From Campylobacteraceae bacterium (GTDB taxonomy: Bacteria; Campylobacterota; Campylobacteria; Campylobacterales; Sulfurovaceae): 64,000 nucleotides of DNA. Made by a program: the position numbers and the translations under genes. Under the pieces are notes generated by a model. That model was not told the origin of the DNA. It ran no database searches and was given only the letters and a program-made list of their open reading frames with translations. Where the stretch lies: contig JALWLW010000010.1 of assembly GCA_027081065.1 (NCBI GenBank), positions 1 to 64,000 of the forward strand, given 5' to 3'. How positions within the stretch are numbered: position 1 is the stretch's first letter; every line of letters begins with the position of its first letter. Of this stretch, positions 1 to 64,000 are shown piece by piece.

Positions 1-56
1 GTACTCTTAGGGTGCCCTATGGCACAGTGGGTTTCGTCGAAATAAGTTTTACTCAT
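1..56 (-). CDS. 5' end of an unidentified gene coupled to the SCO gene
   Basis: Only the first 18 codons lie in the window. They read MSKTYFDETHCAIGHPKS and run off the left edge. The ATG sits inside the last codons of the upstream SCO-family gene, giving an 8-base overlap, and is preceded by an AGGAG ribosome-binding site about 8 bases away. This is typical of translational coupling. The residues are too few to assign a family. The position next to a SCO protein suggests a respiratory or metal-handling operon, but that is inference. Confidence 0.55.
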   Translation of the reverse strand, partial: MSKTYFDETHCAIGHPKS

Positions 57-843
57 CTAAGTTTCTCCTTTGGTTTTGATGGTCTTCTTGTGCTTTTCTA
101 CCTGATTTAAGTAGCCATAGAAAGAAGATTATTGTGATAATTAAAATTACCGTTGCTGCTACTTTTTCCCATACAAAAATGTATGTTTTCCCTTTTGGGT
201 CGTAAGCAAAACAGTAAAGTAATGTTTTTGCGATTGTGGGTCCTACTTTTCCTTCACTGGACTCTAGTAAAGCCATTTTTAAATCAAAAGGATTTTGATC
301 GATACCATTTAAGTAACGGGTGATTTTTCCTTCTGGTGAAATAACAATAAGTGCTGCAGCATGAATCCAGTCAACTACACCTGCTTTGGAAACAGTTTTT
401 TTGTATGAAAAGCCTACTTCTTTAGATAAAATTGCAGAAGAGTTATTTTCAGAAAGTAAAAAGTGCCATGCATCTTGTACATAAGCTCTTTCCATTGATT
501 CTAAATGAGTTTTTCTTTTTGCTTTTGCTAAAGGTGGAGTTTCTGTTGCATCAAAACTAATTGTTAATGCCTTATAGTCAGTATTTTCAGATAAGGTGAC
601 TTTTGACAATGTTTTTGCCATGTCTTCTAGTTGAGGGGTACAAATACCTGCACAACGAAAGTAGTTTAAAGAGATTACAGTTGGTTTCCCATCCATATAT
701 TCTCTGAGCGTTCTACTTTTACCATCTTCGTCAATAAATGTTAAGTCAAGTGAAACATAGTTACCTAATTTTTCATTTACGCCGATGCTTTCAGCTTGTA
801 GTATTGAGAATGATAATAATACAAGCATCACGATTTTTTTCAA
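49..843 (-). CDS. SCO1/SenC-family copper chaperone-like protein, membrane anchored
   Basis: The 264-residue product starts with a signal peptide (about 1-17, ending in LQA). A thioredoxin-like SCO domain follows, with the copper ligands of the family visible: a CxxxC pair at Cys64 and Cys68 (RCAGIC) and a distal His161 in the WIHAA segment. SCO proteins deliver copper to, or reduce, the CuA site of cytochrome oxidase in the periplasm; some serve as thiol-disulfide reductases. Unusually for the family there is a second hydrophobic helix at the C-terminus (about 222-246) followed by a short charged tail, so the mature protein is probably anchored to the inner membrane by that helix. It is the upstream member of a coupled pair, since the next gene begins within its last codons. 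The exact target cannot be told from this window. Confidence 0.85.
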   Translation of the reverse strand: MKKIVMLVLLSFSILQAESIGVNEKLGNYVSLDLTFIDEDGKSRTLREYMDGKPTVISLNYFRCAGICTPQLEDMAKTLSKVTLSENTDYKALTISFDATETPPLAKAKRKTHLESMERAYVQDAWHFLLSENNSSAILSKEVGFSYKKTVSKAGVVDWIHAAALIVISPEGKITRYLNGIDQNPFDLKMALLESSEGKVGPTIAKTLLYCFAYDPKGKTYIFVWEKVAATVILIITIIFFLWLLKSGRKAQEDHQNQRRNLDE

Positions 844-1098
844 TGTATCCTCCAGTTCGATATTGTTTTACTATATTGTTTACTGCACAAAATAATAATA
901 TACGAAAAATTTTATTCTACAATGACTTAAATTGCAATGAAATTGTTTTATAATAGAGCATTAAAATAACTAATATGTTACATAAGGCTCAGTTTTAAAT
1001 TAGGTATAATTTTATCTTTTAATACTTAAGAATTATAGCTTATCTAACATAAGAAAAAATTAATCTAATATAAAATATTTGAATAAAGGAATAGGCAA

Positions 1099-2769
1099 AT
1101 GAAAGAGAATTATATAGTAACAGATACAGTTTATGGACATATTCCGTATAGTAAATTTGAAAAGAAGTTTTTAGAGAGTAAAATTGTAAATCGACTTTTT
1201 TTTGTATCTCAAAATGCTTTAGCATACTTTGCATTTCCTTCTATATCTACCAAAAGATATATACACTCTTTGGGCACAATGCATGTTGTATCACATATGT
1301 TTAAATCTTCGTTAATTAATGCGAGTATTGATACTCGTAATAGCTTCTTAATGAAAGCTCAAGAAGAGATACTTCAAGTTCTGAAAGAGAATCATTTAGA
1401 TATTAATTTAACTTCTTTAAACATTTATGATAAAACACTTGTTGGATTCTCTTTTTCCTTAGATAAGGAACAAGAAGTTACCTATCTAATTTTGCTCCAA
1501 GCTTTACGTTTAGCAGGACTTTTACATGATGTGGGACATCTTCCTTTCTCACATCAAACTGAATATGCTTTAAAGCGTTTATATATATCAGTTAAAAAAA
1601 TTTCAATACCTAATCGGGAACAACAAAGCTTTATAAAATTTTATGAAAAAATAACTTTGGATGGTACTCTAGTACTTCATGAAAGTATTGGGTCTATTTA
1701 TATTGAGATGCTTTTTAAATATGAATTATTGGAGCTTGATACTAAAAATAAAGAGATAGTTAAACTCTATTATATAGTTGTTAAAAATATTTTAAATAAT
1801 CATGTTACTAAAAGGTTTTCCTATGCCACTTTACATGACTATGTGGCTTCAGTAATTGATGCTGATAGAGTAGATTATATTAATAGAGATTTACTAGCAT
1901 CTGGTTATATTTCTAATTCAGCTGATTTTTTAAGAGTAACAAGAGAAGCTATATTAATTGAAGATAAAAATCAATTTAAACTTTCATTTATGTCTTCTGG
2001 TTTGGCTGATATTGAACATCTGATTGAGAGTCGATTTAATTTGTATAAAAAAGTTTTTTACACGCATAATATTGCACGTTTAGATACTTTATTAGAAAAA
2101 GTTATAACCTATTTATCTAAAGTATATTTATCTGAAGACTCTTTAGAAAGTAGTGTAAAAGATAAGAAAATTTATCAAAGTATTGCCATGATGTGGAAAT
2201 TTTCTAAAGAAAAAAATTCTAATAAGAAGTTAGATATTATTTCACAACTTGATGAAAATTGGCTCATCTCACTTTTTAAAAAAGAGTATTTTAAAATCAA
2301 ATATCAAGATAGTTTAACGTATCAAGAACGTTATTATTTAGCAGCTTTTGAGGATATACTGTTTGGAAAACATCTTTTTAAAACGAAGTGGAAAAACTTA
2401 TCTGAACTTTATAAATTATTTAACTTAAGTGAAAAAGAACGTTATAATTTTAGAGAAAAATTTGGAAAGGTGGGTAGAAAAAAGGAGCAACGTTTAGAGA
2501 GATTATTAAATAAGTTTATAGAAAAGCATAATAAAGAAGAAAACTTTTTTGCCTATTCTATTGTCTCTTTGTCTATTGGAATAGATAAAGAATTTCTACT
2601 TTATGATGGTGAAAAAAGTATTAAAATAGATGAAATATCAACACTTAGAAAACGCTTGATTACTTCACGTTCCAATAGTGTCCCTTTTTATATTTTTTCA
2701 AATACTAACTGTTTAACAAAAGAGATGATAGTAGAGTTAAAAGAGATTTTATTTAAGGTTTTTTTGTAA
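1099..2769 (+). CDS. HD-domain phosphohydrolase (COG1078-like)
   Basis: The 556-residue protein carries the metal-binding HD signature: His62 and His66 in the segment GTMHVVSH, the HD pair His143-Asp144 in LLHDVGHLPFSH, a further HE pair at 194-195, and the distal aspartates in SVIDADRVDY (254-256). This arrangement matches the COG1078 group of HD phosphohydrolases, related to dGTPases and SAMHD1-like enzymes, which usually act on nucleotides. The substrate is unknown here. The C-terminal 200 residues are Lys-rich and I do not recognise a domain there. The gene stands alone on its strand, with an AAAGGA ribosome-binding site, and is convergent with the efflux operon at 2804-8501. Confidence 0.8.
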   Translation: MKENYIVTDTVYGHIPYSKFEKKFLESKIVNRLFFVSQNALAYFAFPSISTKRYIHSLGTMHVVSHMFKSSLINASIDTRNSFLMKAQEEILQVLKENHLDINLTSLNIYDKTLVGFSFSLDKEQEVTYLILLQALRLAGLLHDVGHLPFSHQTEYALKRLYISVKKISIPNREQQSFIKFYEKITLDGTLVLHESIGSIYIEMLFKYELLELDTKNKEIVKLYYIVVKNILNNHVTKRFSYATLHDYVASVIDADRVDYINRDLLASGYISNSADFLRVTREAILIEDKNQFKLSFMSSGLADIEHLIESRFNLYKKVFYTHNIARLDTLLEKVITYLSKVYLSEDSLESSVKDKKIYQSIAMMWKFSKEKNSNKKLDIISQLDENWLISLFKKEYFKIKYQDSLTYQERYYLAAFEDILFGKHLFKTKWKNLSELYKLFNLSEKERYNFREKFGKVGRKKEQRLERLLNKFIEKHNKEENFFAYSIVSLSIGIDKEFLLYDGEKSIKIDEISTLRKRLITSRSNSVPFYIFSNTNCLTKEMIVELKEILFKVFL

Positions 2770-2772
2770 GAA

Positions 2773-2792
2773 GACAAGGGTAATCCCTTGTC
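2773..2792. terminator. Hairpin between convergent genes
   Basis: A perfect 8-bp inverted repeat, GACAAGGG-TAAT-CCCTTGTC, lies between the HD gene and the efflux operon, which converge here. On the minus strand it is followed by a short pyrimidine stretch (TTCTT), so it probably ends the efflux transcript. The U-tract is weak. Confidence 0.5.
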
Positions 2793-2803
2793 ATGAAGTA
2801 AGA

Positions 2804-4546
2804 CTATTTCTCTTTTTCTTCGTTTAGTTCTTCTTGCTTATTGTCTTTTTTAATTTCCAACTCTTCTGTCTCTTTTACCATTGCTTTGGCATTATCCATA
2901 AGGACAGGTACAAAAAGTAATGAGACAAATACAGCAGCAACAGTACCAGAAATAAGTGCAACACCTAGACCTCCAAAGATTGGGTCACTAGCAAGTAGGG
3001 CAGAACCTAAAATAATAGCAACTGCTGTCAAGAAAATAGGTGTAGCTCTTGTTGCTGAAGCCAATGCAATAGCACGTTTCTTTTCAATTCCTTGCTCATT
3101 AATAAGACCCATTGCATAGTCAATTAAAAGTAGAGAGTTTCGAGAACTAATTCCCATAAGTGCAATAAATCCAATAAGAGAAGTAGCTGTTAGAAAGAAG
3201 GTTTGAGTTGTTACTAAGTCTGCAACCCAATGACCTAAAATAACACCAATAAGAGATAAGAATGAACCTCCTAAAATAATACCACTTAAAGCAAAACTTT
3301 TATAGTAAATAACCAATAGGAAGAAAATTAGTACTAATGCAGCAATAAATGCAGCACCTAAGTCCCTAAAAGTATCAAGTGTTACTTTCATCTCTCCATC
3401 CCAACGTAAAAGGAATTTTTCTCCTGTTTTTTTGTGTACCAATTCTAAATCGAACATATAAGTAGAAAAAGGTGCATTTTTAACAGTATACTCTTTTGAG
3501 AAAAAATCTTCCATTTGTGCTCGTGCATCAAGTAGAGGGTAAACTTGAGATACATTGTCAGTCTCAGCAATAACATTAATGACACGTTTTAAATCTTTAT
3601 GCATAATTGCTGGTGTTGATTGTACTTTGATAATTTTCACTACCTCTGTGAGAGGTATCATTAGTCCTTGTCTATTCATTAAGGTTAATGAGGTTAACTT
3701 TGAATGTATCGCATCTTTACTTGTATCATAGAGGCGTTTAGTTTCATCACTTAAACTTAAAAAGATAGGAATTTGAATAGAACTGTTTTTTGAGTTTTTG
3801 GTTGCAATTGCCATTCCTTGAAACGCAATATATAAAATGTTGTTAACTTGTTCAATACCTAATTTAGCCAATGCAATTTTTTCAATATCTGGAACAAGTT
3901 GATATTTCTCATAAATGTCATCAGACATAATATCTACATCAACTAAGTCTTTAGTATTATTTAGAATATTGGCAACTTCTACAGAAAGTTTTCTTGTTCT
4001 AGCAATATTTTCACCATGAACTTCAACTACAATTTGTGCAAGAGTAGGAGGACCTGATGGTTGCTCAATCATTTTAATGACAGTTCCTGGTACTAAAGGT
4101 TGACAAGTTTCTTGTAAGATAGGTCGTAAACGACTGGTCATAAGAAACGAAGGTTCTTCTCTATCATGTGAAGGAGTTAAATTAACTAAAATCTCAGCAA
4201 GGTTTTCAGTTCTTTTCATGAGTGAACCTTTGACAAGACCTGCATAATCTAATGGAATTCCTTGTCCATAATAGGTCGAAATATCTAAAATCTCTTTTTC
4301 ATCAGCTAAAATGTAATTAATACAGTTTGTAATTTTCTTAGTCTCAGTAATAGAACTTCCTGTTGGTGTATCTACATAAATAGAGTAGGTAGAAGCACTT
4401 TTTCCTGGTAGCATTCTTGCTAATACTCCACCTGTAGGAAACATGAGGAGTGAGGCAAAAAATGCTACAATGGTTAAAACAATAACCATTGTTTTTCTAA
4501 ATTTACTTGTTAAAATCCAATAAATAAAATTTTCAAGTTTTTGCAT
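2804..4546 (-). CDS. RND efflux pump permease, C-terminal half
   Basis: The 580-residue protein corresponds to the second structural repeat of an AcrB/CusA-type RND permease. It begins with the equivalent of TM7 (about 18-36), continues with a periplasmic porter and docking region (about 45-380), and ends with the TM8-TM12 block (about 385-550) and a Lys/Glu-rich tail. The TM10 segment reads GISSRNSLLLIDYAMG, with Arg where AcrB has the functional Lys940. Its ATG follows immediately, in frame, after the UAA of the first half, and has its own AAGGAG site eight bases upstream inside the end of that gene. The two proteins must assemble to give one complete pump protomer of normal length (about 1,175 residues together). 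See the finding on this split. Confidence 0.88.
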   Translation of the reverse strand: MQKLENFIYWILTSKFRKTMVIVLTIVAFFASLLMFPTGGVLARMLPGKSASTYSIYVDTPTGSSITETKKITNCINYILADEKEILDISTYYGQGIPLDYAGLVKGSLMKRTENLAEILVNLTPSHDREEPSFLMTSRLRPILQETCQPLVPGTVIKMIEQPSGPPTLAQIVVEVHGENIARTRKLSVEVANILNNTKDLVDVDIMSDDIYEKYQLVPDIEKIALAKLGIEQVNNILYIAFQGMAIATKNSKNSSIQIPIFLSLSDETKRLYDTSKDAIHSKLTSLTLMNRQGLMIPLTEVVKIIKVQSTPAIMHKDLKRVINVIAETDNVSQVYPLLDARAQMEDFFSKEYTVKNAPFSTYMFDLELVHKKTGEKFLLRWDGEMKVTLDTFRDLGAAFIAALVLIFFLLVIYYKSFALSGIILGGSFLSLIGVILGHWVADLVTTQTFFLTATSLIGFIALMGISSRNSLLLIDYAMGLINEQGIEKKRAIALASATRATPIFLTAVAIILGSALLASDPIFGGLGVALISGTVAAVFVSLLFVPVLMDNAKAMVKETEELEIKKDNKQEELNEEKEK

Positions 4547-6337
4547 TTATTTTTCTCCTTTTGATCTATTTTTTATTTTGTTAAATAAAATTATAAATAA
4601 ATCTTTTAATTTGGTTGCTATTATGCTTAATACATTTTTAAGCTTATTTACTAAACTTGAACTTTTTTCTTGACATGATGCACATGTTCCATCTGTACAT
4701 ATTTCACATATTCCATAAGGATTATGTTCTATATCATGATTTTCATTGTGGCCAGGTTTTTTTAAAAGTTTTAAACTTAGGTAAGGTGTAAAGATATAAG
4801 CAACTACAAGTGATGCGAAAAGTGCTACAGGAACATTGTAAGGAATTGGTTTCATGAATGAGCCCATCATTCCTCCAACAAATGCCATCGGTACCATGGT
4901 CATAATAATAGCCAATGTAGCAATGTTTGTAGGTCCTCCTACTTCATCCGTAGCTTCAACAAGCAATGCTCCCATCTCTTTATCTTCAGCACCAGGAGTA
5001 TGTAGATGACGGTGAATATTTTCAATAACAATAATGGCAGCATCAACTAAGAGACCTAACGAGAGTAAAAATGCAAAGAGTGTAATTCTATTCATAGTCT
5101 GACCAGAGATGTAGGCAATAAATAGTGTGATAGCCAAGATAGCAGGAACTGAAAAAGTTACAATAATCGATTCTCTCCACCCTAGTGCAAAAATAAGCAT
5201 AATAGCAATAATAATAATGGTAATTACTAAGTGGTGCATTAGTTCATCAACAGCAGCATTAGCTCTTTTCCCATAATCTCTAGTTTTTTTGTATCCAATA
5301 CCAAGTTTATCAAATAATGGTTTCTGCTCATCAATAAGTTTCATAACATCTTGTGCAACAAATACAGCATTTGTCCCAGCAAGTTTAGAAACTGAAAGTG
5401 TGACTTGTGAAATGGCTTCAGTTAAAGGTTGAGAAGGGTCATTGTTCGGTCTGTATTGAAACTCAACCTCCTGACGATTTTGTTTATCAATACCTTTTTC
5501 AACTTTAGCAACATCACGTAAGTAAACAGGTGAATCTCTATAGCTTGTTACTCTGACACTTCTTATATCTTCAATGTCTCTAATGGCATTAGAGACACCA
5601 AAAAATACTAGTTTATCATCTTTAGTTCGTCCTTTAACATCGGGTACGTTGACAGCAAGTTCTTTAAGTGCTGTCATAATTTGACCCATAGATAAATGAT
5701 AAGCTGAGAGTTTATTGACATCAACTTCTATGTTGTATTGTTCTTTACGTGAACCATGTAGCGTTGTTTTTGCAACATTTTCAATACTGTTGATTTTGTG
5801 ACGAAGTTTTCTAAGTTCTTCATTAAATTCAACTACAGTAAGTTTAGAATCCTTTTTTTGGTACAGTGCTACAGTAATAATTGGTACATCAATATCAATA
5901 TCAAATGGCTTAATAAGAGGTTGCTTGACACCTACTGGCATTTGATCCATATTTTGCATTACTTTGTCATAGAGCTTTAAGTTAGAATCTTCTCTATTTT
6001 CACCAATATAGTACATGACATTGACCATACCCACATTATCCATTGAAGTACTATAGACATGTTCAATACCTTTAACTTCACGGAGTTTTTTTTCTAGGGG
6101 TTTGGAGATGATGTTTTCAATTTCTAAAGGTGTTGCACCTGGCATGACAACAATGACACCACCTCCTGAAATAGCAATTTGGGGATCTTCTTCTCTTGGC
6201 ATTGTAGAGAGTGAAATCCAACCAAGTGCAAGAATGACAATACCCAAAACAGCTGTTAATGGATTTCGTAAAAATCCTTGACCTAATTTACCTGCAACAT
6301 CTTTAACGACGTAAGGTTCTGTTATTTTTTTTTCCAT
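4547..6337 (-). CDS. RND efflux pump permease, N-terminal half with a cysteine knuckle
   Basis: The 596-residue protein is the first structural repeat of an RND permease: TM1 (about 28-46), a porter/docking region to about residue 370, then TM2-TM6 (about 375-525). The TM4 proton-relay segment reads GLLVDAAIIVIEN with a single aspartate (Asp432), the pattern of metal-exporting HME pumps such as CusA rather than the double Asp of AcrB. After TM6 comes a cytoplasmic stretch with His residues and a C-x2-C-x4-C-x2-C motif (Cys544, 547, 552, 555), then an amphipathic, Lys-rich end. Such a knuckle is not part of standard RND pumps and could bind metal. The gene sits 2 bases after the adaptor gene and directly before the second half. 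Substrate is unknown; metal export is an inference from Asp432 and the cysteines. Confidence 0.88.
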   Translation of the reverse strand: MEKKITEPYVVKDVAGKLGQGFLRNPLTAVLGIVILALGWISLSTMPREEDPQIAISGGGVIVVMPGATPLEIENIISKPLEKKLREVKGIEHVYSTSMDNVGMVNVMYYIGENREDSNLKLYDKVMQNMDQMPVGVKQPLIKPFDIDIDVPIITVALYQKKDSKLTVVEFNEELRKLRHKINSIENVAKTTLHGSRKEQYNIEVDVNKLSAYHLSMGQIMTALKELAVNVPDVKGRTKDDKLVFFGVSNAIRDIEDIRSVRVTSYRDSPVYLRDVAKVEKGIDKQNRQEVEFQYRPNNDPSQPLTEAISQVTLSVSKLAGTNAVFVAQDVMKLIDEQKPLFDKLGIGYKKTRDYGKRANAAVDELMHHLVITIIIIAIMLIFALGWRESIIVTFSVPAILAITLFIAYISGQTMNRITLFAFLLSLGLLVDAAIIVIENIHRHLHTPGAEDKEMGALLVEATDEVGGPTNIATLAIIMTMVPMAFVGGMMGSFMKPIPYNVPVALFASLVVAYIFTPYLSLKLLKKPGHNENHDIEHNPYGICEICTDGTCASCQEKSSSLVNKLKNVLSIIATKLKDLFIILFNKIKNRSKGEK

Positions 6338-6339
6338 TT

Positions 6340-7134
6340 TTAACCTTTAATATATACTTTTGCATACATGCCTGGATAGATTGATTTACCTATACTATCA
6401 AATTCAATTTTCATTTTAAATTTGTGAGTCATAGGGTTTGAACTTGGTATTATAGAATAAATTTTTCCACTTGTGCTAAAACCTAAAGAGGGAACTTCAA
6501 TTTTAACTTTTTTTCCTAATTTCATGTATTTAATGTCATTTTCTGAGATTTGAACAATAATACTTAATTTTGATAAATCAGTTAAAATAACTCCTGGCAT
6601 ACCTGGTATTGCCATCTCTCCAACTGAGAGGTGTTTAGAGATAATAACTCCTGCATTAGGTGCTTTTAATTTAAGATAGTTATATTGATTCATAACTTCT
6701 TTTTTCATGGCTTTGGCTTGTGAAACTTGTTTCGAAGCAATTGTCACCATATCTTTCATATTTTTTGCATTTAACTCTAGATTTTCAAGTTCATATTTTG
6801 AAACCATACCCTTTTTGAAAAGTCGCTTGTATCTTCCAAGATTTAGAATAATATTTGAGTATTGGTTTCTATTCATTTGTAGGGCCAGTTGAGCTTGTGA
6901 AATAGCTAAGTCGACTTGCTCTCTTTTAGAATCAATCTCTTTAGAGTCAATCTCGTAAAGTAGTTGACCTTTTTTGACAATATCTCCCTCTGAGACATGC
7001 ATTTTTTTGACAATTCCCATATATCTACTGGTAATGATTTTTTGGTTGTCTGATACGACAGAAGCTGATAACTCTAGTTGTATAGCTTGAATGCTATTAA
7101 AACCAAATAGTATAAATATAATCAACGTTCTCAT
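6340..7134 (-). CDS. Periplasmic adaptor (membrane fusion protein) of the RND pump
   Basis: The 264-residue product has a signal peptide (about 1-17, ending IQA). A short biotinyl-lipoyl-like half-motif (RYMGIVKKMHVSEGDIVKKG) and a coiled-coil hairpin rich in Gln, Lys and Asn (about 70-150) follow, then the second lipoyl half with APNAGVI and a beta-barrel region ending in GMYAKVYIKG. This is the HlyD/AcrA architecture, but it is shorter than the usual 350-400 residues because the C-terminal membrane-proximal domain is missing. It bridges the inner-membrane pump and the outer-membrane factor. Its ATG overlaps the TAA of the outer-membrane gene by one base (TAATG), and the pump gene follows after 2 bases. 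Confidence 0.88.
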   Translation of the reverse strand: MRTLIIFILFGFNSIQAIQLELSASVVSDNQKIITSRYMGIVKKMHVSEGDIVKKGQLLYEIDSKEIDSKREQVDLAISQAQLALQMNRNQYSNIILNLGRYKRLFKKGMVSKYELENLELNAKNMKDMVTIASKQVSQAKAMKKEVMNQYNYLKLKAPNAGVIISKHLSVGEMAIPGMPGVILTDLSKLSIIVQISENDIKYMKLGKKVKIEVPSLGFSTSGKIYSIIPSSNPMTHKFKMKIEFDSIGKSIYPGMYAKVYIKG

Positions 7135-8501
7135 TATTGTTCTCCTTTATTTAGTATGCTTCTAAGTTCAAAAACTTTAGCATTTCTATCATTTTTTGCT
7201 GTTAATAATTTTAATAAAACTTCTAGTTCTTTTGATTGTTTTATGAGTACATCTGAAATAGAAGTAATACCTTCTTGATAGCGTTCTTGATAGTTTGCAT
7301 ATACTTTTGAAGCAAAATTTAATTGTGTTTCTAAGCTTTTTGACTCAGCACTTTTACTTTTAATTTCTGTTTGAAGTTTAGCAATTTTTAACCCAATACC
7401 TTTTTGAGCTAACTCAATTTGTTCTCTAACTTTCATATTTTCAACTTTGGCTTTTTCTAAATTATTTTTATCAATGTTCCCATTAAATACATTCCATTTG
7501 ACTTGTACACCAACAGTATAAAAATCTTTATTGTTAAAATCATTAAAAATTTGATTGTCAGCAGAGCCATATTCTCCAAAAGCACCAACAGTTGGTAAAA
7601 AATTTCCCTCTTCTGCCTTAATTGCCATATCTGTAATTTTCAGACCAAGTTCAGCTTTTTGAATATCTAAATTATTTTTAATAAACTCATCTTTATTAAT
7701 TGTAGGCATCGGTGCTTTATCATCCATTACTTTAATAGAAGAGACAGGTCGATTAAGTAAAAATGAGAGATACTGATAAGCTAATTTTTTATTATAATTG
7801 GCTTGAGAGAGCATACTTTGTGCTTCGGCTTCTCTTGTTTGTACTTCGAGTTCATCAATATCTTTTGCAAAACCTTCCTCTTTCATATTTTGAACAATAG
7901 TATGTAATTTATCTATATTAACAACAATATGAGAAAGTTTATTAATATATTGATCAAGTAATGAAATATCATAAAATGTTTTTGTTGTTTGAAAAATTTT
8001 TTCGTTGAGGAGTTTTGATGTATCTAGTTGACTCATGTGTTCTAAAGCTTTAGTGATTTTTCCATATTGTTCAAGTTTCCCACCTGTATAAAGAGGAAGC
8101 ATATATCCAATGGTTGTTTGATAATGGTTTCTTGCATTAGGATAGTTTAAATCATTTGGTTGAGTACCCAATATATTTGGATTGGTATTATCAAATTCAG
8201 AGAAACCAAAATCACCAAAAGCTGCTTCTCGACTTTTAAGTTTAAAGCCAAAAATATTTCCTGCATCATTAGAGCGTAGAGCTTGGAAGTTAACATCCAT
8301 TGAACCATAGTTAAGTCCTTGGGTTGCTTTTACTTCATGTGATTTAATTTTTTCATTAAATTTTGAGATTTTAAGCTCAAGATTTTCTTTTTTCATTATT
8401 CTAAGTGCTTCAGTAAGTGTAAGATTTTGAAGCTCCATAGCTTGGATAGATGGAGTTAGAAGTAAGACAAGTAATATAGATCGACTGTAGTGAAAAAACA
8501 T
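7134..8501 (-). CDS. TolC-family outer-membrane efflux factor
   Basis: The 455-residue product has a signal peptide (about 1-21, ending IQA) and the duplicated coiled-coil organisation of the outer-membrane efflux protein family. The first repeat contains a Gly/Tyr-rich strand region (MLPLYTGGKLEQ) and the second the matching segment VKWNVFNGNIDKNN, the usual beta-barrel insertions. It forms the trimeric outer-membrane channel of the tripartite pump. It is the first gene of the operon 8501-2804; its promoter must lie in the AT-rich gap 8502-8600. Confidence 0.9.
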   Translation of the reverse strand: MFFHYSRSILLVLLLTPSIQAMELQNLTLTEALRIMKKENLELKISKFNEKIKSHEVKATQGLNYGSMDVNFQALRSNDAGNIFGFKLKSREAAFGDFGFSEFDNTNPNILGTQPNDLNYPNARNHYQTTIGYMLPLYTGGKLEQYGKITKALEHMSQLDTSKLLNEKIFQTTKTFYDISLLDQYINKLSHIVVNIDKLHTIVQNMKEEGFAKDIDELEVQTREAEAQSMLSQANYNKKLAYQYLSFLLNRPVSSIKVMDDKAPMPTINKDEFIKNNLDIQKAELGLKITDMAIKAEEGNFLPTVGAFGEYGSADNQIFNDFNNKDFYTVGVQVKWNVFNGNIDKNNLEKAKVENMKVREQIELAQKGIGLKIAKLQTEIKSKSAESKSLETQLNFASKVYANYQERYQEGITSISDVLIKQSKELEVLLKLLTAKNDRNAKVFELRSILNKGEQ

Positions 8502-8715
8502 TAAGGATCCTTTATAACATTTTATTATTAGAATTATAAGTAAATAATATTAGTATGACTTGAATTTGATAAAATTATTTTTAAGTATAAATTATTATAG
8601 CCTTATTCTTTTTAAGTAATGAGATTAAGAGATAAAAATGTTCAATTGTGAAGTAAATGTTACAAGGGGTTTCCTCCCTCTTAGTAGAGGGAAGTTTTTT
8701 AAATGTTAAATATTT
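8502..8715. other. Gap between the efflux operon and serA
   Basis: This AT-rich gap holds the start region of the minus-strand efflux operon on its left side. Its right side holds a plus-strand intrinsic terminator (8675-8700) that serves no visible plus-strand gene. No convincing open reading frame was seen; a 23-codon frame at about 8638 lacks a ribosome-binding site. Confidence 0.5.
8675..8700 (+). terminator. Orphan plus-strand intrinsic terminator
   Basis: The stem TCCCTCT-TAGT-AGAGGGA (8675-8692) is followed after two bases by six T residues (8695-8700), a standard rho-independent terminator on the plus strand. On the minus strand, where serA ends at 8716, no T-tract follows the hairpin. 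No plus-strand gene lies upstream for almost 6 kb, so it may end a small RNA or block antisense transcription into serA. Confidence 0.7.
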
Positions 8716-10305
8716 TTATATATTAACATAGTTTACGGTGATACATGCTTCAAGTGCTGAGAGTTCTTGGAGTACTTTTTTAGTAATATCTTCATCAACA
8801 TTTACTACAGCTAGGGCATGAGATTTATTGTCTCTACCTAATCTAAAGTCTGCGATATTTAGTCCATTTGATGAAACAATACGTCCCACATCACCAATAA
8901 CACCAGGAACATCTGTATTTCTAAATAAAATAAGATTTCCTTTTGGTTCAAGGTCTAATTTATAACCATCTATATCCATGATACGAAGGTTACTTTCTCC
9001 AAATACTGTTCCAGCAATAAAAAAATCACCATTATCAGTTGAAACTTTAATACTCACTTTATTTGTTAACCCTGATTGATTGACGGCCACTTCTTTAATG
9101 ATTTTAATATTTCTTTCTTCTGCAACAAATTCTGCATTTACATAATTAATTTGGTCTTGAAGTGATTCTATTAAAACACCTACTGTAGCAAAAGTAGTTA
9201 AAGAGTCTATATAGTCTGATACATCACCTTTTGTAGTGATTTTAATACTTTTAACTTTTGAACGTGTTACTTGTGCAGCAAAATTTCCCATTTTTTGTGT
9301 TAACTCTAAATAAGGACGTAAAAAATTAGGCAATTCATTCTCTTTAATTGGTAAGTTTAAAGCATTTGGATAAGAAATTTTTTTAGCAGCTTGAATAGCA
9401 TTTTCAGCAGCTTGAATGGCAATATTTTGTTGAGACTCTTTAGTATTCGCACCCAAGTGAGGAGTGACAGTTACATTTTCAAGGTCTAGTAATGGATGAT
9501 CTATTGCTGGTTCATAAGTAAATACATCAATACCTGCCATATGAATTTTGCCAGAAGTTAATCCTTCTTCTAAAGCTGTTTCATCATAAAGCCCACCTCT
9601 TGCACAGTTAATTAGGACTACACCATCTTTCATTTTAGCAATTTCTGCTTTCTTAATTATTCCTATAGTCTCTTGATTTTTAGGGGTATGTATGGTAATA
9701 ATATCACAAGCTAAAATATCATCAAAATTTTTAGTATAAGAGATATCAGCATCGGTAGCTTTACGTGGATCTATGTATGGGTCATAAGCGATAACATCCA
9801 TTTCAAATGCTTTAGCTCTTTTTCCTACACGTGAACCAATATTACCAAAGCCAATAATACCTAGCTTTTTATCTTTAAGTTCTGTTCCATACCAATCTTG
9901 TCGTCTCCAAACTCTATCTACCTTAAGGTTGTTATGTGCATATGGAAATTGACGGACACAAGAGAGCATATGTGCTAAAGTAAGCTCAACAGCTGCAATG
10001 GTATTAGCAGTTGGTACATTCATGACTACAATACCTTTTTTACTACAACCATCAATATCAACATTGTCAACACCAACACCAGCACGTACAATAGCAGTGA
10101 TTTTATGGGCATTATCAAGAAAAGCTTGGTCAACATCGGTAGAAGAACGGGTAATAGCTACATCAGCCATAGGAATAATGTCTGAGATGAGCTTGTTTTT
10201 AGGCTCATCTGCAGCATTGATTAGGATTATATTAGAATCATTTTCGAGAATATCCAAACCTTTTTGGTGGATATGATCACAAACTACAACAGTAATTTTA
10301 GACAT
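8716..10305 (-). CDS. serA: D-3-phosphoglycerate dehydrogenase
   Basis: The enzyme oxidises 3-phosphoglycerate to 3-phosphohydroxypyruvate, the first step of serine synthesis, in the cytoplasm with NAD. At about 529 residues it is the long form: a substrate-binding domain, a Rossmann domain with the NAD motif GIIGFGNIGSRVG (about 145-157), catalytic region segments INCARGG and TPHLG, an intervening ASB-type domain (about 320-450), and a C-terminal ACT domain (NTDVPGVIGDVG) that usually binds serine for feedback control. I place the start at ATG 10305 (MSKITVV), which has an AGGA site about 10 bases upstream; an in-frame TTG at 10314 is possible but less well placed. It follows rpsA by about a dozen bases and is the last gene of the pheS-serA block. 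Confidence 0.96.
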   Translation of the reverse strand: MSKITVVVCDHIHQKGLDILENDSNIILINAADEPKNKLISDIIPMADVAITRSSTDVDQAFLDNAHKITAIVRAGVGVDNVDIDGCSKKGIVVMNVPTANTIAAVELTLAHMLSCVRQFPYAHNNLKVDRVWRRQDWYGTELKDKKLGIIGFGNIGSRVGKRAKAFEMDVIAYDPYIDPRKATDADISYTKNFDDILACDIITIHTPKNQETIGIIKKAEIAKMKDGVVLINCARGGLYDETALEEGLTSGKIHMAGIDVFTYEPAIDHPLLDLENVTVTPHLGANTKESQQNIAIQAAENAIQAAKKISYPNALNLPIKENELPNFLRPYLELTQKMGNFAAQVTRSKVKSIKITTKGDVSDYIDSLTTFATVGVLIESLQDQINYVNAEFVAEERNIKIIKEVAVNQSGLTNKVSIKVSTDNGDFFIAGTVFGESNLRIMDIDGYKLDLEPKGNLILFRNTDVPGVIGDVGRIVSSNGLNIADFRLGRDNKSHALAVVNVDEDITKKVLQELSALEACITVNYVNI

Positions 10306-10317
10306 ATTTGTCAATTC

Positions 10318-11982
10318 CTACTTTCTTTTAAAATCACCAAATGCATCACCCAGTGTCATACTATCATCTTGCTCTGCATTTAGTTTGTCAAGTGCTTCAC
10401 GCTCTTCTTGACGCTCAAGTCTTCTTACTGAAACTCTAATTCTGTCAGATTTGGCATCAAGGAAAGAGATAACGGCTCTGATTTCTTGACCTTTTTCAAT
10501 CTCTTCTTCTTTAAGAGGTGCTAAGTCATCAAGTCTAAGTAGTGCATCGACACCAGGTTCAATAGAGACAAAAATACCAAAGTCTTTTTTATCTTTTACT
10601 GTACCTACAATAATGTCACCATTCTTATGGCTTTTTGCAAATGCAGCAACTGGAGACTCTTGCATTGCTTTAATACTTAAAGAGACTTTACCTTGTTCTT
10701 TGTCAATTTTAATAATTTTAACTTCAACTTCATCACCAGATTTGTAAATTTCTTTTGCTGGTTCTGATTTTTCCCAAGATAATTCTTGATTATGTAAAAG
10801 ACCTTCAACAGCACCAATCTTAACAAATGCACCAAAGTCAGTTACAGATGATACTGTACCTGTAATTACATCACCAACTCTATTTGCTGAGGCAAATTGA
10901 TCAATTGGTTTAGGTAACAATGTTTTTCTTGAAACTCTAAGTCTTCTTTGTTGTTTATCAATTTCAATAATTTCAACATCAATAACTTGGTCAATCTCAA
11001 TGTAATCTTTTGGATGTTTAACATTCTTTTCCCAAGAGAGTTCAGATACGTGAAGGAAGGCTTCTAAATCTTCACCTAAATCAACAAAAGCACCATAAGG
11101 TTCAATGTTTGAAACAGTTACCGATACAGTATCTCCTGCTCTTAGTGTATTGTCAATATCTTTCCATGGGTCAAGATTTGCTTCTTTTATAGAAAGAGAA
11201 AGGTGTCTTTTCTTTTTATCGTAATCAATAGCAATAACATTAACTTCATCACCTTCTTTATAGTATTTAGAAGGGTTAACAGGACCTTTATGAGAGATTT
11301 GAGAATAATGAACTAGACCATCCATACCCCCAACATCTACAAACATACCATATGAAGTGATTTTTTTAACAACACCTACAACAACAGCTTTGTTTTCTAA
11401 TAATCTATCTACAATCTCTTGTGTTTCAGCTTTTTCACGCTCAATTAATGCTTTTCTTGAAACAACAACAGAATTTTTCTCTTTATCAACTTTTACGATA
11501 AGTGCTTTAACTACTTTACCAATTGGGTCGACTTTGTATGAAATATAAGAGAGGGTTCTTGGCATAAAGAATTCTAAACCAGAAACATCTACAACAAATC
11601 CACCTTTATTTTTCTTGGTAATTGTACCTTCAACAACATATTCTTGCTCTTCATCATACTCTTCAATAAACTCAGCTAAGGCTGCTCTTTGCTCTGCTAA
11701 TTCGTAAGATACACTTGGTCTTTCTCCTCTTTGTCCAGTAATAACAACTTGAATTGCCTCACCTTCTTTAAAGAAAAGTTCTCCATCCTCATCTCTAATT
11801 TGATCTAATGACATAAGGGCTTCATTTTTTCTACCTATATCAATAATAGCTTGGTTATCTTCTTCAACTATTTTAACAATTGTACCGTCTACTAAATCAC
11901 TTTTTGTATCTGTTTTTTTGAATGACTCCTCGAGCATCGCTCCAAAATCTACGTCTTCTATTTCGATATCTTCGAATTTCAT
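10318..11982 (-). CDS. rpsA: 30S ribosomal protein S1
   Basis: The 554-residue protein consists of six S1 (OB-fold) RNA-binding repeats, recognisable by recurring segments such as GMFVDVGGMDGLVHYSQ, GAFVDLGEDLEAFLHVS and GAFVKIGAVEGLLHNQE. The first two repeats diverge, as in other S1 proteins, where they dock on the ribosome through S2, while the rest bind mRNA. Length matches the family (about 550-560). A TATAAT-like -10 box on the minus strand (12018-12023) and an AAGGA site precede it, so it probably has its own promoter in addition to readthrough from the ispH side. Confidence 0.97.
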   Translation of the reverse strand: MKFEDIEIEDVDFGAMLEESFKKTDTKSDLVDGTIVKIVEEDNQAIIDIGRKNEALMSLDQIRDEDGELFFKEGEAIQVVITGQRGERPSVSYELAEQRAALAEFIEEYDEEQEYVVEGTITKKNKGGFVVDVSGLEFFMPRTLSYISYKVDPIGKVVKALIVKVDKEKNSVVVSRKALIEREKAETQEIVDRLLENKAVVVGVVKKITSYGMFVDVGGMDGLVHYSQISHKGPVNPSKYYKEGDEVNVIAIDYDKKKRHLSLSIKEANLDPWKDIDNTLRAGDTVSVTVSNIEPYGAFVDLGEDLEAFLHVSELSWEKNVKHPKDYIEIDQVIDVEIIEIDKQQRRLRVSRKTLLPKPIDQFASANRVGDVITGTVSSVTDFGAFVKIGAVEGLLHNQELSWEKSEPAKEIYKSGDEVEVKIIKIDKEQGKVSLSIKAMQESPVAAFAKSHKNGDIIVGTVKDKKDFGIFVSIEPGVDALLRLDDLAPLKEEEIEKGQEIRAVISFLDAKSDRIRVSVRRLERQEEREALDKLNAEQDDSMTLGDAFGDFKRK

Positions 11983-12017
11983 GCTTACTAATCCTTGCTT
12001 GTGCCTAATTTTGCGCT

Positions 12018-12023
12018 ATTATA
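12018..12023 (-). promoter_or_regulatory. Probable -10 box of rpsA
   Basis: On the minus strand this reads TATAAT and lies about 35 bases before the rpsA ATG in a 150-base gap that separates rpsA from ispH. No good -35 hexamer is seen, which is common for Campylobacterota promoters. Confidence 0.5.
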
Positions 12024-12134
12024 CTCTTTTAAATTTAATACAATATGAAAAAAGTTGAATATAGAGTTTTAGGAGTTTAAGTTAGTAAAGTTAACACTAT
12101 TAATAAGTTCAATTAATAGTATTTTAAATATTTT

Positions 12135-12968
12135 TTAAGAAATTTTTTTTATCTCTTTAATGACATTTTGGACAATCCAATCTGGGGTGGATGCTCCTGC
12201 TGAGATACCACATAGTGTTTTATTGTTAAACCAAGCAGCATTTAATTCACTTTCATTTTCTATGAGATAACTGTCTTGACAATCTTTTTGAGAGATACTA
12301 TGAAGCATTTTAGTGTTAGAAGAGTGTTTCCCTCCAATAACAATCATAACATCTGCTTTTTTCGCCAGTTCAGCTGCAGCATCTTGATTTTCAAAGGTGG
12401 CATTACAAATGGTATTAAAGACACGAACCTCTTTATGTGTTTGTATAAGCGCATCTACTATTTTAGAAAAATCTTCGGGTTTCTTAGTAGTTTGAGAAAC
12501 AATAGCTACTTTATTCTTTAGTGGAAGATTTTTTAATTCTTCAGAAGTTAAGACAATAAAAGCATCATCTTTTTGAGTAGCATAAGAGACAACACCTTTA
12601 ATTTCAGGGTGTTCTTTATCTCCAAAAATAACAATAGAATAGCCCTCTGTACTCATTTTTTCAACAATGTTTTGGGGTGTTGTAACATAAGGACAGGTTG
12701 CATCAATAATTTTATTCTCTTGTTGTTTTAGAAGTTTTAATTCATTTTTAGGAATACCATGAGTACGAATAACAACAGCATTATTATTTTTAATCTCTTT
12801 AATATTTTCAACCAGTCCAATATTAAAACCCTCTTTGAGTCTATTGATTTCATCTTTATTATGAATTAGAGGACCATAAGTAAAAGAGTTTTTATGTTCT
12901 TCAGCGATTTCAATGGCACGTTTTACACCATAACAGAAGCCATAACTAGAAGCGAGTTCTATTTTCAT
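12135..12968 (-). CDS. ispH: 4-hydroxy-3-methylbut-2-enyl diphosphate reductase
   Basis: This is the last enzyme of the MEP isoprenoid pathway: it reduces HMBPP to IPP and DMAPP with a 4Fe-4S cluster. The three conserved cluster cysteines are visible: in SSYGFCYGVKRAIE (Cys12), in IDATCPYV (about Cys96) and in FNTICNATFENQ (about Cys189). The TH and EHPE substrate-binding motifs (VIRTHGIP, DKEHPEIKG) are present. Length 277 is near the short form of the family. It lies 2 bases downstream of aroA. Confidence 0.96.
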   Translation of the reverse strand: MKIELASSYGFCYGVKRAIEIAEEHKNSFTYGPLIHNKDEINRLKEGFNIGLVENIKEIKNNNAVVIRTHGIPKNELKLLKQQENKIIDATCPYVTTPQNIVEKMSTEGYSIVIFGDKEHPEIKGVVSYATQKDDAFIVLTSEELKNLPLKNKVAIVSQTTKKPEDFSKIVDALIQTHKEVRVFNTICNATFENQDAAAELAKKADVMIVIGGKHSSNTKMLHSISQKDCQDSYLIENESELNAAWFNNKTLCGISAGASTPDWIVQNVIKEIKKIS

Positions 12969-12970
12969 TA

Positions 12971-14260
12971 TTAGTCCTTTATGTCAGTAATTTGACGGAG
13001 TATATCAAAAAAGTTTGGAAATGAGGTATCAATACATTCCGTGTCTTCAATATTCATATTATTTAAGAGCCCAGCAATGGCAAAGCTCATGGCAATTCTA
13101 TGGTCTCCATGACTATTGATAGTGGCTGATTTGACATCACCTCCAATAATTTCATAACCATCTTCATGTTCTATTGTCTTAATTCCACAAGCATTTAAAC
13201 CTGTTAGTACCGTCGTTATTCTATCACTCTCTTTGACTCGTAACTCTTTGGCATTTTTAACTAAAGATATCCCCTTAGCTGTAGCCATGGCAATAGAGAG
13301 TGCTGGTAATTCATCAATTAGCCATGCGATGTTGTTTTCAATAGTTATAGCATTTAGTTGACCATTATAACTAATCTCTATATCACCAATAGGTTCATAG
13401 ATATTTTCTTGTTCGACATAAGAAATCTTTGCACCCATTTTTTCAAGTGCTTTATAAGCTTCAATTCTTGTAGGATTAAGCGTTACATTTTTAATAATTA
13501 CTTTAGACTCAGGAGTTATGGCTGCAGCCACAGCAAAAAAGAATCCACTAGATGGATCAGTAGGGACAGTAATATTAAGTGGATTTAAAGGCTGATTTAA
13601 AGGTTCAATTTTAATCCACCCATCTTCTTGAAGTATTACATTAGCACCCATGCCTAAGAGCATTCGTTCTGTGTGATCACGAGAAAGAAGAGACTCTTTA
13701 TAGTAAGAGATGTCATCAGCTTGGAGTGCTGCTAAAATAAGTGCAGATTTAATTTGTGCAGAGTCAATAGGAGATGCATATTTAAATGATTTTAATTCTC
13801 CACCTCGAATAGCAAGAGGGGCTAAGTTTCCATTTTCTCTACCATCAATTTTCGCACCAATAGAACGTAAAGGATTAGCCACTCTACTCATAGGACGTGA
13901 ACGTAAATATTTATCACCAGTTAAGATAAAAGAGCCTTGAATGCCTGATAAAAGACCAGCATAGAGTCTCATACCTGTACCTGCATTACCACAATCTAAA
14001 ATATTGCTAGGTTCAGTAAGCCGTTTGGGTGGAGTAATCTCTATGTTACTATTATCTCGTTTTACGGTTGCTCCAAGTTGTTCTGCAATAGAGAGAGAAG
14101 CTAAGGTGTCTTCTCCTAACAAAAAGTTTTTAATATATGAGGGTTTGTCAGATAACAAGGAAAACATTGCACAGCGATGAGAAATAGATTTATCTGCTGC
14201 AATGTCGGAACATACTAAGTTAAAAGCATTTTTGATTTTTAAAATACTCACGCTTTTCAT
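12971..14260 (-). CDS. aroA: 3-phosphoshikimate 1-carboxyvinyltransferase (EPSP synthase)
   Basis: The 429-residue enzyme joins shikimate-3-phosphate and phosphoenolpyruvate in the chorismate pathway. Family signatures are present: [13 protein letters not shown] near the N-terminus, [15 protein letters not shown] (about 88-102), the RPM segment SRPMSRV, and [11 protein letters not shown] and [10 protein letters not shown] toward the C-terminus. In the glyphosate-site loop it reads GNAGTGMR, so Ala follows the Asn-Ala-Gly as in class II enzymes; that sub-class assignment is tentative. Its start overlaps the end of pheT by 4 bases (ATGA). Confidence 0.96.
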
Positions 14261-16593
14261 CGGAGTTTTGCTCCATATTGTTTTTCCAATTCTATAATAA
14301 TTGCATTGGTTGTCTCTTCTATCTCTGTATCATTGAGTGTATCATTTAATGATTGAATAAATAGACGTAAAGATAAACTCTTCTCCTCTCCAAGTGACAC
14401 ATCTTCATAGATATCAACAGCATAGAATTTTTTAAGAAGAGGTAAGTTTAATGCTCGGATGGTTAAGCATACTTGGCTGTAAGGGATATTTTTATCAAGA
14501 ACAAAACTTAAGTCTTTATAAACACCTTGAAATTTGGAAATAGGATTGGCATTAATATGTTGTGGAACTAAGGCAGAAAAATCTATTTCAGCTATAAAAG
14601 TCTCTTTTAAATCAAAATCTTCAGAAACATTCGGATGAACTTTAGTTAAATATCCACAAATCTGGTTATTAATGATGATATCAGCAGATTGATAAGGGTG
14701 AATAAGTTTATTAGACTCTACTGATGCTCGTAATTCAAAGTTTCCAATAATGGAAGAGAGTTTTTTTACAAAACTTTCAAAATCAATATTTAGAGGTTTT
14801 CCTGCATTAGAAACATTTTCTGACTCTTTTTGACCTGTAAAAATTAGACTTAATACATCTTTTTCTTCACGATATTCATTAAAAATAGTACCAATCTCAA
14901 AGAGTGCTATTGATTTTTTAGAATAGCTAATATTCCGTTTTGTAGCTTGTAATAGGTTGATTAGTACAGTTGTTCTTAGGGTGTTAAAGTCTGTAGTAAT
15001 TGGATTCATAATATCTAGTTTTTTATCTACTACAGTAAAAGCATATTTCTCAAGTAATCCTCTATCAGTAAATGCATAGGAGATACTTTCATCAAATCCT
15101 GCTGCCACGGCACGAGAACGTAACTCTTTTTTTGCATAATATTGACGCATTGTATCATTGGTTCTATTTTTTTCAACAAACTTTAATGCCTTAGCCTCAA
15201 GATTATCAATTCCAATAATACGAACAACTTCTTCAGCTATGTCTTGAATGTTTTCAATGTCATGTCGATATTTTGGAATAGTAACACCAAAGTTGTCTTC
15301 TACCGAAGTCTGCACTTTAAAGTTAAGAGATTTTAAAATATTTATAATTTCCATTTTAGGAATTTCATTTCCGATAATTTGACAAATTTCTTCAGTTGAA
15401 ACTGTAATGATTTTTTCTTCATACTCTTCTATTGAAGAGATTGTTCCATCAAAAAGTTTTGAACTATAATAGGTCTCAAATAAATAAGTTAAATAAGTGA
15501 TTGCAAAACATAAATTAGGCTCAGAACCACGAGAGGTATTGTAGTAAAGTTCATCTGTTTCAAGTTTTTGTTCTGAGACAACATCGACAATTATATTGGG
15601 ATCAATATAGGATGCCTGAAAGAGTACTTGTGTAGAATTTTTATTTGCTTTTGAGTCATCAGTTTGATAAATTCCTAAATGAGCACAGAGTTTATTATTG
15701 ATTGAGAGATGAACAACATTATTTACATTTTTTGCTTGTATGGTAATTCTTTCATCATTCTCAAAGTTTATATGGCTTACGTCATAAGCTCTTAATATAA
15801 CTCCGGTAGTGTGGGTAATATAACGTAAGAAGTTAGCAATAGGATTTTCAGTATGTTCATTTATAAAAGAGAGACGCAAGGCAAAAAGTAATGATGTTTG
15901 AAGATTATTAACATTTGCCATGGTGTATTCTAATGAAGCTTTAATATCACCTTCAGAGCTTAATTTAGCGACTCTTGCTAGACCAATTTTTTCTTGATTT
16001 TGGCTTTCATAGTCAAATTTCTTCATTGGAATATTTAGAGCTGCTGATAAATCTCTAGCCACACCATGTATAGAAAGACAGTCACCACGATTGGCTGTAA
16101 GTTCAATTTCTATAACAGTATCAGCTAGTTTTTTATATTCATTTAATTCTTTACCAATAATAAGTTCTCCGATGCTATCATCAAGAATCATGATGCCATT
16201 ACCCATATTGGGCAAACCTAGTTCTGAAGCAGAACAGACCATCCCTTCAGATTCAACACCACGAAGTTTAGCATGTTTGATTTCAAAATCAGCACCTAGT
16301 TTTGCACCAATGGTAGCAACAGCTACATACTCAGCATTAATTACATTAGCTGCACCACAAACAATTTGACGTGTTGTACCAGCATTAATTTCAATTTGAC
16401 AAACATTAAGTTTATCAGCATCGGGGTGTTTTTCACAAGAGAGTATCTTTCCTACAACAATTTTTTTAGGAATGCTATATTCGACAATACTATCAACTTC
16501 TAATCCAATACTATTGAGTGTTTTGTAAAGTGTGTCATTAGATACTTCACTAATATCTATAAAGTTATTTAACCAAGTTCTTGTAATTATCAT
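14257..16593 (-). CDS. pheT: Phenylalanyl-tRNA synthetase beta subunit
   Basis: The 778-residue beta subunit combines an N-terminal tRNA-binding OB domain (about 40-150, with the segment [13 protein letters not shown]), B3/B4 editing domains that hydrolyse Tyr-tRNA(Phe), a B5 domain (about 390-470), the catalytic-like core (YAFTDRGLL region) and a C-terminal ferredoxin-like anticodon-binding domain (about 690-778, with KDLSFVLD). It forms an alpha2-beta2 enzyme with PheS, whose gene overlaps it by 4 bases. Confidence 0.96.
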
Positions 16594-17582
16594 CTAAATT
16601 GCTCCAATAAACGGGTATCACCCTCAAATAGCATTCTAAGGTCTGGTATTTTGTGTAGTAACATGGCAAAACGTTCTACACCTAAACCAAAGGCATAGCC
16701 ACTTACATTTTCATACTCTACAGCATCAAAAACATTGGAATCAACAATTCCACAACCAAGTACTTCTAGCCAACCTGTATGTGAACAGACACGACAGCCT
16801 TCTCCTTCACAGAAGATACAAGAGATATCAACTTCACTTGATGGTTCAGTAAACGGGAAAAAACTAGGTCTAAAACGTACTTCAACTTCACCAAACATAT
16901 AGCGTAAAAAGTCAGACATAATGGCTTTGAGATTGGCAAAGTTAATCTCACCTTTGCTATCTACAACCAAACCTTCTACTTGATGAAACATAGGGGTGTG
17001 GGTAATGTCATAGTCTTTTCTAAAAACAGCACCAGGGGCAATCATGCGAATAGGTGGTTTCTGTTTTAACATGGTTCGTATCTGTACAGGTGAGGTATGG
17101 GTTCTTAGCACTGCACCATCTTCAAAGAAAAAAGTATCTTGCATATCACGTGCAGGATGGTTCTTTGGTAGGTTGAGTGCTTCAAAATTATGAAAGTCAT
17201 CTTCTACTTTTGGCCCATCTTCAATGGAAAAGTTTAATGCCACAAAGTAGTCAATAATTTTATCCATTGTTGCCATAACAGGATGATAAGCCCCTTTTTC
17301 ATCAAGGTTTCCATAGAGTGAAACATCAATGGCTTCTGCTTTTAAAAGTTTTTCTATTTCTTCTTTTTTTAGGAGTTCATATCGTGAGTCAAAACTGGTT
17401 TGTAAAGCTTCTTTATTTTTGTTAAGACCTTCAGCAAAAGCTTTTTTTTCGGGTCCGGGGACATCTTTTAGCTTTGCAAACTCTTTAGATAATGCACCTT
17501 TTTTCCCAAAAAGTTCAATACGAACTTTTTCAAGTTCGGCTAAGGAGTTGGCGTCGTTAATTTGTTGTTCTAATGTTTCCAA
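16590..17582 (-). CDS. pheS: Phenylalanyl-tRNA synthetase alpha subunit
   Basis: The 330-residue catalytic subunit has an N-terminal coiled coil (about 1-90) that contacts tRNA and a class II synthetase core. Motif 2 appears as [12 protein letters not shown] followed by APGAVFRKD, motif 3 as [11 protein letters not shown] (about 299-309), and the family segment [16 protein letters not shown] precedes them. It is the first gene of the pheS-pheT-aroA-ispH-rpsA-serA block; its promoter lies in the 115-base divergent gap shared with the HIT gene. Confidence 0.97.
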
Positions 17583-17654
17583 AATAACCTCTATCCAATT
17601 ATTTTATTTTGTGGAATTTTAGCTAAACTATGCTAATAGTGGGATTGATTGTGT

Positions 17655-17660
17655 TATAAT
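17655..17660 (+). promoter_or_regulatory. Probable -10 box of the HIT gene
   Basis: TATAAT about 37 bases before the HIT-protein start codon, in the divergent gap with pheS. The -35 region is poor. Confidence 0.45.
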
Positions 17661-17697
17661 TTTTAAAATAAATAACATAATATATAAAGGATTTTCA

Positions 17698-18051
17698 ATG
17701 TGTATTTTTTGTAAAATAGTAAATAATGAGATACCAAGTAATAAGCTTTTGGAAAATGATGACTTTGTAGCATTTCATGATTTATATCCAAAAGCACCTA
17801 TTCATGTTTTGGTGATTCCTAAAGTGCATGTTGAATGTTTTCAAGATGTTCAAGCTGAGATGATGGGTAAAATGACAACTTTTATTCAAGAAGTAGCGAC
17901 CTTGACAGGCATTGATAAATCAGGTTATAGGCTTATTACCAATAATGGTGATGATGGTGGACAAGAGGTTCATCATTTACATTTTCATGTCATGGGTGGG
18001 GCTAAATTGCCTTTTGAGCATTTAACAGATGAGACACATAAGAGTTTATAA
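17698..18051 (+). CDS. HIT-family nucleotide-binding hydrolase
   Basis: The 117-residue protein shows the histidine triad HHLHFHV (His93, His95, His97) close to its C-terminus and the N-terminal MCIFCKI segment, both typical of the HINT branch. HINT enzymes hydrolyse nucleoside phosphoramidates and, in some cases, acyl-adenylates; the physiological substrate in bacteria is not settled. Cys2 and Cys5 resemble the partial zinc site of the branch. It is preceded by an AAAGGA site and followed by argD after about 20 bases. Confidence 0.92.
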   Translation: MCIFCKIVNNEIPSNKLLENDDFVAFHDLYPKAPIHVLVIPKVHVECFQDVQAEMMGKMTTFIQEVATLTGIDKSGYRLITNNGDDGGQEVHHLHFHVMGGAKLPFEHLTDETHKSL

Positions 18052-18072
18052 TATTAAAAAATTGGAAAATAA

Positions 18073-19257
18073 ATGACATTAGAAGCATTAGATAAGCAGT
18101 ATGGCTTACAGACATATAACCGTGATTATACAAATTTTGTAAAAGGTGAGGGTGCAAGACTTTTTGCCGAAAATGGAGATGAATACATTGACTTCGCTTC
18201 AGGCATTGCTGTAAATTCTGTAGGACATAGTAATCCTACATTGGTAAAAGCACTGCAAGAGCAAGTAGCAAAGATTATTCATATTTCAAACCTGCAGATA
18301 ATAGAACCACAAGCAAAGTTAGCAGAAAAAATTTGTACTTTAGCCAATTATGACGGAGCAATTTTCTTTGCCAATTCGGGTGCAGAAGCTAATGAAGGGG
18401 CTATTAAAATAGCTCGTAAATATGGTGAAACTAAGTTTGATAAAAAGCGTTATAAGGTCATAACACTAGAGCATTCATTTCATGGAAGAACTATTACTAC
18501 GGTAAAAGCAACAGGACAAGAACACTTTCATACAGCAAATTTTTCACCTTACCCAGATGGTTTTTCATATGTTAATGGTTTAGATGCTGTTTATGAAAAC
18601 ATAGACGATGAAACAGTCGCTGTTATGATAGAACTCGTTCAAGGTGAGGGTGGGGTTCAACCTTTTGAAAAAGAGGCGATTCAAAAACTGGAAAAATATC
18701 TAAAAGAGAAAGATATTTTACTCATCGTTGATGAGGTGCAAACAGGAATTTATCGTACAGGTAAAATGTTGGCTTCAAATATGTATGAGATAAGCCCAGA
18801 TATCATCACCATGGCAAAAGGTCTTGGTGGTGGTGTTCCTATTGGGGCTGTTATGACCAAGCACAAAGAGGTACTAGTAGCAGGTGACCACGGTTCTACT
18901 TTTGGGGGAAACTACCTAAGTACAAGAGCAGGACTAGCTGTACTTGAAGTGTTATCTGCGTTGAATGAGAGTGGGCAACTAACAGAGACGTTGGCATATT
19001 TTACTGTTAAATTAAAAGAGATAGCAACAAAGTATTCAAACTTGTTTACAGAAGAAGTGGGTCTAGGACTGATGCGTGGACTTCGTGCAAAAGACAATGA
19101 TACCATGAAAAAAGTACTCTCTTCATGTATGGAAAAGAGATTAATAGTACTTCCAGCAGGACGAAATACAGTTCGCTTCTTACCTGCATTGACCATTACT
19201 GTTGAAGAGATAGATGAAGGATTTAAGCGTTTTGAAGAAGCTGTTTCTACTCTCTAG
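18073..19257 (+). CDS. argD: Acetylornithine aminotransferase family protein
   Basis: The 394-residue protein is a class III PLP-dependent aminotransferase. The PLP lysine is Lys249 in TMAKGLGGGVPIG, the cofactor-binding aspartate is in IVDEVQTGIYRTGK, and the phosphate/substrate region FANSGAEANEGAIKIARK is intact. Length and motifs match ArgD, which makes N-acetylornithine in arginine synthesis and can also serve as succinyl-diaminopimelate aminotransferase in lysine synthesis. Other class III aminotransferases are less likely but not excluded. The following TolC-like gene starts inside its last codons. Confidence 0.9.
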   Translation: MTLEALDKQYGLQTYNRDYTNFVKGEGARLFAENGDEYIDFASGIAVNSVGHSNPTLVKALQEQVAKIIHISNLQIIEPQAKLAEKICTLANYDGAIFFANSGAEANEGAIKIARKYGETKFDKKRYKVITLEHSFHGRTITTVKATGQEHFHTANFSPYPDGFSYVNGLDAVYENIDDETVAVMIELVQGEGGVQPFEKEAIQKLEKYLKEKDILLIVDEVQTGIYRTGKMLASNMYEISPDIITMAKGLGGGVPIGAVMTKHKEVLVAGDHGSTFGGNYLSTRAGLAVLEVLSALNESGQLTETLAYFTVKLKEIATKYSNLFTEEVGLGLMRGLRAKDNDTMKKVLSSCMEKRLIVLPAGRNTVRFLPALTITVEEIDEGFKRFEEAVSTL

Positions 19258-20431
19258 TATATTTTGTTCTATTTTAGTCGGAGAAAGTGAATTGAGTGAT
19301 ATTTTATCAGCCGATAAATCTGAACTTTTAAAATATCAAAGTGAGCAAAATAGAGTACAAAGTCATCAATTAGAAAATTCATGGATTAATCCTGTAGTCT
19401 TGCAATATTCTAAAAATTATTCTACACAGTTTGGTAATACTATTAATACTGAACAGTTCATTGTTTCCGTTGACCAACCCATTTTCAAAATGGGTGGAAT
19501 CTGGGCAGCTGTTAAATATGCCAAAGCTTTAGGGAAAGCCAATGCTTTAGAGATAGAACTACAAAAACGACAGTTAATCTCACAGGCGTTAACCATTTTA
19601 TTTAATCTCAAGAAATCAAAACTACAATTGGCAAAGTTAGATTTGAGCATTGAAAATGACAACTTAGATATACAGATACAAAAAGAGTCTTATGAAGAGG
19701 GTTTGAGTAATCGAACACTTTATGACCAAGCCTTACTTAAACGTAACCAAGACATCACTTCTAAGTTAGAGTTAGAGTTGAGTATTTCAAAATTAGAAAA
19801 TGAATTTTCACTTTTAAGTGACCATAATCCTTATGCTTTAACACTTCCAAATTTTGGGATGATAGAAAAAGAACGTTATATGGATGAACAGTTAGAGCTT
19901 CAACGTGATAGTTTTAGAGTTGAAGAGAAAAGACATAATAAATTTATGACCTTAACCAAGTATTTACCTGAAATCTCAATAAATGGACGTTATACAGATG
20001 AAGATTTAAATCCTTTATTTGCACTTCCAGGTTCTTCGATTAAAGAGCAGTATTATAATTATGGTTTTAAAGTTACGCTACCCATAAGTATAAACAGTTT
20101 TGATGATGTGCAAACTTCAAAAATAGAGTATCTTAACGCACAAGTTACTTTAAATGAGAAGAAAAAAACCATGGTAAACAACTTTAAATTGTCTCAAAAG
20201 CGTTTAGAGATTATTGACAAAAAAATAGCCCTTTCCAAAGATGACATGGTGCATTATGAAAGTATGTTGAACACAGCTCAAGACTTAGAAGCACTGGGTG
20301 ACAGAACGACAATAGACACTCAAATAGTAGCGAACTCAGTAAAAATAAGAAAACTAGACCAAGAAATCTATAAAGTAGATGCACAAATAGAGCTTTTAGG
20401 GCTTTATGTTAATGTCGCAGATGCAATGTAA
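19214..20431 (+). CDS. TolC-like outer-membrane protein
   Basis: The product (up to 405 residues) has a signal peptide and a long, charged, mostly helical body with the outer-membrane-efflux pattern: an early strand region (QFIVSVDQPIFKMGG) and a second one (YGFKVTLPISINSFDD) separated by coiled coil. It is shorter than classical TolC proteins. Two starts are possible: ATG 19214, or TTG 19232, which gives the very standard signal peptide MKKLFLLSSIFCS and has an AAGGA site 10 bases upstream. Either way the start lies inside argD, so the gene is translationally linked to it. No pump genes are adjacent; a secreted thioredoxin follows 11 bases later. Function beyond an outer-membrane channel-like role is unknown. 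Confidence 0.75.
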   Translation: MKDLSVLKKLFLLSSIFCSILVGESELSDILSADKSELLKYQSEQNRVQSHQLENSWINPVVLQYSKNYSTQFGNTINTEQFIVSVDQPIFKMGGIWAAVKYAKALGKANALEIELQKRQLISQALTILFNLKKSKLQLAKLDLSIENDNLDIQIQKESYEEGLSNRTLYDQALLKRNQDITSKLELELSISKLENEFSLLSDHNPYALTLPNFGMIEKERYMDEQLELQRDSFRVEEKRHNKFMTLTKYLPEISINGRYTDEDLNPLFALPGSSIKEQYYNYGFKVTLPISINSFDDVQTSKIEYLNAQVTLNEKKKTMVNNFKLSQKRLEIIDKKIALSKDDMVHYESMLNTAQDLEALGDRTTIDTQIVANSVKIRKLDQEIYKVDAQIELLGLYVNVADAM

Positions 20432-20442
20432 AAGGAGTAGAT

Positions 20443-20841
20443 ATGTTAAAAAATATAGCATTAATAGTAGCATTAAGTTTAGGGCTAATAGCTTACGATT
20501 TTGGAGACATTCCCAAAGTAAATGTGGTTGAGATCCCCAAAGGAAAACGACTCATGGTACAGTTTGGGAAAACAAAATGTATTTGGTGTGAACACATGGC
20601 ACCTTATTTAAAAGAGATAAAAGCACAGCATCCTAATGTTCCTATTTACTATATTAACACAGACAAAGATGTTTTGGGTGCGATTAACTCAAATGTACAA
20701 GTATTACCAACTTCTGTCTTTTGGGATGAAAATGGAAAAGAGATAGGACGATATGAGGGGTATTTATTGCCAGAGCAGATTATGGAGTTGCTGGTTAAGT
20801 ATGGGGTGTTAAGTCAAGATGAAAAAAAGGTAACTAGTTGA
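20443..20841 (+). CDS. Secreted thioredoxin-fold protein (CxxC)
   Basis: The 132-residue product has an N-terminal hydrophobic export or anchor segment (about 1-18) and a thioredoxin fold with the redox motif CIWC, followed by EHMAPYLKE. The cis-proline loop VLPTSVF lies downstream. Such proteins reduce or isomerise disulfides in the periplasm; SoxW-type and DsbE-like proteins are relatives. A possible partner is the adjacent TolC-like protein, but this rests only on position. The following methyltransferase gene starts with TTG overlapping its TGA stop. Confidence 0.82.
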   Translation: MLKNIALIVALSLGLIAYDFGDIPKVNVVEIPKGKRLMVQFGKTKCIWCEHMAPYLKEIKAQHPNVPIYYINTDKDVLGAINSNVQVLPTSVFWDENGKEIGRYEGYLLPEQIMELLVKYGVLSQDEKKVTS

Positions 20842-21824
20842 AATTTAGCACATACATGAACGAATGGCTCTACGGAGAAGACGGCTACTACAAAACCTTT
20901 AAAGCCATAGGTAAAGAGGGTGACTTCTACACGGCTGTTAGTACCAGCTCATTTTTTGGGGCGAGTATTGCGAACCATTTTTATAAACTCATTCAAGAAG
21001 AAGCATTTAAAAAAGATGGTTGGCTCATAGAAGTAGGGGCTCATAAAGGCTACTTACTTTGCGACATGATACAGTGGCTCTATACACTTGACCCAACCTT
21101 AGTACAAACGCTAAAATTTGGAATTGTCGAGCGTCAACCTCATGTTCAACAAGAACAACTAAAGTACATAGAAGAGCGTTTTGGTTCAGACATTAGCATT
21201 ACCCATTTTAATGACATAGATGAGGTAGAAGTTCAGTACGCCTTTGTGGTTGCCAATGAAATTTTTGATGCCTTTGCTTGTGAGCTTATAAAAGATGGAG
21301 AACAAGCCTTTGTAACGGACAATGTAGTAGAATGGAGAGAAGCAGATAAAGAGTTGCTAGAGTTTGCTTCAAAACATCGACAAGTAAAAGGTGAAGTAGC
21401 CGTAGGTTATGAAGCGTTTGCTCTGCATATGGCAAAAGGCATTAAACGTTGTGACTTTGTGAGCTTTGACTATGGTGAAAAATTTGTACGAAATGATTTT
21501 TCTATTAGGGTCTATGAAAAGCATAAAACCTTTCCTCTGTTTGATGAAGAGTTAGTGTTAGCCGATGCTTTTCAAAAAGCAGACATCACGTACGATGTAA
21601 ATTTTGGTCATGTCATAGATGCATTTGAAGAAGCAGGATTTACGCTTAACAAGTATGAAACACAGGCTAGGGCATTGGTTCGTTTTGGACTGATAGACAT
21701 TTTAGAGCAGTTTGCTAAACAAGCAACTCAGGCTAATTATGTGCGAGAAGCAGATAAGATTAAGACACTTATTTCTCCAACTATTATGGGTGACAAGTTT
21801 AAGATGGTGCATTTTATAAAATAA
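20838..21824 (+). CDS. SAM-dependent methyltransferase, MidA/NDUFAF7 family
   Basis: The 328-residue protein matches COG1565: an N-terminal segment with the family pattern (FYTAVSTSSFFGASIA), the SAM-binding glycine region LIEVGAHKGYLLCDMIQ (about 62-78), and a downstream VVANEIFDAFACELI segment. In mitochondria the family methylates an arginine of complex I subunit NDUFS2; in bacteria the target is mostly unknown. The start is TTG within the TTGA overlap with the previous stop codon, with an AAGG site at suitable distance, so it is translationally coupled to the thioredoxin. Confidence 0.82.
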   Translation: MKFSTYMNEWLYGEDGYYKTFKAIGKEGDFYTAVSTSSFFGASIANHFYKLIQEEAFKKDGWLIEVGAHKGYLLCDMIQWLYTLDPTLVQTLKFGIVERQPHVQQEQLKYIEERFGSDISITHFNDIDEVEVQYAFVVANEIFDAFACELIKDGEQAFVTDNVVEWREADKELLEFASKHRQVKGEVAVGYEAFALHMAKGIKRCDFVSFDYGEKFVRNDFSIRVYEKHKTFPLFDEELVLADAFQKADITYDVNFGHVIDAFEEAGFTLNKYETQARALVRFGLIDILEQFAKQATQANYVREADKIKTLISPTIMGDKFKMVHFIK

Positions 21825-21889
21825 AAATTGACAAATATCAAAAGCATATAGAGAATAAATTGTTAAGATTGCTAAAAAAGTAGGTCATA

Positions 21890-22288
21890 ATGTTGGCAGA
21901 TAGCATAGATAGAGCTTCAGTAGAAGAATTTGTTAGAGCTTTCTATTTAAGAGTTATAAAAGATGAAGAGATTAACCCTTATTTCATAGAAGTTTTAGGA
22001 AATGACCTCTGTGATGAACTTTGGGAAGAGCATTTTAAATTACTTACAGATTTTTGGTTAATGTTGATGACAGGTGACAAGCATTATAACCGAGACCCTT
22101 TTGAGCCACATCTTTACATAAGTAGGCTAACTTATGAGAGTTTTGACAGATGGCTTTTGCTTTTTAAAGAGGAGTTGGTTTTACATTTTAGCCCAAATAT
22201 AGTTGAGAAGTTTAGTAAAAAAGCAGCTATGTTGGCTAAAAACTTCATCAAGATGCTTGAAAAAAGAGATGAGATTTATGACTTTTAA
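21890..22288 (+). CDS. Group III truncated hemoglobin
   Basis: The 132-residue protein fits the group III (Ctb-like) truncated globins. Positions matching the heme pocket are present: Tyr19 (B10) in the AFYLRV helix, His48 (E7) in WEEHFK, the proximal His74 (F8) in FEPHLY, and Trp88 (G8) in FDRWLLLF. The FWLMLMTG segment after helix E is a family hallmark. In Campylobacter jejuni the homologue Ctb binds oxygen and is induced by nitrosative stress; the same role here is inference. No NssR-type regulator is adjacent. Confidence 0.88.
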   Translation: MLADSIDRASVEEFVRAFYLRVIKDEEINPYFIEVLGNDLCDELWEEHFKLLTDFWLMLMTGDKHYNRDPFEPHLYISRLTYESFDRWLLLFKEELVLHFSPNIVEKFSKKAAMLAKNFIKMLEKRDEIYDF

Positions 22289-22356
22289 CCATGCTTTATA
22301 AGAGAAAACTAAAAGGCTTATGGTACACTTCACAAAATAAGTTTTAGGAGTGAAGT

Positions 22357-23271
22357 ATGTCCCCACAAAAAAGAGCAACCATTGTTGCTTCAATTGTTGC
22401 CATTTCATTAACAGCTTTAAAGTTTGTTATAGGAATAGCTTCAGGTTCAGTAGCTGTTTTAGCGTCGGCTATTGACTCTCTACTTGACACGCTCATCTCT
22501 GTTTTTAACTTCTTTGCCATTAAAAAATCTGAAGAGAAAGCGACCAATGAATTTCAGTATGGAAAAGGAAAAGTTCAAGCCATTGCAGCTGTGATTGAGG
22601 GAACGATTATCACGATTTCTGGGTTTTACATTATTTATGAAGCCATTCAAAAAGCCATACATGGGACTGAAACGACGTTACTAACCCCTGCTATTTGGGT
22701 AATGGTCATTTCTATTGTTATTACATTTGGATTGGTTAGATATTTATTGGCTGTAGCCAAAGAAACAGACAACTTAGTCATTAAATCTGATGCTTTACAT
22801 TATCAAACTGACTTGTGGGCAAATGGGGCTGTGCTTCTTGCATTGGGAATTGTCTATTTAACAGGGCTTGAAATGGTTGATGCCATTTTTGGGTTTGCCA
22901 TTGGTATTTACATTATCTATTCTGCTTATGAAATTATAGTTGAAGGCATAGAGATTCTTCTTGACAAGGCTTTAGATGATGAGATAATTCAAAAAATTCA
23001 TAACATTTTAGAAAGTGATGAGGAGATTACCTCTTACCATTGGCTAAAAACAAGAACCGATGGAACAGTAAACTTTGTGGAATTTCATTTAGTTTTTCAC
23101 CCTAAGATGTACTTGATAGATGCCCATAGAATTTCAGATAATATAGAAGAGAAAATTAGAATGCTCGACTGTAAAAAAGGTTGGATAATTACACCTCATT
23201 ATGACCCCTATAATGATGTTTATACCAATGAAGAGTACATGGATGCTAGTCAAAGATTATGTCACAATTAA
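22357..23271 (+). CDS. Cation diffusion facilitator (CDF) metal exporter
   Basis: The 304-residue protein has six predicted membrane helices in its first 200 residues and a cytoplasmic C-terminal domain with scattered His and Asp residues. The transport-site motifs of FieF-type CDFs are visible: SAIDSLLDT (DxxxD, TM2) and ALHYQTDLW (HxxxD, TM5). These proteins export Zn(II), Fe(II) or other divalent metals from the cytoplasm against protons. The exact metal cannot be told. An AGGAG site precedes the ATG, and hemD overlaps its end by 13 bases. Confidence 0.92.
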   Translation: MSPQKRATIVASIVAISLTALKFVIGIASGSVAVLASAIDSLLDTLISVFNFFAIKKSEEKATNEFQYGKGKVQAIAAVIEGTIITISGFYIIYEAIQKAIHGTETTLLTPAIWVMVISIVITFGLVRYLLAVAKETDNLVIKSDALHYQTDLWANGAVLLALGIVYLTGLEMVDAIFGFAIGIYIIYSAYEIIVEGIEILLDKALDDEIIQKIHNILESDEEITSYHWLKTRTDGTVNFVEFHLVFHPKMYLIDAHRISDNIEEKIRMLDCKKGWIITPHYDPYNDVYTNEEYMDASQRLCHN

Positions 23272-23903
23272 TCTACTTACTCTCTCCTTTACAAAAAGAA
23301 GGGACATTCTCTCTTCCTATGATTTCTTTTTCTCTAACGACTGATTTTATTGACTTTTCTTCTTGTGACACGCTGATGTTTACATCAAAACAAGCAGTGG
23401 TTTCAGCTGATAGCATCGATAAAAATTGGAAAAAGTATCCTTGCATCGCCATTGGTACTGCAACTAAAAAAAAGATAGAAGAGCTTGGTGGAGAAGTTAT
23501 TTACGCTCCTAAAGAATTTTATGGAGAAGTTTTAGGAAAAGATATAGCAAAGAATTTTTCTGATAAAAAATTGCTTTATCTTAGACCTAAAGTTGTTTCT
23601 TTTGATAGTAAAGCTTATTTGGCAAAAAATGGTATAGCATTAGAAGAGCAGATTATTTATGAGACTTTTTGTGTTAAATATTCTAAAGATGCTCGGCCTA
23701 AAGAAAATGCCATTATCATTTTTACTTCTCCCTCTACCATTAAGTGTTTTTTTGAGAATTTTGAGTGGTGTAAAAGCTATAGAGCAGTCTTAATTGGCAA
23801 AGCTACAACGCAACATTTACCTAAGATGTGTCAATATGTAATAGCTGATAAACCATTAATTACGGAGTGTATAAAAAAGGCAAAAGAGTTAGAAAAAATC
23901 TAA
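23259..23903 (+). CDS. hemD: Uroporphyrinogen-III synthase
   Basis: The 214-residue protein has the weakly conserved HemD pattern: a first domain with MFTSKQAV, IAIGTATKKKIEELG, the hinge LLYLRPK, and a second domain with IIFTSPSTIKCF and VLIGKATTQHL. HemD closes and inverts ring D of hydroxymethylbilane on the way to heme and siroheme. It overlaps the CDF gene by 13 bases, which suggests one transcript, although the functional link is unclear. Confidence 0.85.
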   Translation: MSQLIYLLSPLQKEGTFSLPMISFSLTTDFIDFSSCDTLMFTSKQAVVSADSIDKNWKKYPCIAIGTATKKKIEELGGEVIYAPKEFYGEVLGKDIAKNFSDKKLLYLRPKVVSFDSKAYLAKNGIALEEQIIYETFCVKYSKDARPKENAIIIFTSPSTIKCFFENFEWCKSYRAVLIGKATTQHLPKMCQYVIADKPLITECIKKAKELEKI

Positions 23904-23911
23904 AAAAATAG

Positions 23912-23939
23912 TGACTTTTCCTTTTAAAAGTGCTATAAT
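23912..23939 (+). promoter_or_regulatory. Extended -10 promoter of the candidate RNA
   Basis: An extended -10 element TGCTATAAT (23931-23939) with a TGACTT-like -35 at 23912-23917 (16-base spacer) sits directly after hemD. The predicted start is about 23946. No protein gene follows on this strand, which supports a stable RNA. Confidence 0.65.
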
Positions 23940-23945
23940 TTTCTC

Positions 23946-24140
23946 AACCTGGATAGTTCGACTACTGTTATTTGTGGTCCAACATTATCTTTTGTGGGAC
24001 ATGTAGTTCATTGGTGTGTGGGTGTCTTCGTTCGAGCTTAGCTTAGTCTGGCGAGAAGATGCCCCCTAAAGATGACTCTCTCCTACACCGTTGGCTTTTT
24101 AGGGCCGGCTTTATGCAGAACGGCTGTTCGGGGTTTCTTA
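23946..24140 (+). ncRNA. Candidate structured RNA, possibly 6S-like
   Basis: This intergenic stretch is clearly richer in G and C than its surroundings and follows an extended -10 promoter. The ends can pair: AACCTGGATAG (23946-23956) with CTGTTCGGGGTT (24124-24135), with G-U pairs and one bulge. Inside are GGTGT/ACACC (24012-24017 with 24085-24090), a 10-bp stem GGGTGTCTTC/GAAGATGCCC (24020-24029 with 24055-24064) and TTGGC/GCCGG at about 24091-24110. A closing stem, a large central loop, an inner stem and an apical hairpin in about 195 nt resemble 6S RNA. I cannot confirm that family. Conserved cores of RNase P, tmRNA and SRP RNA are absent. Confidence 0.5.
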
Positions 24141-24153
24141 TTAAAATTATCTT

Positions 24154-24189
24154 GCCCATCGGAAATGTCCTTGGGGTACAGCAGATGGC
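24154..24189. other. Second hairpin segment before the histidine kinase gene
   Basis: After the candidate RNA comes a compact inverted repeat: CCCA (24155) with TGGG (24172), enclosing GGA/TCC, and an overlapping alternative GCCCATC (24154) with GATGGC (24184). It ends just past the stop-codon side of the convergent histidine kinase gene (24194). It could be the true 3' part of the RNA or a terminator-like element; there is no U-tract on either strand. Confidence 0.3.
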
Positions 24190-24193
24190 TCAT

Positions 24194-25615
24194 TTAGTTC
24201 ATAAATTGAATTAAAAAAGTTGTTCCTTCTTTATTACTTTTTACGCTAAGTTTTCCTTCTAACTCTTGTTCAATAATCATTTTAGAAATATAGAGTCCTA
24301 TGCCATCACTGTTTTTCTTTGTTGAGAAATAGGGGTCAAAAATACGGTGAATAATCTCTTTTGAAATACCCCCTGCATTGTCTTTAACGCTAAGAAGATT
24401 GGTTGATATCTGGATGGTGATGTTAGGATTTTCTATTTTTTTACTAACAAGGGCATCTTTGGCGTTGTTGATGAGGTTTAAGAGTACTTGTTCAAACTCA
24501 TTTTTATTACCATAAATCTTAAAATCACTTTCTATTGAACAGTTTATAGTAATATTATTGGCATTGAGTGCTGAAGTGCTAATGTTAAGAACATGTGTTA
24601 AGGCACTCTCAACCGAAAAGGACTCTTTCTTTTTTGAGGGGTTATAAAAATCTCTAAAGCTGTCAATGGTATTGGACATGTATTCTATTTGTTTATTGGC
24701 TTCAACAATCAGCATGTTGGAATCTTTATGCTCTTGGTGCATTCGTTTTAAATTCATGTGAGCCATGGACAAAAAGTTAAGAGGTTGTTTCCATTGATGT
24801 GCAATGATTGAAATCATCTCTCCCATACTGGCTAAGCGTGATTGTTGTAGTAAAAGTGATTGTTGCATTTTTTGTTTTTCATCAAGTAGTTTAAATTTGT
24901 AAGAGATGGCTAAAGAGAGAAAGATGGATTCAATGGCAAAGGTAATGTGTAGAAATGGAAAAGGCACACCAATAAGTTTAATGAGTCCTAAGTGTTCAAT
25001 GATGGCTACAAAAATAGAGATATACCAGCCAATCATTAAGAAATAAAAGGGCATATCTTTCTCTTTAATGGCACGACTTGCTTCACTAAGAACTAGCCAA
25101 ATAGGGATAAAGATAGGGATAAAGTTTGTCAAAATAGCAACAGAAAAAATAAAGGTAAATAAGATGTCAAGGAGGGTTAAATATAGCAGTATATTAATAA
25201 GCCTATTTAATTTTTTAACTTGATAACTTTTTAAAAACTCTTTAATGAAAAGTAAAGAGAATAAGACAACTAAGGCACGGGTTAATGAGAATAGTAGTGA
25301 TGAGTGCAATCCAAATATCTCATCAAAAGGTGAAATGTAAATACTATCTAAATTAATCAGAAAAAAGAGCGTTGAGAGTTGGGCTAAACCATAAAATAGA
25401 TATTGACGATTACGAATGTAATAATAAAATGCAAGATTATAAATAGTAGCAGAGATGATAACCCCCATAGAAATAGCAGCGATTAAAAAAGCCAAATTTC
25501 CAAAGGTATGCATTGTACCTGTATGGTTAATAAAGTGTTCATCATAAAAAAAGTAGCTGGTGATAAAGGCGAGAATGATGATAAAAAGAAGTTTTAATTT
25601 TAGAATATTATCCAT
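24194..25615 (-). CDS. 7TM sensor histidine kinase
   Basis: The 473-residue kinase has a first membrane helix, a further block of about seven helices in residues 35-235 of the 7TMR-DISM type, a short coiled coil, and a kinase core. The H-box reads IAHQWKQPLN with phosphoacceptor His273, the form found in many Campylobacterota kinases. The ATP-binding domain shows the N-box NLINNAKDAL and the G boxes VKDNAGGI and DGIGLYISK. There is no periplasmic sensor domain of any size, so the signal is probably sensed in or at the membrane. It overlaps the upstream response-regulator gene by 8 bases, so the two form one cognate system. Confidence 0.9.
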   Translation of the reverse strand: MDNILKLKLLFIIILAFITSYFFYDEHFINHTGTMHTFGNLAFLIAAISMGVIISATIYNLAFYYYIRNRQYLFYGLAQLSTLFFLINLDSIYISPFDEIFGLHSSLLFSLTRALVVLFSLLFIKEFLKSYQVKKLNRLINILLYLTLLDILFTFIFSVAILTNFIPIFIPIWLVLSEASRAIKEKDMPFYFLMIGWYISIFVAIIEHLGLIKLIGVPFPFLHITFAIESIFLSLAISYKFKLLDEKQKMQQSLLLQQSRLASMGEMISIIAHQWKQPLNFLSMAHMNLKRMHQEHKDSNMLIVEANKQIEYMSNTIDSFRDFYNPSKKKESFSVESALTHVLNISTSALNANNITINCSIESDFKIYGNKNEFEQVLLNLINNAKDALVSKKIENPNITIQISTNLLSVKDNAGGISKEIIHRIFDPYFSTKKNSDGIGLYISKMIIEQELEGKLSVKSNKEGTTFLIQFMN

Positions 25616-26297
25616 AAAGATTAATCTTGTAACCTGTTTTTGAGATGTTCTCTATGACCTCTTTTCCTACGAGTTTACGTGTTTTTCTAACTAAGGTTCT
25701 AAGGCTGTCAGCTGTCATGACCTTGTCATACCAAATTTCATTTTCTATTTCAGTGTAAGAGACAATTCGGTTTTTATTCTTAATTAATATATTTAATAAC
25801 ATGCTTTGGTATTGTGAGAGCGAAATAATTTTATCTGTTTTAGCGAGAGACTGGTTAAGTGTATCATAATAGAGTTCAGGGGTTAGCTGGATGATGGAGG
25901 GATTTTTAGATTCTAAAAGCTCAAAACTGTTTTCTAAGGCTTCCATAATCTCTTCTTCTTTAAGGGGTTTGCCTAAATATTTAATAAGATTTAAAGAGAC
26001 AGCCTCTAAAAGATAGTCTACAGAGGTGTAAGCCGTGGTAATAATGATGGGGGTTTCTTTGTCTTTTTTACGAATTTTACGACAAAGTTCTAAGCCATTT
26101 AGATGAGGCATCTCGATGTCCGTGATAATCATATCAGGTTTTTCTTCTTCATAAATTTGAAAAGCTTCAATGCCATCTTGGGCTTCAAATATCTCTGTAA
26201 AATAGGGAGCTAAAAACATTTTTGTAACCATGCGAATAGGAGCTTCATCTTCAACATAAAGGAGGGTGTATTTAGGATTTTTTAAGTTTTCGCTCAT
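25608..26297 (-). CDS. OmpR-family response regulator
   Basis: The 229-residue protein has a receiver domain with the acidic pair Glu16-Asp17, phosphoacceptor Asp60 (IITDIEMP), Thr88 and Lys110 (LGKPL), and a C-terminal winged-helix DNA-binding domain (about 135-229, ending in the family-typical SKTGYKINL). It is cotranscribed with the histidine kinase. Its start codon lies inside a PhoB-like direct repeat (26292-26308) shared with the divergent lipoprotein gene, so autoregulation is likely. The same repeat precedes the protease genes; see the findings. Confidence 0.92.
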   Translation of the reverse strand: MSENLKNPKYTLLYVEDEAPIRMVTKMFLAPYFTEIFEAQDGIEAFQIYEEEKPDMIITDIEMPHLNGLELCRKIRKKDKETPIIITTAYTSVDYLLEAVSLNLIKYLGKPLKEEEIMEALENSFELLESKNPSIIQLTPELYYDTLNQSLAKTDKIISLSQYQSMLLNILIKNKNRIVSYTEIENEIWYDKVMTADSLRTLVRKTRKLVGKEVIENISKTGYKINLYG

Positions 26298-26308
26298 TTA
26301 AAAGTCAC
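26292..26308 (+). promoter_or_regulatory. PhoB-like direct repeat, copy 1
   Basis: GCTCATTTAAAAGTCAC: two half-sites (GCTCAT and AGTCAC) with an 11-bp period, in the divergent region between the response regulator and the 333-aa lipoprotein gene. A TACTGT hexamer at 26319-26324 lies at the same spacing as the -10 boxes of the other two copies. The least conserved of the three. Confidence 0.6.
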
Positions 26309-26359
26309 TTTTTTATTCTACTGTTAGTTATGGTACACTATCATTAATAAAGGAAAGAT

Positions 26360-27361
26360 ATGTTTGTATATAAAATGCAATTAAGTTTACTATTTATTGT
26401 ACTTTTGAGTATTTGGGGATGTGGAACAATGGCAAAAGAGGATGAGAGTCTCTCTGTTCCTCAAAAAGTTTCTATTGATATGCCAAAGGCTTTAGAAGCA
26501 AAAAGCAGTACTCGTAAAAAACTTAAAAAGTTCTCCTATTTTAAAGAGGATGAGAATAAGAGTTCAGCCTATTTAGAATTGAAAGAAGATGTGAAATTTT
26601 TAGAAGAACAACGTATATCACTTGAAGTTAATTTACTTTTTATTAATGAGGTAATTGATAAGGTTGATAGTCGATGTAAAAATATGCCTCAAGAAGAGCG
26701 TTGTATTATTGAAGAGGATAGTCTAACTTTTGTATTTGATGAAAATTTGTCAAATAGATTAAAAAAATTAACATCAGAAGATTTGGGCTATGAGCTTGGA
26801 GATGTTTTAAGTTTTGGTGAGATTGAATTTGTTGAGCATACGACACAAAATAAATATAGCTACAGTTTAAAAATTGATACTGCATTTGAAGATGAAAAGG
26901 GTATTTCTTTTGAGCGTATCTCTTGGTCAAAGGATGAAAAACTTATTTTTTCAGAATATATTGAAGAGAGTGTAGAGGAAAAGAGTAGTATTGTAATTGA
27001 CTTTTCTAAAAAAGAAGACAATAGCAAACAGATAGTCACTGATAATAGCTTTTTTAATAAAGTAGATAGCAGTTCTGATGTCTTTCATTTTGAGATGCTA
27101 AAAAAATCAGATGAAGTTGAGACGTATGAGTTAAACTCTACCTCTCTAGCTACTGATAGTGATGCAAAGAAAAATAGTTTTTCTTCTGTGGGTAAACTTT
27201 CTAATTTAGGTGGATATTTGAATTTTACAGGAGAGTTTGATAGCGAACTATTTAAAGAAAATGATAGTTTTGATGGAAATGGTAATATTATTACTTCTAG
27301 CTATTGTTACTCTGGAATGGATTGTGACTTGGAAGATGAAGATAGTTGGTTTGATTTTTAG
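26360..27361 (+). CDS. Lipoprotein of unknown function in the protease locus
   Basis: The 333-residue product has a short lipoprotein-type signal (lipidation cysteine probably Cys21, in LSIWGCG). The rest is strongly acidic, rich in Glu, Asp, Ser and Lys, with no domain I recognise. A repeated pattern of charged strands (about 150-260) suggests a beta-rich body. The C-terminus contains YCYSGMDCDLEDEDSW with a close Cys pair, and the chain ends in a Trp-Phe-Asp-Phe run. The gene is divergent from the two-component system, preceded by AAAGGAAAG and by copy 1 of the direct repeat, and followed after about 70 bases by the M60 peptidase gene. It may be a partner, inhibitor or surface anchor for that peptidase; this is inference from position only. 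Confidence 0.75.
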   Translation: MFVYKMQLSLLFIVLLSIWGCGTMAKEDESLSVPQKVSIDMPKALEAKSSTRKKLKKFSYFKEDENKSSAYLELKEDVKFLEEQRISLEVNLLFINEVIDKVDSRCKNMPQEERCIIEEDSLTFVFDENLSNRLKKLTSEDLGYELGDVLSFGEIEFVEHTTQNKYSYSLKIDTAFEDEKGISFERISWSKDEKLIFSEYIEESVEEKSSIVIDFSKKEDNSKQIVTDNSFFNKVDSSSDVFHFEMLKKSDEVETYELNSTSLATDSDAKKNSFSSVGKLSNLGGYLNFTGEFDSELFKENDSFDGNGNIITSSYCYSGMDCDLEDEDSWFDF

Positions 27362-27364
27362 AAG

Positions 27365-27381
27365 GGTCATTAAAAGGTCAT
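27365..27381 (+). promoter_or_regulatory. PhoB-like direct repeat, copy 2
   Basis: GGTCATTAAAAGGTCAT, a perfect 6-bp direct repeat with an 11-bp period. A -10-like TATCTT starts at 27392, ten bases after the second half-site. It lies in front of the M60 peptidase gene and closely resembles the E. coli Pho box layout (CTGTCAT repeats, 11-bp period, replacing the -35). Confidence 0.72.
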
Positions 27382-27431
27382 TTTTTTAAGATATCTTTTT
27401 AGTTAAAGAAATAAGTAAAAGGATGTTAGAG

Positions 27432-30400
27432 GTGAAAATATTACAATTATTGTCCATTTTAGTGATTTTTATCTTTATTGGTTGTAGAGGAGATGAAAGT
27501 GCAGAGAGAACAACTTCTACTACTGATACGATAGAAACAGTAGCAGAGCAAGAGATAAAAGTTTTAGATGTGAATGATACTGTTCCCAAAGGGACATTGG
27601 TAGGGGCAGTGACTCTTCCTCTAAAAGAAAATGACAATATAAAGTCTGTAGAGTTAATAGATCCAGATTCAGAACAGTTTGATATTACAAGCGATGGTAA
27701 AATAAGTACAAGAGTAGCATTGCTAAAAATATCTAATAGTTTAGATGATAAATTTGAAAAGAGAGTGAAAAAAGAGCTCATTTATAATTTTAGAATTAAA
27801 ATTACCTATGATTCTAAAAAAGTTGTTTATATAAAAATGAGAATAATAGTTTATATTTTTATGCAGGTAACAGATTCAGATAGACCCATAGGTGATGAGA
27901 CTCAAAGTGTAGAGATAAATGAAGGTACAGGGGCTATAGTTAATAGTGCCATCAGAGATGCTTTAAAGTTTGGTAGTGCTTCAGATGTAAGTGAAGTTGA
28001 AATATATAAAGCCATAGAAGATACTTATGCAATACAACAAAATAAATGTGAGACATTATTAAAACGCATCTATCCTAATGGTTTAAAAGTACGTTCTAAT
28101 TTAGAAGGAGTATCAAGTATTAGTAGTTTTACTATAAATAGTTTTGATTGGATACCCGTGATTGTAGCCTATAACAATGGTGTACCAGAAACCTATCTAG
28201 CGATTAAAGAGTTACCAAATGGTGTAAGAATGGCGATATCTAGCATCCCTCTTTTTGATGAGGTAGATATGAAAGGTTACTATAGTGATGGTGTTGACAA
28301 AACTGAGATACTTAATGTACTTAAGTGGCTTTCGCATGAAAGAGGTGAGAATTTAGGTAGTTTTAAATCGGATGTAGAGTTTTTAAATACTTCCCTAAAA
28401 CTCTTGTGGCATGATGGAAGTTCAGGATGGGGATTTGGTGGTGGCTGGGGAAAATTGTGGAGTGTTGAGTCTTGGATTCAATCCAACTTCTCTTTACTTT
28501 CTGGTGTAAGCTTAGCTAGTAATGGGTTACCAACACAGTGGCAAAAAGATTATGGATTACCATCTGGTGCTAATAATGCATCAGAGTATGATATTTTTAT
28601 GTTGAGTGATGCAAAAGATGCTGATATTCAAAGAGTTCTTGATGTTGCTACGAATGAAGCTTCTAAAGGACTTTTTATGCATGTGGCCCCAAAAAATTAC
28701 TACAATGATCACAATAGTATTACCGGAACAGATGGAGGTTGGAATTTTCGTACACAAAAAACTTATGGTGATGCACCAAGTATAGCAGCACAATGTAGTT
28801 CTAGTTTAGATGGAGGTTTAGCTCAACTGGTTTCTGATTTAAAAAATGAAAACTTTCATTATGCTTTTCCACAGATTAATGGAGGAAGAGACCAAAATGA
28901 CCGTTGGAATATTCCTCTAAGTAATGGTAAACAGGTTAGAGATTATACTGATACGGTAGATGGGAAAACCCTTAATAATAAACTCTTTACGAAATTAGAT
29001 AGTTTAATAGAGAGTACACGTTTTTTTGATTATAAAAAAACAGATATATTTGCAGATAAGCGTGAAGATAGTAATAGGTTACATAAACTTCTTATATTGC
29101 TAGGAGATAAATATAGAGAAAATATTAGTTACCCAATGGATAAGGTAGATACCGATAATACAACTTTTTTCAAGGCACTTTATGCTGATAACTCTATTAG
29201 TTACTTTAGAAAAAGTAATACCTATCAGTCTAAAATGGGAACATTTTTAAACCATGATTATGATGCTAATCGTTATGCAAATAATCAGACATTAAATGCT
29301 AAAACAACGACAAATAAAAGTAAAAATTTTCAAACAACTAAATTTTCTGAGCCAACTACTATGGGTGTTTATGCTCCTCCTGGAAAAGAGATAGTCATTA
29401 AGAGAACTGATAGTGAACAAGGGGTTAAAGTATGGATTGCCATAAACTTTACACGTGGAGGAATAGGGGCAAACAATAGTATGCCGTTTACTGCTAAGAA
29501 TCTCTACAATAGACCACAAACAGTGAGTAGTCATTGGATAGAGATAGATACAGGAGAAGAGATACGTCTCTCTACTCCTTATGGAGGACCTATTTATGTA
29601 TGGTGGAGTGAACAGACAAGTGATGTAAAACCAATTATCTCTTTTGATATTGAGAACGTTTTAGAGCATCCTGTACTCTATTTGGATGGAAGTGAAAGTG
29701 AAGCTCAAAAAGCTCAAGAGATTGCAGACTTTACTACAGCTCTTAGTCAAAATGATAACTTCTCATGGGCAGAGATTAAGACACCATTTGCTGAACTGCA
29801 TAGCCTTATGGGTAATATGATGAGTGTCATTAACAATGGTACTTATGGTGGCGATGTGGGAAAATATGTTGAGTATATGAACAAATATCTCATTTTAGGT
29901 AACTACCACTGGGCAGGGTTCAATGGTGGAGGATTGGCAGGACTAAATTCTAGTGTTGTTGACTTTTGTACAGAGCATAATTTAGACTGTACCAATAGTG
30001 TTATTCATCAAAAGCCAAGGATTCAACATATGAACTCTGATGCTAATGCTTTGTGTGGAAATGCTTGTGCAGGGAACCCTATAGATTTTGACCATGGTAT
30101 TGACCCTATTGCTCAACTTCCAAGCCATGAGATGGGGCATAATTTGCAACGTGCTAGAATGACACTTCCTAATGGAGGAGAAGTATCAAATCTAAACTCA
30201 ACTTTTAGAACTTCAAGAGCTTATGCACTTGACCAAGGAAGAGACTATTATGGAGGATGGGATCAGATTCGTGTGGAGTTTAATATTGTATTTGATAAGT
30301 TAAAGCAATATAATACAGATGGAAGCATACCTCAAATTCAAGGACCTCTTAACAATGAAGGATGGGCAGGAGTTGCCTTTCATGCACAACTTATGTGGTC

Positions 30401-30830
30401 GAGTTCAACCGATGAGAATAGCTCTTGGGATTTTTACACCAAAATGTGGCTACATGAAAGACTCTATACAGATGCACTCTCAACACAGAGCAAATGGGAA
30501 GTAGAACGTAGTAAATTAGGCTTTAGTACTTATAGTTGGGAAGAGGCAAAAGCTATATCAAGTATAGACTATATGACCATTGTAAGTTCTTACATTACTA
30601 ATCGTGATTATAGTGATTTTTTTGCACTATGGATGATGAAGGTTTCAGATGCAGCCAAAATACAAATAGTAGCTAATGCCCATCCTTCTAAACAAGCTAA
30701 AGCCTACCTTTATATTTCTCAAGGGTTTTCTGGTTGGTGGAATTGGTATGAGAATGGCATTATTTGGCCTGTGCATTTACCAACAAAATGGATAGATATG
30801 AGTGATGCCTCTTTAGCTGTTTATGAGTAG
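27432..30830 (+). CDS. Secreted M60-family zinc metallopeptidase (AcfD/SslE-like lipoprotein)
   Basis: The product is about 1,132 residues. I choose GTG 27432, with AAAAGGA eight bases upstream, giving MKILQLLSILVI and a lipidation Cys18; an ATG at 27423 has no room for a ribosome-binding site. After a cadherin-like beta domain (about 40-140) and a long middle region comes the M60-type segment: MGVYAPPGKEIVIK is the family's beta-sandwich signature, and LPSHEMGHNLQ holds the zinc motif HExxH (His899, Glu900, His903). M60 enzymes such as SslE, AcfD and enhancins cleave mucin-like glycoproteins. A closing domain is rich in Trp and Tyr. It follows copy 2 of the direct repeat. Substrate here is unknown. 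Confidence 0.87.
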   Translation: MKILQLLSILVIFIFIGCRGDESAERTTSTTDTIETVAEQEIKVLDVNDTVPKGTLVGAVTLPLKENDNIKSVELIDPDSEQFDITSDGKISTRVALLKISNSLDDKFEKRVKKELIYNFRIKITYDSKKVVYIKMRIIVYIFMQVTDSDRPIGDETQSVEINEGTGAIVNSAIRDALKFGSASDVSEVEIYKAIEDTYAIQQNKCETLLKRIYPNGLKVRSNLEGVSSISSFTINSFDWIPVIVAYNNGVPETYLAIKELPNGVRMAISSIPLFDEVDMKGYYSDGVDKTEILNVLKWLSHERGENLGSFKSDVEFLNTSLKLLWHDGSSGWGFGGGWGKLWSVESWIQSNFSLLSGVSLASNGLPTQWQKDYGLPSGANNASEYDIFMLSDAKDADIQRVLDVATNEASKGLFMHVAPKNYYNDHNSITGTDGGWNFRTQKTYGDAPSIAAQCSSSLDGGLAQLVSDLKNENFHYAFPQINGGRDQNDRWNIPLSNGKQVRDYTDTVDGKTLNNKLFTKLDSLIESTRFFDYKKTDIFADKREDSNRLHKLLILLGDKYRENISYPMDKVDTDNTTFFKALYADNSISYFRKSNTYQSKMGTFLNHDYDANRYANNQTLNAKTTTNKSKNFQTTKFSEPTTMGVYAPPGKEIVIKRTDSEQGVKVWIAINFTRGGIGANNSMPFTAKNLYNRPQTVSSHWIEIDTGEEIRLSTPYGGPIYVWWSEQTSDVKPIISFDIENVLEHPVLYLDGSESEAQKAQEIADFTTALSQNDNFSWAEIKTPFAELHSLMGNMMSVINNGTYGGDVGKYVEYMNKYLILGNYHWAGFNGGGLAGLNSSVVDFCTEHNLDCTNSVIHQKPRIQHMNSDANALCGNACAGNPIDFDHGIDPIAQLPSHEMGHNLQRARMTLPNGGEVSNLNSTFRTSRAYALDQGRDYYGGWDQIRVEFNIVFDKLKQYNTDGSIPQIQGPLNNEGWAGVAFHAQLMWSSSTDENSSWDFYTKMWLHERLYTDALSTQSKWEVERSKLGFSTYSWEEAKAISSIDYMTIVSSYITNRDYSDFFALWMMKVSDAAKIQIVANAHPSKQAKAYLYISQGFSGWWNWYENGIIWPVHLPTKWIDMSDASLAVYE

Positions 30831-30839
30831 TAGAATAAA

Positions 30840-30856
30840 GCTCATTAAAAGGTCAT
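30840..30856 (+). promoter_or_regulatory. PhoB-like direct repeat, copy 3
   Basis: GCTCATTAAAAGGTCAT, an 11-bp-period direct repeat followed ten bases later by a perfect TATAAT (30867-30872). It drives the M35/prodomain/S8 operon. Together with copy 2 it shares a 22-base identical stretch extending into the downstream T-run. Confidence 0.72.
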
Positions 30857-30903
30857 TTTTTTAATTTATAATGGTTTATCTTAAAAACATAAAGGATTAA
30901 ATC

Positions 30904-32247
30904 ATGAAAAAATTACTACTACTAAGTTTAGCCCCTCTACTTACTTTTGCAGCTTCTCCTATAGCTGTGAAGTTTAGCATTGATGAAAATGCAGAAAAAG
31001 GAAAAATTTTTGTGAGTGTAACAAATCAATCCAAACAAGATATTGAAATCTTAAAGTGGAATACCCCTTTTGAAAAGACAATTAATGCTGATATTTTTGA
31101 TGTGAATATGGGGGAGAGAGAGAATAGATATATAGGAAGAAGTGTTAAACGGGCAAAACCTACGCAGAATGACTATATGTTACTTGAAGCTGGAGAGACT
31201 GAAAAGGTAATGGTTACGCTACCTACTTATTATAAAATGAGAGAAAAAGGTAAGTATACTGTTCGTTTTGATGGTGAGTTTAAATACCGTTTATTGGATG
31301 ATGCTAAATTAGAAGTCAATGAGATGAGAAAAAAACAGCTTCCTGCTATTGACTTTTCATTTACCCCTTCAACAAAAGAGAAACGCACTTTATGGTTAAA
31401 AAAACCAGCTAAGTTTAACCAGTGTTCCCAAAGTGAAATTGAGACACTTAAAGTTGCTCATGATGATGCTATTAAAATTTCAAAAGAGTCAATGGATGTT
31501 CTAATGAGTGCTCCTAAAAAGACCTCTTCAGAGCGTTATGTTACATGGTTTGGTGCAGTAGATGCCACAAGACAAAAAACGGTAACAGAAGGGTTTAAAA
31601 AGATTTATGATGCTTTTGAAAATAAAAATATTACTTTTGATTGTGGCACATGTAAGCAAGATAGCAGTCTCTATGATGAGACTTATGCTTATGTTTATCC
31701 TGACAGTCAATATCAAGTCTATTTATGTGGTGCATTTTGGAACTCTTCTCGAACAGGTACAGACACACAAGCTGGAACGTTGGTTCATGAAGTTTCGCAT
31801 TTTACTGTAGTTGTTGGTGCAAATGATTATGCTTATGGTCAAGAAGATGCGAAAACTCTTGCAAAAAATAGTCCACAAAAGGCGATTAATAATGCAGAAA
31901 ACTATGATTACTTTGCTGAGAATAATCCAAATTTGAGTATGGATAGAGATGAAGAAGCAAATAATCCTGAACCAGATAATAATTCGAGTGAAGAGAATAA
32001 TGATTCTGAAAGTACAGAAAATGTTGATGATACTCTTTATGATGCAAATGAAGAAGATAAGGCTTTAGACCTTTGTTTTGAGCTAATAGATGATACTGAA
32101 TTTGAAGCATGTTTACTTGCTTGGGAAAGCAAATATTATGCTGATGATGAAAATAGTGATGATTGGGGTGACCCATTAGATGAATCTTGGTATGATGATG
32201 AACTGAACTGGGATGATATTGATTGGTATGCTAAAAGTAAAAATTAA
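30904..32247 (+). CDS. Secreted M35-like (deuterolysin / peptidyl-Lys) metallopeptidase
   Basis: The 447-residue product has a type I signal peptide (about 1-17). Residues 20-145 form a beta-sandwich similar to the N-terminal domain of bacterial M35 enzymes. The catalytic part has HEVSH (His295, Glu296, His299) followed by GANDYAYG with Asp308, which fits the aspzincin pattern HExxH plus GTxDxxYG. The paired Cys segments (DCGTCK, YLCGAFW) could form disulfides. The last 100 or so residues are extremely acidic, with Asp, Glu, Asn and Trp, and look like a disordered or calcium-binding tail. Peptidyl-Lys endopeptidases of this family cut before lysine; that specificity is not shown here. It heads an operon controlled from repeat copy 3. 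Confidence 0.85.
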   Translation: MKKLLLLSLAPLLTFAASPIAVKFSIDENAEKGKIFVSVTNQSKQDIEILKWNTPFEKTINADIFDVNMGERENRYIGRSVKRAKPTQNDYMLLEAGETEKVMVTLPTYYKMREKGKYTVRFDGEFKYRLLDDAKLEVNEMRKKQLPAIDFSFTPSTKEKRTLWLKKPAKFNQCSQSEIETLKVAHDDAIKISKESMDVLMSAPKKTSSERYVTWFGAVDATRQKTVTEGFKKIYDAFENKNITFDCGTCKQDSSLYDETYAYVYPDSQYQVYLCGAFWNSSRTGTDTQAGTLVHEVSHFTVVVGANDYAYGQEDAKTLAKNSPQKAINNAENYDYFAENNPNLSMDRDEEANNPEPDNNSSEENNDSESTENVDDTLYDANEEDKALDLCFELIDDTEFEACLLAWESKYYADDENSDDWGDPLDESWYDDELNWDDIDWYAKSKN

Positions 32248-32262
32248 TTTAAAGGATAAAAG

Positions 32263-32661
32263 ATGCAAAACAAGATTTTAACTTCACTACTAAGCCTAAC
32301 ATTATTAGGCTGTGCAAGTGAATTTTATTATGAAAATGGACAAAAAATTGAACTGGTAAAACTAGAAGCAAATGAAGCTCAACAGAAGAGAAGTGATGAT
32401 GAGGTGAAATATTATAAAACAGCCAAAGGGCATAAGGTTGGTGTTAAAGATGATATTCTTGTAGAGTGTAAAGAGGGTGTAAAGTGCCAAGAGGTTCTTT
32501 CTAAATATGAAGTAGGCTCAATTACTGCTTTAAATGAAACAGTTTTTTTAGTAAAAGTTGCTAAAGGTCAAAATCTTTTTGAACTTTCTCAAAAACTCTA
32601 TGAAGATGATGATATAGCAATTGCACATCCGAATTTTAGAAAAGAGAAGAGGAGAAGATGA
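32263..32661 (+). CDS. Lipoprotein resembling a stand-alone S8 protease prodomain
   Basis: The 132-residue product is a lipoprotein (lipobox LLGC, Cys17). Its C-terminal half (about 60-128) follows the pattern of fervidolysin/subtilisin-type propeptides: a small alpha-beta fold with a strand VKVAKGQNLFELSQKLYED and the end IAIAHPNFR, which is where such propeptides join the catalytic domain. Here the chain stops, and the S8 protease begins as a separate lipoprotein 2 bases later. I infer that it acts in trans as folding chaperone or inhibitor of that protease. The primary call as a lipoprotein is firm; the prodomain role is an inference from pattern and position. Confidence 0.7.
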   Translation: MQNKILTSLLSLTLLGCASEFYYENGQKIELVKLEANEAQQKRSDDEVKYYKTAKGHKVGVKDDILVECKEGVKCQEVLSKYEVGSITALNETVFLVKVAKGQNLFELSQKLYEDDDIAIAHPNFRKEKRRR

Positions 32662-32662
32662 A

Positions 32663-33874
32663 ATGAATTATTATAACTTGAAAATCGTCTCTTCAATTGC
32701 TGCTACCTTACTTTTAACAGCTTGTGGTGGGACGAGTTCCAATGAAACACAAAACGCTTTTTCCTCAACTCCTGAACCTTCAACTTCTTTGATTATGGAG
32801 AATAATAGTAGTACACAAGATAGTACCGTTTCACCTTTACTTGAGACTATCAATAAAGCAAAAAATGAACCTTATTTTAAATATGCTTGGCATATTGATT
32901 CTCGTCAAAGTGTTCTAAATAAAAAGGGTTATGAAGTCAATGAAAATGCTGATATTAATCTTACAGAAGCTTGGAAGTTAAGTATGGGTGAGGGGGTTAA
33001 GGTAGCTGTTATTGATGATGGTGGAGAAGTTGAGCATGAAGATTTAAAAGAAAATATTTTCTTAGCTTACAATGCAGATAATGGAAGCAGTGAAATTAAC
33101 CCAAATTCAGAGCAAGGTTCACATGGAAATACTTGTGCTGGATTTATTGTTTCTCCTATTAATGGAAAAGGAGTTGTAGGTGTTGCACCTCAAGCAAAAA
33201 TGATATTAATTCGTCAAGAAGAAAGTAGTGATGAAAAAGTAATTGAGGCTTTTGAGTATGCTAAGCGTCATGGAGCAAAAGTAATATCTTGTTCATGGGG
33301 TACAGAAGATGTTTCTGAAATTGTTGTCTCTGAATTAAAAAAGATGTATGATGCAGGAATTACAGTACTTTTTGCATCAGGAAATGAAGGGGCGTCTTTA
33401 GATGAAAAGTCTGAAGAGGGTTATGAAATTAATGATGAATCAGAAGTAGAGTGGGTCATTGGGGTTGGTGCTAGTGGAGAGAATAATGATGTCACTAGCT
33501 ATTCTAACTATGGAAAAAATATCGATATCTTAGCTCCTGGTGGTGACACACAAGAGTCTTCAGGTCTCATTGGTTTAGATGATATGGGAGAGAGAGGAGA
33601 TACCAATCAGTTAAATTTGGTGACGAATAACTACTCATTTACCAATGGTACATCCTTCTCTACGCCTATAACAGCAGGGGTTGTAGCATTGATGTATGGA
33701 GTAAATCCAAATATTACACCCAAAGAAGTTAAAGAGATACTTACCAAAACAGCTGATAAAGTTGGACAAAATATTGATGCAGACTATTCTAATAATGACT
33801 TTGATGTAAAACGAGCTTATGGAAAAATTAATGCAGGTCGTGCAATTGTTGAGGCTAAAAGAGTGAATAAATAA
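32663..33874 (+). CDS. S8 (subtilisin-like) serine protease lipoprotein
   Basis: I start this at ATG 32663 (AGGAG eight bases upstream), which gives a clean lipoprotein signal with lipobox LTAC (Cys21); an upstream in-frame ATG at 32621 would bury the signal. The 403-residue protein shows the full catalytic triad: Asp118 in VAVIDDGG, His154 in GSHGNTCAGF and Ser331 in NGTSFSTPITAG, with the oxyanion Asn in ASGNEGA. Residues 22-95 are a Ser/Thr/Asn-rich linker. There is no propeptide domain of its own, but the preceding gene encodes a prodomain-like lipoprotein. It is the last gene of the protease operon; purD follows with a different role. Confidence 0.92.
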   Translation: MNYYNLKIVSSIAATLLLTACGGTSSNETQNAFSSTPEPSTSLIMENNSSTQDSTVSPLLETINKAKNEPYFKYAWHIDSRQSVLNKKGYEVNENADINLTEAWKLSMGEGVKVAVIDDGGEVEHEDLKENIFLAYNADNGSSEINPNSEQGSHGNTCAGFIVSPINGKGVVGVAPQAKMILIRQEESSDEKVIEAFEYAKRHGAKVISCSWGTEDVSEIVVSELKKMYDAGITVLFASGNEGASLDEKSEEGYEINDESEVEWVIGVGASGENNDVTSYSNYGKNIDILAPGGDTQESSGLIGLDDMGERGDTNQLNLVTNNYSFTNGTSFSTPITAGVVALMYGVNPNITPKEVKEILTKTADKVGQNIDADYSNNDFDVKRAYGKINAGRAIVEAKRVNK

Positions 33875-33919
33875 TCTATAGTGTATACTGTCAACAATTT
33901 TTATTGTGGAGAAGTATAA

Positions 33920-35197
33920 GTGAATGTATTAATAATTGGTGCTGGTGGACGTGAATATTCTATTGGGATGGCACTACAAAAAGATGAAAAAGTTGATAGC
34001 CTATATTTTGCCCCAGGTAATGGGGCGACAGATGAGTTAGGAGTCAATTTAGATATTTCTGACCATGGAGAGTTGGCTGATTTTTGTGAAGCAAACAATG
34101 TTGAACTTACCATTGTAGGGCCAGAAGCTCCTTTGGTAGCTGGAATTGTAGATTTATTTGAAGAGCGTGGGTTAAAAATCTTTGGACCTTCTGCACAGGC
34201 TGCACAACTTGAGGGTTCTAAAATATTTATGAAGAACTTTTTAGCACGTCATAATGTTCCAACAGCTAAATATATTGAAACAGACTCTTTAGAAGAGGCA
34301 TATAAATTTATTATGACACTTGAAGCACCTATTGTGGTTAAGGCAGATGGACTTTGTGGTGGTAAAGGGGTGATTATTGCTCAGAATCACAACGAAGCTA
34401 AAAAGGCTGCTGGTGAGATGCTTTCTGGTAACTCATTTGGTGATGCAGGTACTTCAATAGTAGTTGAAGAGTTTTTAGATGGGTATGAGCTTTCTGTGTT
34501 TGCACTTTGTGATGGTGAGGACTACGTGGTGCTTCCAGCTGCCCAAGACCATAAGCGTTTACATAACAATGATGAAGGACCGAACACTGGTGGAATGGGT
34601 GCATATGCTCCAACACCTTTAGTGAATGATGAAATCTATAGAAAATTAGATGAACGTGTTATTGTTCCTACTTTAGAGGGAATGAAAGCAGAAGGAATGC
34701 CTTTTAAAGGGGTGCTGTTTATTGGGGTAATGGTTGTTGATGATGAGCCAATTATTTTAGAATATAACGTTCGTTTTGGTGACCCAGAGTGTGAAGAGCT
34801 TATGCCTCTTATTAAATCTTCTGTTTTAGATTTGTTCTATAAAGGGGCAACGAATGACCTTAAAAACTTAGAACTTGAATTCCATGATAAATTTGCAGTT
34901 GGGGTGGTAATGGCTTCTAAAGATTATCCTTATAAATCGTCTACTCCTGCTGAAATTATTGTTGATGACATTGTTCATGATGAGATTTTTAAAGAACATG
35001 CACACATCTCTTATGCTGGTGTAACAAGAGGTGAGGGTGGAGAGCTTTTAGCCACAGGTGGGCGTGTACTTGTTTGTGTGGGTATGGGTGATAGCATTAA
35101 AGAAGCACAACAACGTGCTTACATGTTAGTGGGACAAGTCCACTTTGCTGGAAAACATTGTCGTACAGACATTGCATATCAGGTTTTAAATAAATAA
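33920..35197 (+). CDS. purD: Phosphoribosylamine-glycine ligase
   Basis: The 425-residue ATP-grasp enzyme makes glycinamide ribonucleotide in purine synthesis. Signatures include the N-terminal NVLIIGAGGREYSI, the ATP-grasp loop VKADGLCGGKGVIIA, PNTGGMGAYAP and VRFGDPECEEL (metal-binding region). Start is GTG with GGAG eight bases upstream. The lptD gene follows after about 15 bases. Confidence 0.96.
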   Translation: MNVLIIGAGGREYSIGMALQKDEKVDSLYFAPGNGATDELGVNLDISDHGELADFCEANNVELTIVGPEAPLVAGIVDLFEERGLKIFGPSAQAAQLEGSKIFMKNFLARHNVPTAKYIETDSLEEAYKFIMTLEAPIVVKADGLCGGKGVIIAQNHNEAKKAAGEMLSGNSFGDAGTSIVVEEFLDGYELSVFALCDGEDYVVLPAAQDHKRLHNNDEGPNTGGMGAYAPTPLVNDEIYRKLDERVIVPTLEGMKAEGMPFKGVLFIGVMVVDDEPIILEYNVRFGDPECEELMPLIKSSVLDLFYKGATNDLKNLELEFHDKFAVGVVMASKDYPYKSSTPAEIIVDDIVHDEIFKEHAHISYAGVTRGEGGELLATGGRVLVCVGMGDSIKEAQQRAYMLVGQVHFAGKHCRTDIAYQVLNK

Positions 35198-35212
35198 AAA
35201 GTTTAGGAATAG

Positions 35213-37306
35213 ATGCAGAAACTTTTTTTAAATTATTTTTTTATAATATTATTTTTTTCAATATTACTTGTTGGAAAAGAAAGTATTGAAATTTTTTCTA
35301 CCAATGTTACCGTTACTAAAAATAAGTTTCTTGCAACAGGAGATGTAGTTCTTCTGTATGATGGTGCTTTAATTAAAGCAGGAGAAGTAGTTTATGATAA
35401 AAACTCTTCTAAACTTCTTTTTTCAGGTGGCGTAGAGATTATTCGTAAAGATGAAACAAAAGTTTTTTCGGATGCATTAACAATTGATACCTCAACTAAA
35501 GCTGTCGATTTTAAAGAGTTACTCTTGACTACTGAAGAAGATTTGTGGATATCTGCTAATGATGCAGTAAAAGAGGGAAATAGTTATAAAATTTTTAACT
35601 CAACACTCTCTTCTTGTAATAAAAAAAATCCTGATTGGACAATAGAGTTTGCTGAAGCTAGTTATCAAAAAGATAAAGAGTTTATGACATTATCTGAAGC
35701 AAAACTCTCTTTTTATGATGTTCCTATATTTTATTTTCCTTATTTGGCATTTCCTACTGTAAATAAAAGGACAACAGGACTTTTATTTCCTACTATGAAG
35801 TTTTCAGATATAGAGGGCTTTGTTTATGAGCAACCTTTTTACTATGCATCACAAAGTAATTTTGACATAGAGTTTGATCCTCAAATTCGTACCAATAGAG
35901 GGGCTGGTGGGTATGTAACAACAAGGTTTGTTGATTCAAATCATTCAGCTGGACGCTTTACTGTAGGTTACTTTAAAAACAAAGATACTTATGCTGAAAA
36001 GTATAATTTTAACAATGAACATTATGGTTTTGAATTTTTATATAAATCGACAGACATCCTACCTCAATCTGAATATTGGAATAAATATAAAAGTGGCATG
36101 TATGTTGATGTAAATTATTTAAATGATTTAGAATATTTAAACCTACAACAAGATTTTGCATCAGGTCTTGTGGCTTCCAATTTAATTGAATCGAGACTTA
36201 ATGCTTTTGTTTATGATTCAAATGATTATTTTGGAATGTATGGTAGGTATTATGTAGATACCCGTTCTAGAGATAATAAAGGAACAATTCAAGATCTTCC
36301 AACTTTGCATTATCATCGTTTTTTGAGTTCGATTATTAATGATGATATATTTTATACTTTTGATGTAAGAGCACATAATTATACAAGAGTAAGAGGCTCA
36401 AGAGCTTATCAAACTGAATTTAATTTACCACTTACCTATTATGATTCATTTTTTAATAATTACTTAGACTTTAAACTATCTGAAAATTTATATTTATCAC
36501 AAGTATCTTTTTCAAACTTAGAGCAAAAAGTTAATAATTATAGGTATTATCGTAACTTTCACACCATGGAACTTTCTTCTGATTTGGTTAAAAATTATGG
36601 TGAAGATACACATACTTTGCACCCTTCAATTGTTTATGTTAAACCAAGTTTTGAAGAAGAGAGTCCATTTAAGTATGAAGCATTAAATATGGAGCAACAA
36701 GAACTTTTTGTGACACAAACGCAAAAAGAGAGTCTCTCACTTGGATTAAGCCAATACTATTATAATCAAGAGTTAGATATGAATTTATTTCAAAGATTAG
36801 CATTTATAAAGTTTCCTCAAAGTAATAGTTTTAAAAAAGGAAATATTAATAGTGAGATAGGGTATACGAAAGATTCTCTTAATTTCTATTCTAATATTTT
36901 TTACTCTTTAGACCAAAATGAACTCGCTTCTGCTACGACATCAGTGACTTATAATCAAAGCAACTATGATATAATGTTAACGCATTTTTATAATAATGGT
37001 TTTTTGTTGAATGGTGAGCAAACAAATTTTGTAAATGGAACGTTTTATTATAATTTGAATAAAAGTCATCAATGGTTTATAAATGGAGACTATGATTTAT
37101 CACAAAATTTTAATCATCAATGGCATTTAGGGTGGGAACATCGTCAGAAATGTTGGGGTATTAAGTTGAGTGTTGGACAAGAAGTAATCCCTAATTTTAA
37201 TACTTCATTTAGAAATAATATCGCTTTTTTTGAGTTACGACTAAACCCAATTGGGGGAATATCACAAAGTATTGAGGAAGAATTTTCCTCACAAGGAGGA
37301 AGATAG
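35213..37306 (+). CDS. lptD: LPS-assembly protein LptD
   Basis: The 697-residue product has an N-terminal hydrophobic signal (about 1-23), an OstA/LptA-like beta-jellyroll (about 25-140, with repeated SGGVEII and ATGDVVL strands) and a large C-terminal outer-membrane beta-barrel (about 190-697, alternating aromatic strands). LptD forms the pore that inserts LPS in the outer membrane with LptE. The N-terminal domain is shorter than in E. coli, as in other Campylobacterota. Cys residues for the E. coli disulfide pattern are mostly missing (few Cys in the protein), so the oxidative maturation seen in E. coli probably does not apply here. Confidence 0.9.
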   Translation: MQKLFLNYFFIILFFSILLVGKESIEIFSTNVTVTKNKFLATGDVVLLYDGALIKAGEVVYDKNSSKLLFSGGVEIIRKDETKVFSDALTIDTSTKAVDFKELLLTTEEDLWISANDAVKEGNSYKIFNSTLSSCNKKNPDWTIEFAEASYQKDKEFMTLSEAKLSFYDVPIFYFPYLAFPTVNKRTTGLLFPTMKFSDIEGFVYEQPFYYASQSNFDIEFDPQIRTNRGAGGYVTTRFVDSNHSAGRFTVGYFKNKDTYAEKYNFNNEHYGFEFLYKSTDILPQSEYWNKYKSGMYVDVNYLNDLEYLNLQQDFASGLVASNLIESRLNAFVYDSNDYFGMYGRYYVDTRSRDNKGTIQDLPTLHYHRFLSSIINDDIFYTFDVRAHNYTRVRGSRAYQTEFNLPLTYYDSFFNNYLDFKLSENLYLSQVSFSNLEQKVNNYRYYRNFHTMELSSDLVKNYGEDTHTLHPSIVYVKPSFEEESPFKYEALNMEQQELFVTQTQKESLSLGLSQYYYNQELDMNLFQRLAFIKFPQSNSFKKGNINSEIGYTKDSLNFYSNIFYSLDQNELASATTSVTYNQSNYDIMLTHFYNNGFLLNGEQTNFVNGTFYYNLNKSHQWFINGDYDLSQNFNHQWHLGWEHRQKCWGIKLSVGQEVIPNFNTSFRNNIAFFELRLNPIGGISQSIEEEFSSQGGR

Positions 37307-37307
37307 G

Positions 37308-38822
37308 ATGAAAACAGAAGCTAAAGTTGGTCTATTTATTACATTATCATTATTCTTTCTATTTGCTTTACTTTCACAACTAAGTAGTTTTGATAATTTA
37401 TTTAAAAAATCCTATCCTATTATGGCACAAATTGATGATGGCTCTGGCTTAAAAGAGAAAGCTAAAGTAAAATTAAAAGGGGTAGATATTGGTTATGTTT
37501 CCAAAGTAATCTTGGTGAACAATGAAGTCCAAACACATTTAATGATTGATGAGGGTGTCAGTATTCCTAATGATTCTATTATTACAATTTCACAAGATTC
37601 ATTGTTAGGTGGAAAGTTTTTAGATATTCAGCCAGGAGTGTCAAAAACTACGCTTCAAAAAAATCAATTGTTAAGCAAAGAAGAAAAAGTATCATCGATT
37701 GTAGATGCTTCAACTTCTGCTGATACAGCATTTCAAGAGATTAAGCTTTTAGTAAGAGATATAAGAGATATTTTTAATGCTGGGGGTAAAGAAGATATTC
37801 AGAGTACGTTAGCTGATTTAAAAGAGTTTACTTCATTTTTAGCTTCAGTTTCACGAGAAGAAAATAAGACAATTCATGAAATTATTGGAAATGTTAATCT
37901 CTCTTTGAATAATGCAAATAAAGCTATTTTAAATGCTGATGAAACGATTGAAAAGTTTGCAGTAATGAGTAGTGAAATTACGAAAGCATCTCAAGAGTTT
38001 CAAGAAACGGGTAAAAGTCTTAATAAGGATTTACCCAAGATTATGGCAAGAGTCTCTGAAATTACAAAATACTTAAAAAGTGTAAGTGTAACATTAGATA
38101 AAAAGCTTCCTAAAGCGATAGAGAAGTTTGTGCAATTAGAGGATAATTTAAATAAAACTATTGAAAATAAAGATAGCTCTTTAAATAAGGCTTTAACTTC
38201 AGTTGATGGATTTTTTGCAAGTGGAACAGAAACGATGGATAAAATCGATAAATATCTAGATGCTGCTATTCGTAGTGAATTGCATATGGAACTACGTTCA
38301 GATCAAGTTTATGACGATGGTGGTTATTCAAAGTCGCATTTAAATTTAACATTAAAGCCAGACCCTACTAGATATTATATGCTTGGATTAACCTCTAGAC
38401 CATCTTTTCAAAGTAATAAAAATTTTGAACGTGGTTATGCAGGAAGTCAACTCCATGAAAGTGGAGATTTTCTTTTTTCTGCACAATATGGTAAGCGTTA
38501 TGATGATTTACTTTTTCGTATAGGGATTATAGACAGCCAAGGTGGTTTTGGTGTTGATTATTTTGCTTTAAATGATACACTAAAATTTAGTACTGAAATA
38601 AATGATTTTAATGCGGTTAATGATATTAGAGGCACTAATCCAAATTTAACAACAACCATACGGTATCAATTTTTTAAACATATTAATGCTTATATTGCTG
38701 GAAATAATTTATTGAATACAAGAGCCAATTCTGTTTCGCTAGGATTAGGTGTTAGTTTTGTAGATAATGATCTAAAAAATCTTTTAGGAACAGCTGCTAC
38801 CGCTGCTGCAGCAGGTAATTAA
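37308..38822 (+). CDS. MCE/MlaD-domain lipid transport protein with extended C-terminus
   Basis: I place the start at ATG 37308, one base after the lptD stop codon, with a strong AAGGAGG site inside the end of lptD. The 504-residue protein has an N-terminal membrane helix (about 7-27), one MCE domain (about 35-115, with DDGSGLKEKAKVKLKGV), a long helical coiled coil (about 160-315), and a C-terminal beta-rich region (about 320-495, with repeated strands like MLGLTSRPSF and LFRIGIIDSQ) ending in an Ala-rich tail. MCE proteins move phospholipids between the two membranes. The neighbouring lptD makes an envelope-maintenance context. The extra C-terminal region may contact the outer membrane; that is inference. 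Confidence 0.87.
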   Translation: MKTEAKVGLFITLSLFFLFALLSQLSSFDNLFKKSYPIMAQIDDGSGLKEKAKVKLKGVDIGYVSKVILVNNEVQTHLMIDEGVSIPNDSIITISQDSLLGGKFLDIQPGVSKTTLQKNQLLSKEEKVSSIVDASTSADTAFQEIKLLVRDIRDIFNAGGKEDIQSTLADLKEFTSFLASVSREENKTIHEIIGNVNLSLNNANKAILNADETIEKFAVMSSEITKASQEFQETGKSLNKDLPKIMARVSEITKYLKSVSVTLDKKLPKAIEKFVQLEDNLNKTIENKDSSLNKALTSVDGFFASGTETMDKIDKYLDAAIRSELHMELRSDQVYDDGGYSKSHLNLTLKPDPTRYYMLGLTSRPSFQSNKNFERGYAGSQLHESGDFLFSAQYGKRYDDLLFRIGIIDSQGGFGVDYFALNDTLKFSTEINDFNAVNDIRGTNPNLTTTIRYQFFKHINAYIAGNNLLNTRANSVSLGLGVSFVDNDLKNLLGTAATAAAAGN

Positions 38823-39491
38823 ATGAGTAATTTAAAGTCGATGTTATTATTTAAAAATAGAGAGGAAGCTCTAGGAGAGCTTATTAAAGAGTTACCTAAG
38901 CAAGTATTTACAGAAGATAATACCATTATTTTAGGGGTCAGTGAAGGAGGTGTATATTTTGCTAATGAGTTGGCTAAAGAGTTAAATACACCTATGGATA
39001 TTTTATTAACAGAACCTATTTATTCATTGATTAATCCTGAGTTGAGTATTGCAATGGTGAGTGAGACAGAAGAGGTTATAATACATAAAGCATTGGTTAA
39101 TGCTTTTAATATACCTAAAGATTATATTTATAATGAAGCGCAAAATAAGTATTCAGATGATATTTTAGCTTATATTCGTAAATATCGTAATGGGAAAGCA
39201 TTAACAAAGTTAGAGGATAAGTATGTAATTTTAGCAGATGAATGTGTAGAGACAGGTTTAACAATGATGGCAGCTGTAAAGACAGTAATCTCTTTGGGGG
39301 CTAAAAATATTTTCATAGCTGTACCAGTTTTAGATAATGTAGTCTATGAGAGTTTGGTAACAATATGTGATAATATTTTTTGTCCACATAAAATAGACGA
39401 TTATATATCTATTGAATACTATTACGAGGAAATTGAACCTTTTAGTTTTGAAGAGATAGCAGAGATTATGAAAAATAATGAAAAAAAATAA
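38823..39491 (+). CDS. Phosphoribosyltransferase-family protein
   Basis: The 222-residue product contains a type I phosphoribosyltransferase core. The PRPP loop reads VILADECVETGLTMMAAV (about 137-154), with the two acidic residues and the TGLT turn, and an earlier GVSEGGVYFANELA matches the pyrophosphate loop. The substrate cannot be named; the hood region is not that of a known purine or pyrimidine enzyme. It starts directly after the MCE gene stop (TAAATG) and precedes pnp by 17 bases, so it is probably in the same transcript. Confidence 0.8.
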   Translation: MSNLKSMLLFKNREEALGELIKELPKQVFTEDNTIILGVSEGGVYFANELAKELNTPMDILLTEPIYSLINPELSIAMVSETEEVIIHKALVNAFNIPKDYIYNEAQNKYSDDILAYIRKYRNGKALTKLEDKYVILADECVETGLTMMAAVKTVISLGAKNIFIAVPVLDNVVYESLVTICDNIFCPHKIDDYISIEYYYEEIEPFSFEEIAEIMKNNEKK

Positions 39492-39507
39492 TTAGGAAAA
39501 AATAAGC

Positions 39508-41640
39508 ATGAATGAACAAAATATAGTAGTAAGTTGTAATAATTTAGAAGAGAAGTACCGATTTAACAAAGTGGCAAAACAAGCAAGTGGAGCTGTAATG
39601 TATCAATGTGGTGATGCTGTACTTTTAGCTGCCATTGCGATTGACCCCAAAGCTGTCGATGAAGATTTTTTGCCTTTAACCGTACAGTATATTGAAAAAG
39701 CATATGCTGCAGCAAAAATTCCAGGAGGGTTTATAAAAAGAGAGACTAAGCCAGGTGATTTTGAGACATTGACATCAAGAATTATTGATCGATCACTTAG
39801 ACCTCTATTTCCAAAAGGTTTTAACTATCCTGTGGTTGTAACCATTACGGTTCTTTCTGCTGACCCGGAAATTGACATGCAAGTAGCAGCAATGCATGCA
39901 GCTTCAGCAGCACTATATACTTCAGATATTCAAGTAAATAAAACAGTAGCAGCTGTACGGCTTGGAAAAATTGAAGATGAAGTATTGATTAATCCAACAC
40001 TGGTTGAACAAGAAGATTCAACATTAGATTTACTTGTTATTGGTTCAGGCTCAGATATATTGATGATAGAGATGTGTGTACATGCCTCAATTAAAGAAGA
40101 AGTTCAATCTACCAATGAATTAGCTGAAGATGAATTATTGGAAATAATTGATATTGCACAATCAGCTATTGAACAAGCAACAAGTGCGTATGAGACAGAT
40201 TTTGAAGTAGCAAAAAAAGAGATAGAGTACTTACCTTTAGTTGAAGAGAAAGAAGATGCGAACCTTTATGCTTTTATTGAAGAAAATTATGCTGATGCTG
40301 TTTCAAAAGCTGTACAATCTATGGCAAAGTCTGAACGTAGTCAAGAATTAAAAAAAGTTCGTGAAGATATTATTGGTGTATTAGAAGAGAAAGGAGATGA
40401 AGTTGATGGTCAGTTAGTTTCTAAAATGTTAGAAGCTTATAAAAAGTCAATTGTTCGTTCATTGATTTTAGAAAAAGAAATACGTGCAGATGGTAGAGCT
40501 TTAACTGAAGTACGTCCTATTGATATTGAAACTAACTTTTTACCTTCTGTGCATGGTTCTTGTCTATTTACAAGAGGTCAAACCCAAGCTTTAGTGACAG
40601 CAACACTTGGGGATGCAAAAGCTTCTCAAGCTTATGATCTCATTGGTTCAAAAAATGCACAGTATGAAGACTTTATGGTACATTATAATTTTCCTGCTTT
40701 TTCAGTAGGTGAAGCAAAACCAGCAAGAGCACCAGGTCGTAGAGAGTTAGGGCATGGAAATTTAGGTAAACGAGGTTTAGAAGCAACATTAAGCTTGAAA
40801 AGAGAAGGAACAGTGCGTTTGGTTTCTGAAATTTTAGAATCAAATGGTTCTTCTTCAATGGCAACGGTTTGTGGAGGTTCATTAGCATTAAGAGCTGCTG
40901 AAGTTGAAACTTCTAAGCTTGTTGCTGGAATTGCAATGGGGTTAGTAACTGATGGTATAAAAAGTTGTGTCTTAACAGATATTATGGGACTTGAAGACCA
41001 TGATGGTGATATGGATTTTAAAATCACAGGTACAGTTGATGGTATTACAGCCATGCAGATGGATATTAAATTAGGTGGAATTGATGCAGAAGTTTTAAAA
41101 GAGGCACTCTATCAAGCTAAAGAGGGACGCTTACATATTTTAAATATTATGGAAGAAGCTTTAACAAATATGAATCCAAGTGCTGCATTACCAAGTTCAA
41201 CAACATTTGATATTGATGCTTCTCATATTCCAGCTATCATTGGTAAAGGTGGAGGAACAATTCGTGAGATTATTGAACAATATTCTGTTAGTATTGATAT
41301 TGATAGAGATAACAATAAGGTAAAAATTACAGGTACATCCAAAGATAATGTTGCAGGTGCTAAAGCATTTATTGATAACATTACTTCTGCTCCTGTAAAA
41401 AAACAGATGCTATATGAAATTAATAAACAGTATAGTGGAAAGATTAAAAAGATTGTTGAGTTTGGAATGTTTATTGAAATGCCAGATGGTTATGATGCTT
41501 TATTACATATTTCCAAAGTAGCTAAAGAGAGAGTTAATAATTTAGAAGAACGCTATAGTATTGGTGATTCTATAGATATTATTGTTTTAGAACAAAAAGG
41601 TAAGAAAGTAGAACTTTGTACACCAGCATATATATTGTAG
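39508..41640 (+). CDS. pnp: Polyribonucleotide nucleotidyltransferase
   Basis: The 710-residue PNPase phosphorolytically degrades RNA from the 3' end. It has two RNase PH domains (about 10-230 and 325-545; FTRGQTQALVTATLGD and DHDGDMDFKITGT hold the active-site residues of the second), a KH domain (about 560-620, IPAIIGKGGGTIREI) and an S1 domain at the C-terminus (about 630-705, VEFGMFIEMPDGYDALLHIS). Length matches the family. The next gene on the strand is atpE, but that has its own promoter and leader. Confidence 0.96.
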   Translation: MNEQNIVVSCNNLEEKYRFNKVAKQASGAVMYQCGDAVLLAAIAIDPKAVDEDFLPLTVQYIEKAYAAAKIPGGFIKRETKPGDFETLTSRIIDRSLRPLFPKGFNYPVVVTITVLSADPEIDMQVAAMHAASAALYTSDIQVNKTVAAVRLGKIEDEVLINPTLVEQEDSTLDLLVIGSGSDILMIEMCVHASIKEEVQSTNELAEDELLEIIDIAQSAIEQATSAYETDFEVAKKEIEYLPLVEEKEDANLYAFIEENYADAVSKAVQSMAKSERSQELKKVREDIIGVLEEKGDEVDGQLVSKMLEAYKKSIVRSLILEKEIRADGRALTEVRPIDIETNFLPSVHGSCLFTRGQTQALVTATLGDAKASQAYDLIGSKNAQYEDFMVHYNFPAFSVGEAKPARAPGRRELGHGNLGKRGLEATLSLKREGTVRLVSEILESNGSSSMATVCGGSLALRAAEVETSKLVAGIAMGLVTDGIKSCVLTDIMGLEDHDGDMDFKITGTVDGITAMQMDIKLGGIDAEVLKEALYQAKEGRLHILNIMEEALTNMNPSAALPSSTTFDIDASHIPAIIGKGGGTIREIIEQYSVSIDIDRDNNKVKITGTSKDNVAGAKAFIDNITSAPVKKQMLYEINKQYSGKIKKIVEFGMFIEMPDGYDALLHISKVAKERVNNLEERYSIGDSIDIIVLEQKGKKVELCTPAYIL

Positions 41641-41674
41641 TTGTTCGCTTTAACAGAGTATAAGTTAGCTTGGT

Positions 41675-41822
41675 TATAATTGCGTCGTTATTATGAATCT
41701 TTAGTAGGGAAACAGGTTGCATTTATGTGCTTGTTGGCATGGTTTACCATGTTTACGCTATCCGAACGGATTTTGAACGCAGTCAATGGGGACTTAAAAC
41801 CTAACAATTTAAGGATATTAAA
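41675..41822 (+). promoter_or_regulatory. atpE promoter and structured 5' leader
   Basis: A TATAAT box at 41675-41680 gives an expected start near 41687, so the atpE mRNA has a leader of about 135 bases. The leader contains two stable hairpins, CATGG-TTTA-CCATG (41738-41751) and ATCC-GAAC-GGAT (41760-41771), and ends with the ribosome-binding segment TTAAGGATATTAAA-ATG. Such a leader may control translation or mRNA stability of this very highly expressed subunit. Confidence 0.55.
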
Positions 41823-42128
41823 ATGAAAAAGTTTTTCTTACTTTTCTTAGCACTTGGTGCTGTTGCTTTCGCTGGTGAAGGTGAATCTACGATTAAGGCT
41901 TACTCAGTAGTTGCTGCTGGTGTTGGTCTTGGTCTTGCTGCTCTTGGTGGAGCTATTGGTATGGGTCATACTGCAGCTGCTACTATTGCTGGTACTGCAC
42001 GTAATCCAGGTCTTGGTGGTAAACTAATGACTACAATGTTTATTGCTCTTGCGATGATTGAAGCACAAGTTATCTATACGCTTGTTATTGCTCTTATTGC
42101 TCTTTATGCTAACCCATTCCTTGGATAG
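41823..42128 (+). CDS. atpE: F1Fo ATP synthase subunit c
   Basis: The 101-residue proteolipid has two transmembrane helices after a hydrophobic, signal-like N-terminal stretch (about 1-18) that makes it longer than the usual 75-80 residues. The polar loop with Arg60-Asn61-Pro62 lies between the helices and the proton- or sodium-carrying carboxylate is Glu80 in FIALAMIEAQVIY. The subunit forms the rotating c-ring in the inner membrane. No other ATP synthase gene is nearby, an arrangement I recall as usual in Campylobacterota. It has its own promoter and terminator. Confidence 0.95.
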   Translation: MKKFFLLFLALGAVAFAGEGESTIKAYSVVAAGVGLGLAALGGAIGMGHTAAATIAGTARNPGLGGKLMTTMFIALAMIEAQVIYTLVIALIALYANPFLG

Positions 42129-42149
42129 GTTTTTTAAAGATTAAGCTGA

Positions 42150-42176
42150 TTTAGGTACTTTTAGTACCTAAATTTT
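42150..42176 (+). terminator. Terminator of atpE
   Basis: A perfect 10-bp stem TTTAGGTACT-TTT-AGTACCTAAA followed by TTTT, twenty bases after the atpE stop codon. Confidence 0.8.
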
Positions 42177-42221
42177 CCTTATTTATAAAAGTTTTATACA
42201 CTTTAAACGTATTATCTCACT

Positions 42222-42305
42222 GCACCAGTGGTGGAACGGTAGACACGCGGGCTTGAGGGGCTCGTGCCTTAGGGCGTGGAAGTTCAAATCTTCTCTGGTG
42301 CACCA
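42222..42305 (+). tRNA. tRNA-Leu (anticodon GAG)
   Basis: The acceptor stem GCACCAG (42222) pairs with CTGGTGC (42295-42301), followed by A and an encoded CCA. The anticodon stem CGGGC/GCTCG (42248-42264) holds the loop TTGAGGG with anticodon GAG at 42255-42257, reading CUC and CUU. A long variable arm (TGCCTTAGGGCGT) shows that it is a class II tRNA, as expected for leucine; the T arm is GAAG-TTCAAAT-CTTC. Confidence 0.95.
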
Positions 42306-42417
42306 CCTTTATAACTTCTTCAACGATTTCATTTTTATTAAAATTTAACAGCAATCTTTTATTTCTATAGGGGTATCATTTTATATAATAAATTATTTTA
42401 ATAATAGGATATATAAA

Positions 42418-43794
42418 ATGCTTATAAATAAACTTTTTGACACAGCTATCGTAGGTGGTGGTGTCGCTGGAACTTCACTTCTTTTTACCCTTGCTCGTTA
42501 TACAAATTTAAAAAATTTAATACTTTTTGAAAAATATGATGAAGTCAGTCAACTTAACTCTAACCCTAAAGCAAATTCTCAAACACTTCATGTGGGTGAT
42601 ATTGAGAGTAACTATACTTATGCTAAAGCAGAAAAAGTTAAAAGAGCTTCTTCTATGGTGGCAAACTATATTCAGAACTTTAATAAAGTTAATAGCTGTG
42701 GATTTGTAAAAGACAAAATGCTTTTGGCTGTAGGTGAAGATGAGATAGTCCAACTAAAAGCCCGTTATGAAGAGTTTAAAACATTGTACCCCTATCTTGA
42801 ACTTTGGGATGAGGACTTTTTAAGAGCATTTGAGCCTAAGCTTTTAGAGGGTAGAAAAGAACCTATTATGGCAATGGGTGCTAGAGGTCAGATTACAACG
42901 GTAAACTATAAAGTTTTGAGTGAAAGTTTTGTTCAAAAGGCATTAGATACCGACAAAAATGTTCAGATGCGTTATCATGAAGAGGTAACTAAGATAGAAA
43001 GAGCTAACGATGGTAATTATGTGCTTACTACAGATACTACTTCATTTAGAGCAAAGTCTGTGGTGGTAAATGCAGGGGCTTACTCTCTTTTGTTTGCACA
43101 ATCAATGGGCTATGGAAAAGAGTATGCCATTTTACCTATTGGGGGCTCTTTTTTCTTTACCAAAGAGAAACTGTTAAACGCTAAAGTTTATACCATGCAA
43201 AACCCTAAACTTCCTTTTGCTGCTATTCACGCTGACCCTGATTGTACCAAAGAGTGGAACACCCGTTTTGGTCCGACTGCTTTTGCTCTGCCAAAATTAG
43301 AGCGTTATCATGAGTTACATTTAAAAGATTTTATTTGTGCTTTAAATATAGATAAAGATGTTACAAAAGTCTATCTGAACCTTTTTAAGGACAAGACCAT
43401 TCGACGTTATATTTTACGAAATGTACTTGAAGAGATTCCTTTAGTAGGTAAAGAGATATTTATAACAGATGCAAGGAAAGTGATTCCCTCGTTAAAGGTA
43501 CGTGACTTAACTTTTGCAGAGGGATATGGTGGAATGCGTCCACAAGTGATTGACAAGAAGAATCATGAATTACTTTTAGGTGAAGCAAAAATAGAAAAAG
43601 AGGGACTTATTTTTAACATGACTCCAAGTCCTGGAGCTACGAGTTCTTTGGCAATTGCTTTAAATGATACACTTTCTATTTGTAAAAAATTAGGAGCTAC
43701 TTTTGACAAAGTTTTACATGAAAATGAAATACAATGCCTTAAAAGTACAGCCTTAAAAAAATCTCAAATAAAAGAAGAAAAAAAGTTAGCTTAA
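42418..43794 (+). CDS. mqo: Malate:quinone oxidoreductase family protein
   Basis: The 458-residue FAD-dependent enzyme starts with the dinucleotide-binding motif DTAIVGGGVAGTSLLF (about 8-23) and the glutamate end LILFEKY. Further Mqo segments are NSQTLHVGDIE near the start, VVVNAGAYSLLFAQ, PIGGSFFFT, and the C-terminal MRPQVIDKKN and TPSPGATSSLAIALND. Mqo oxidises malate to oxaloacetate and passes electrons to menaquinone at the inner membrane. The Campylobacterota version is distant from E. coli Mqo, so the substrate is inferred from family resemblance. Confidence 0.85.
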   Translation: MLINKLFDTAIVGGGVAGTSLLFTLARYTNLKNLILFEKYDEVSQLNSNPKANSQTLHVGDIESNYTYAKAEKVKRASSMVANYIQNFNKVNSCGFVKDKMLLAVGEDEIVQLKARYEEFKTLYPYLELWDEDFLRAFEPKLLEGRKEPIMAMGARGQITTVNYKVLSESFVQKALDTDKNVQMRYHEEVTKIERANDGNYVLTTDTTSFRAKSVVVNAGAYSLLFAQSMGYGKEYAILPIGGSFFFTKEKLLNAKVYTMQNPKLPFAAIHADPDCTKEWNTRFGPTAFALPKLERYHELHLKDFICALNIDKDVTKVYLNLFKDKTIRRYILRNVLEEIPLVGKEIFITDARKVIPSLKVRDLTFAEGYGGMRPQVIDKKNHELLLGEAKIEKEGLIFNMTPSPGATSSLAIALNDTLSICKKLGATFDKVLHENEIQCLKSTALKKSQIKEEKKLA

Positions 43795-44032
43795 TCGTTT
43801 CAAATTTTAACTTATAATTAAAATAATTAAAAGTTATTAAATAGAGTTGTTAGCCTTTAATATTAATATATTAAAAAAAACTATTATTATTTATGAAACA
43901 TATGATATGTTACATAGAGGATATATACGACTCTTGGAATGTGTAAAAGCTTTGGGTGACTATTTTATTAAACGTATCATTCATGCTTGGAAAATAGAGT
44001 TCACCAAATAGAAGATATGTTATACTAATAAC
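43795..44032. other. Gap without a recognised gene
   Basis: AT-rich, with stretches of A and T around 43870-43890. I see no ribosome-binding site with a credible frame and no clear inverted repeat. It presumably carries the promoter of the 44033 gene. Confidence 0.4.
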
Positions 44033-44611
44033 ATGACAAAAAATATAATAATAGCACTATTAATTATCATTGCAGTTCTTCTTTTAGCATACTATTACAA
44101 AGCTAGTTCTTTAAAATTGGATGCTAAAGGGGTTAGTCTAAATGTTAAACAGAAAACAGTTTTTTTTGAAAATAATAGCATACAAACAACACCCATTGTT
44201 TTTTCAAATGTTAATATTATGCAAAGTCGTTTAAGTGATGGAACATATTTTGAAGTAGCTACTTGTGAGCCTCTTTATGAATTTAATCAAAATACGAAAG
44301 AGCTAGTGAAAATACTTTTTGAAGCTGACAAAGTAGACGTTCTTTTTTTTACTAATGGTGTTAGTGCTATGAGGATTATTTTACAAAATTCTCAAGTCAT
44401 TAATTTATTTATAGATGACAATGATATGACAGAGTTGAAATTATTTTATGGAATTCCTTACGATAAATTTTCTCCAGCTGTTGAAAAGTTAATGGGAGAT
44501 AAATTTAAAGAGTTTACAATAGGTGGTTTACTTGAATTGGCAAAACCAATGACAAAATGGAATGTTATTCATAATGATTTTGATGGGATAATTACTTCTA
44601 TAGATCATTAA
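44033..44611 (+). CDS. Hypothetical protein with one N-terminal membrane helix
   Basis: The 192-residue product begins with a membrane anchor (about 4-24, TKNIIIALLIIIAVLLLA). The remaining part is a mixed alpha-beta soluble domain, about residues 30-192, with no Cys pair or catalytic motif that I recognise. The final segment AKPMTKWNVIHNDFDGIITSIDH may be the most conserved part. A short N-terminal anchor and no signal cleavage site suggest a periplasm-facing domain. The gene stands alone and converges with the repeat-protein gene, sharing a symmetric terminator. Confidence 0.7.
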   Translation: MTKNIIIALLIIIAVLLLAYYYKASSLKLDAKGVSLNVKQKTVFFENNSIQTTPIVFSNVNIMQSRLSDGTYFEVATCEPLYEFNQNTKELVKILFEADKVDVLFFTNGVSAMRIILQNSQVINLFIDDNDMTELKLFYGIPYDKFSPAVEKLMGDKFKEFTIGGLLELAKPMTKWNVIHNDFDGIITSIDH

Positions 44612-44636
44612 ATACTCAAAGAGTTTGAGTATTTAA
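44608..44636. terminator. Bidirectional terminator
   Basis: A perfect 13-bp inverted repeat (TTAAATACTCAAA, GAG, TTTGAGTATTTAA) between two convergent genes. The A-rich and T-rich outer parts of the stem serve as U-tract in both directions. Confidence 0.75.
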
Positions 44637-44642
44637 TATATT

Positions 44643-46025
44643 CTATAAACTTACGTTTAGTGATTTAAGTGTTTCATACGTAATTCCACCAGTTGCAAGT
44701 GAATTATCTCTTTGGTATTTATCAAGTGCCATTCTTGTATCTCTTCCTAATACCCCATCAATTTTACCTGGATTGTAATTTTTAGCTTTGAGTGCATTTT
44801 GGATTTGGAGTATAACATCTTGGTTCATATTTGTTTGACAAAGAATTCTTTCCCAACTTTGATGTGCTGAAGATACCTTTTCTTTTTTATTTACAACTTT
44901 ATATACAGCTTTAATAGGTGTTTTAACTTCTTGTGCTTTTTTAACTAACTTTTTAACTTTAATTGTTTTGTATGTTGGATCAATTTTAACTTCTTTGGTT
45001 GAAGCAGGTACGTCAAGTACAGTTTTTGTAATTTTTTGGTATTTTGCAGGAGAAGTTACCAAACAAATTTTATGACCAGTATATCTTAAATTTTTATCAA
45101 CAGTATCACCTACACGAACCCATGAAAAAGTAGGTTGTTTATCGAGTACATTTTTTTGAATAGTGCTTTTAACTTCTGGAATAGTAATGGTCTCTGTTTT
45201 AGCTGGAGCAACTAATTTTTTTACTTTTATTACTTTTGTAACAGCTGGAACTTCTACAACTTTTGTGGTAGCTGGAGTTTTAACAACTTTTTTCTTAATG
45301 GTTTTATATTTAGCTGGTACTTTGATTAAACACATAATCTCACCTGTTGCACCGTCTAATTTCTGTGCAGGGTTAACACCTTTTTTCCATACCGTTTTTT
45401 CTTTTTCAATTAAAACTTTTTCATCTATATATTCATACGTAGCTGGAACAGTTATTGTTTTTTGAGAAGCAGGAGTTACTTCAATGGTTTTTTCAACCAT
45501 TTCATATTTAGCTGGAATTACTTTTGTTTTTGTAGTTGCTTTTTGAAGTACAATTTCTTCAGCAACAGTTTTATATGATTCTGGTGTAAAATACTCTTTG
45601 TAACATGTTTGTGGTTTGGCATTTTCTAAATCAACACCTTTTAATTTTGCAGCTACTAATATTTCTTTACTCACAGGTGCTGCATTTCTTTTTAAACTAA
45701 CTTTCCAAGATTGGGTAGCAGGTTTTACTTCAATGGTTTCACTTACTTTTTTAAAAGTTGCTGGGATGGTTACAAGCTTAGTACTTGCTGGGGTAATTTC
45801 TACTTTTTCATTCACCCATTCATATTTTGCTGGAATAATAGAAATTTTATTAGATGCTTCTTGAACTAAAATACGTTCTTCAACTGTTTTATATTTTGCT
45901 GGTACAACAACTTTAGCATAACACTCTCCGGCTTTTGCATTGGGAGGCGTTAGTGATACTTCTGCATTGATATAACTAAGTGGTAATAATAGACCTAATA
46001 CTAGGGATGAATATTTTATTTTCAT
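44643..46025 (-). CDS. Secreted repeat protein with C-terminal peptidoglycan-binding domain
   Basis: I start this at ATG 46025 (AAAGGA nine bases upstream), giving a 460-residue product with a signal peptide (about 1-22). Most of it consists of four blocks of about 90 residues. Each begins with a Cys followed by a PAKYKTV-type segment, contains two or three units of the pattern PAxYxxVxExVxVxPAxxK, and the blocks usually end near a Trp. The C-terminal 60 residues form a PG_binding_1 domain (VILQIQNALKAKNYNPGKI, DGVLGRDTRMALDKYQ). The protein is probably an envelope stalk attached to the cell wall. Lys, Val, Thr and Pro dominate the repeat region. I know of no assigned function. Confidence 0.83.
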   Translation of the reverse strand: MKIKYSSLVLGLLLPLSYINAEVSLTPPNAKAGECYAKVVVPAKYKTVEERILVQEASNKISIIPAKYEWVNEKVEITPASTKLVTIPATFKKVSETIEVKPATQSWKVSLKRNAAPVSKEILVAAKLKGVDLENAKPQTCYKEYFTPESYKTVAEEIVLQKATTKTKVIPAKYEMVEKTIEVTPASQKTITVPATYEYIDEKVLIEKEKTVWKKGVNPAQKLDGATGEIMCLIKVPAKYKTIKKKVVKTPATTKVVEVPAVTKVIKVKKLVAPAKTETITIPEVKSTIQKNVLDKQPTFSWVRVGDTVDKNLRYTGHKICLVTSPAKYQKITKTVLDVPASTKEVKIDPTYKTIKVKKLVKKAQEVKTPIKAVYKVVNKKEKVSSAHQSWERILCQTNMNQDVILQIQNALKAKNYNPGKIDGVLGRDTRMALDKYQRDNSLATGGITYETLKSLNVSL

Positions 46026-46147
46026 TGTGGGAAATCCTTTGTTCACTTGAATATTCAAATATAATTTGATAGAAAGAGTATATCGTAAGTTTTATAATTT
46101 TTAATTAAAAATTATTTATTAATGTTTTTTTTAATGTTTATTGAATT

Positions 46148-46765
46148 TTATAGCCCTTTTAATAGAATAAAGTAAAGTTTTTCAATGACTTCATCATTAA
46201 GATGAATAGTACTTTGGGTATTATATAAAGTAAAAATATCTTGTTTCTTAAATGAATGTCCATAAATACAATTAGGATGTGCCGGAAGAAAAGACCTCAT
46301 AAGTGCTAAGTCCTTATCTAAAATTTCTTCACAAACATAACAAAAACCATTGTCATAGAGGCGACCTTCATGATGTAGTAAACAGATATAAGCTTCAATT
46401 GCTAATCTTTTTGGATTTTGTTTATCCCATTTTTTTGCAATGTTTAATAGTAAGTTGAAATAAAAATCATCAATTTCGATGGTATCTTTGAGGTGTGGTT
46501 CAAATAGCTTTATAAAATTTTGCCAGATAAAAAGATGCCTATTTGAAAATAGCCAAGGATAAGAAATATGGGATAAAGAACGCATATTGGGCATAAAATT
46601 ATTTTTTGATTCAGTTACTTCAAAATCAATTAGATTACCTATTTGTAGAATAGAATGTCTCGCACCAAAAAAACGCCAATAATCTTTTAGTGTTTTATTA
46701 TCAAGAACAGTAACAATAATATCTTCATTTTTTGCTTTTTTGATGTTGATGATAAATCCACGCAT
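46148..46765 (-). CDS. recO: DNA recombination/repair protein RecO, epsilon type
   Basis: I start at ATG 46765 (AGGA eight bases upstream), giving MRGFIINIKK and 205 residues. This is the short, divergent RecO of Campylobacterota: an N-terminal OB fold (about 1-75, ending in LIDFEVTE) and a helical domain with a Cys-containing segment, FCYVCEEIL and LPAHPNCIYGHSF, corresponding to the zinc-binding part of RecO. RecO loads RecA with RecR on SSB-coated DNA. The OB fold is recognisable only by family pattern, so the call is good but not certain. Confidence 0.78.
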   Translation of the reverse strand: MRGFIINIKKAKNEDIIVTVLDNKTLKDYWRFFGARHSILQIGNLIDFEVTESKNNFMPNMRSLSHISYPWLFSNRHLFIWQNFIKLFEPHLKDTIEIDDFYFNLLLNIAKKWDKQNPKRLAIEAYICLLHHEGRLYDNGFCYVCEEILDKDLALMRSFLPAHPNCIYGHSFKKQDIFTLYNTQSTIHLNDEVIEKLYFILLKGL

Positions 46766-46941
46766 AAGAGTTTTCCTACGATAAATAATTTTTTGGGTTT
46801 TATTCACCCAATTAATAAGAGATATAGTAACTAGAAGATATCTCTATCTAAGATTTAATGACTATTTAGATAAAATCGACACAATTTTTTGGGATTATTA
46901 TATAGATAAAACCCTACTCAGATATTATTAAAAGGTAGCTT

Positions 46942-49900
46942 ATGCAAGATCTCTTTACGTCGTTTAAAGATAACTGTGGTTTCGGATTGTTAGCTTCAAT
47001 TGACAATAAACCAACCCATAAAAACTTAGAAGATGCCGTGACATCTCTTTCACGAATGATGCACAGGGGTGCAGTTGCTGCTGATGGTAAAACAGGAGAT
47101 GGTTCAGGATTACTTCTTTCTATTCCCAAATCATTTTTTGCTAAAGAAGCAGAAAAAGAGGGTATTGAACTTCCTGAGGTTTATGCTGTAGCAATGGTTT
47201 TCTCAAATCATGAGGCAGATTTTGAAGTTATTAATAAAGTTTGTTCGAACAATGATTTAGAAGTACTCTATACGCGTACAGTACCTGTAGAGACAGCTGC
47301 TCTTGGTGAACAAGCATTGGCATCTCTACCAATGATTAAACAAGTTTTTGTAACACCTAGGTCAGCTGTGGCATCACAGAGATTTGAAGCATTGGTCTAT
47401 TTATCTCGCAAAGAGATTGAGGCTGAACTCTCTTTAGATAAAACTTTTTATATCCCTTCATTTTCTACTTCGGTAGTGTCGTACAAAGGGCTTGTTATGC
47501 CTACACACATTAAAGAGTTTTACACCGACTTAGCTAATGAAGATTTTGAAATTGCTTTTTGTCTTTTTCATCAAAGGTTTTCAACCAATACCTTACCTCA
47601 ATGGAAACTAGCACAACCTTTTAGAATGATTGCCCATAATGGTGAGATTAACTCGGTTACAGCTAACAGATTTAATGTGGCTGCTAAAATGGCAGCTGCA
47701 AAGTCTGATGTATTTACTGATGAAGAGATGAAAAGACTTATTAATGTTATACAAGATGACATGTCAGATTCGGCCTCTTTAGATAATTTTATGGAATTTT
47801 TAAGAGTTAATGGCGTAGATTTCTTTAAAGCTGCACGTTCACTTGTTCCTGCTCCTTGGCATAATGCTCCTCATATGGACTCTGATTTAAGAGCTTTTTA
47901 TGAGTATGCGTCTACTTGTTTTGAGCCATGGGATGGACCAGCTGCTGTCTCTATGACAGATGGTCGTTACATTGGTTGTGTATTAGACCGAAATGGTTTA
48001 AGACCTTCGAAGTATATTATTACAACAGACAATAGACTTTTGATTACTTCGGAGTATGGTGTACTTGAAGTACCTGAAGATGAGATTGTTGAGCGTGGGC
48101 GTTTACAATCGGGTGAGATGATGGGGGTTGACCTTAAAAATGCTAAAGTTTTAAACTCAAGTGATATTGACAACTATTTAAAAGCTTCAAACCCTTATGA
48201 TAAATGGCTTGGAAAAAATATGGCATATCTTCAAGCACATAAGCCAAAACCGGAGACTTTGGCATTAAATGTAAAGTGTAATTCAGAAGATATGGAAGAG
48301 AAACAGCGTTATTTTAACTATACGCTAGAAGTTATTCGAGAAGTTATTAAGCCAATGATGGCTGAAGGAAAAGAGACCACAGGGGCGATGGGTGATGACA
48401 CACCATTGGCTGCTTTTTCAACTGAGCAAAGAAATTTCACTGACTTTTTTAAGCAAAAATTTGCACAGGTAACCAACCCACCAATTGACCCAATTCGTGA
48501 AAAAACAGTAATGAGTCTAAATACAGGTTTTGGGGCAACTCAAAATATTTTAGCTGATTCAGAAGAACATGCTAAACGATTAAAAACAGTACTTCCTGTA
48601 ATGTCTGCTGCTAAGTTCTCTTTACTTCAAGAGTTTGGTGATGAGAAGAGTGAAAAATATGATGCTTCTTATAAAGTAGGTCATTACGATACGACGTATA
48701 CAGAAGATTTAAAAGCAAGTTTAAATCAGCTTATTGAAAAAATCATTGTAGATGTTCGTGACAATGGTGTAAGAACTATTATCCTTGATGACAGAGGATT
48801 GAACAAAGATAATAAAGTAATTCCAATGCTCATGGTAGTAGGTCGTTTAAGTCAAGAGCTTTTAGCCAATGATGTACGACATTTAGCGAGTATTGTAGTA
48901 GCCACAGGTGAAGTGTTTGACCCTCATTCGGCTGCTTGTATGTTAGCTTATGGGGCAGCTGCTATTTTCCCTTATTTACTTTACTATACTGTACGAGAGC
49001 TTGATGGTAATAGCGAAGAGATTGTACAAGTTTTAAGAAAATTCAGACGTGCTATGGGAGCAGGATTGATGAAGATTATGTCTAAGATGGGTATCTCAAC
49101 CATCTCTTCTTACCGTAACTCACGACTCTTTGATGCCATTGGACTAAGTAAAGAGATTTTAGATGACTGTTTTGCTGGTACAAATGGATTGCTTCATGGC
49201 CTAGAGTATGCTGATCTTGATGAACGTATTAATGCTATACATCAACGTGCCTTTACTACAGTTTTTGAGGGTGAAAAAAATAGCCTTTACAAAGGTGGGT
49301 ACTATAAATATAGAAAAGGTGAAGAGTTCCATGACTTCTCTCGACCTACGATTAAAGCCATACAAGCAGCAGCATTGAGTGGTGAGAAAGCTGATTATGA
49401 AGAAGTGAAAACTTTAGTTAATAAAAGAGATAAAAAGTTTATTAGAGATTTTTATGATTTAAATTCTGATAGAGAATCTATTTCAATTGATGAGGTTGAG
49501 CCTTTAGAAAATATCTTTAAGCGTTTCTCTACAGCTGCTATGTCTATGGGTTCTATTTCTGAAGAGGCTCATACAACATTAGCCATGGCAATGAACCGTA
49601 TTGGTGGTAAGTCAAACTCAGGTGAGGGGGGAGAAGACCCTAAGCGTTATGGAACAGAGTTGAACTCATCTATTAAGCAGATTGCCTCTGGGCGTTTTGG
49701 GGTTACACCTGAGTATTTACGAAGTGCTACTGAATTGCAAATTAAAGTGGCACAAGGGGCAAAACCAGGTGAGGGTGGACAGCTTCCAGGAAGCAAAGTT
49801 TCACCACTTATTGCTTCACTTAGATTTACAAAACCAGGGGTGACACTCATTTCCCCTCCTCCTCACCATGATATCTACTCTATTGAGGATTTAGCACAGC

Positions 49901-51363
49901 TAATTTTTGATTTAAAACAAGCCAATCCTAAAGCAAGAGTCGCTGTTAAATTGGTCTCAACAGCTGGTGTTGGTACAGTGGCATCTGGTGTGGCTAAAGC
50001 CTATGCTGACAAAATTATTATCTCAGGAGCTGATGGTGGAACAGGGGCAGCCCCTATTGGTTCGATTCGTTTTGCAGGTAACCCTTGGGAGCTTGGACTC
50101 ATAGAAGCACACAATGCCCTAAAAGCCAATAACCTTAGAGGACAAGTAACTTTAGAGACTGATGGTGGACTTAAAACTGGGCTAGATGTTGTTAAAGCAG
50201 CTATTTTAGGGGCTGAGGAGTATGCTTTTGGTACGGGTGCGTTGGTACTTGTTGGGTGTATTATGCTTCGTATTTGTCACTTAAACACTTGTGGAGTAGG
50301 TGTCGCAACGCAAGATGAAAAACTAAGAGAAAAATTCTCTGGAAATGTGGACAAAGTAGTTAACTACTTTACACTTATTGCCCAAGAGATTAGAGAAATC
50401 TTAGCAGAACTGGGTTACAAATCTTTAGAAGAGATAATAGGTCAAAATCATTTACTAAAAGTAATAGATGATGAGTTTGCAAAGAAATTTAACTTTGAAG
50501 AGATGCTGTACAAACTAGATGGTGTTAATACATGTCAAGTAGCATCCAATGAACCGTATGACCAAAATGAGTATGAGCAAGAGCTTATTAAAGAGTTAAT
50601 GCCAACCATCAAAGACCCATCTACGCCAATTACTTTAGAGAAAAATATTTCTAACTTAAACAGAAGTTTCGCCACAAGAATTTCGGGTGAAATTGCAGAG
50701 CTCTATGGAAATGCTGGACTTCCTGATGATACGATTACGCTTAACATGAACGGAACGGCTGGTCAATCACTGGGAGCATTTATGTCTAAGGGTATTAGCA
50801 TTAACATTAATGGTGCTGGAAACGACTATATTGGTAAAGGGATGAACGGTGGTAAGATTGTCATAAGTTCTACTAAGGCTGGTCAAGAGTTTGCTCTTGG
50901 TGGAAACACTTGTCTTTATGGAGCAACAGGTGGTAAGCTTTATGTGCACGGAAAAGTAGGTGAACGTTTTGCCGTTAGAAATTCTGGGGCAACAGCTGTA
51001 GTAGAAGGAACTGGTGATCACCCTTGTGAGTACATGACAGGTGGAACAATTGCCATTTTAGGTAAAACAGGGGTAAACTTTGGTGCTGGTATGACAGGTG
51101 GTAAAACATTTGTTTATGATGAAGAGGGTGATTTTTATGAAAAAGTAAATCCAGAGCTTGTTGAAGCACTTAGAATTGATACCGATGAGTGGGAAGATGA
51201 AGCTTTTGTTTTAAAAGCTTTACTCGAAGACTATGTTGAAAAAACAAGTAGTAAAATTGCTCAACATATTTTAGAAAACTGGCGACATGAAGTTCGTAAA
51301 TTTTGGATAGTTATTCCAAGAGGTGCGAAACCGACAATGGTTGCTGATAAAAAGGGGGAGTAA
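46942..51363 (+). CDS. gltB: Glutamate synthase, large (alpha) subunit
   Basis: The 1,473-residue protein transfers the amide of glutamine to 2-oxoglutarate. Domains in order: an N-terminal class II amidotransferase with catalytic Cys12 (after an 11-residue propeptide, NCGFGLLAS), a central domain, an FMN-binding synthase barrel (about 830-1200, with KSNSGEGGEDPKRYG and SGADGGTGAAP), a 3Fe-4S cluster site CIMLRICHLNTCGVG, and a C-terminal GXGXG beta-helix (about 1230-1440). It needs GltD for NADPH-dependent activity, but the next genes are not gltD. In Campylobacterota gltB and gltD are often adjacent, so the small subunit is probably elsewhere. Confidence 0.95.
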   Translation: MQDLFTSFKDNCGFGLLASIDNKPTHKNLEDAVTSLSRMMHRGAVAADGKTGDGSGLLLSIPKSFFAKEAEKEGIELPEVYAVAMVFSNHEADFEVINKVCSNNDLEVLYTRTVPVETAALGEQALASLPMIKQVFVTPRSAVASQRFEALVYLSRKEIEAELSLDKTFYIPSFSTSVVSYKGLVMPTHIKEFYTDLANEDFEIAFCLFHQRFSTNTLPQWKLAQPFRMIAHNGEINSVTANRFNVAAKMAAAKSDVFTDEEMKRLINVIQDDMSDSASLDNFMEFLRVNGVDFFKAARSLVPAPWHNAPHMDSDLRAFYEYASTCFEPWDGPAAVSMTDGRYIGCVLDRNGLRPSKYIITTDNRLLITSEYGVLEVPEDEIVERGRLQSGEMMGVDLKNAKVLNSSDIDNYLKASNPYDKWLGKNMAYLQAHKPKPETLALNVKCNSEDMEEKQRYFNYTLEVIREVIKPMMAEGKETTGAMGDDTPLAAFSTEQRNFTDFFKQKFAQVTNPPIDPIREKTVMSLNTGFGATQNILADSEEHAKRLKTVLPVMSAAKFSLLQEFGDEKSEKYDASYKVGHYDTTYTEDLKASLNQLIEKIIVDVRDNGVRTIILDDRGLNKDNKVIPMLMVVGRLSQELLANDVRHLASIVVATGEVFDPHSAACMLAYGAAAIFPYLLYYTVRELDGNSEEIVQVLRKFRRAMGAGLMKIMSKMGISTISSYRNSRLFDAIGLSKEILDDCFAGTNGLLHGLEYADLDERINAIHQRAFTTVFEGEKNSLYKGGYYKYRKGEEFHDFSRPTIKAIQAAALSGEKADYEEVKTLVNKRDKKFIRDFYDLNSDRESISIDEVEPLENIFKRFSTAAMSMGSISEEAHTTLAMAMNRIGGKSNSGEGGEDPKRYGTELNSSIKQIASGRFGVTPEYLRSATELQIKVAQGAKPGEGGQLPGSKVSPLIASLRFTKPGVTLISPPPHHDIYSIEDLAQLIFDLKQANPKARVAVKLVSTAGVGTVASGVAKAYADKIIISGADGGTGAAPIGSIRFAGNPWELGLIEAHNALKANNLRGQVTLETDGGLKTGLDVVKAAILGAEEYAFGTGALVLVGCIMLRICHLNTCGVGVATQDEKLREKFSGNVDKVVNYFTLIAQEIREILAELGYKSLEEIIGQNHLLKVIDDEFAKKFNFEEMLYKLDGVNTCQVASNEPYDQNEYEQELIKELMPTIKDPSTPITLEKNISNLNRSFATRISGEIAELYGNAGLPDDTITLNMNGTAGQSLGAFMSKGISININGAGNDYIGKGMNGGKIVISSTKAGQEFALGGNTCLYGATGGKLYVHGKVGERFAVRNSGATAVVEGTGDHPCEYMTGGTIAILGKTGVNFGAGMTGGKTFVYDEEGDFYEKVNPELVEALRIDTDEWEDEAFVLKALLEDYVEKTSSKIAQHILENWRHEVRKFWIVIPRGAKPTMVADKKGE

Positions 51364-51429
51364 GAGTATTAAGAGCTAAATTTAAAATTTAAGTTTTACT
51401 TCACAATTAATAAATATATAGGAATTAAA

Positions 51430-52125
51430 ATGGGGTTTTTAATTGTTACTTTAAATGAAATAATTGATATATTAAAATATCCTATTGCTCTTTTATTTTT
51501 TATGTTAACCTATGAACTTGGTCATGTGTTGTATGATTATTTAGAATACATCTACTTACATCAATCACTATATAAAGAGTTATTTATAGGAATGTTTGTC
51601 TATGTACTCTTTTGGGTTTTTATTTTTAGAAATATTAATGGAAACTGGTTTTTGGTAATTGAACATGAATTAACCCATACACTTTTTGCACTTTTGACTT
51701 TTCATCGAATTGTCGATTTTAGAGCTACTGAAAGTGGAGGTGGTTATATACAGTATGCAGGAGAGGGAAATGGTAATTGGTTAATTATCATTGCACCATA
51801 TTTTTTCCCTACTTTTAGTATGATTATTGCTCTTTTAATATATTTTTCTACTCCTGAACATTATTCTATTTTATTGATGTTACTGGGTTATTCATTGGTT
51901 TACCATATACATAGTACTTATATTGAAATAAGTCCCGTGCAACCAGATTTAAAAACTGTTGGTTTTTGGTTTGCTTGGTCTTTTTTACCCTCTGCTAATC
52001 TTTTAGCTATTATTGCCATAATATCAGCTGTTCCTAATGATAAAATAGAGTTTTTTCATACACTTAAATATCTTGGTGTTTATTTTGTACAATTAATTAC
52101 AACTATTTCAAAGTTTTTTATTTAG
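51430..52125 (+). CDS. M50-like membrane metallopeptidase family protein
   Basis: The 231-residue protein is almost wholly hydrophobic, with about six membrane helices. Helix 3 begins with EHELTHTLFALL, an HExxH motif (His79, Glu80, His83) at the membrane edge, as in M50 site-2 proteases. A short Gly-rich segment (GGGYIQYAGEG) follows, comparable to the M50B loop, and a late IEISPVQPDLKTVG segment holds an Asp as possible third zinc ligand. No PDZ domain is present. The call to the M50B/DUF group is an inference; substrate unknown. Confidence 0.65.
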   Translation: MGFLIVTLNEIIDILKYPIALLFFMLTYELGHVLYDYLEYIYLHQSLYKELFIGMFVYVLFWVFIFRNINGNWFLVIEHELTHTLFALLTFHRIVDFRATESGGGYIQYAGEGNGNWLIIIAPYFFPTFSMIIALLIYFSTPEHYSILLMLLGYSLVYHIHSTYIEISPVQPDLKTVGFWFAWSFLPSANLLAIIAIISAVPNDKIEFFHTLKYLGVYFVQLITTISKFFI

Positions 52126-52205
52126 TAATTATTCTAGTGACAATCGCTCTCTACGGTTTGTTATGCTAGAATACTTTTTTAAAACAGACATAGGATAACG
52201 AAAAC

Positions 52206-53630
52206 ATGGAACTTCTTAATATACTTTCAAACATACTTTTTGTATTGACTCTTGGCTATTACTTTATGACCAATATGCAGTGGTACTCTTACAAATTAAC
52301 CAGAGTGCTGTTTCATCATACTAAGACATGGTGGCATTTGGTCTATTTTTTAATTCCTGTTTTTCTTTATTTTGCTGTAAGTTATGAGAGTGACTTTAGC
52401 ATTGTGGTAACCATTGCTTATATCGTCGCTATTTATATGTGGCAAAAAGATCAAGACAAGCCTTTAGTTTTTACGGGGCGTGTTAAACGCTTCTTTGTAG
52501 CTTTAGTCTTCTTTACACTTTTTTTAGTGATGATGAAGTTTATTGTAAAGTTTGATATTTTAGTCGTATTTATTCCTCTTTTTTTAGCTTATTTAACTTC
52601 AGCAATGATAGAGAGGATGCTTTTTTTAGGTTTTCAGAAAAAAGCAGAGAAGAAGTTAGAAAGCATGTCAAATATGGTGGTAGTAGGCGTAACAGCTTCA
52701 TATGGTAAAACAAGCATTAAAAACTACATTGTTCATTTACTCTCTTGTGACTATAAGGTTTATGCAACACCACGCTCTGTTAATACTTTTGGAGGTGTTT
52801 TAAAAGATATCAATGACGACTTACCAGCTGATACAGAAGTTTATGTGGTGGAAATGGGAGCTAGAGGAGCTGGAGATATTGAAGAGATTACAAAGTTTGT
52901 TAATCCTCATTTAGCTGTGGTGGGGAAAATTGGTCCTGCACACATTGAGTACTTTAAAAGTTTAGAGAACATACGAAATACTAAGATGGAGATATTGTCT
53001 TCAGAGCGTCTAAAAGAAGCATGGGTACATGACTCGGCAAAACTTCAGCCTATTAAACATGTACACTCTTTTGGAAAAGAGATTCATGATATACGTGCCA
53101 CGCTTGATGGACTAGATTTTAAAATGGATGATGAGCAGTATCATGCAAACATTTTGGGTTCGTTTAATGCCATGAATTTAGCAGCAGCCATTAAAGTCGC
53201 CAAAGCGTTAGATGTTAATGATGAGACTATAAAAAAACAGTTGAATTCACTTGAACCTACAGCCCATAGACTACAACGTATGGATGCTGGAGGTAAAGTA
53301 ATTATTGATGATTCATTTAATGGAAATATAGATGGAATGTTAGAAGGCTTTTTTTTGGCTTCTACGTATGAGGGTAGAAAAGTAGTTATTACTCCAGGGC
53401 TTGTGGAAGTAGATGATAGGTTTAATATAGAAGTAGCTCAAAAAGCCAATGAAGTGTTTGACTTAGTCGTTGTTACAGGTGATTTGAATTATGAGATTTT
53501 TAAAGAACATGTAGATGCTAACAAATTAGTAAAGTTAGAGAGTAAAGATAAAATGCAAGAGATGTTAATAGAACATACAAAAGCTGGTGATTTAATTTTG
53601 TTTGCGAATGATGCACCGAGTTTTATATAA
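52206..53630 (+). CDS. murF: MurF-type Mur ligase with N-terminal membrane domain
   Basis: The 474-residue product has a hydrophobic N-terminal part (about 1-135, four or so membrane helices) followed by a Mur ligase. The ATP loop is VGVTASYGKTSIK (Lys168), the central domain has VEMGARGAGDIEEI and VGKIGPAHIEYF, and the C-terminal part contains INDSFN-like IIDDSFNGNIDGM and PTAHRLQRM. The order matches MurF, which adds D-Ala-D-Ala to the UDP-MurNAc-tripeptide. MurF is normally a soluble enzyme; a membrane-anchored form is seen in Campylobacterota as far as I recall. Confidence 0.82.
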   Translation: MELLNILSNILFVLTLGYYFMTNMQWYSYKLTRVLFHHTKTWWHLVYFLIPVFLYFAVSYESDFSIVVTIAYIVAIYMWQKDQDKPLVFTGRVKRFFVALVFFTLFLVMMKFIVKFDILVVFIPLFLAYLTSAMIERMLFLGFQKKAEKKLESMSNMVVVGVTASYGKTSIKNYIVHLLSCDYKVYATPRSVNTFGGVLKDINDDLPADTEVYVVEMGARGAGDIEEITKFVNPHLAVVGKIGPAHIEYFKSLENIRNTKMEILSSERLKEAWVHDSAKLQPIKHVHSFGKEIHDIRATLDGLDFKMDDEQYHANILGSFNAMNLAAAIKVAKALDVNDETIKKQLNSLEPTAHRLQRMDAGGKVIIDDSFNGNIDGMLEGFFLASTYEGRKVVITPGLVEVDDRFNIEVAQKANEVFDLVVVTGDLNYEIFKEHVDANKLVKLESKDKMQEMLIEHTKAGDLILFANDAPSFI

Positions 53631-53684
53631 AACAGAGGTCAAATATGATAGTATTTTTTAATTCATTAAAAAAAGGAAATTAAT

Positions 53685-54263
53685 ATGGGAATTTTTGATA
53701 GTCTCTTTACCTATCTTGAAAAAAGCTCTTTCATTACAATTTTTGTATTGGCAATACTTTCTATTTATCTATTTATTGTACTTTGGATATATATTTATAG
53801 ATATTTTTCGTTAAAAAGTAAGATTTCAACAGAAGAGTATTCATTAAAAAAACTTTATATGGGACGTTCAAAAACAGTGGAGAAAAACTCGTTACTTCAT
53901 CCATTTTTAGCCAAAGTTCTCATTCCTAATAAAGCCATATTTTCTGTGGCAAAAAATCAAGCTATTAAGTCTGCTACAGGTGGTTTAACAGCTTTGTCTA
54001 TTATTGCGTCTACTTCACCATTTATTGGTCTATTTGGTACAGTTGTAGCTATTTTGGAAACATTTTCTACGCTTGGAACACAAAGTGGAACTTCTATAGC
54101 CATTGTTGCTCCTGCTATTTCAGAAGCATTAGTAGCTACAGCTGCTGGTATTGCTGTAGCTACCTTTGCATACACTTTTCATTTGATTTTAAAAAGAAAA
54201 GCTTATGAACTATCTGTTTTACTTGAGAGTCAATCTGACTTAATTCTTTCTCAAAAGGCTTAG
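53685..54263 (+). CDS. ExbB/TolQ-family proton channel protein
   Basis: The 192-residue protein has three membrane helices (about 18-36, 105-125 and 145-168). The motif block GGLTALSIIASTSPFIGLFGTVVAILETF is characteristic of the MotA/TolQ/ExbB family, followed by APAISEALVATAAGIAVATFAY. With ExbD it uses the proton gradient to drive TonB- or Tol-type energy transfer to the outer membrane. Whether this pair serves TonB or Tol cannot be told, since no tonB, tolA or tolB is adjacent. The partner gene follows after 2 bases. Confidence 0.9.
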   Translation: MGIFDSLFTYLEKSSFITIFVLAILSIYLFIVLWIYIYRYFSLKSKISTEEYSLKKLYMGRSKTVEKNSLLHPFLAKVLIPNKAIFSVAKNQAIKSATGGLTALSIIASTSPFIGLFGTVVAILETFSTLGTQSGTSIAIVAPAISEALVATAAGIAVATFAYTFHLILKRKAYELSVLLESQSDLILSQKA

Positions 54264-54265
54264 TT

Positions 54266-54652
54266 ATGTATGAATGGGATGAAGCACCCGATTTAAACAT
54301 TACACCTTTGATTGATGTAATGTTGGTTTTGATGGCTATTTTTATGATTACCATTCCTGTTATGCATTATGAAGAGAAGATTAATCTTCCTGATGGTTCA
54401 CAAAAAGCTGCTGTTTCAGATTCTAAAGCATTGACCATTAGGATTACTAAAGATTTAACAGTTCATTATAAAAATGATCAGTTTACACTCGAATCATTTC
54501 CTGATGCTTTTAGATTAAAAACGAGTGATATTAAAAAAGAGCAAGTAGTATTTATTAATGCTGATAAAGAGATAGCTTATGAGCATGTGGTTTATTTGTT
54601 AAAAGTTGTAAAGCAGAGCGACTTTAAGAAAGTCTCTTTATTGACACAATAA
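54266..54652 (+). CDS. ExbD/TolR-family protein
   Basis: The 128-residue protein has one membrane helix (about 12-32) with the family aspartate in the segment APDLNITPLIDVMLVLMAIFM and a small periplasmic domain (about 45-128). It pairs with the ExbB/TolQ-like protein encoded 2 bases upstream. Confidence 0.9.
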   Translation: MYEWDEAPDLNITPLIDVMLVLMAIFMITIPVMHYEEKINLPDGSQKAAVSDSKALTIRITKDLTVHYKNDQFTLESFPDAFRLKTSDIKKEQVVFINADKEIAYEHVVYLLKVVKQSDFKKVSLLTQ

Positions 54653-54675
54653 GTGAAGTTAAAAACTTTACTTCT

Positions 54676-55932
54676 TTATCTAAACTCTTCTTTTAGAATA
54701 TCTTGTGCTTGTATCATGTCTTTATCTCCACGTCCAGAGAGATTGACTAAAATGGTTTTTCCTTCAATCTCCTCTTTGTTCATCTTTTTTAAATAGGCAA
54801 TAGCATGAGAAGATTCAAAAGCAGGAATGATTCCCTCAGCTTGTGAAAGCCAAATAAAAGCTTCCATCGCTTCATCATCGGTAATATGATTGTAGCTTAC
54901 AATATTGTTGTCTTTAAAATAAGCATGTTCTGGACCAATCCCAGGGTAGTCTAGTCCTGCTGAAATGGAGTGTGCCTCTTGAATCTGTCCATCTTCATCT
55001 TGGAGTAGGTAGCTAAGTTGTCCATGTAGTACCCCTGGGCTTCCTTTTTCTAAAGAACAACCATGCTTAGAGTCTAGTCCTAAACCACCTGCTTCAATGC
55101 CAATACACTCTACAGATTCATCTTCTATAAAATGGTTAAAAATTCCAAGAGCATTAGAGCCACCACCAATACAAGCAATAACTTTGTCAGGTAGACAACC
55201 TTCAACAATATTAAGTTGTTGTTTGGCTTCCCAACCGATAATTGACTGAATATCACGTATCATCATAGGATAGGGGTGAGGACCAGCTACTGTTCCTATA
55301 ATGTAATAGGTGTCACGAGCATTGGTTACCCAATGGCGAATGGCATCGTTCATGGCATCTTTTAAACTTTGACTTCCTGATTCAACGGCATGAACTTTTG
55401 CACCAAGAAGTTTCATACGAAAGACATTAAGCTCTTGACGCTTTACATCTTTTGCTCCCATAAAAACTTCACATTCCAGTCCAAAAAGAGCAGCTACTGT
55501 AGCCGTTGCTACTCCATGTTGTCCAGCGCCCGTTTCAGCGATGACCTTTTTTTTGCCTAAACGCTTAGCTAAAACAGCTTGAGCGACACAATGGTTGATT
55601 TTATGAGCTCCTGTGTGATTTAGGTCTTCACGTTTGAGGTAAATTTTAGCATTTAATTCTTTGGAAATATTTTCAGCAAAGTAGAGTGAAGAGGGGCGAC
55701 CTACATAGTTTTTGTAGTAGTAGTCAACCTCTTTCCAAAACTCTTCATCAAATCTTACTGCTTCATAGTCAAGACGTAACTTTTCAAGTGCTGGCATGAG
55801 TGTTTCAGGAACAAAACGTCCACCAAATCGGTGTTTATCATCTTTTGCTCCAAAATGACCATTAATGTCAGGGTCATGAGGGCTAGGGTATGGAATATAT
55901 ATCTTTTCATATAAAGATTGAGTATTTGGCAT
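54676..55932 (-). CDS. trpB: Tryptophan synthase beta chain
   Basis: The 418-residue PLP enzyme joins indole and serine. The PLP lysine lies in [15 protein letters not shown], the glutamate and Gly-rich loop in [18 protein letters not shown], and the phosphate-binding loop in [12 protein letters not shown]. The N-terminal [19 protein letters not shown] is the standard TrpB1 opening. No trpA or other trp gene is adjacent, so the alpha subunit must be elsewhere. The leader region on its 5' side contains a conserved-looking inverted repeat (56138-56271) on the opposite strand. Confidence 0.95.
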
Positions 55933-56292
55933 TTTTTCTCTTCGTGTTATAATGGTTTGGATTATAGCTAATGAGAGGTTAAATTTGTGTTATGAATAGT
56001 GTTGGATTAAAATATTATAAAGTAAATTTATAATAATAAATATTAAAAAAAAATTATTTAACATAGAAATAAATGTTTTTATATGTTTTTTTCTAATTTC
56101 ATTATGTTTCTTTAAGTTGAACTATATTATAATTTCTTACGACGACATATAGGTGATGCTTTAGCTCTCCCCTATTTCCTGAATTAGTATTATGTCCTTT
56201 TAGGAGGATGTTTTCTAAAACTGTCTAGAGTGTCACTATTATAAATTATACATTTTTAATATGTCGTTGTACCAAAAGATTACGAAGAGTTA
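55933..56292. other. Gene-free stretch holding a candidate RNA
   Basis: The 360 bases between trpB and the asparaginase-like gene contain the trpB promoter side on the left and a long-range inverted repeat at 56138-56271. I find no open reading frame with a ribosome-binding site. Confidence 0.5.
56138..56271 (+). ncRNA. Candidate structured RNA with paired ends
   Basis: A TATAAT box at 56128-56133 puts the plus-strand start at about 56139. The predicted 5' end TACGACGACATAT (56138-56150) pairs over 13 bases with ATATGTCGTTGTA (56259-56271). One pair is G-U on the plus strand and would be a C-A mismatch on the minus strand, which favours a plus-strand RNA. Internal hairpins include ATAGG/CCTAT (56149-56175) and TTTTAG/CTAAAA (56198-56220). 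About 134 nt in total. It matches no RNA family I can recall. Confidence 0.45.
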
Positions 56293-56787
56293 CTATTTTG
56301 ATTTTTCAAAATATCCTTTTTCTTTGTTTTTAATGACTCTTCTGTAATCTTTAATGACTCCATTCATTGCAATAAACACTCCTTTTTTTTCTAAAGCATT
56401 TAAGTAACCATAGGCTGAACATAGATTAGATGTCGATTCTATGGGGTTTATAGCGTATGGAATCATTGCTCCTGTTAAGATTATTTTTTTATTTATTTTT
56501 GCTTTAGCGATATGCTCTGCTGTGATGTCCATTGTATCTGTACCATGTACAATAATAATATTTTTCTCTTTTGCTTCTTGAATGGTTTGTCTAATAGTAG
56601 CTCTATCTGCATCTGTGAGATTGAGGCTGTCTTTACCGATAATATTGAGAATTTTGAATTTTGTTAACCAAGATTTTGCAATGGATTTAAGTGCTTCTCC
56701 GTGGTGGTCAATATCTAAAGTACCGGTTAATGGATTATAAACTTTATTAAAAGTACCACCTGTATTAATAATTAATATTTTTTTCAT
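56293..56787 (-). CDS. Short asparaginase-like protein (N-terminal domain only)
   Basis: The product is about 164 residues from ATG 56787 (MKKILIINTGGTF; a GAG site seven bases upstream; an upstream ATG at 56799 has no ribosome-binding site). It has the L-asparaginase N-terminal domain with the first catalytic Thr in NTGGTFN and the second Thr-Asp pair in VHGTDTMDITAEH, plus LTGAMIPY and a Lys-rich segment KKGVFIAMNGVI. The C-terminal domain of about 150 residues, which completes the active site in normal asparaginases, is absent and no remnant is visible downstream. Similar one-domain proteins exist in Campylobacterota. Enzymatic activity is uncertain. Confidence 0.75.
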   Translation of the reverse strand: MKKILIINTGGTFNKVYNPLTGTLDIDHHGEALKSIAKSWLTKFKILNIIGKDSLNLTDADRATIRQTIQEAKEKNIIIVHGTDTMDITAEHIAKAKINKKIILTGAMIPYAINPIESTSNLCSAYGYLNALEKKGVFIAMNGVIKDYRRVIKNKEKGYFEKSK

Positions 56788-56888
56788 AGTATTTCTCATT
56801 TTTTTGGATTTGTTTTGGATTTTTCTTTAACTTATATTCTATCTCAATCGTGATAAAATACGCGATTATATAAATATTGGAGAATGAG

Positions 56889-57713
56889 ATGATAATGAAA
56901 GGCAAAAAAGGAATTATCCTTGGAATTGCAAATAAGAAATCGATTGCTTATGGAATCGCCCAAGCATGTAAAGAGCAGGGTGCAGAAGTAGCGATTACTT
57001 TTTTAAATGAGCGTTTTGAAAAAAAATTAGCCCCGATTGCAGAAGACTTAGATTGTAGTGATAAATTTTACCCTTGTGATGTTTCAAAACCAGAGGAAAT
57101 TAAAGCACTTAAAGAGAGCATCGAAAAAGATATGGGTCAGATTGATTTCATTGTCCACTCAATTGCTTTTGCTCCTAAAGAGGGTCTAACAGGGCGTTTT
57201 TATGACATTTCTAAAGAAGCTTTTGATGTGGCTATGGATATTTCAGTTTATTCTCTCATTGAGATTGTTCGTGAATTAAAGCCAGTACTCTCTGATAACT
57301 CATCGGTGTTAACACTCTCTTATTATGGTGGGGTTAAATATATTCCAAACTATAACTTAATGGGGGTAGCGAAAGCAGCTCTAGAGATGACCACAAAATA
57401 TTTAGCAGAAGATTTAGGACGCGATGGGATTCGTGTGAATGCCATTTCAGCAGGACCTATCAAAACTCTAGCAGCAGCTGGAATTGGTGAGTTTGGCTTT
57501 ATGCTTAAATGGAATGCAGCCCATGCACCACTTAAAAAGAATGTAACCATTAAAGATGTGGGAAATTCAGGTATGTATCTACTCTCAGACCTTAGTGCTA
57601 GTGTTACAGGTGAAGTACATTATGTCGATGCAGGTTTTAACATTATGGGGATGCCAGCAGTCTCTTTTAATGAAGAGGGTCGTCAAACCATTGCTTGGAA
57701 TGGCGAAAAATAG
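56889..57713 (+). CDS. fabI: Enoyl-ACP reductase (FabI)
   Basis: The enzyme performs the last reduction step of the fatty acid elongation cycle with NADH. I choose ATG 56889 (GGAG six bases upstream), giving MIMKGKKGIILGIANKKSIA, the usual FabI opening with the cofactor glycines. The catalytic Tyr and Lys lie in YNLMGVAKAALE (spacing Tyr-x6-Lys), and VNAISAGPIKTLAAAGI is the substrate-loop region. It has 274 residues. The rlmB gene begins at its stop codon. Confidence 0.95.
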   Translation: MIMKGKKGIILGIANKKSIAYGIAQACKEQGAEVAITFLNERFEKKLAPIAEDLDCSDKFYPCDVSKPEEIKALKESIEKDMGQIDFIVHSIAFAPKEGLTGRFYDISKEAFDVAMDISVYSLIEIVRELKPVLSDNSSVLTLSYYGGVKYIPNYNLMGVAKAALEMTTKYLAEDLGRDGIRVNAISAGPIKTLAAAGIGEFGFMLKWNAAHAPLKKNVTIKDVGNSGMYLLSDLSASVTGEVHYVDAGFNIMGMPAVSFNEEGRQTIAWNGEK

Positions 57714-58483
57714 TGTCTGAACATACCCAAAGTGATTCAGTAGCGTATTTAGCTAAAAAAGCTTTTTTTAACAAGATTATTACCATTTATGGACGTAATG
57801 CTGTTTTAGAAGCTTTAGAAGATAAAACAATTACGATTCATAAATTACATTGTTCAAATTCCAATAAACCTGTAGCCCAATTAGATAAAATGGTGAGCCT
57901 TGCAAAAGCTAGAACTATTGAAATTGCTTATCATGATAAAAAAGCACTTTCACGTATTTCTAAAAATGCAAAACAAGATCAAGGTGTTGCTTTGGACATT
58001 GTGTTAGAAAAGGCAATGAGTGACGATGAATTTTTAGCAAACAATAAAAGCTTTAAAGTATTAGCATTAGATGGTATACATAATCCACAAAATTTAGGGA
58101 TGATTATTCGTTCAGCTGCAGCTGGAAATATTGATGCAATACTTTTACCTACAAAAAATTCAGCTCAAATTTCTCCTTTAGTCATTAAGGCATCAGTTGG
58201 AACTATTTTTAAATTACCTATTATTAAAACAAAAAATTTAGCTCAATCTTTAGAACTTTTTAAAGAACAAAACTCAAAAATCTATACACTTTCTTCGTAT
58301 GCTACAGCCTCTTATAAAGAAGAAAAATATGGCAATAAAACAGTTTTTGTTTTAGGAAATGAGAGTGATGGTGTTAGTAAAGAGATTGAAAAATTAAGTA
58401 CAAGAAGTATTTTAATTCCTATGAATCGAGGTGTTGAGTCTTTAAATGTGGCTGTTACAGCTTCTCTTTTGGCATTTTTATAA
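57713..58483 (+). CDS. rlmB: TrmH/SpoU-family 23S rRNA methyltransferase, RlmB-like
   Basis: The protein is a SPOUT methyltransferase with an N-terminal L30e-like substrate-binding region (about 18-95, IYGRNAVLEAL) and a knotted SAM-binding domain showing the three family motifs: DGIHNPQNLGMIIRSAAA, VFVLGNESDGVSKEI and IPMNRGVESLNVAVTASLL. This pattern fits RlmB, which methylates G2251 of 23S rRNA, although other TrmH-type methyltransferases look alike. I choose GTG 57713, which overlaps the fabI stop (TAGTG), over an ATG at 57695 that lies inside fabI without a ribosome-binding site; about 256 residues result. Confidence 0.85.
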   Translation: MSEHTQSDSVAYLAKKAFFNKIITIYGRNAVLEALEDKTITIHKLHCSNSNKPVAQLDKMVSLAKARTIEIAYHDKKALSRISKNAKQDQGVALDIVLEKAMSDDEFLANNKSFKVLALDGIHNPQNLGMIIRSAAAGNIDAILLPTKNSAQISPLVIKASVGTIFKLPIIKTKNLAQSLELFKEQNSKIYTLSSYATASYKEEKYGNKTVFVLGNESDGVSKEIEKLSTRSILIPMNRGVESLNVAVTASLLAFL

Positions 58484-58554
58484 TTTTATTAAATTGTATA
58501 AGATTATGAAAAATAAGGCTTTGTAGATTATGGAAATAGTTTTTATTAGAATTA

Positions 58555-58601
58555 TTTAGTCTTATGGACTAAACTTTAATTAGTTTATAAAGCTAAACTA
58601 A
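58555..58601. repeat. Two inverted repeats before the grpE promoter
   Basis: TTTAGTC-TTATG-GACTAAA (58555-58573) and TTAGTTTA-TAAAGC-TAAACTAA (58580-58601) stand side by side and share related half-sites. The second is a perfect 8-bp palindrome ending four bases before the -35 box. They could be an operator of a heat-shock regulator; the first could also end the rlmB transcript, though no T-tract follows. They are not CIRCE (TTAGCACTC) elements. Confidence 0.5.
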
Positions 58602-58604
58602 ATC

Positions 58605-58633
58605 TTGACAAGATAGACTCAATGATGTATAAT
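58605..58633 (+). promoter_or_regulatory. Consensus promoter of grpE-dnaK
   Basis: TTGACA (58605-58610), a 17-base spacer and TATAAT (58628-58633): both hexamers and the spacing are perfect matches to the sigma-70 consensus. Transcription should start at about 58640, leaving a leader of about 58 bases before grpE. Perfect promoters are rare, and this one is expected to be strong or to need repression. Confidence 0.85.
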
Positions 58634-58697
58634 TCTCCGAATCTTTTAATATCTGTTATTTGAAGATAATAAATTTGAATTAGGAGTAGTATCTATT

Positions 58698-59273
58698 ATG
58701 AGTGATAAGAATGAAAATTCTACAGTAGAAACTGAACTAGAAACTGAACTAGAAAATGAAGTGGAAACATCTGAAACTGAAGAAGTTGTAGATGAAGTAG
58801 AAACTGAAGTTGATGAACTTACACAACTTAAAGAATTAGTCACTGAGTGGGAAGATAAATACTTAAGAACTCATGCTGACTTTGAAAACTCTAAACGACT
58901 TTTAGCTAAAGATAAAGCAGCAGCTGTGTCATATGCTAATGAGAGTTTTGCTAATGATATGTTAGCCGTTGTAGATTCATTTGAGAGTGCTTTAGCAACA
59001 ATTGAAGCAACTGAGAGTGAAGAGAGTTCAGAAGTGTTAGACAAAATTAAAGAGGGTTTAGATTTGACTTACGGTCAACTTACTAAAGTTCTTGAAAAAA
59101 ATGGTATTAAAGCTGTAGAAGTTGAGGGTGAGTTTAACCCTGACGTTCATCAAGCTATTATGCAAGTAGAGAGTGAAGATAAAGAGAGTGGTGAAATTGT
59201 ACAAGTGTTACAAAAAGGTTATACAATAAAAGATAGACTTTTACGCCCTGCAATGGTCTCAACTGCAAAATAA
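58698..59273 (+). CDS. grpE: Nucleotide exchange factor GrpE
   Basis: The 191-residue protein begins with a strongly acidic, Glu/Val/Thr-rich tail (about 1-45), followed by a long coiled-coil helix (about 45-105; LVTEWEDKYLRTHADFENSK) and a C-terminal beta domain with NPDVHQAIMQVES and KGYTIKDRLLRPAMV, the family signature. GrpE speeds ADP release from DnaK. AGGAG lies upstream. An hrcA gene, often found before grpE, is absent here. Confidence 0.94.
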   Translation: MSDKNENSTVETELETELENEVETSETEEVVDEVETEVDELTQLKELVTEWEDKYLRTHADFENSKRLLAKDKAAAVSYANESFANDMLAVVDSFESALATIEATESEESSEVLDKIKEGLDLTYGQLTKVLEKNGIKAVEVEGEFNPDVHQAIMQVESEDKESGEIVQVLQKGYTIKDRLLRPAMVSTAK

Positions 59274-59288
59274 TTAACAAAATTTTAG

Positions 59289-59310
59289 AAATGCACCTAA
59301 AGTGGCATTT
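59289..59310 (+). terminator. Hairpin between grpE and dnaK
   Basis: AAATG-CAC-(CTAAA)-GTG-G-CATTT forms an 8-bp stem with one bulge, about 15 bases after the grpE stop. It may attenuate or process the grpE-dnaK transcript; a T-rich segment follows only loosely. Confidence 0.4.
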
Positions 59311-59374
59311 TAAAATTTGAAAATAAATTATAATTACACAAATATTAAAAAAATTAGAAAACGAAGGAATAAAT

Positions 59375-61252
59375 ATGAGTAAAGTATTAGGAATAGATTT
59401 AGGAACAACAAACTCGGCAATGTCAGTGTTTGAAAATGGTGAAGCAAAGATTATAGCAAATAAAGAGGGTAAAAATACAACTCCTTCAATTGTTGCATTT
59501 ACAGATAAAGGTGAAGTACTTGTTGGTGAATCTGCAAAAAGACAAGCTGTAACTAATCCAGAAAAAACAATCTACTCTATTAAGAGAATTATGGGGCTTA
59601 TGTTTAATGAAGACCATGCAACTTCAGCTAAAGAGAGATTACCTTATAAAATTATTGACAGAAACGGTGCATGTGCGATTGAAGTAGCTGACAAAACTTA
59701 CACACCTCAAGAGATTTCAGCAAAAATTCTTATGAAATTAAAAGAAGATGCAGAGGCTTACCTTGGTGAGACGGTAACTGATGCTGTTATTACAGTACCT
59801 GCTTACTTTAACGATGCACAAAGAAAAGCAACAAAAGAAGCTGGAACAATTGCTGGACTTAATGTTTTAAGAATTATTAATGAGCCAACTTCAGCAGCAC
59901 TTGCATACGGTCTTGACAAAAAAGATTCGGAGCAAATTGTAGTTTACGACCTTGGTGGTGGTACATTTGATGTTACTGTTCTTGAAACTGGTGATAACGT
60001 AGTTGAAGTTATGGCAACAGGTGGAGATGCATTCCTTGGTGGTGATGATTTTGATAACAAAATTATTGATTATGTAGCAGATGAATTTAAATCTGAAACT
60101 GGTGTAGACATCAAAGCTGATGTTATGGCACTTCAAAGAGTTAAAGATGCAGCTGAAAATGCAAAAAAAGAGCTTTCATCTTCAACAGAGACTGAGATTA
60201 ACTTACCGTTTATTACAGCTGATGCATCTGGACCAAAGCACCTTATTCAGAAAATTACAAGAGCGAAGTTTGAGTCTTTAATTGATGATTTAGTAGCTTC
60301 AACAATTAAGACTATTAAATCAGTTCTTGCAGATGCAGATGTTTCTACTTCAGAGATTAATGAAGTTGTAATGGTTGGTGGTTCTACACGTGTACCATTG
60401 GTACAAGAAGAGGTTCAAAAATTCTTTGGAAAAGAGCTTAATAAATCGGTTAACCCAGATGAGGTTGTTGCACTTGGTGCTGCGATTCAAGGTGGAGTTT
60501 TAAAAGGTGATGTTAAAGACGTACTTCTACTAGATGTTACACCACTTTCATTAGGTATTGAGACTTTAGGTGGAGTTACTACTAAAGTAATTGAAAAAGG
60601 TACAACCATTCCTGCTAAAAAGTCACAAGTGTTCTCAACAGCTGAAGACAACCAACCAGCAGTAAGTATTAACGTACTTCAAGGTGAAAGAGAGTTTGCT
60701 AAAGACAACAAACAATTAGGTATGTTTGAACTTAGAGACATTCCAGCAGCTCCAAGAGGTGTACCACAAATTGAAGTAACATTTGACATTGATGCCAATG
60801 GTATTTTAACCGTTACAGGACAAGATAAAGGTACAGGGAAACAACAAGAGATTAAGATTACTGGTTCGTCGGGACTTTCAGATGAAGAGATTGAAAAAAT
60901 GGTTCGAGATGCTGAAATGAACAAAAGTGAAGATGAAGCAAGAAAACTGCTTGTTGAAGCTAGAAATCAAGCTGATGCTTTAGTGCACCAAACTAAAAAG
61001 TCTTTATCTGATCTTGGTGATAGTTTTGATACAACAGAAAAAGCATCTATTGAAGCTGCGATTGCTGATGTTGAAGCTGTACTTAAAGAGGACTCTGCAA
61101 CAAAAGAGCAAATTGAAGAGAAAGTTAAAGTATTAACTGAAAAGTCTCATAAATTAGCTGAAGCAGTTTACGCTAAAGAGCAAGGTGGTGACAAAGAAAA
61201 AGCTGCTAAAAAAGCAGATGACGATGACATTATTGATGCTGAAGTAGAGTAA
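59375..61252 (+). CDS. dnaK: Molecular chaperone DnaK (Hsp70)
   Basis: The 625-residue chaperone has the complete Hsp70 layout: an ATPase domain (about 1-380; [13 protein letters not shown], the phosphate loop [15 protein letters not shown], and [13 protein letters not shown]), a linker ([13 protein letters not shown]), a beta substrate-binding domain (about 390-500) and a helical lid (about 500-605), ending in an acidic [15 protein letters not shown] tail. It cooperates with GrpE and a DnaJ encoded elsewhere. It lies 100 bases after grpE and is probably cotranscribed. Confidence 0.98.
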
Positions 61253-61274
61253 TCTACTTTAGTTTTTTAAACTT

Positions 61275-61307
61275 TTGAGACAAAGGCTTTTCTTTGTCTC
61301 AATTTTG
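61275..61307 (+). terminator. Terminator of the grpE-dnaK operon
   Basis: A perfect 11-bp stem TTGAGACAAAG-GCTTTT-CTTTGTCTCAA (61275-61302) followed by TTTTG, about 22 bases after the dnaK stop codon. Confidence 0.85.
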
Positions 61308-61418
61308 AGCTTGAAGGCTCTACCTCTTAATCTTCTTGTTAAACAGACAACCCAACCTACTTAACCGAAGTTTACTTTATGTAAAATAGTAAAAATATTT
61401 TAACATGAAGAGTATTTG

Positions 61419-62435
61419 ATGTCTACAACTTTAATAGAATTTGCTTCTAAAAATCTAAGAGATATGCTTAGAGATGTTTTTGAACATAATGAGAATGCGA
61501 CAGCATTGGTTATTTATGATTTGGATTCTCCATTGTCTATTCTTTTGACGGATGCTTATCGTCAAGCTTTACCATATGGAGTGTTTATTGATTTTAATGA
61601 GAAAGGCAAAGAGGAGATACTTGAAGAGATAGAGAAGTTAGAAGCTGGTGATTTTGTAGCATTGGTTCAGTCTCGTAGCTTTCGGTTATCTGATTTTCGT
61701 ATACGTATTGAGCTGTTTAAAAAATATATAAAAGTAGCAGAGCATCCACATTTAGCTAGAATGAGTGAAGAGAATGAAATACAAAATTATGTGAATGCCT
61801 TAGCTTATGATAAAGCATATTATCATCATATGGGGCATACCTTAAAAGCTATGATAGAAAAATCTTTAGGGGCTGTTATTTATTGTGGAGATGAACAACT
61901 TATTTACCCAAGTAGCTTTGAAGATGCAAAACTAAACATTGGTGATTATCGAGCCATGAAAAACATAGGTGGTCAGTTTCCTATTGGTGAAGTATTTACA
62001 GAGTTGAAAGTATTAACCGATTTAAATGGTAGAACAAATATTAAGGCATTTGGTGATATTAACTACAGAGTAAATATACCTACTGAACCCATTACCATAG
62101 TTATTGAAAATGGGAAACTTGTTAGAGTTGAAAATAGTACAGAAGATTTTGAAGCAGTTTTGAATCTTATACGAGAAGAAGAAGGTACAATTTGGGTACG
62201 AGAATTGGGGCTTGGGCTTAACCGTGCGTTAAGTACCAAAAATTTTGTTTCCGACATGGGAACATTTGAGCGTATGTGTGGTTTGCACCTTTCTTTGGGT
62301 GCAAAACATGGTATTTATGCCAAAGAGGGCATGAAAAGAAACTCTGGAAAGTTTCATATTGATGTAATGCTAGATACTACGGCTTTTAGAATAGATCAGA
62401 AGCTCATCTTTGACGGTAAGCAATGGTTGATATGA
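61419..62435 (+). CDS. M29-like aminopeptidase family protein
   Basis: The product from ATG 61419 (GAAGAG site upstream; a TTG lies directly before it) is 338 residues. The segment GGQFPIGEVFTELK (about 190-203) resembles the GGNxPxGEVxT metal-ligand motif of M29 aminopeptidases such as aminopeptidase T, and the later ERMCGLHLSLGAKHGIY and FHIDVMLDTT fit the C-terminal metal-binding part of that fold. The N-terminal half differs from standard M29 enzymes. Several family residues appear intact, so a leucyl-aminopeptidase-like activity is possible; the physiological role is unknown. It follows dnaK at about 165 bases and seems to have its own transcript. Confidence 0.65.
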   Translation: MSTTLIEFASKNLRDMLRDVFEHNENATALVIYDLDSPLSILLTDAYRQALPYGVFIDFNEKGKEEILEEIEKLEAGDFVALVQSRSFRLSDFRIRIELFKKYIKVAEHPHLARMSEENEIQNYVNALAYDKAYYHHMGHTLKAMIEKSLGAVIYCGDEQLIYPSSFEDAKLNIGDYRAMKNIGGQFPIGEVFTELKVLTDLNGRTNIKAFGDINYRVNIPTEPITIVIENGKLVRVENSTEDFEAVLNLIREEEGTIWVRELGLGLNRALSTKNFVSDMGTFERMCGLHLSLGAKHGIYAKEGMKRNSGKFHIDVMLDTTAFRIDQKLIFDGKQWLI

Positions 62436-62510
62436 CTCTATATTTTTGTGAATTAAATTTTATTTAACTATAATGGCTTCAAAAGAAATATTTTAACACT
62501 AGGAAAAAAA

Positions 62511-62819
62511 ATGTATGGATTACCACTTAGAAAAGGCTTCTCTATGAAAGTTAAGGGGGTTATTCTTAATCGTCCAGATATGCATAATATTGCAGAGGAA
62601 TTAGGTGTTACTGAAAATGATGTATTTATGAAAGATGGTAGATTAACAGTTTACAATACTTCTAAGACCTGCCAAGAGATAATTGATGACAATGCTTTAG
62701 CTGTTTTTGTTGCCATGGCAATAGAAATATCACCTGATGATATTTCAGACATACAAGCAGTTGAAGAAGAGCCTATGCAAATGGACTTTGATTTAAGTGA
62801 TTTTGAGGATGATGATTAA
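62511..62819 (+). CDS. Small acidic protein of unknown function
   Basis: The 102-residue product has a short mixed N-terminal half (MYGLPLRKGFSMKVKGVILN), a central segment with LNRPDMHNIAEELGVTEND that could be a small helix-turn-helix-like or lid domain, and an Asp/Glu-rich tail ending in FDLSDFEDDD. I recognise no family. The ATG is preceded by AGGAAAAAA, and the next gene starts 2 bases after its stop, so the two form an operon. Confidence 0.7.
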   Translation: MYGLPLRKGFSMKVKGVILNRPDMHNIAEELGVTENDVFMKDGRLTVYNTSKTCQEIIDDNALAVFVAMAIEISPDDISDIQAVEEEPMQMDFDLSDFEDDD

Positions 62820-62821
62820 TC

Positions 62822-63241
62822 ATGACTTATAATGAGTGGCATGATGCACATGCTAAAAAACATGCAGCGATTATGAAAAAGCTTGAAGGGCTGGATGAAT
62901 ATGATGTTGTTCAGTACTTCATTTTTGAAAACATGGTCGAAAAGGAACCAGATTTTTGTGAACTTTATGCAACAAATACCAAGTGCCATGAAATGTATGA
63001 ACTCAACTGTTATCTATGTGGTTGTCCACACTTTAGGTTCAACCAAACACCTGTTTTAGATGCTGATTTAGAGTTTCATTCGACTTGTTCCATTAACTCA
63101 AAACGAGGAAAACGCTCTCTTAGAGAAGGAGACCAAGTTCACCAAGACTGTTCAGGCTGTAGCATTCCTCATGGTGAAGATTACATCTTTAGTAACTTTG
63201 ACAGAGAGTGGTCTAAGATTATGCAAAATGTTAAGAATTAG
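62822..63241 (+). CDS. Cysteine-rich small protein, possible metal binder
   Basis: The 139-residue protein has eight cysteines grouped as FCELY, KCHEMY, NCYLCGCPHFRF, STCSIN and DCSGCSIPHG. The CxxCxC and CxxC arrangements look like a zinc or iron-sulfur site. There is no signal peptide and no membrane segment, so it is cytoplasmic. His residues at the N-terminus (HDAHAKKHAA) add further possible ligands. I do not know a family name. It is probably cotranscribed with the 62511 gene. Confidence 0.72.
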   Translation: MTYNEWHDAHAKKHAAIMKKLEGLDEYDVVQYFIFENMVEKEPDFCELYATNTKCHEMYELNCYLCGCPHFRFNQTPVLDADLEFHSTCSINSKRGKRSLREGDQVHQDCSGCSIPHGEDYIFSNFDREWSKIMQNVKN

Positions 63242-63248
63242 ATGAATT

Positions 63249-63554
63249 TCAATTTTTCTTTTTCTCAGCATCTTCAAGAGACCATTTGTCAGTAGAAGTA
63301 CAACCAGTATCACAAGTAATATGAGGGGCAACACCTGTGGCAGTTTCAACATCTATTGCCACAGAAATTAGAAAATAATTACCATCTCCTCTGTGGGCAG
63401 TAAAATTATGTTGACCACAGAACTCTTCATTCATAAATTCAGCTACAATTTTTGCATAATTATAGGCATCTTTTTGTGTTTCAAATGTCATGTTATTGCT
63501 GTATTCACTTTTTTTGAAACATGGGCATTCTTTTTCCATTTGTACTGTATACAT
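63249..63554 (-). CDS. Small conserved-looking protein with Cys pairs
   Basis: I choose ATG 63554, preceded by AAGGAG at eight bases, giving MYTVQMEKECPCF and 101 residues. It contains a CPC pair near the start, an isolated Cys in EEFCGQHNF and the pair HITCDTGCTS near the C-terminus. A central part resembles a small beta-alpha fold (YFLISVAIDVE). No signal peptide. Family unknown. It is convergent with the Cys-rich gene at 62822, with 7 bases between the stop codons. Confidence 0.7.
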   Translation of the reverse strand: MYTVQMEKECPCFKKSEYSNNMTFETQKDAYNYAKIVAEFMNEEFCGQHNFTAHRGDGNYFLISVAIDVETATGVAPHITCDTGCTSTDKWSLEDAEKKKN

Positions 63555-63663
63555 GGGATTGTCTCCTTTTATTTTAATTGTTAGTATCATAACATTATTT
63601 ACTGAAGTAGCGTAATTTTTCATTTTATTACAAAAAACTTATATTTAAAAGCTATAATGAGAT

Positions 63664-63978
63664 ATGAACAAATTAATAAACCTACTCCTTTTAATTGTTA
63701 TGTTTTTTTCCATAACACATGGAGTGGTGTTGCAAGATGAATTTGCTGAACATTGTAGTGTGAGTGAATATATTGATGAGTTTTCTCATCCAATAGATCA
63801 GCATGATGAGCATGATAGTAAGATTTGTGAAACTCATTTTATGTTTCATATCTCTTTTTTACTTCCTGATAGATTACCTTTAGTTGAAGCGTATTCATTT
63901 AATAGTTCAATAGAATACAAACTACATCTTAATGATGTAAGCTACAAAGACAATACTTTCCGACCTCCTATAGCCTAA
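63664..63978 (+). CDS. Small secreted His-rich protein
   Basis: The 104-residue product has a signal peptide (about 1-20) and a His/Asp-rich middle part (EFSHPIDQHDEHDSKICETHFMFH), with two Cys residues, and ends in FRPPIA. Small proteins of this kind, ending in a RPP motif, often come directly before metal-efflux (Cus/Czc-type) operons, and the window ends 22 bases after the stop codon. Whether such an operon follows cannot be seen. A metal-binding role is therefore an inference. Confidence 0.65.
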   Translation: MNKLINLLLLIVMFFSITHGVVLQDEFAEHCSVSEYIDEFSHPIDQHDEHDSKICETHFMFHISFLLPDRLPLVEAYSFNSSIEYKLHLNDVSYKDNTFRPPIA

Positions 63979-64000
63979 TTATATAACTTACGCATTATTT

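Follow-up and report, generated by a model that had tools for sequence, protein, structure and literature searches.

Does a two-component system that lies beside three unrelated protease genes in an uncultured Campylobacterota bacterium govern these genes, and if so through which site? We analyzed the 64-kb stretch of DNA that carries the locus (the window). The block comprises seven genes (24194-33874), namely HK, RR, LPa, ImpA, M35, PRO and S8, and all reported block genes were confirmed as open frames in the 64-kb window. A sequence-only reading had proposed a 7TM kinase, an OmpR-type regulator, a lipoprotein and three unrelated proteases at this place, and these genes are indeed present. 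The interval it gave, 26292..33874, includes the proteases but misses the kinase wholly and the regulator almost wholly, as these lie to the left of 26292. The features are as follows.

24003..24133, + strand: purD RNA motif RF01069 (Rfam, 85.2 bits, gathering threshold 41), the left flank of the block
24194..25615, - strand: 7TM histidine kinase, HK (Pfam 7TMR-DISM_7TM, HATPase_c)
25608..26297, - strand: OmpR-type response regulator, RR (Pfam Response_reg, Trans_reg_C), overlapping HK by 8 bp
26294..26314, + strand: predicted RR operator in the divergent RR/LPa promoter, 3 mismatches to the 21-mer
26360..27361, + strand: LPa, acidic lipoprotein, the usual partner of the HK-RR family (model pLDDT 82.7)
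27367..27387, + strand: predicted RR operator 5′ of ImpA, exact 21-mer
27423..30830, + strand: ImpA/IMPa-type metalloprotease (NF038322, 472 bits; PDB 5kdv/7jtv; lipobox; HEMGH)
30842..30862, + strand: predicted RR operator 5′ of M35, exact 21-mer
30867..30872, + strand: TATAAT, predicted -10 element of M35, 10 bp past the second CAT
30904..32247, + strand: M35 aspzincin protease, AsaP1-like (PF14521), with an acidic C-terminal tail
32263..32661, + strand: PRO, separate prodomain-like lipoprotein of 132 aa
32663..33874, + strand: S8 subtilase lipoprotein without a prodomain of its own (PF00082, 166 bits)
33920..35197, + strand: purD, the right flank of the block, used for the empty-site comparison

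The block is flanked by the purD leader RNA and purD, and in two close relatives purD follows the leader without the block. The comparison indicates that, relative to these genomes, the block was inserted between the leader RNA and purD. We considered an island of foreign composition and rejected it, since the GC content of the block resembles that of the flanks and GC3 is similar; only HK and RR are slightly higher (0.31-0.32 versus 0.17-0.29 in the flanking genes). A single terminator-like site was found, inside ImpA.

A phased repeat upstream of LPa, ImpA and M35

The 21-mer TCATTAAAAGGTCATTTTTTT occurs exactly before ImpA and M35, with three mismatches before the divergent LPa, and nowhere else in the 64 kb. 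At up to three mismatches these are three matches in the window, against 0.04 expected. Each site is 56-66 bp upstream of a start codon of the block. The 21-mer is a head-to-tail direct repeat with an 11-bp phase, which is the kind of site bound by OmpR-type regulators, and RR carries a receiver (93.6 bits) and a winged-helix domain (36.4 bits, both Pfam) as is typical of the OmpR/PhoB family. A generic sigma-70 scan was uninformative (45 found, 45.5 expected).

The repeat is also present at related loci. As many promoter regions of the relatives are near-identical the counts are not independent, but a CAY..CAY pair has a lag of 11 in 19 of 24 promoter regions, any other lag between 5 and 30 reaching at most 2, while mononucleotide shuffles gave a mean of 0.12 and a maximum of 2/24 regions. 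A TANNNT box follows at a spacer of 10 in 17/20 pairs; it is also found at a spacer of 5 in 15/20 pairs, which counts against the spacer-10 geometry. When promoter regions of orthologous HK-RR loci were picked by gene order, 16 of 21 contained the repeat and five had no CAY..CAY pair as the pattern was defined. Across the genomes the pattern matched 22 times in 10/19, the reversed pattern never.

The type of half-site appears to track the kinship of the regulator. The RR closest to that of the window (81%, genome G538) is accompanied by TCATT/CCATT half-sites and the next closest (67%, G523 C57) by one TCATT half-site; the remaining relatives with a pair have ACAYT. The window sites are of the TCATT type, unlike the ACAYT of most relatives. 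With a matrix built on the sites of 16 relatives the LPa site of the window ranks 10th and both protease sites fall outside the top 15.

Given the matching sites before LPa and two protease genes, the regulator likely switches on the set together. We therefore suggest, with a probability of roughly 0.7, that RR turns on the protease genes of the block via the 11-bp-phased repeat. Activation could proceed in the following steps. Some envelope signal would activate the 7TM kinase. Phosphorylated RR would then bind the head-to-tail repeat at the -35 position, about 10 bp before the TANNNT box; this geometry is seen in the promoters, the binding is our assumption. The bound regulator would drive LPa, ImpA and M35-PRO-S8. 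PRO starts 15 bp past M35, and the three genes are thus presumably co-transcribed. No operator was found 5′ of PRO in 17/17 PRO-S8 loci elsewhere (up to 300 bp in view), so control of S8 in the window would rest on read-through from M35. In the envelope, lipid anchors would hold ImpA, PRO, S8 and LPa, while M35 would be exported. Together the enzymes might cleave proteins at the cell surface, O-glycosylated ones among them, a substrate suggested by IMPa. Control of the proteases by the adjacent regulator, as the sequence-only reading had it, is thus supported as a prediction, by the phased site common to LPa, ImpA and M35 and by the same architecture at orthologous loci.

Regulator and proteases in other genomes

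Our initial reading was that the regulator serves the lipoprotein only, and we abandoned it when we saw the operator common to the proteases. In this alternative RR governs its partner lipoprotein (and itself), and the proteases came in later as neighbours and have control of their own. Gene neighbourhoods, as we read them, speak for it: an LPa-type lipoprotein adjoins the regulator at 14/18 HK loci, no homologues of the window proteases are found at those loci, and at 17/17 PRO-S8 loci the regulator and its site are absent. That the two-component system is dedicated, as had been claimed, is hence not supported. Against this alternative stand the exact 21-bp copies, which in 64 kb precede only ImpA and M35, and two further genomes. 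In G538 the closest HK (75%) and its RR adjoin an M35 gene bearing a site of this kind, and in G013 HK-RR is followed by an exported S8 subtilase with a site. We consider control of the lipoprotein only to be unlikely.

Co-occurrence of regulator and proteases elsewhere is thus partial. G538 combines regulator, M35 and site, and G013 regulator, S8 and site, but the full set of M88, M35 and S8 was found nowhere besides the window in the genomes searched, and among the HK-RR loci examined only that of G538 has a homologue of the window proteases beside it. ImpA and M35 are rare. The 57 matches to ImpA are the window itself, 4 near relatives (66-92%) and 52 proteins at 39% identity or less; plasmids gave 3 matches in 72,556 records (26-27% identity) and viral contigs none. 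In G001 the regulator, an ImpA and PRO-S8 are present but on different contigs, and M35 is absent. Its ImpA matches that of the window only at phmmer E = 1.7e-56, against 875 bits on the family model, and therefore looks like another subfamily; the frame runs off the contig and so the promoter is out of view. Three genomes (G298, G515, G488) have M35 although no window-type HK was found in them at the chosen threshold. A search for M35 in the 17 PRO genomes gave no match and neither did its controls, although the query matched in other searches. The portion of the open-licence literature covered here held no comparable protease set in Campylobacterota/Epsilonproteobacteria.

The repeats might also be Pho boxes of another OmpR-type regulator (PhoB/PhosR), the proteases then answering to phosphate and not to the adjacent kinase. 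GTCAT-11bp-GTCAT resembles the E. coli Pho box. However, equivalent repeats lie beside orthologues of the same RR in many genomes, with a half-site that varies with the RR clade, and the adjacent RR scores 76 bits on the PhoB model (cut-off 296), which makes this reading improbable. That the identical 21-mers are recombination scars from the insertion of ImpA between LPa and M35 is very improbable: they do flank ImpA on both sides, and LPa lacks the C-terminal part that most relatives have, but a third, diverged copy precedes LPa, the distance to the start codon is similar for all copies, and the 11-bp phase and the -10 geometry are common to the promoters of relatives.

ImpA, M35 and the split subtilase

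ImpA was first taken for an M60 protease on account of HEMGH. The metalloprotease motif is right (residue 902, invariant in 5/5 aligned), the family is not. Peptidase_M60 (PF13402) has no match in ImpA at E = 0.05 and M60-like_N stays below its cut-off (18.3 versus 23 bits); M60 proper was therefore rejected, and IMPa-type, kin of MEROPS M88, is the better name. With IMPa of Pseudomonas aeruginosa (M88) it has in common a match to the NCBIfam model ImpA_fam_HExGH (472.1 bits, cut-off 250; residues 507-1097 to profile positions 287-859 of 885), the Pfam domain IMPa_helical (70 bits) and the HExGH motif; unlike in IMPa, residues before about 500 are unmatched by the model.

The M35 assignment was borne out (Aspzincin_M35, PF14521, 141.1 bits, cut-off 30; HEVSH at 295, GANDYAYG at 305). 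AsaP1 of Aeromonas salmonicida (PDB 2x3a) matches at E = 9e-56, residues 17-343 aligning to 22-341 of 343 with the N-terminal domain included. Unlike AsaP1, the protein has an extra acidic tail of 104 residues (38 Asp/Glu) and its gene is located before a subtilase pair.

The triad of S8 (PF00082, 166.3 bits) is D118, H154 and S331, as reported, when numbered from the ATG at 32663. The stand-alone prodomain-like protein PRO is a separate gene as had been noted, but it is half of a conserved split subtilase pair which is kept without the regulator: in 17/17 Campylobacterota loci found, PRO is directly 5′ of a prodomain-less S8. No match to the PRO profile was found within the S8 proteins (0/18, best E = 0.68), and at loci L004, L008 and L017 only 36-46 residues precede the AWH/SWH motif, with which the catalytic part begins. 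The pair resembles the Aeromonas sobria protease ASP and its external chaperone ORF2, where a subtilase without its own propeptide is likewise encoded next to its partner; PMC9549277 terms AspA one of two subtilases without propeptide. PRO differs in being upstream of the protease, in the window and in 17/17 loci, whereas ORF2 is downstream, and in having a lipobox. The best PDB sequence matches of S8 are Mirolase and subtilisins, with kexin far lower.

Among 350,542 chains the top Foldseek match of the PRO model is 3wqb_B (ORF2; probability 1.00, TM 0.53/0.66), at a weak E of 0.036, no match falling below E = 0.001. Pfam ORF_2_N scores 17.0 bits in PRO, below the cut-off of 29.2, and a profile search of the PDB with the PRO alignment brought up no convincing match (best E = 0.44). 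The likely role of PRO is that of a prodomain supplied to S8 in trans, which would aid folding and cap the active site until released. Alternatively PRO could be a standing inhibitor that protects the producer, and not a folding chaperone. Prodomains and ORF2 inhibit too, the latter ASP with an IC50 of 84 nM according to PMC5638518. But S8 has no other prodomain, and the position of PRO just a few bases ahead of S8 suggests that it is needed when S8 is made, so that we regard a purely inhibitory role as rather unlikely. As trans-prodomain systems, the PRO-S8 pairs would lengthen a short list of such subtilases, to many uncultured Campylobacterota.

Environmental Campylobacterota are better known as oxidizers of sulfur and hydrogen. 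Protease genes with a predicted operator occur in three genomes: both ImpA and M35 in the window, M35 in G538 and S8 in G013. We put forward tentatively, and at somewhat less than even odds, that an undescribed HK-RR-lipoprotein module family of Campylobacterota serves as a switch for surface enzymes and recruits protease genes by setting its 11-bp-phased operator in front of them; here it would have built a mobile block with a split subtilase of two lipoproteins, whose separately anchored prodomain controls the protease in trans. The predicted surface-proteolysis programme in environmental Campylobacterota is directly testable, its regulator, operator and targets now being named.

Kinase and lipoproteins

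The reported 7TM kinase and OmpR-type regulator agree with the Pfam matches. In HK 7TMR-DISM_7TM and HATPase are above cut-off and HisKA is just under (24 versus 26.9 bits). The domains are those of OmpR/PhoB-family systems, and the 11-bp direct repeats are putative operators of the type such systems use; unlike there, the 7TM kinase pairs with a lipoprotein family without a clear PDB match. LPa gave no Pfam match at E = 0.05, and a fold search with its model reached a best E of 0.076, with TM of at most 0.31 among the matches listed. The LPa family may offer a new fold and a partner in sensing.

LPa is acidic as described (pI 4.5). ImpA, PRO and S8 each agree with a simple lipobox pattern; LPa, which has W at -2, does not, but the candidate lipid-anchor Cys of LPa is invariant in 17/17 aligned sequences, that of the window included. 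The proposed four lipoproteins among five secreted products are therefore plausible, and display of the lipoproteins at the envelope is likely, as judged from these signals. The fifth product, M35, begins with what looks by eye like an ordinary signal-peptide-like stretch.

Gene content and position of the block

The block stands between a purD leader RNA and purD, and its two-component system is encoded leftwards:

24003-24133, purD leader RNA motif (RF01069, from Rfam)
24194-25615, leftward (-) strand, 7TM histidine kinase (HK)
25608-26297, leftward (-) strand, OmpR-type response regulator (RR)

Rightwards follow the genes for an acidic lipoprotein (LPa), an ImpA/IMPa-type metalloprotease (ImpA), an AsaP1-like M35 protease, a prodomain-like protein (PRO) and an S8 subtilase. 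The genes are as described in the sequence-only reading, with some corrections. Its interval holds LPa to S8 and leaves HK and RR to the left; its first protease, taken for M60, is above the cut-off of NCBIfam ImpA_fam_HExGH (472 bits) but is not matched by Pfam Peptidase_M60; and S8 should properly start at ATG 32663, a single base past the PRO stop. An excerpt of PMC7518263 assigns IMPa to M88. The M35 protease carries an acidic tail beyond the AsaP1-aligned part (31933-32244; 104 residues, 38 of them Asp/Glu). The block lipoproteins are presumably lipid-anchored, and the protease substrates proposed earlier (mucin-like or matrix glycoproteins, prey material or detritus) are putative.

In the window purD starts at 33920, and 9.8 kb of inserted genes separate it from its leader. 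Ten of the 14 relatives searched have the motif, always about 30-180 bp before purD; one of the four without a detected motif is near a contig end. G001 shows the same order as the window (cation efflux-hemD-motif-purD) without the block, G003 (purD 88%) shows motif-purD without the block, and the alignments of both to the window end at 24140-24146 and restart at 33898-33908. Compared with these two genomes, the window thus carries the block as an insertion. The gene before PRO-S8 in G001 (L001:6590-7363) shares 79-81% identity with the neighbour of HK-RR-LPa on contig C57 of G523 (L122:29-802), the MurB_C domain being matched in the latter copy. As a further hint, two parts of the block lie beside one and the same gene in these relatives, as if a single site had exchanged pieces of the block.

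A predicted operator of the response regulator

The intergenic gaps before ImpA and M35 contain identical copies of the 21-mer TCATTAAAAGGTCATTTTTTT, and the divergent RR/LPa promoter has a form with three mismatches. Allowing up to three mismatches, these 64 kb contain three matches on both strands versus 0.04 expected, and none of 100 shuffles had three. The site begins 66 bp (LPa), 56 bp (ImpA) and 62 bp (M35) before the start codon. It is a direct repeat with a period of 11 bp, a known form for OmpR/PhoB-type regulators. We infer that RR binds this operator and activates transcription; M35, PRO and S8 would be co-transcribed.

The divergent promoters of relatives show a recurring CAY..CAY pair, 11 bp apart. 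We tabulated 24 regions. Gene order defined 21 of them (in 20 the region separates RR from a divergent gene, in one it lies ahead of RR), and three are protease promoters picked because their site was already known (ImpA and M35 of the window, M35 of G538). The lag-11 pair occurs in 19 of the 24 regions and in 16 of the 21 chosen by gene order, counts which are not independent because several regions are near-identical; other lags from 5 to 30 reach at most 2 each, and shuffled regions gave a lag-11 mean of 0.12 (maximum 2). Since TANNNT is frequent both 10 bp (17/20 pairs) and 5 bp (15/20) past the second CAY, the predicted -10 position is ambiguous. Off the table are G003 C133 (lipoprotein behind HK, 11-bp repeat seen by eye), G523 C36 (broken RR), G536 (contig end, site present), the third pair of G013, the second pair of G064 and the own RR start of G538 (contig end).

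In a scan of 19 genomes the pattern ACAYTTTTTNNACAYTTTT matched 22 times, in 10 of the genomes, and its reversal never. By reading of the neighbourhoods, 19 precede a gene: twelve lie in RR-divergent promoters (two overlapping, two aimed at RR), three before one exported protein family, three before other lipoproteins and one before an exported S8 subtilase in G013. The remaining three are without a clear downstream gene (one in G010, two in G405). Within the exported family, only the G013 member gave a match to the beta-propeller domain PF09826. In G013, G008 and G405 the phased operator is followed by exported proteins whose N-terminus is of the WQLIG type (L064:4315-6792, L065:5994-6698, L066:2-619).

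Among 175 family genomes, the site followed by TANNNT after exactly 10 bp matched 14 times in 12 genomes, the 9-bp control four times in four, and the reversed pattern once in each scan. None of the four 9-bp matches is on a contig with HK (HK scan, E<=1e-110). Neighbourhoods were read for 12 of the 14 10-bp matches, without the two in G549: four are at HK loci, one is before the G538 M35 gene, one before the exported family in G405, and several others are upstream of exported proteins.

Regulator, lipoprotein and proteases in other genomes

HK orthologues were found in 13 of the 175 family genomes (E<=1e-110; 18 loci; at most nine candidates scored per genome) and in three of 397 genomes of a class sample (E<=1e-90; at most four). 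Neighbourhood reading shows that 14 of the 18 loci adjoin an LPa-type gene, usually divergent from RR, beside HK instead in G523 C458 and G003 C133; two have an LPa fragment nearby (G530 C27, G523 C36), and two (G536, G538) meet the contig end on the LPa side. The alignment of 17 LPa-type sequences has 10 invariant columns; the window LPa is matched by eight of its 16 relatives (phmmer, E 1e-3), and the other eight are matched by a profile built from the first nine sequences (E 1.6e-93 to 9.6e-14). The window LPa (26360-27361) is without the C-terminal part present in most relatives. In its confident structure model (pLDDT 82.7, pTM 0.78) the strands are long and antiparallel; the PDB offers no clear match, and the fold is perhaps new. 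More distant HK-RR loci have other lipoproteins (G012, G013, G014) or an exported protein (G064); the comparison of neighbours covered only homologues of the window's proteins, the G013 S8 being found by Pfam alone.

The proposed co-occurrence of regulator and proteases holds in part, for M35 in G538 and S8 in G013. In G538, contig C138 encodes the HK and RR closest to those of the window (75% and, over the part present, 81%); a few bases beyond lies an M35 gene in convergent orientation (phmmer E 5e-165), with the promoter sequence GTCATTTTTTAGCCATTTTTTTTATTTATAAT. In G013, RR-HK is followed by an exported S8, the site lying 63 bp ahead of its likely start. Two tandem RR-HK pairs of G013 (L035:10147-17116) are seemingly near-identical, with one S8 gene and one lipoprotein gene between them. 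M35 occurs in four of the 175 family genomes (G298, G515, G488, G538), in one of the 397 and in none of 17 genomes with PRO. G298, G515 and G488 show no HK of the window type at threshold, which counts against an exclusive link of regulator and M35. ImpA is above cut-off in two of the 397 genomes (G001, G387) and in none of 17 further genomes with the two-component system or M35, two of which gave weaker matches, one a 184-bit partial in G488. In G001, HK-RR, ImpA and PRO-S8 are on separate contigs and M35 is absent. Across the HK, M35, ImpA and PRO scans, the complete protease set is not known outside the window.

A subtilase and its probable, separately encoded prodomain

A scan of genome contigs for which 40 PRO relatives served as queries found 17 loci, which by title all belong to Campylobacterota (Epsilonproteobacteria) MAGs. 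In all 17 a relative of the window's S8 (42-70%) follows directly, starting -10 to +2 bases from the PRO stop; 13 of these S8 fit a strict lipobox and the other four have an early Cys. ImpA, M35, HK and RR were not detected at these loci at E 1e-4, several contigs being short. All 18 S8 proteins lack a PRO-like stretch (best E 0.68); in three of them just 36-46 residues stand ahead of the AWH/SWH motif opening the catalytic part, too short a stretch for an ordinary propeptide. PRO would act in trans on S8.

The PRO model (pLDDT 82) best matches ORF2 of the A. sobria protease ASP (3wqb_B, probability 1.00 but E 0.036). According to excerpts of PMC5638518, nascent ASP requires ORF2, whose C-terminus occupies the active site and which also inhibits; in an excerpt of PMC9549277, AspA is one of two propeptide-lacking subtilases. 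PRO likely works like ORF2. The ORF2 gene lies just downstream of its protease gene and PRO upstream. Because of this reversed order and a missed Pfam cut-off, we do not assign PRO to the ORF2 family. In two cases a PRO and an M35 relative agree in their source and in the length of their contig (P0061/P0101, 1,935 bp; P0074/P0111, 3,079 bp), which suggests that M35 and PRO may be neighbours on other contigs as well.
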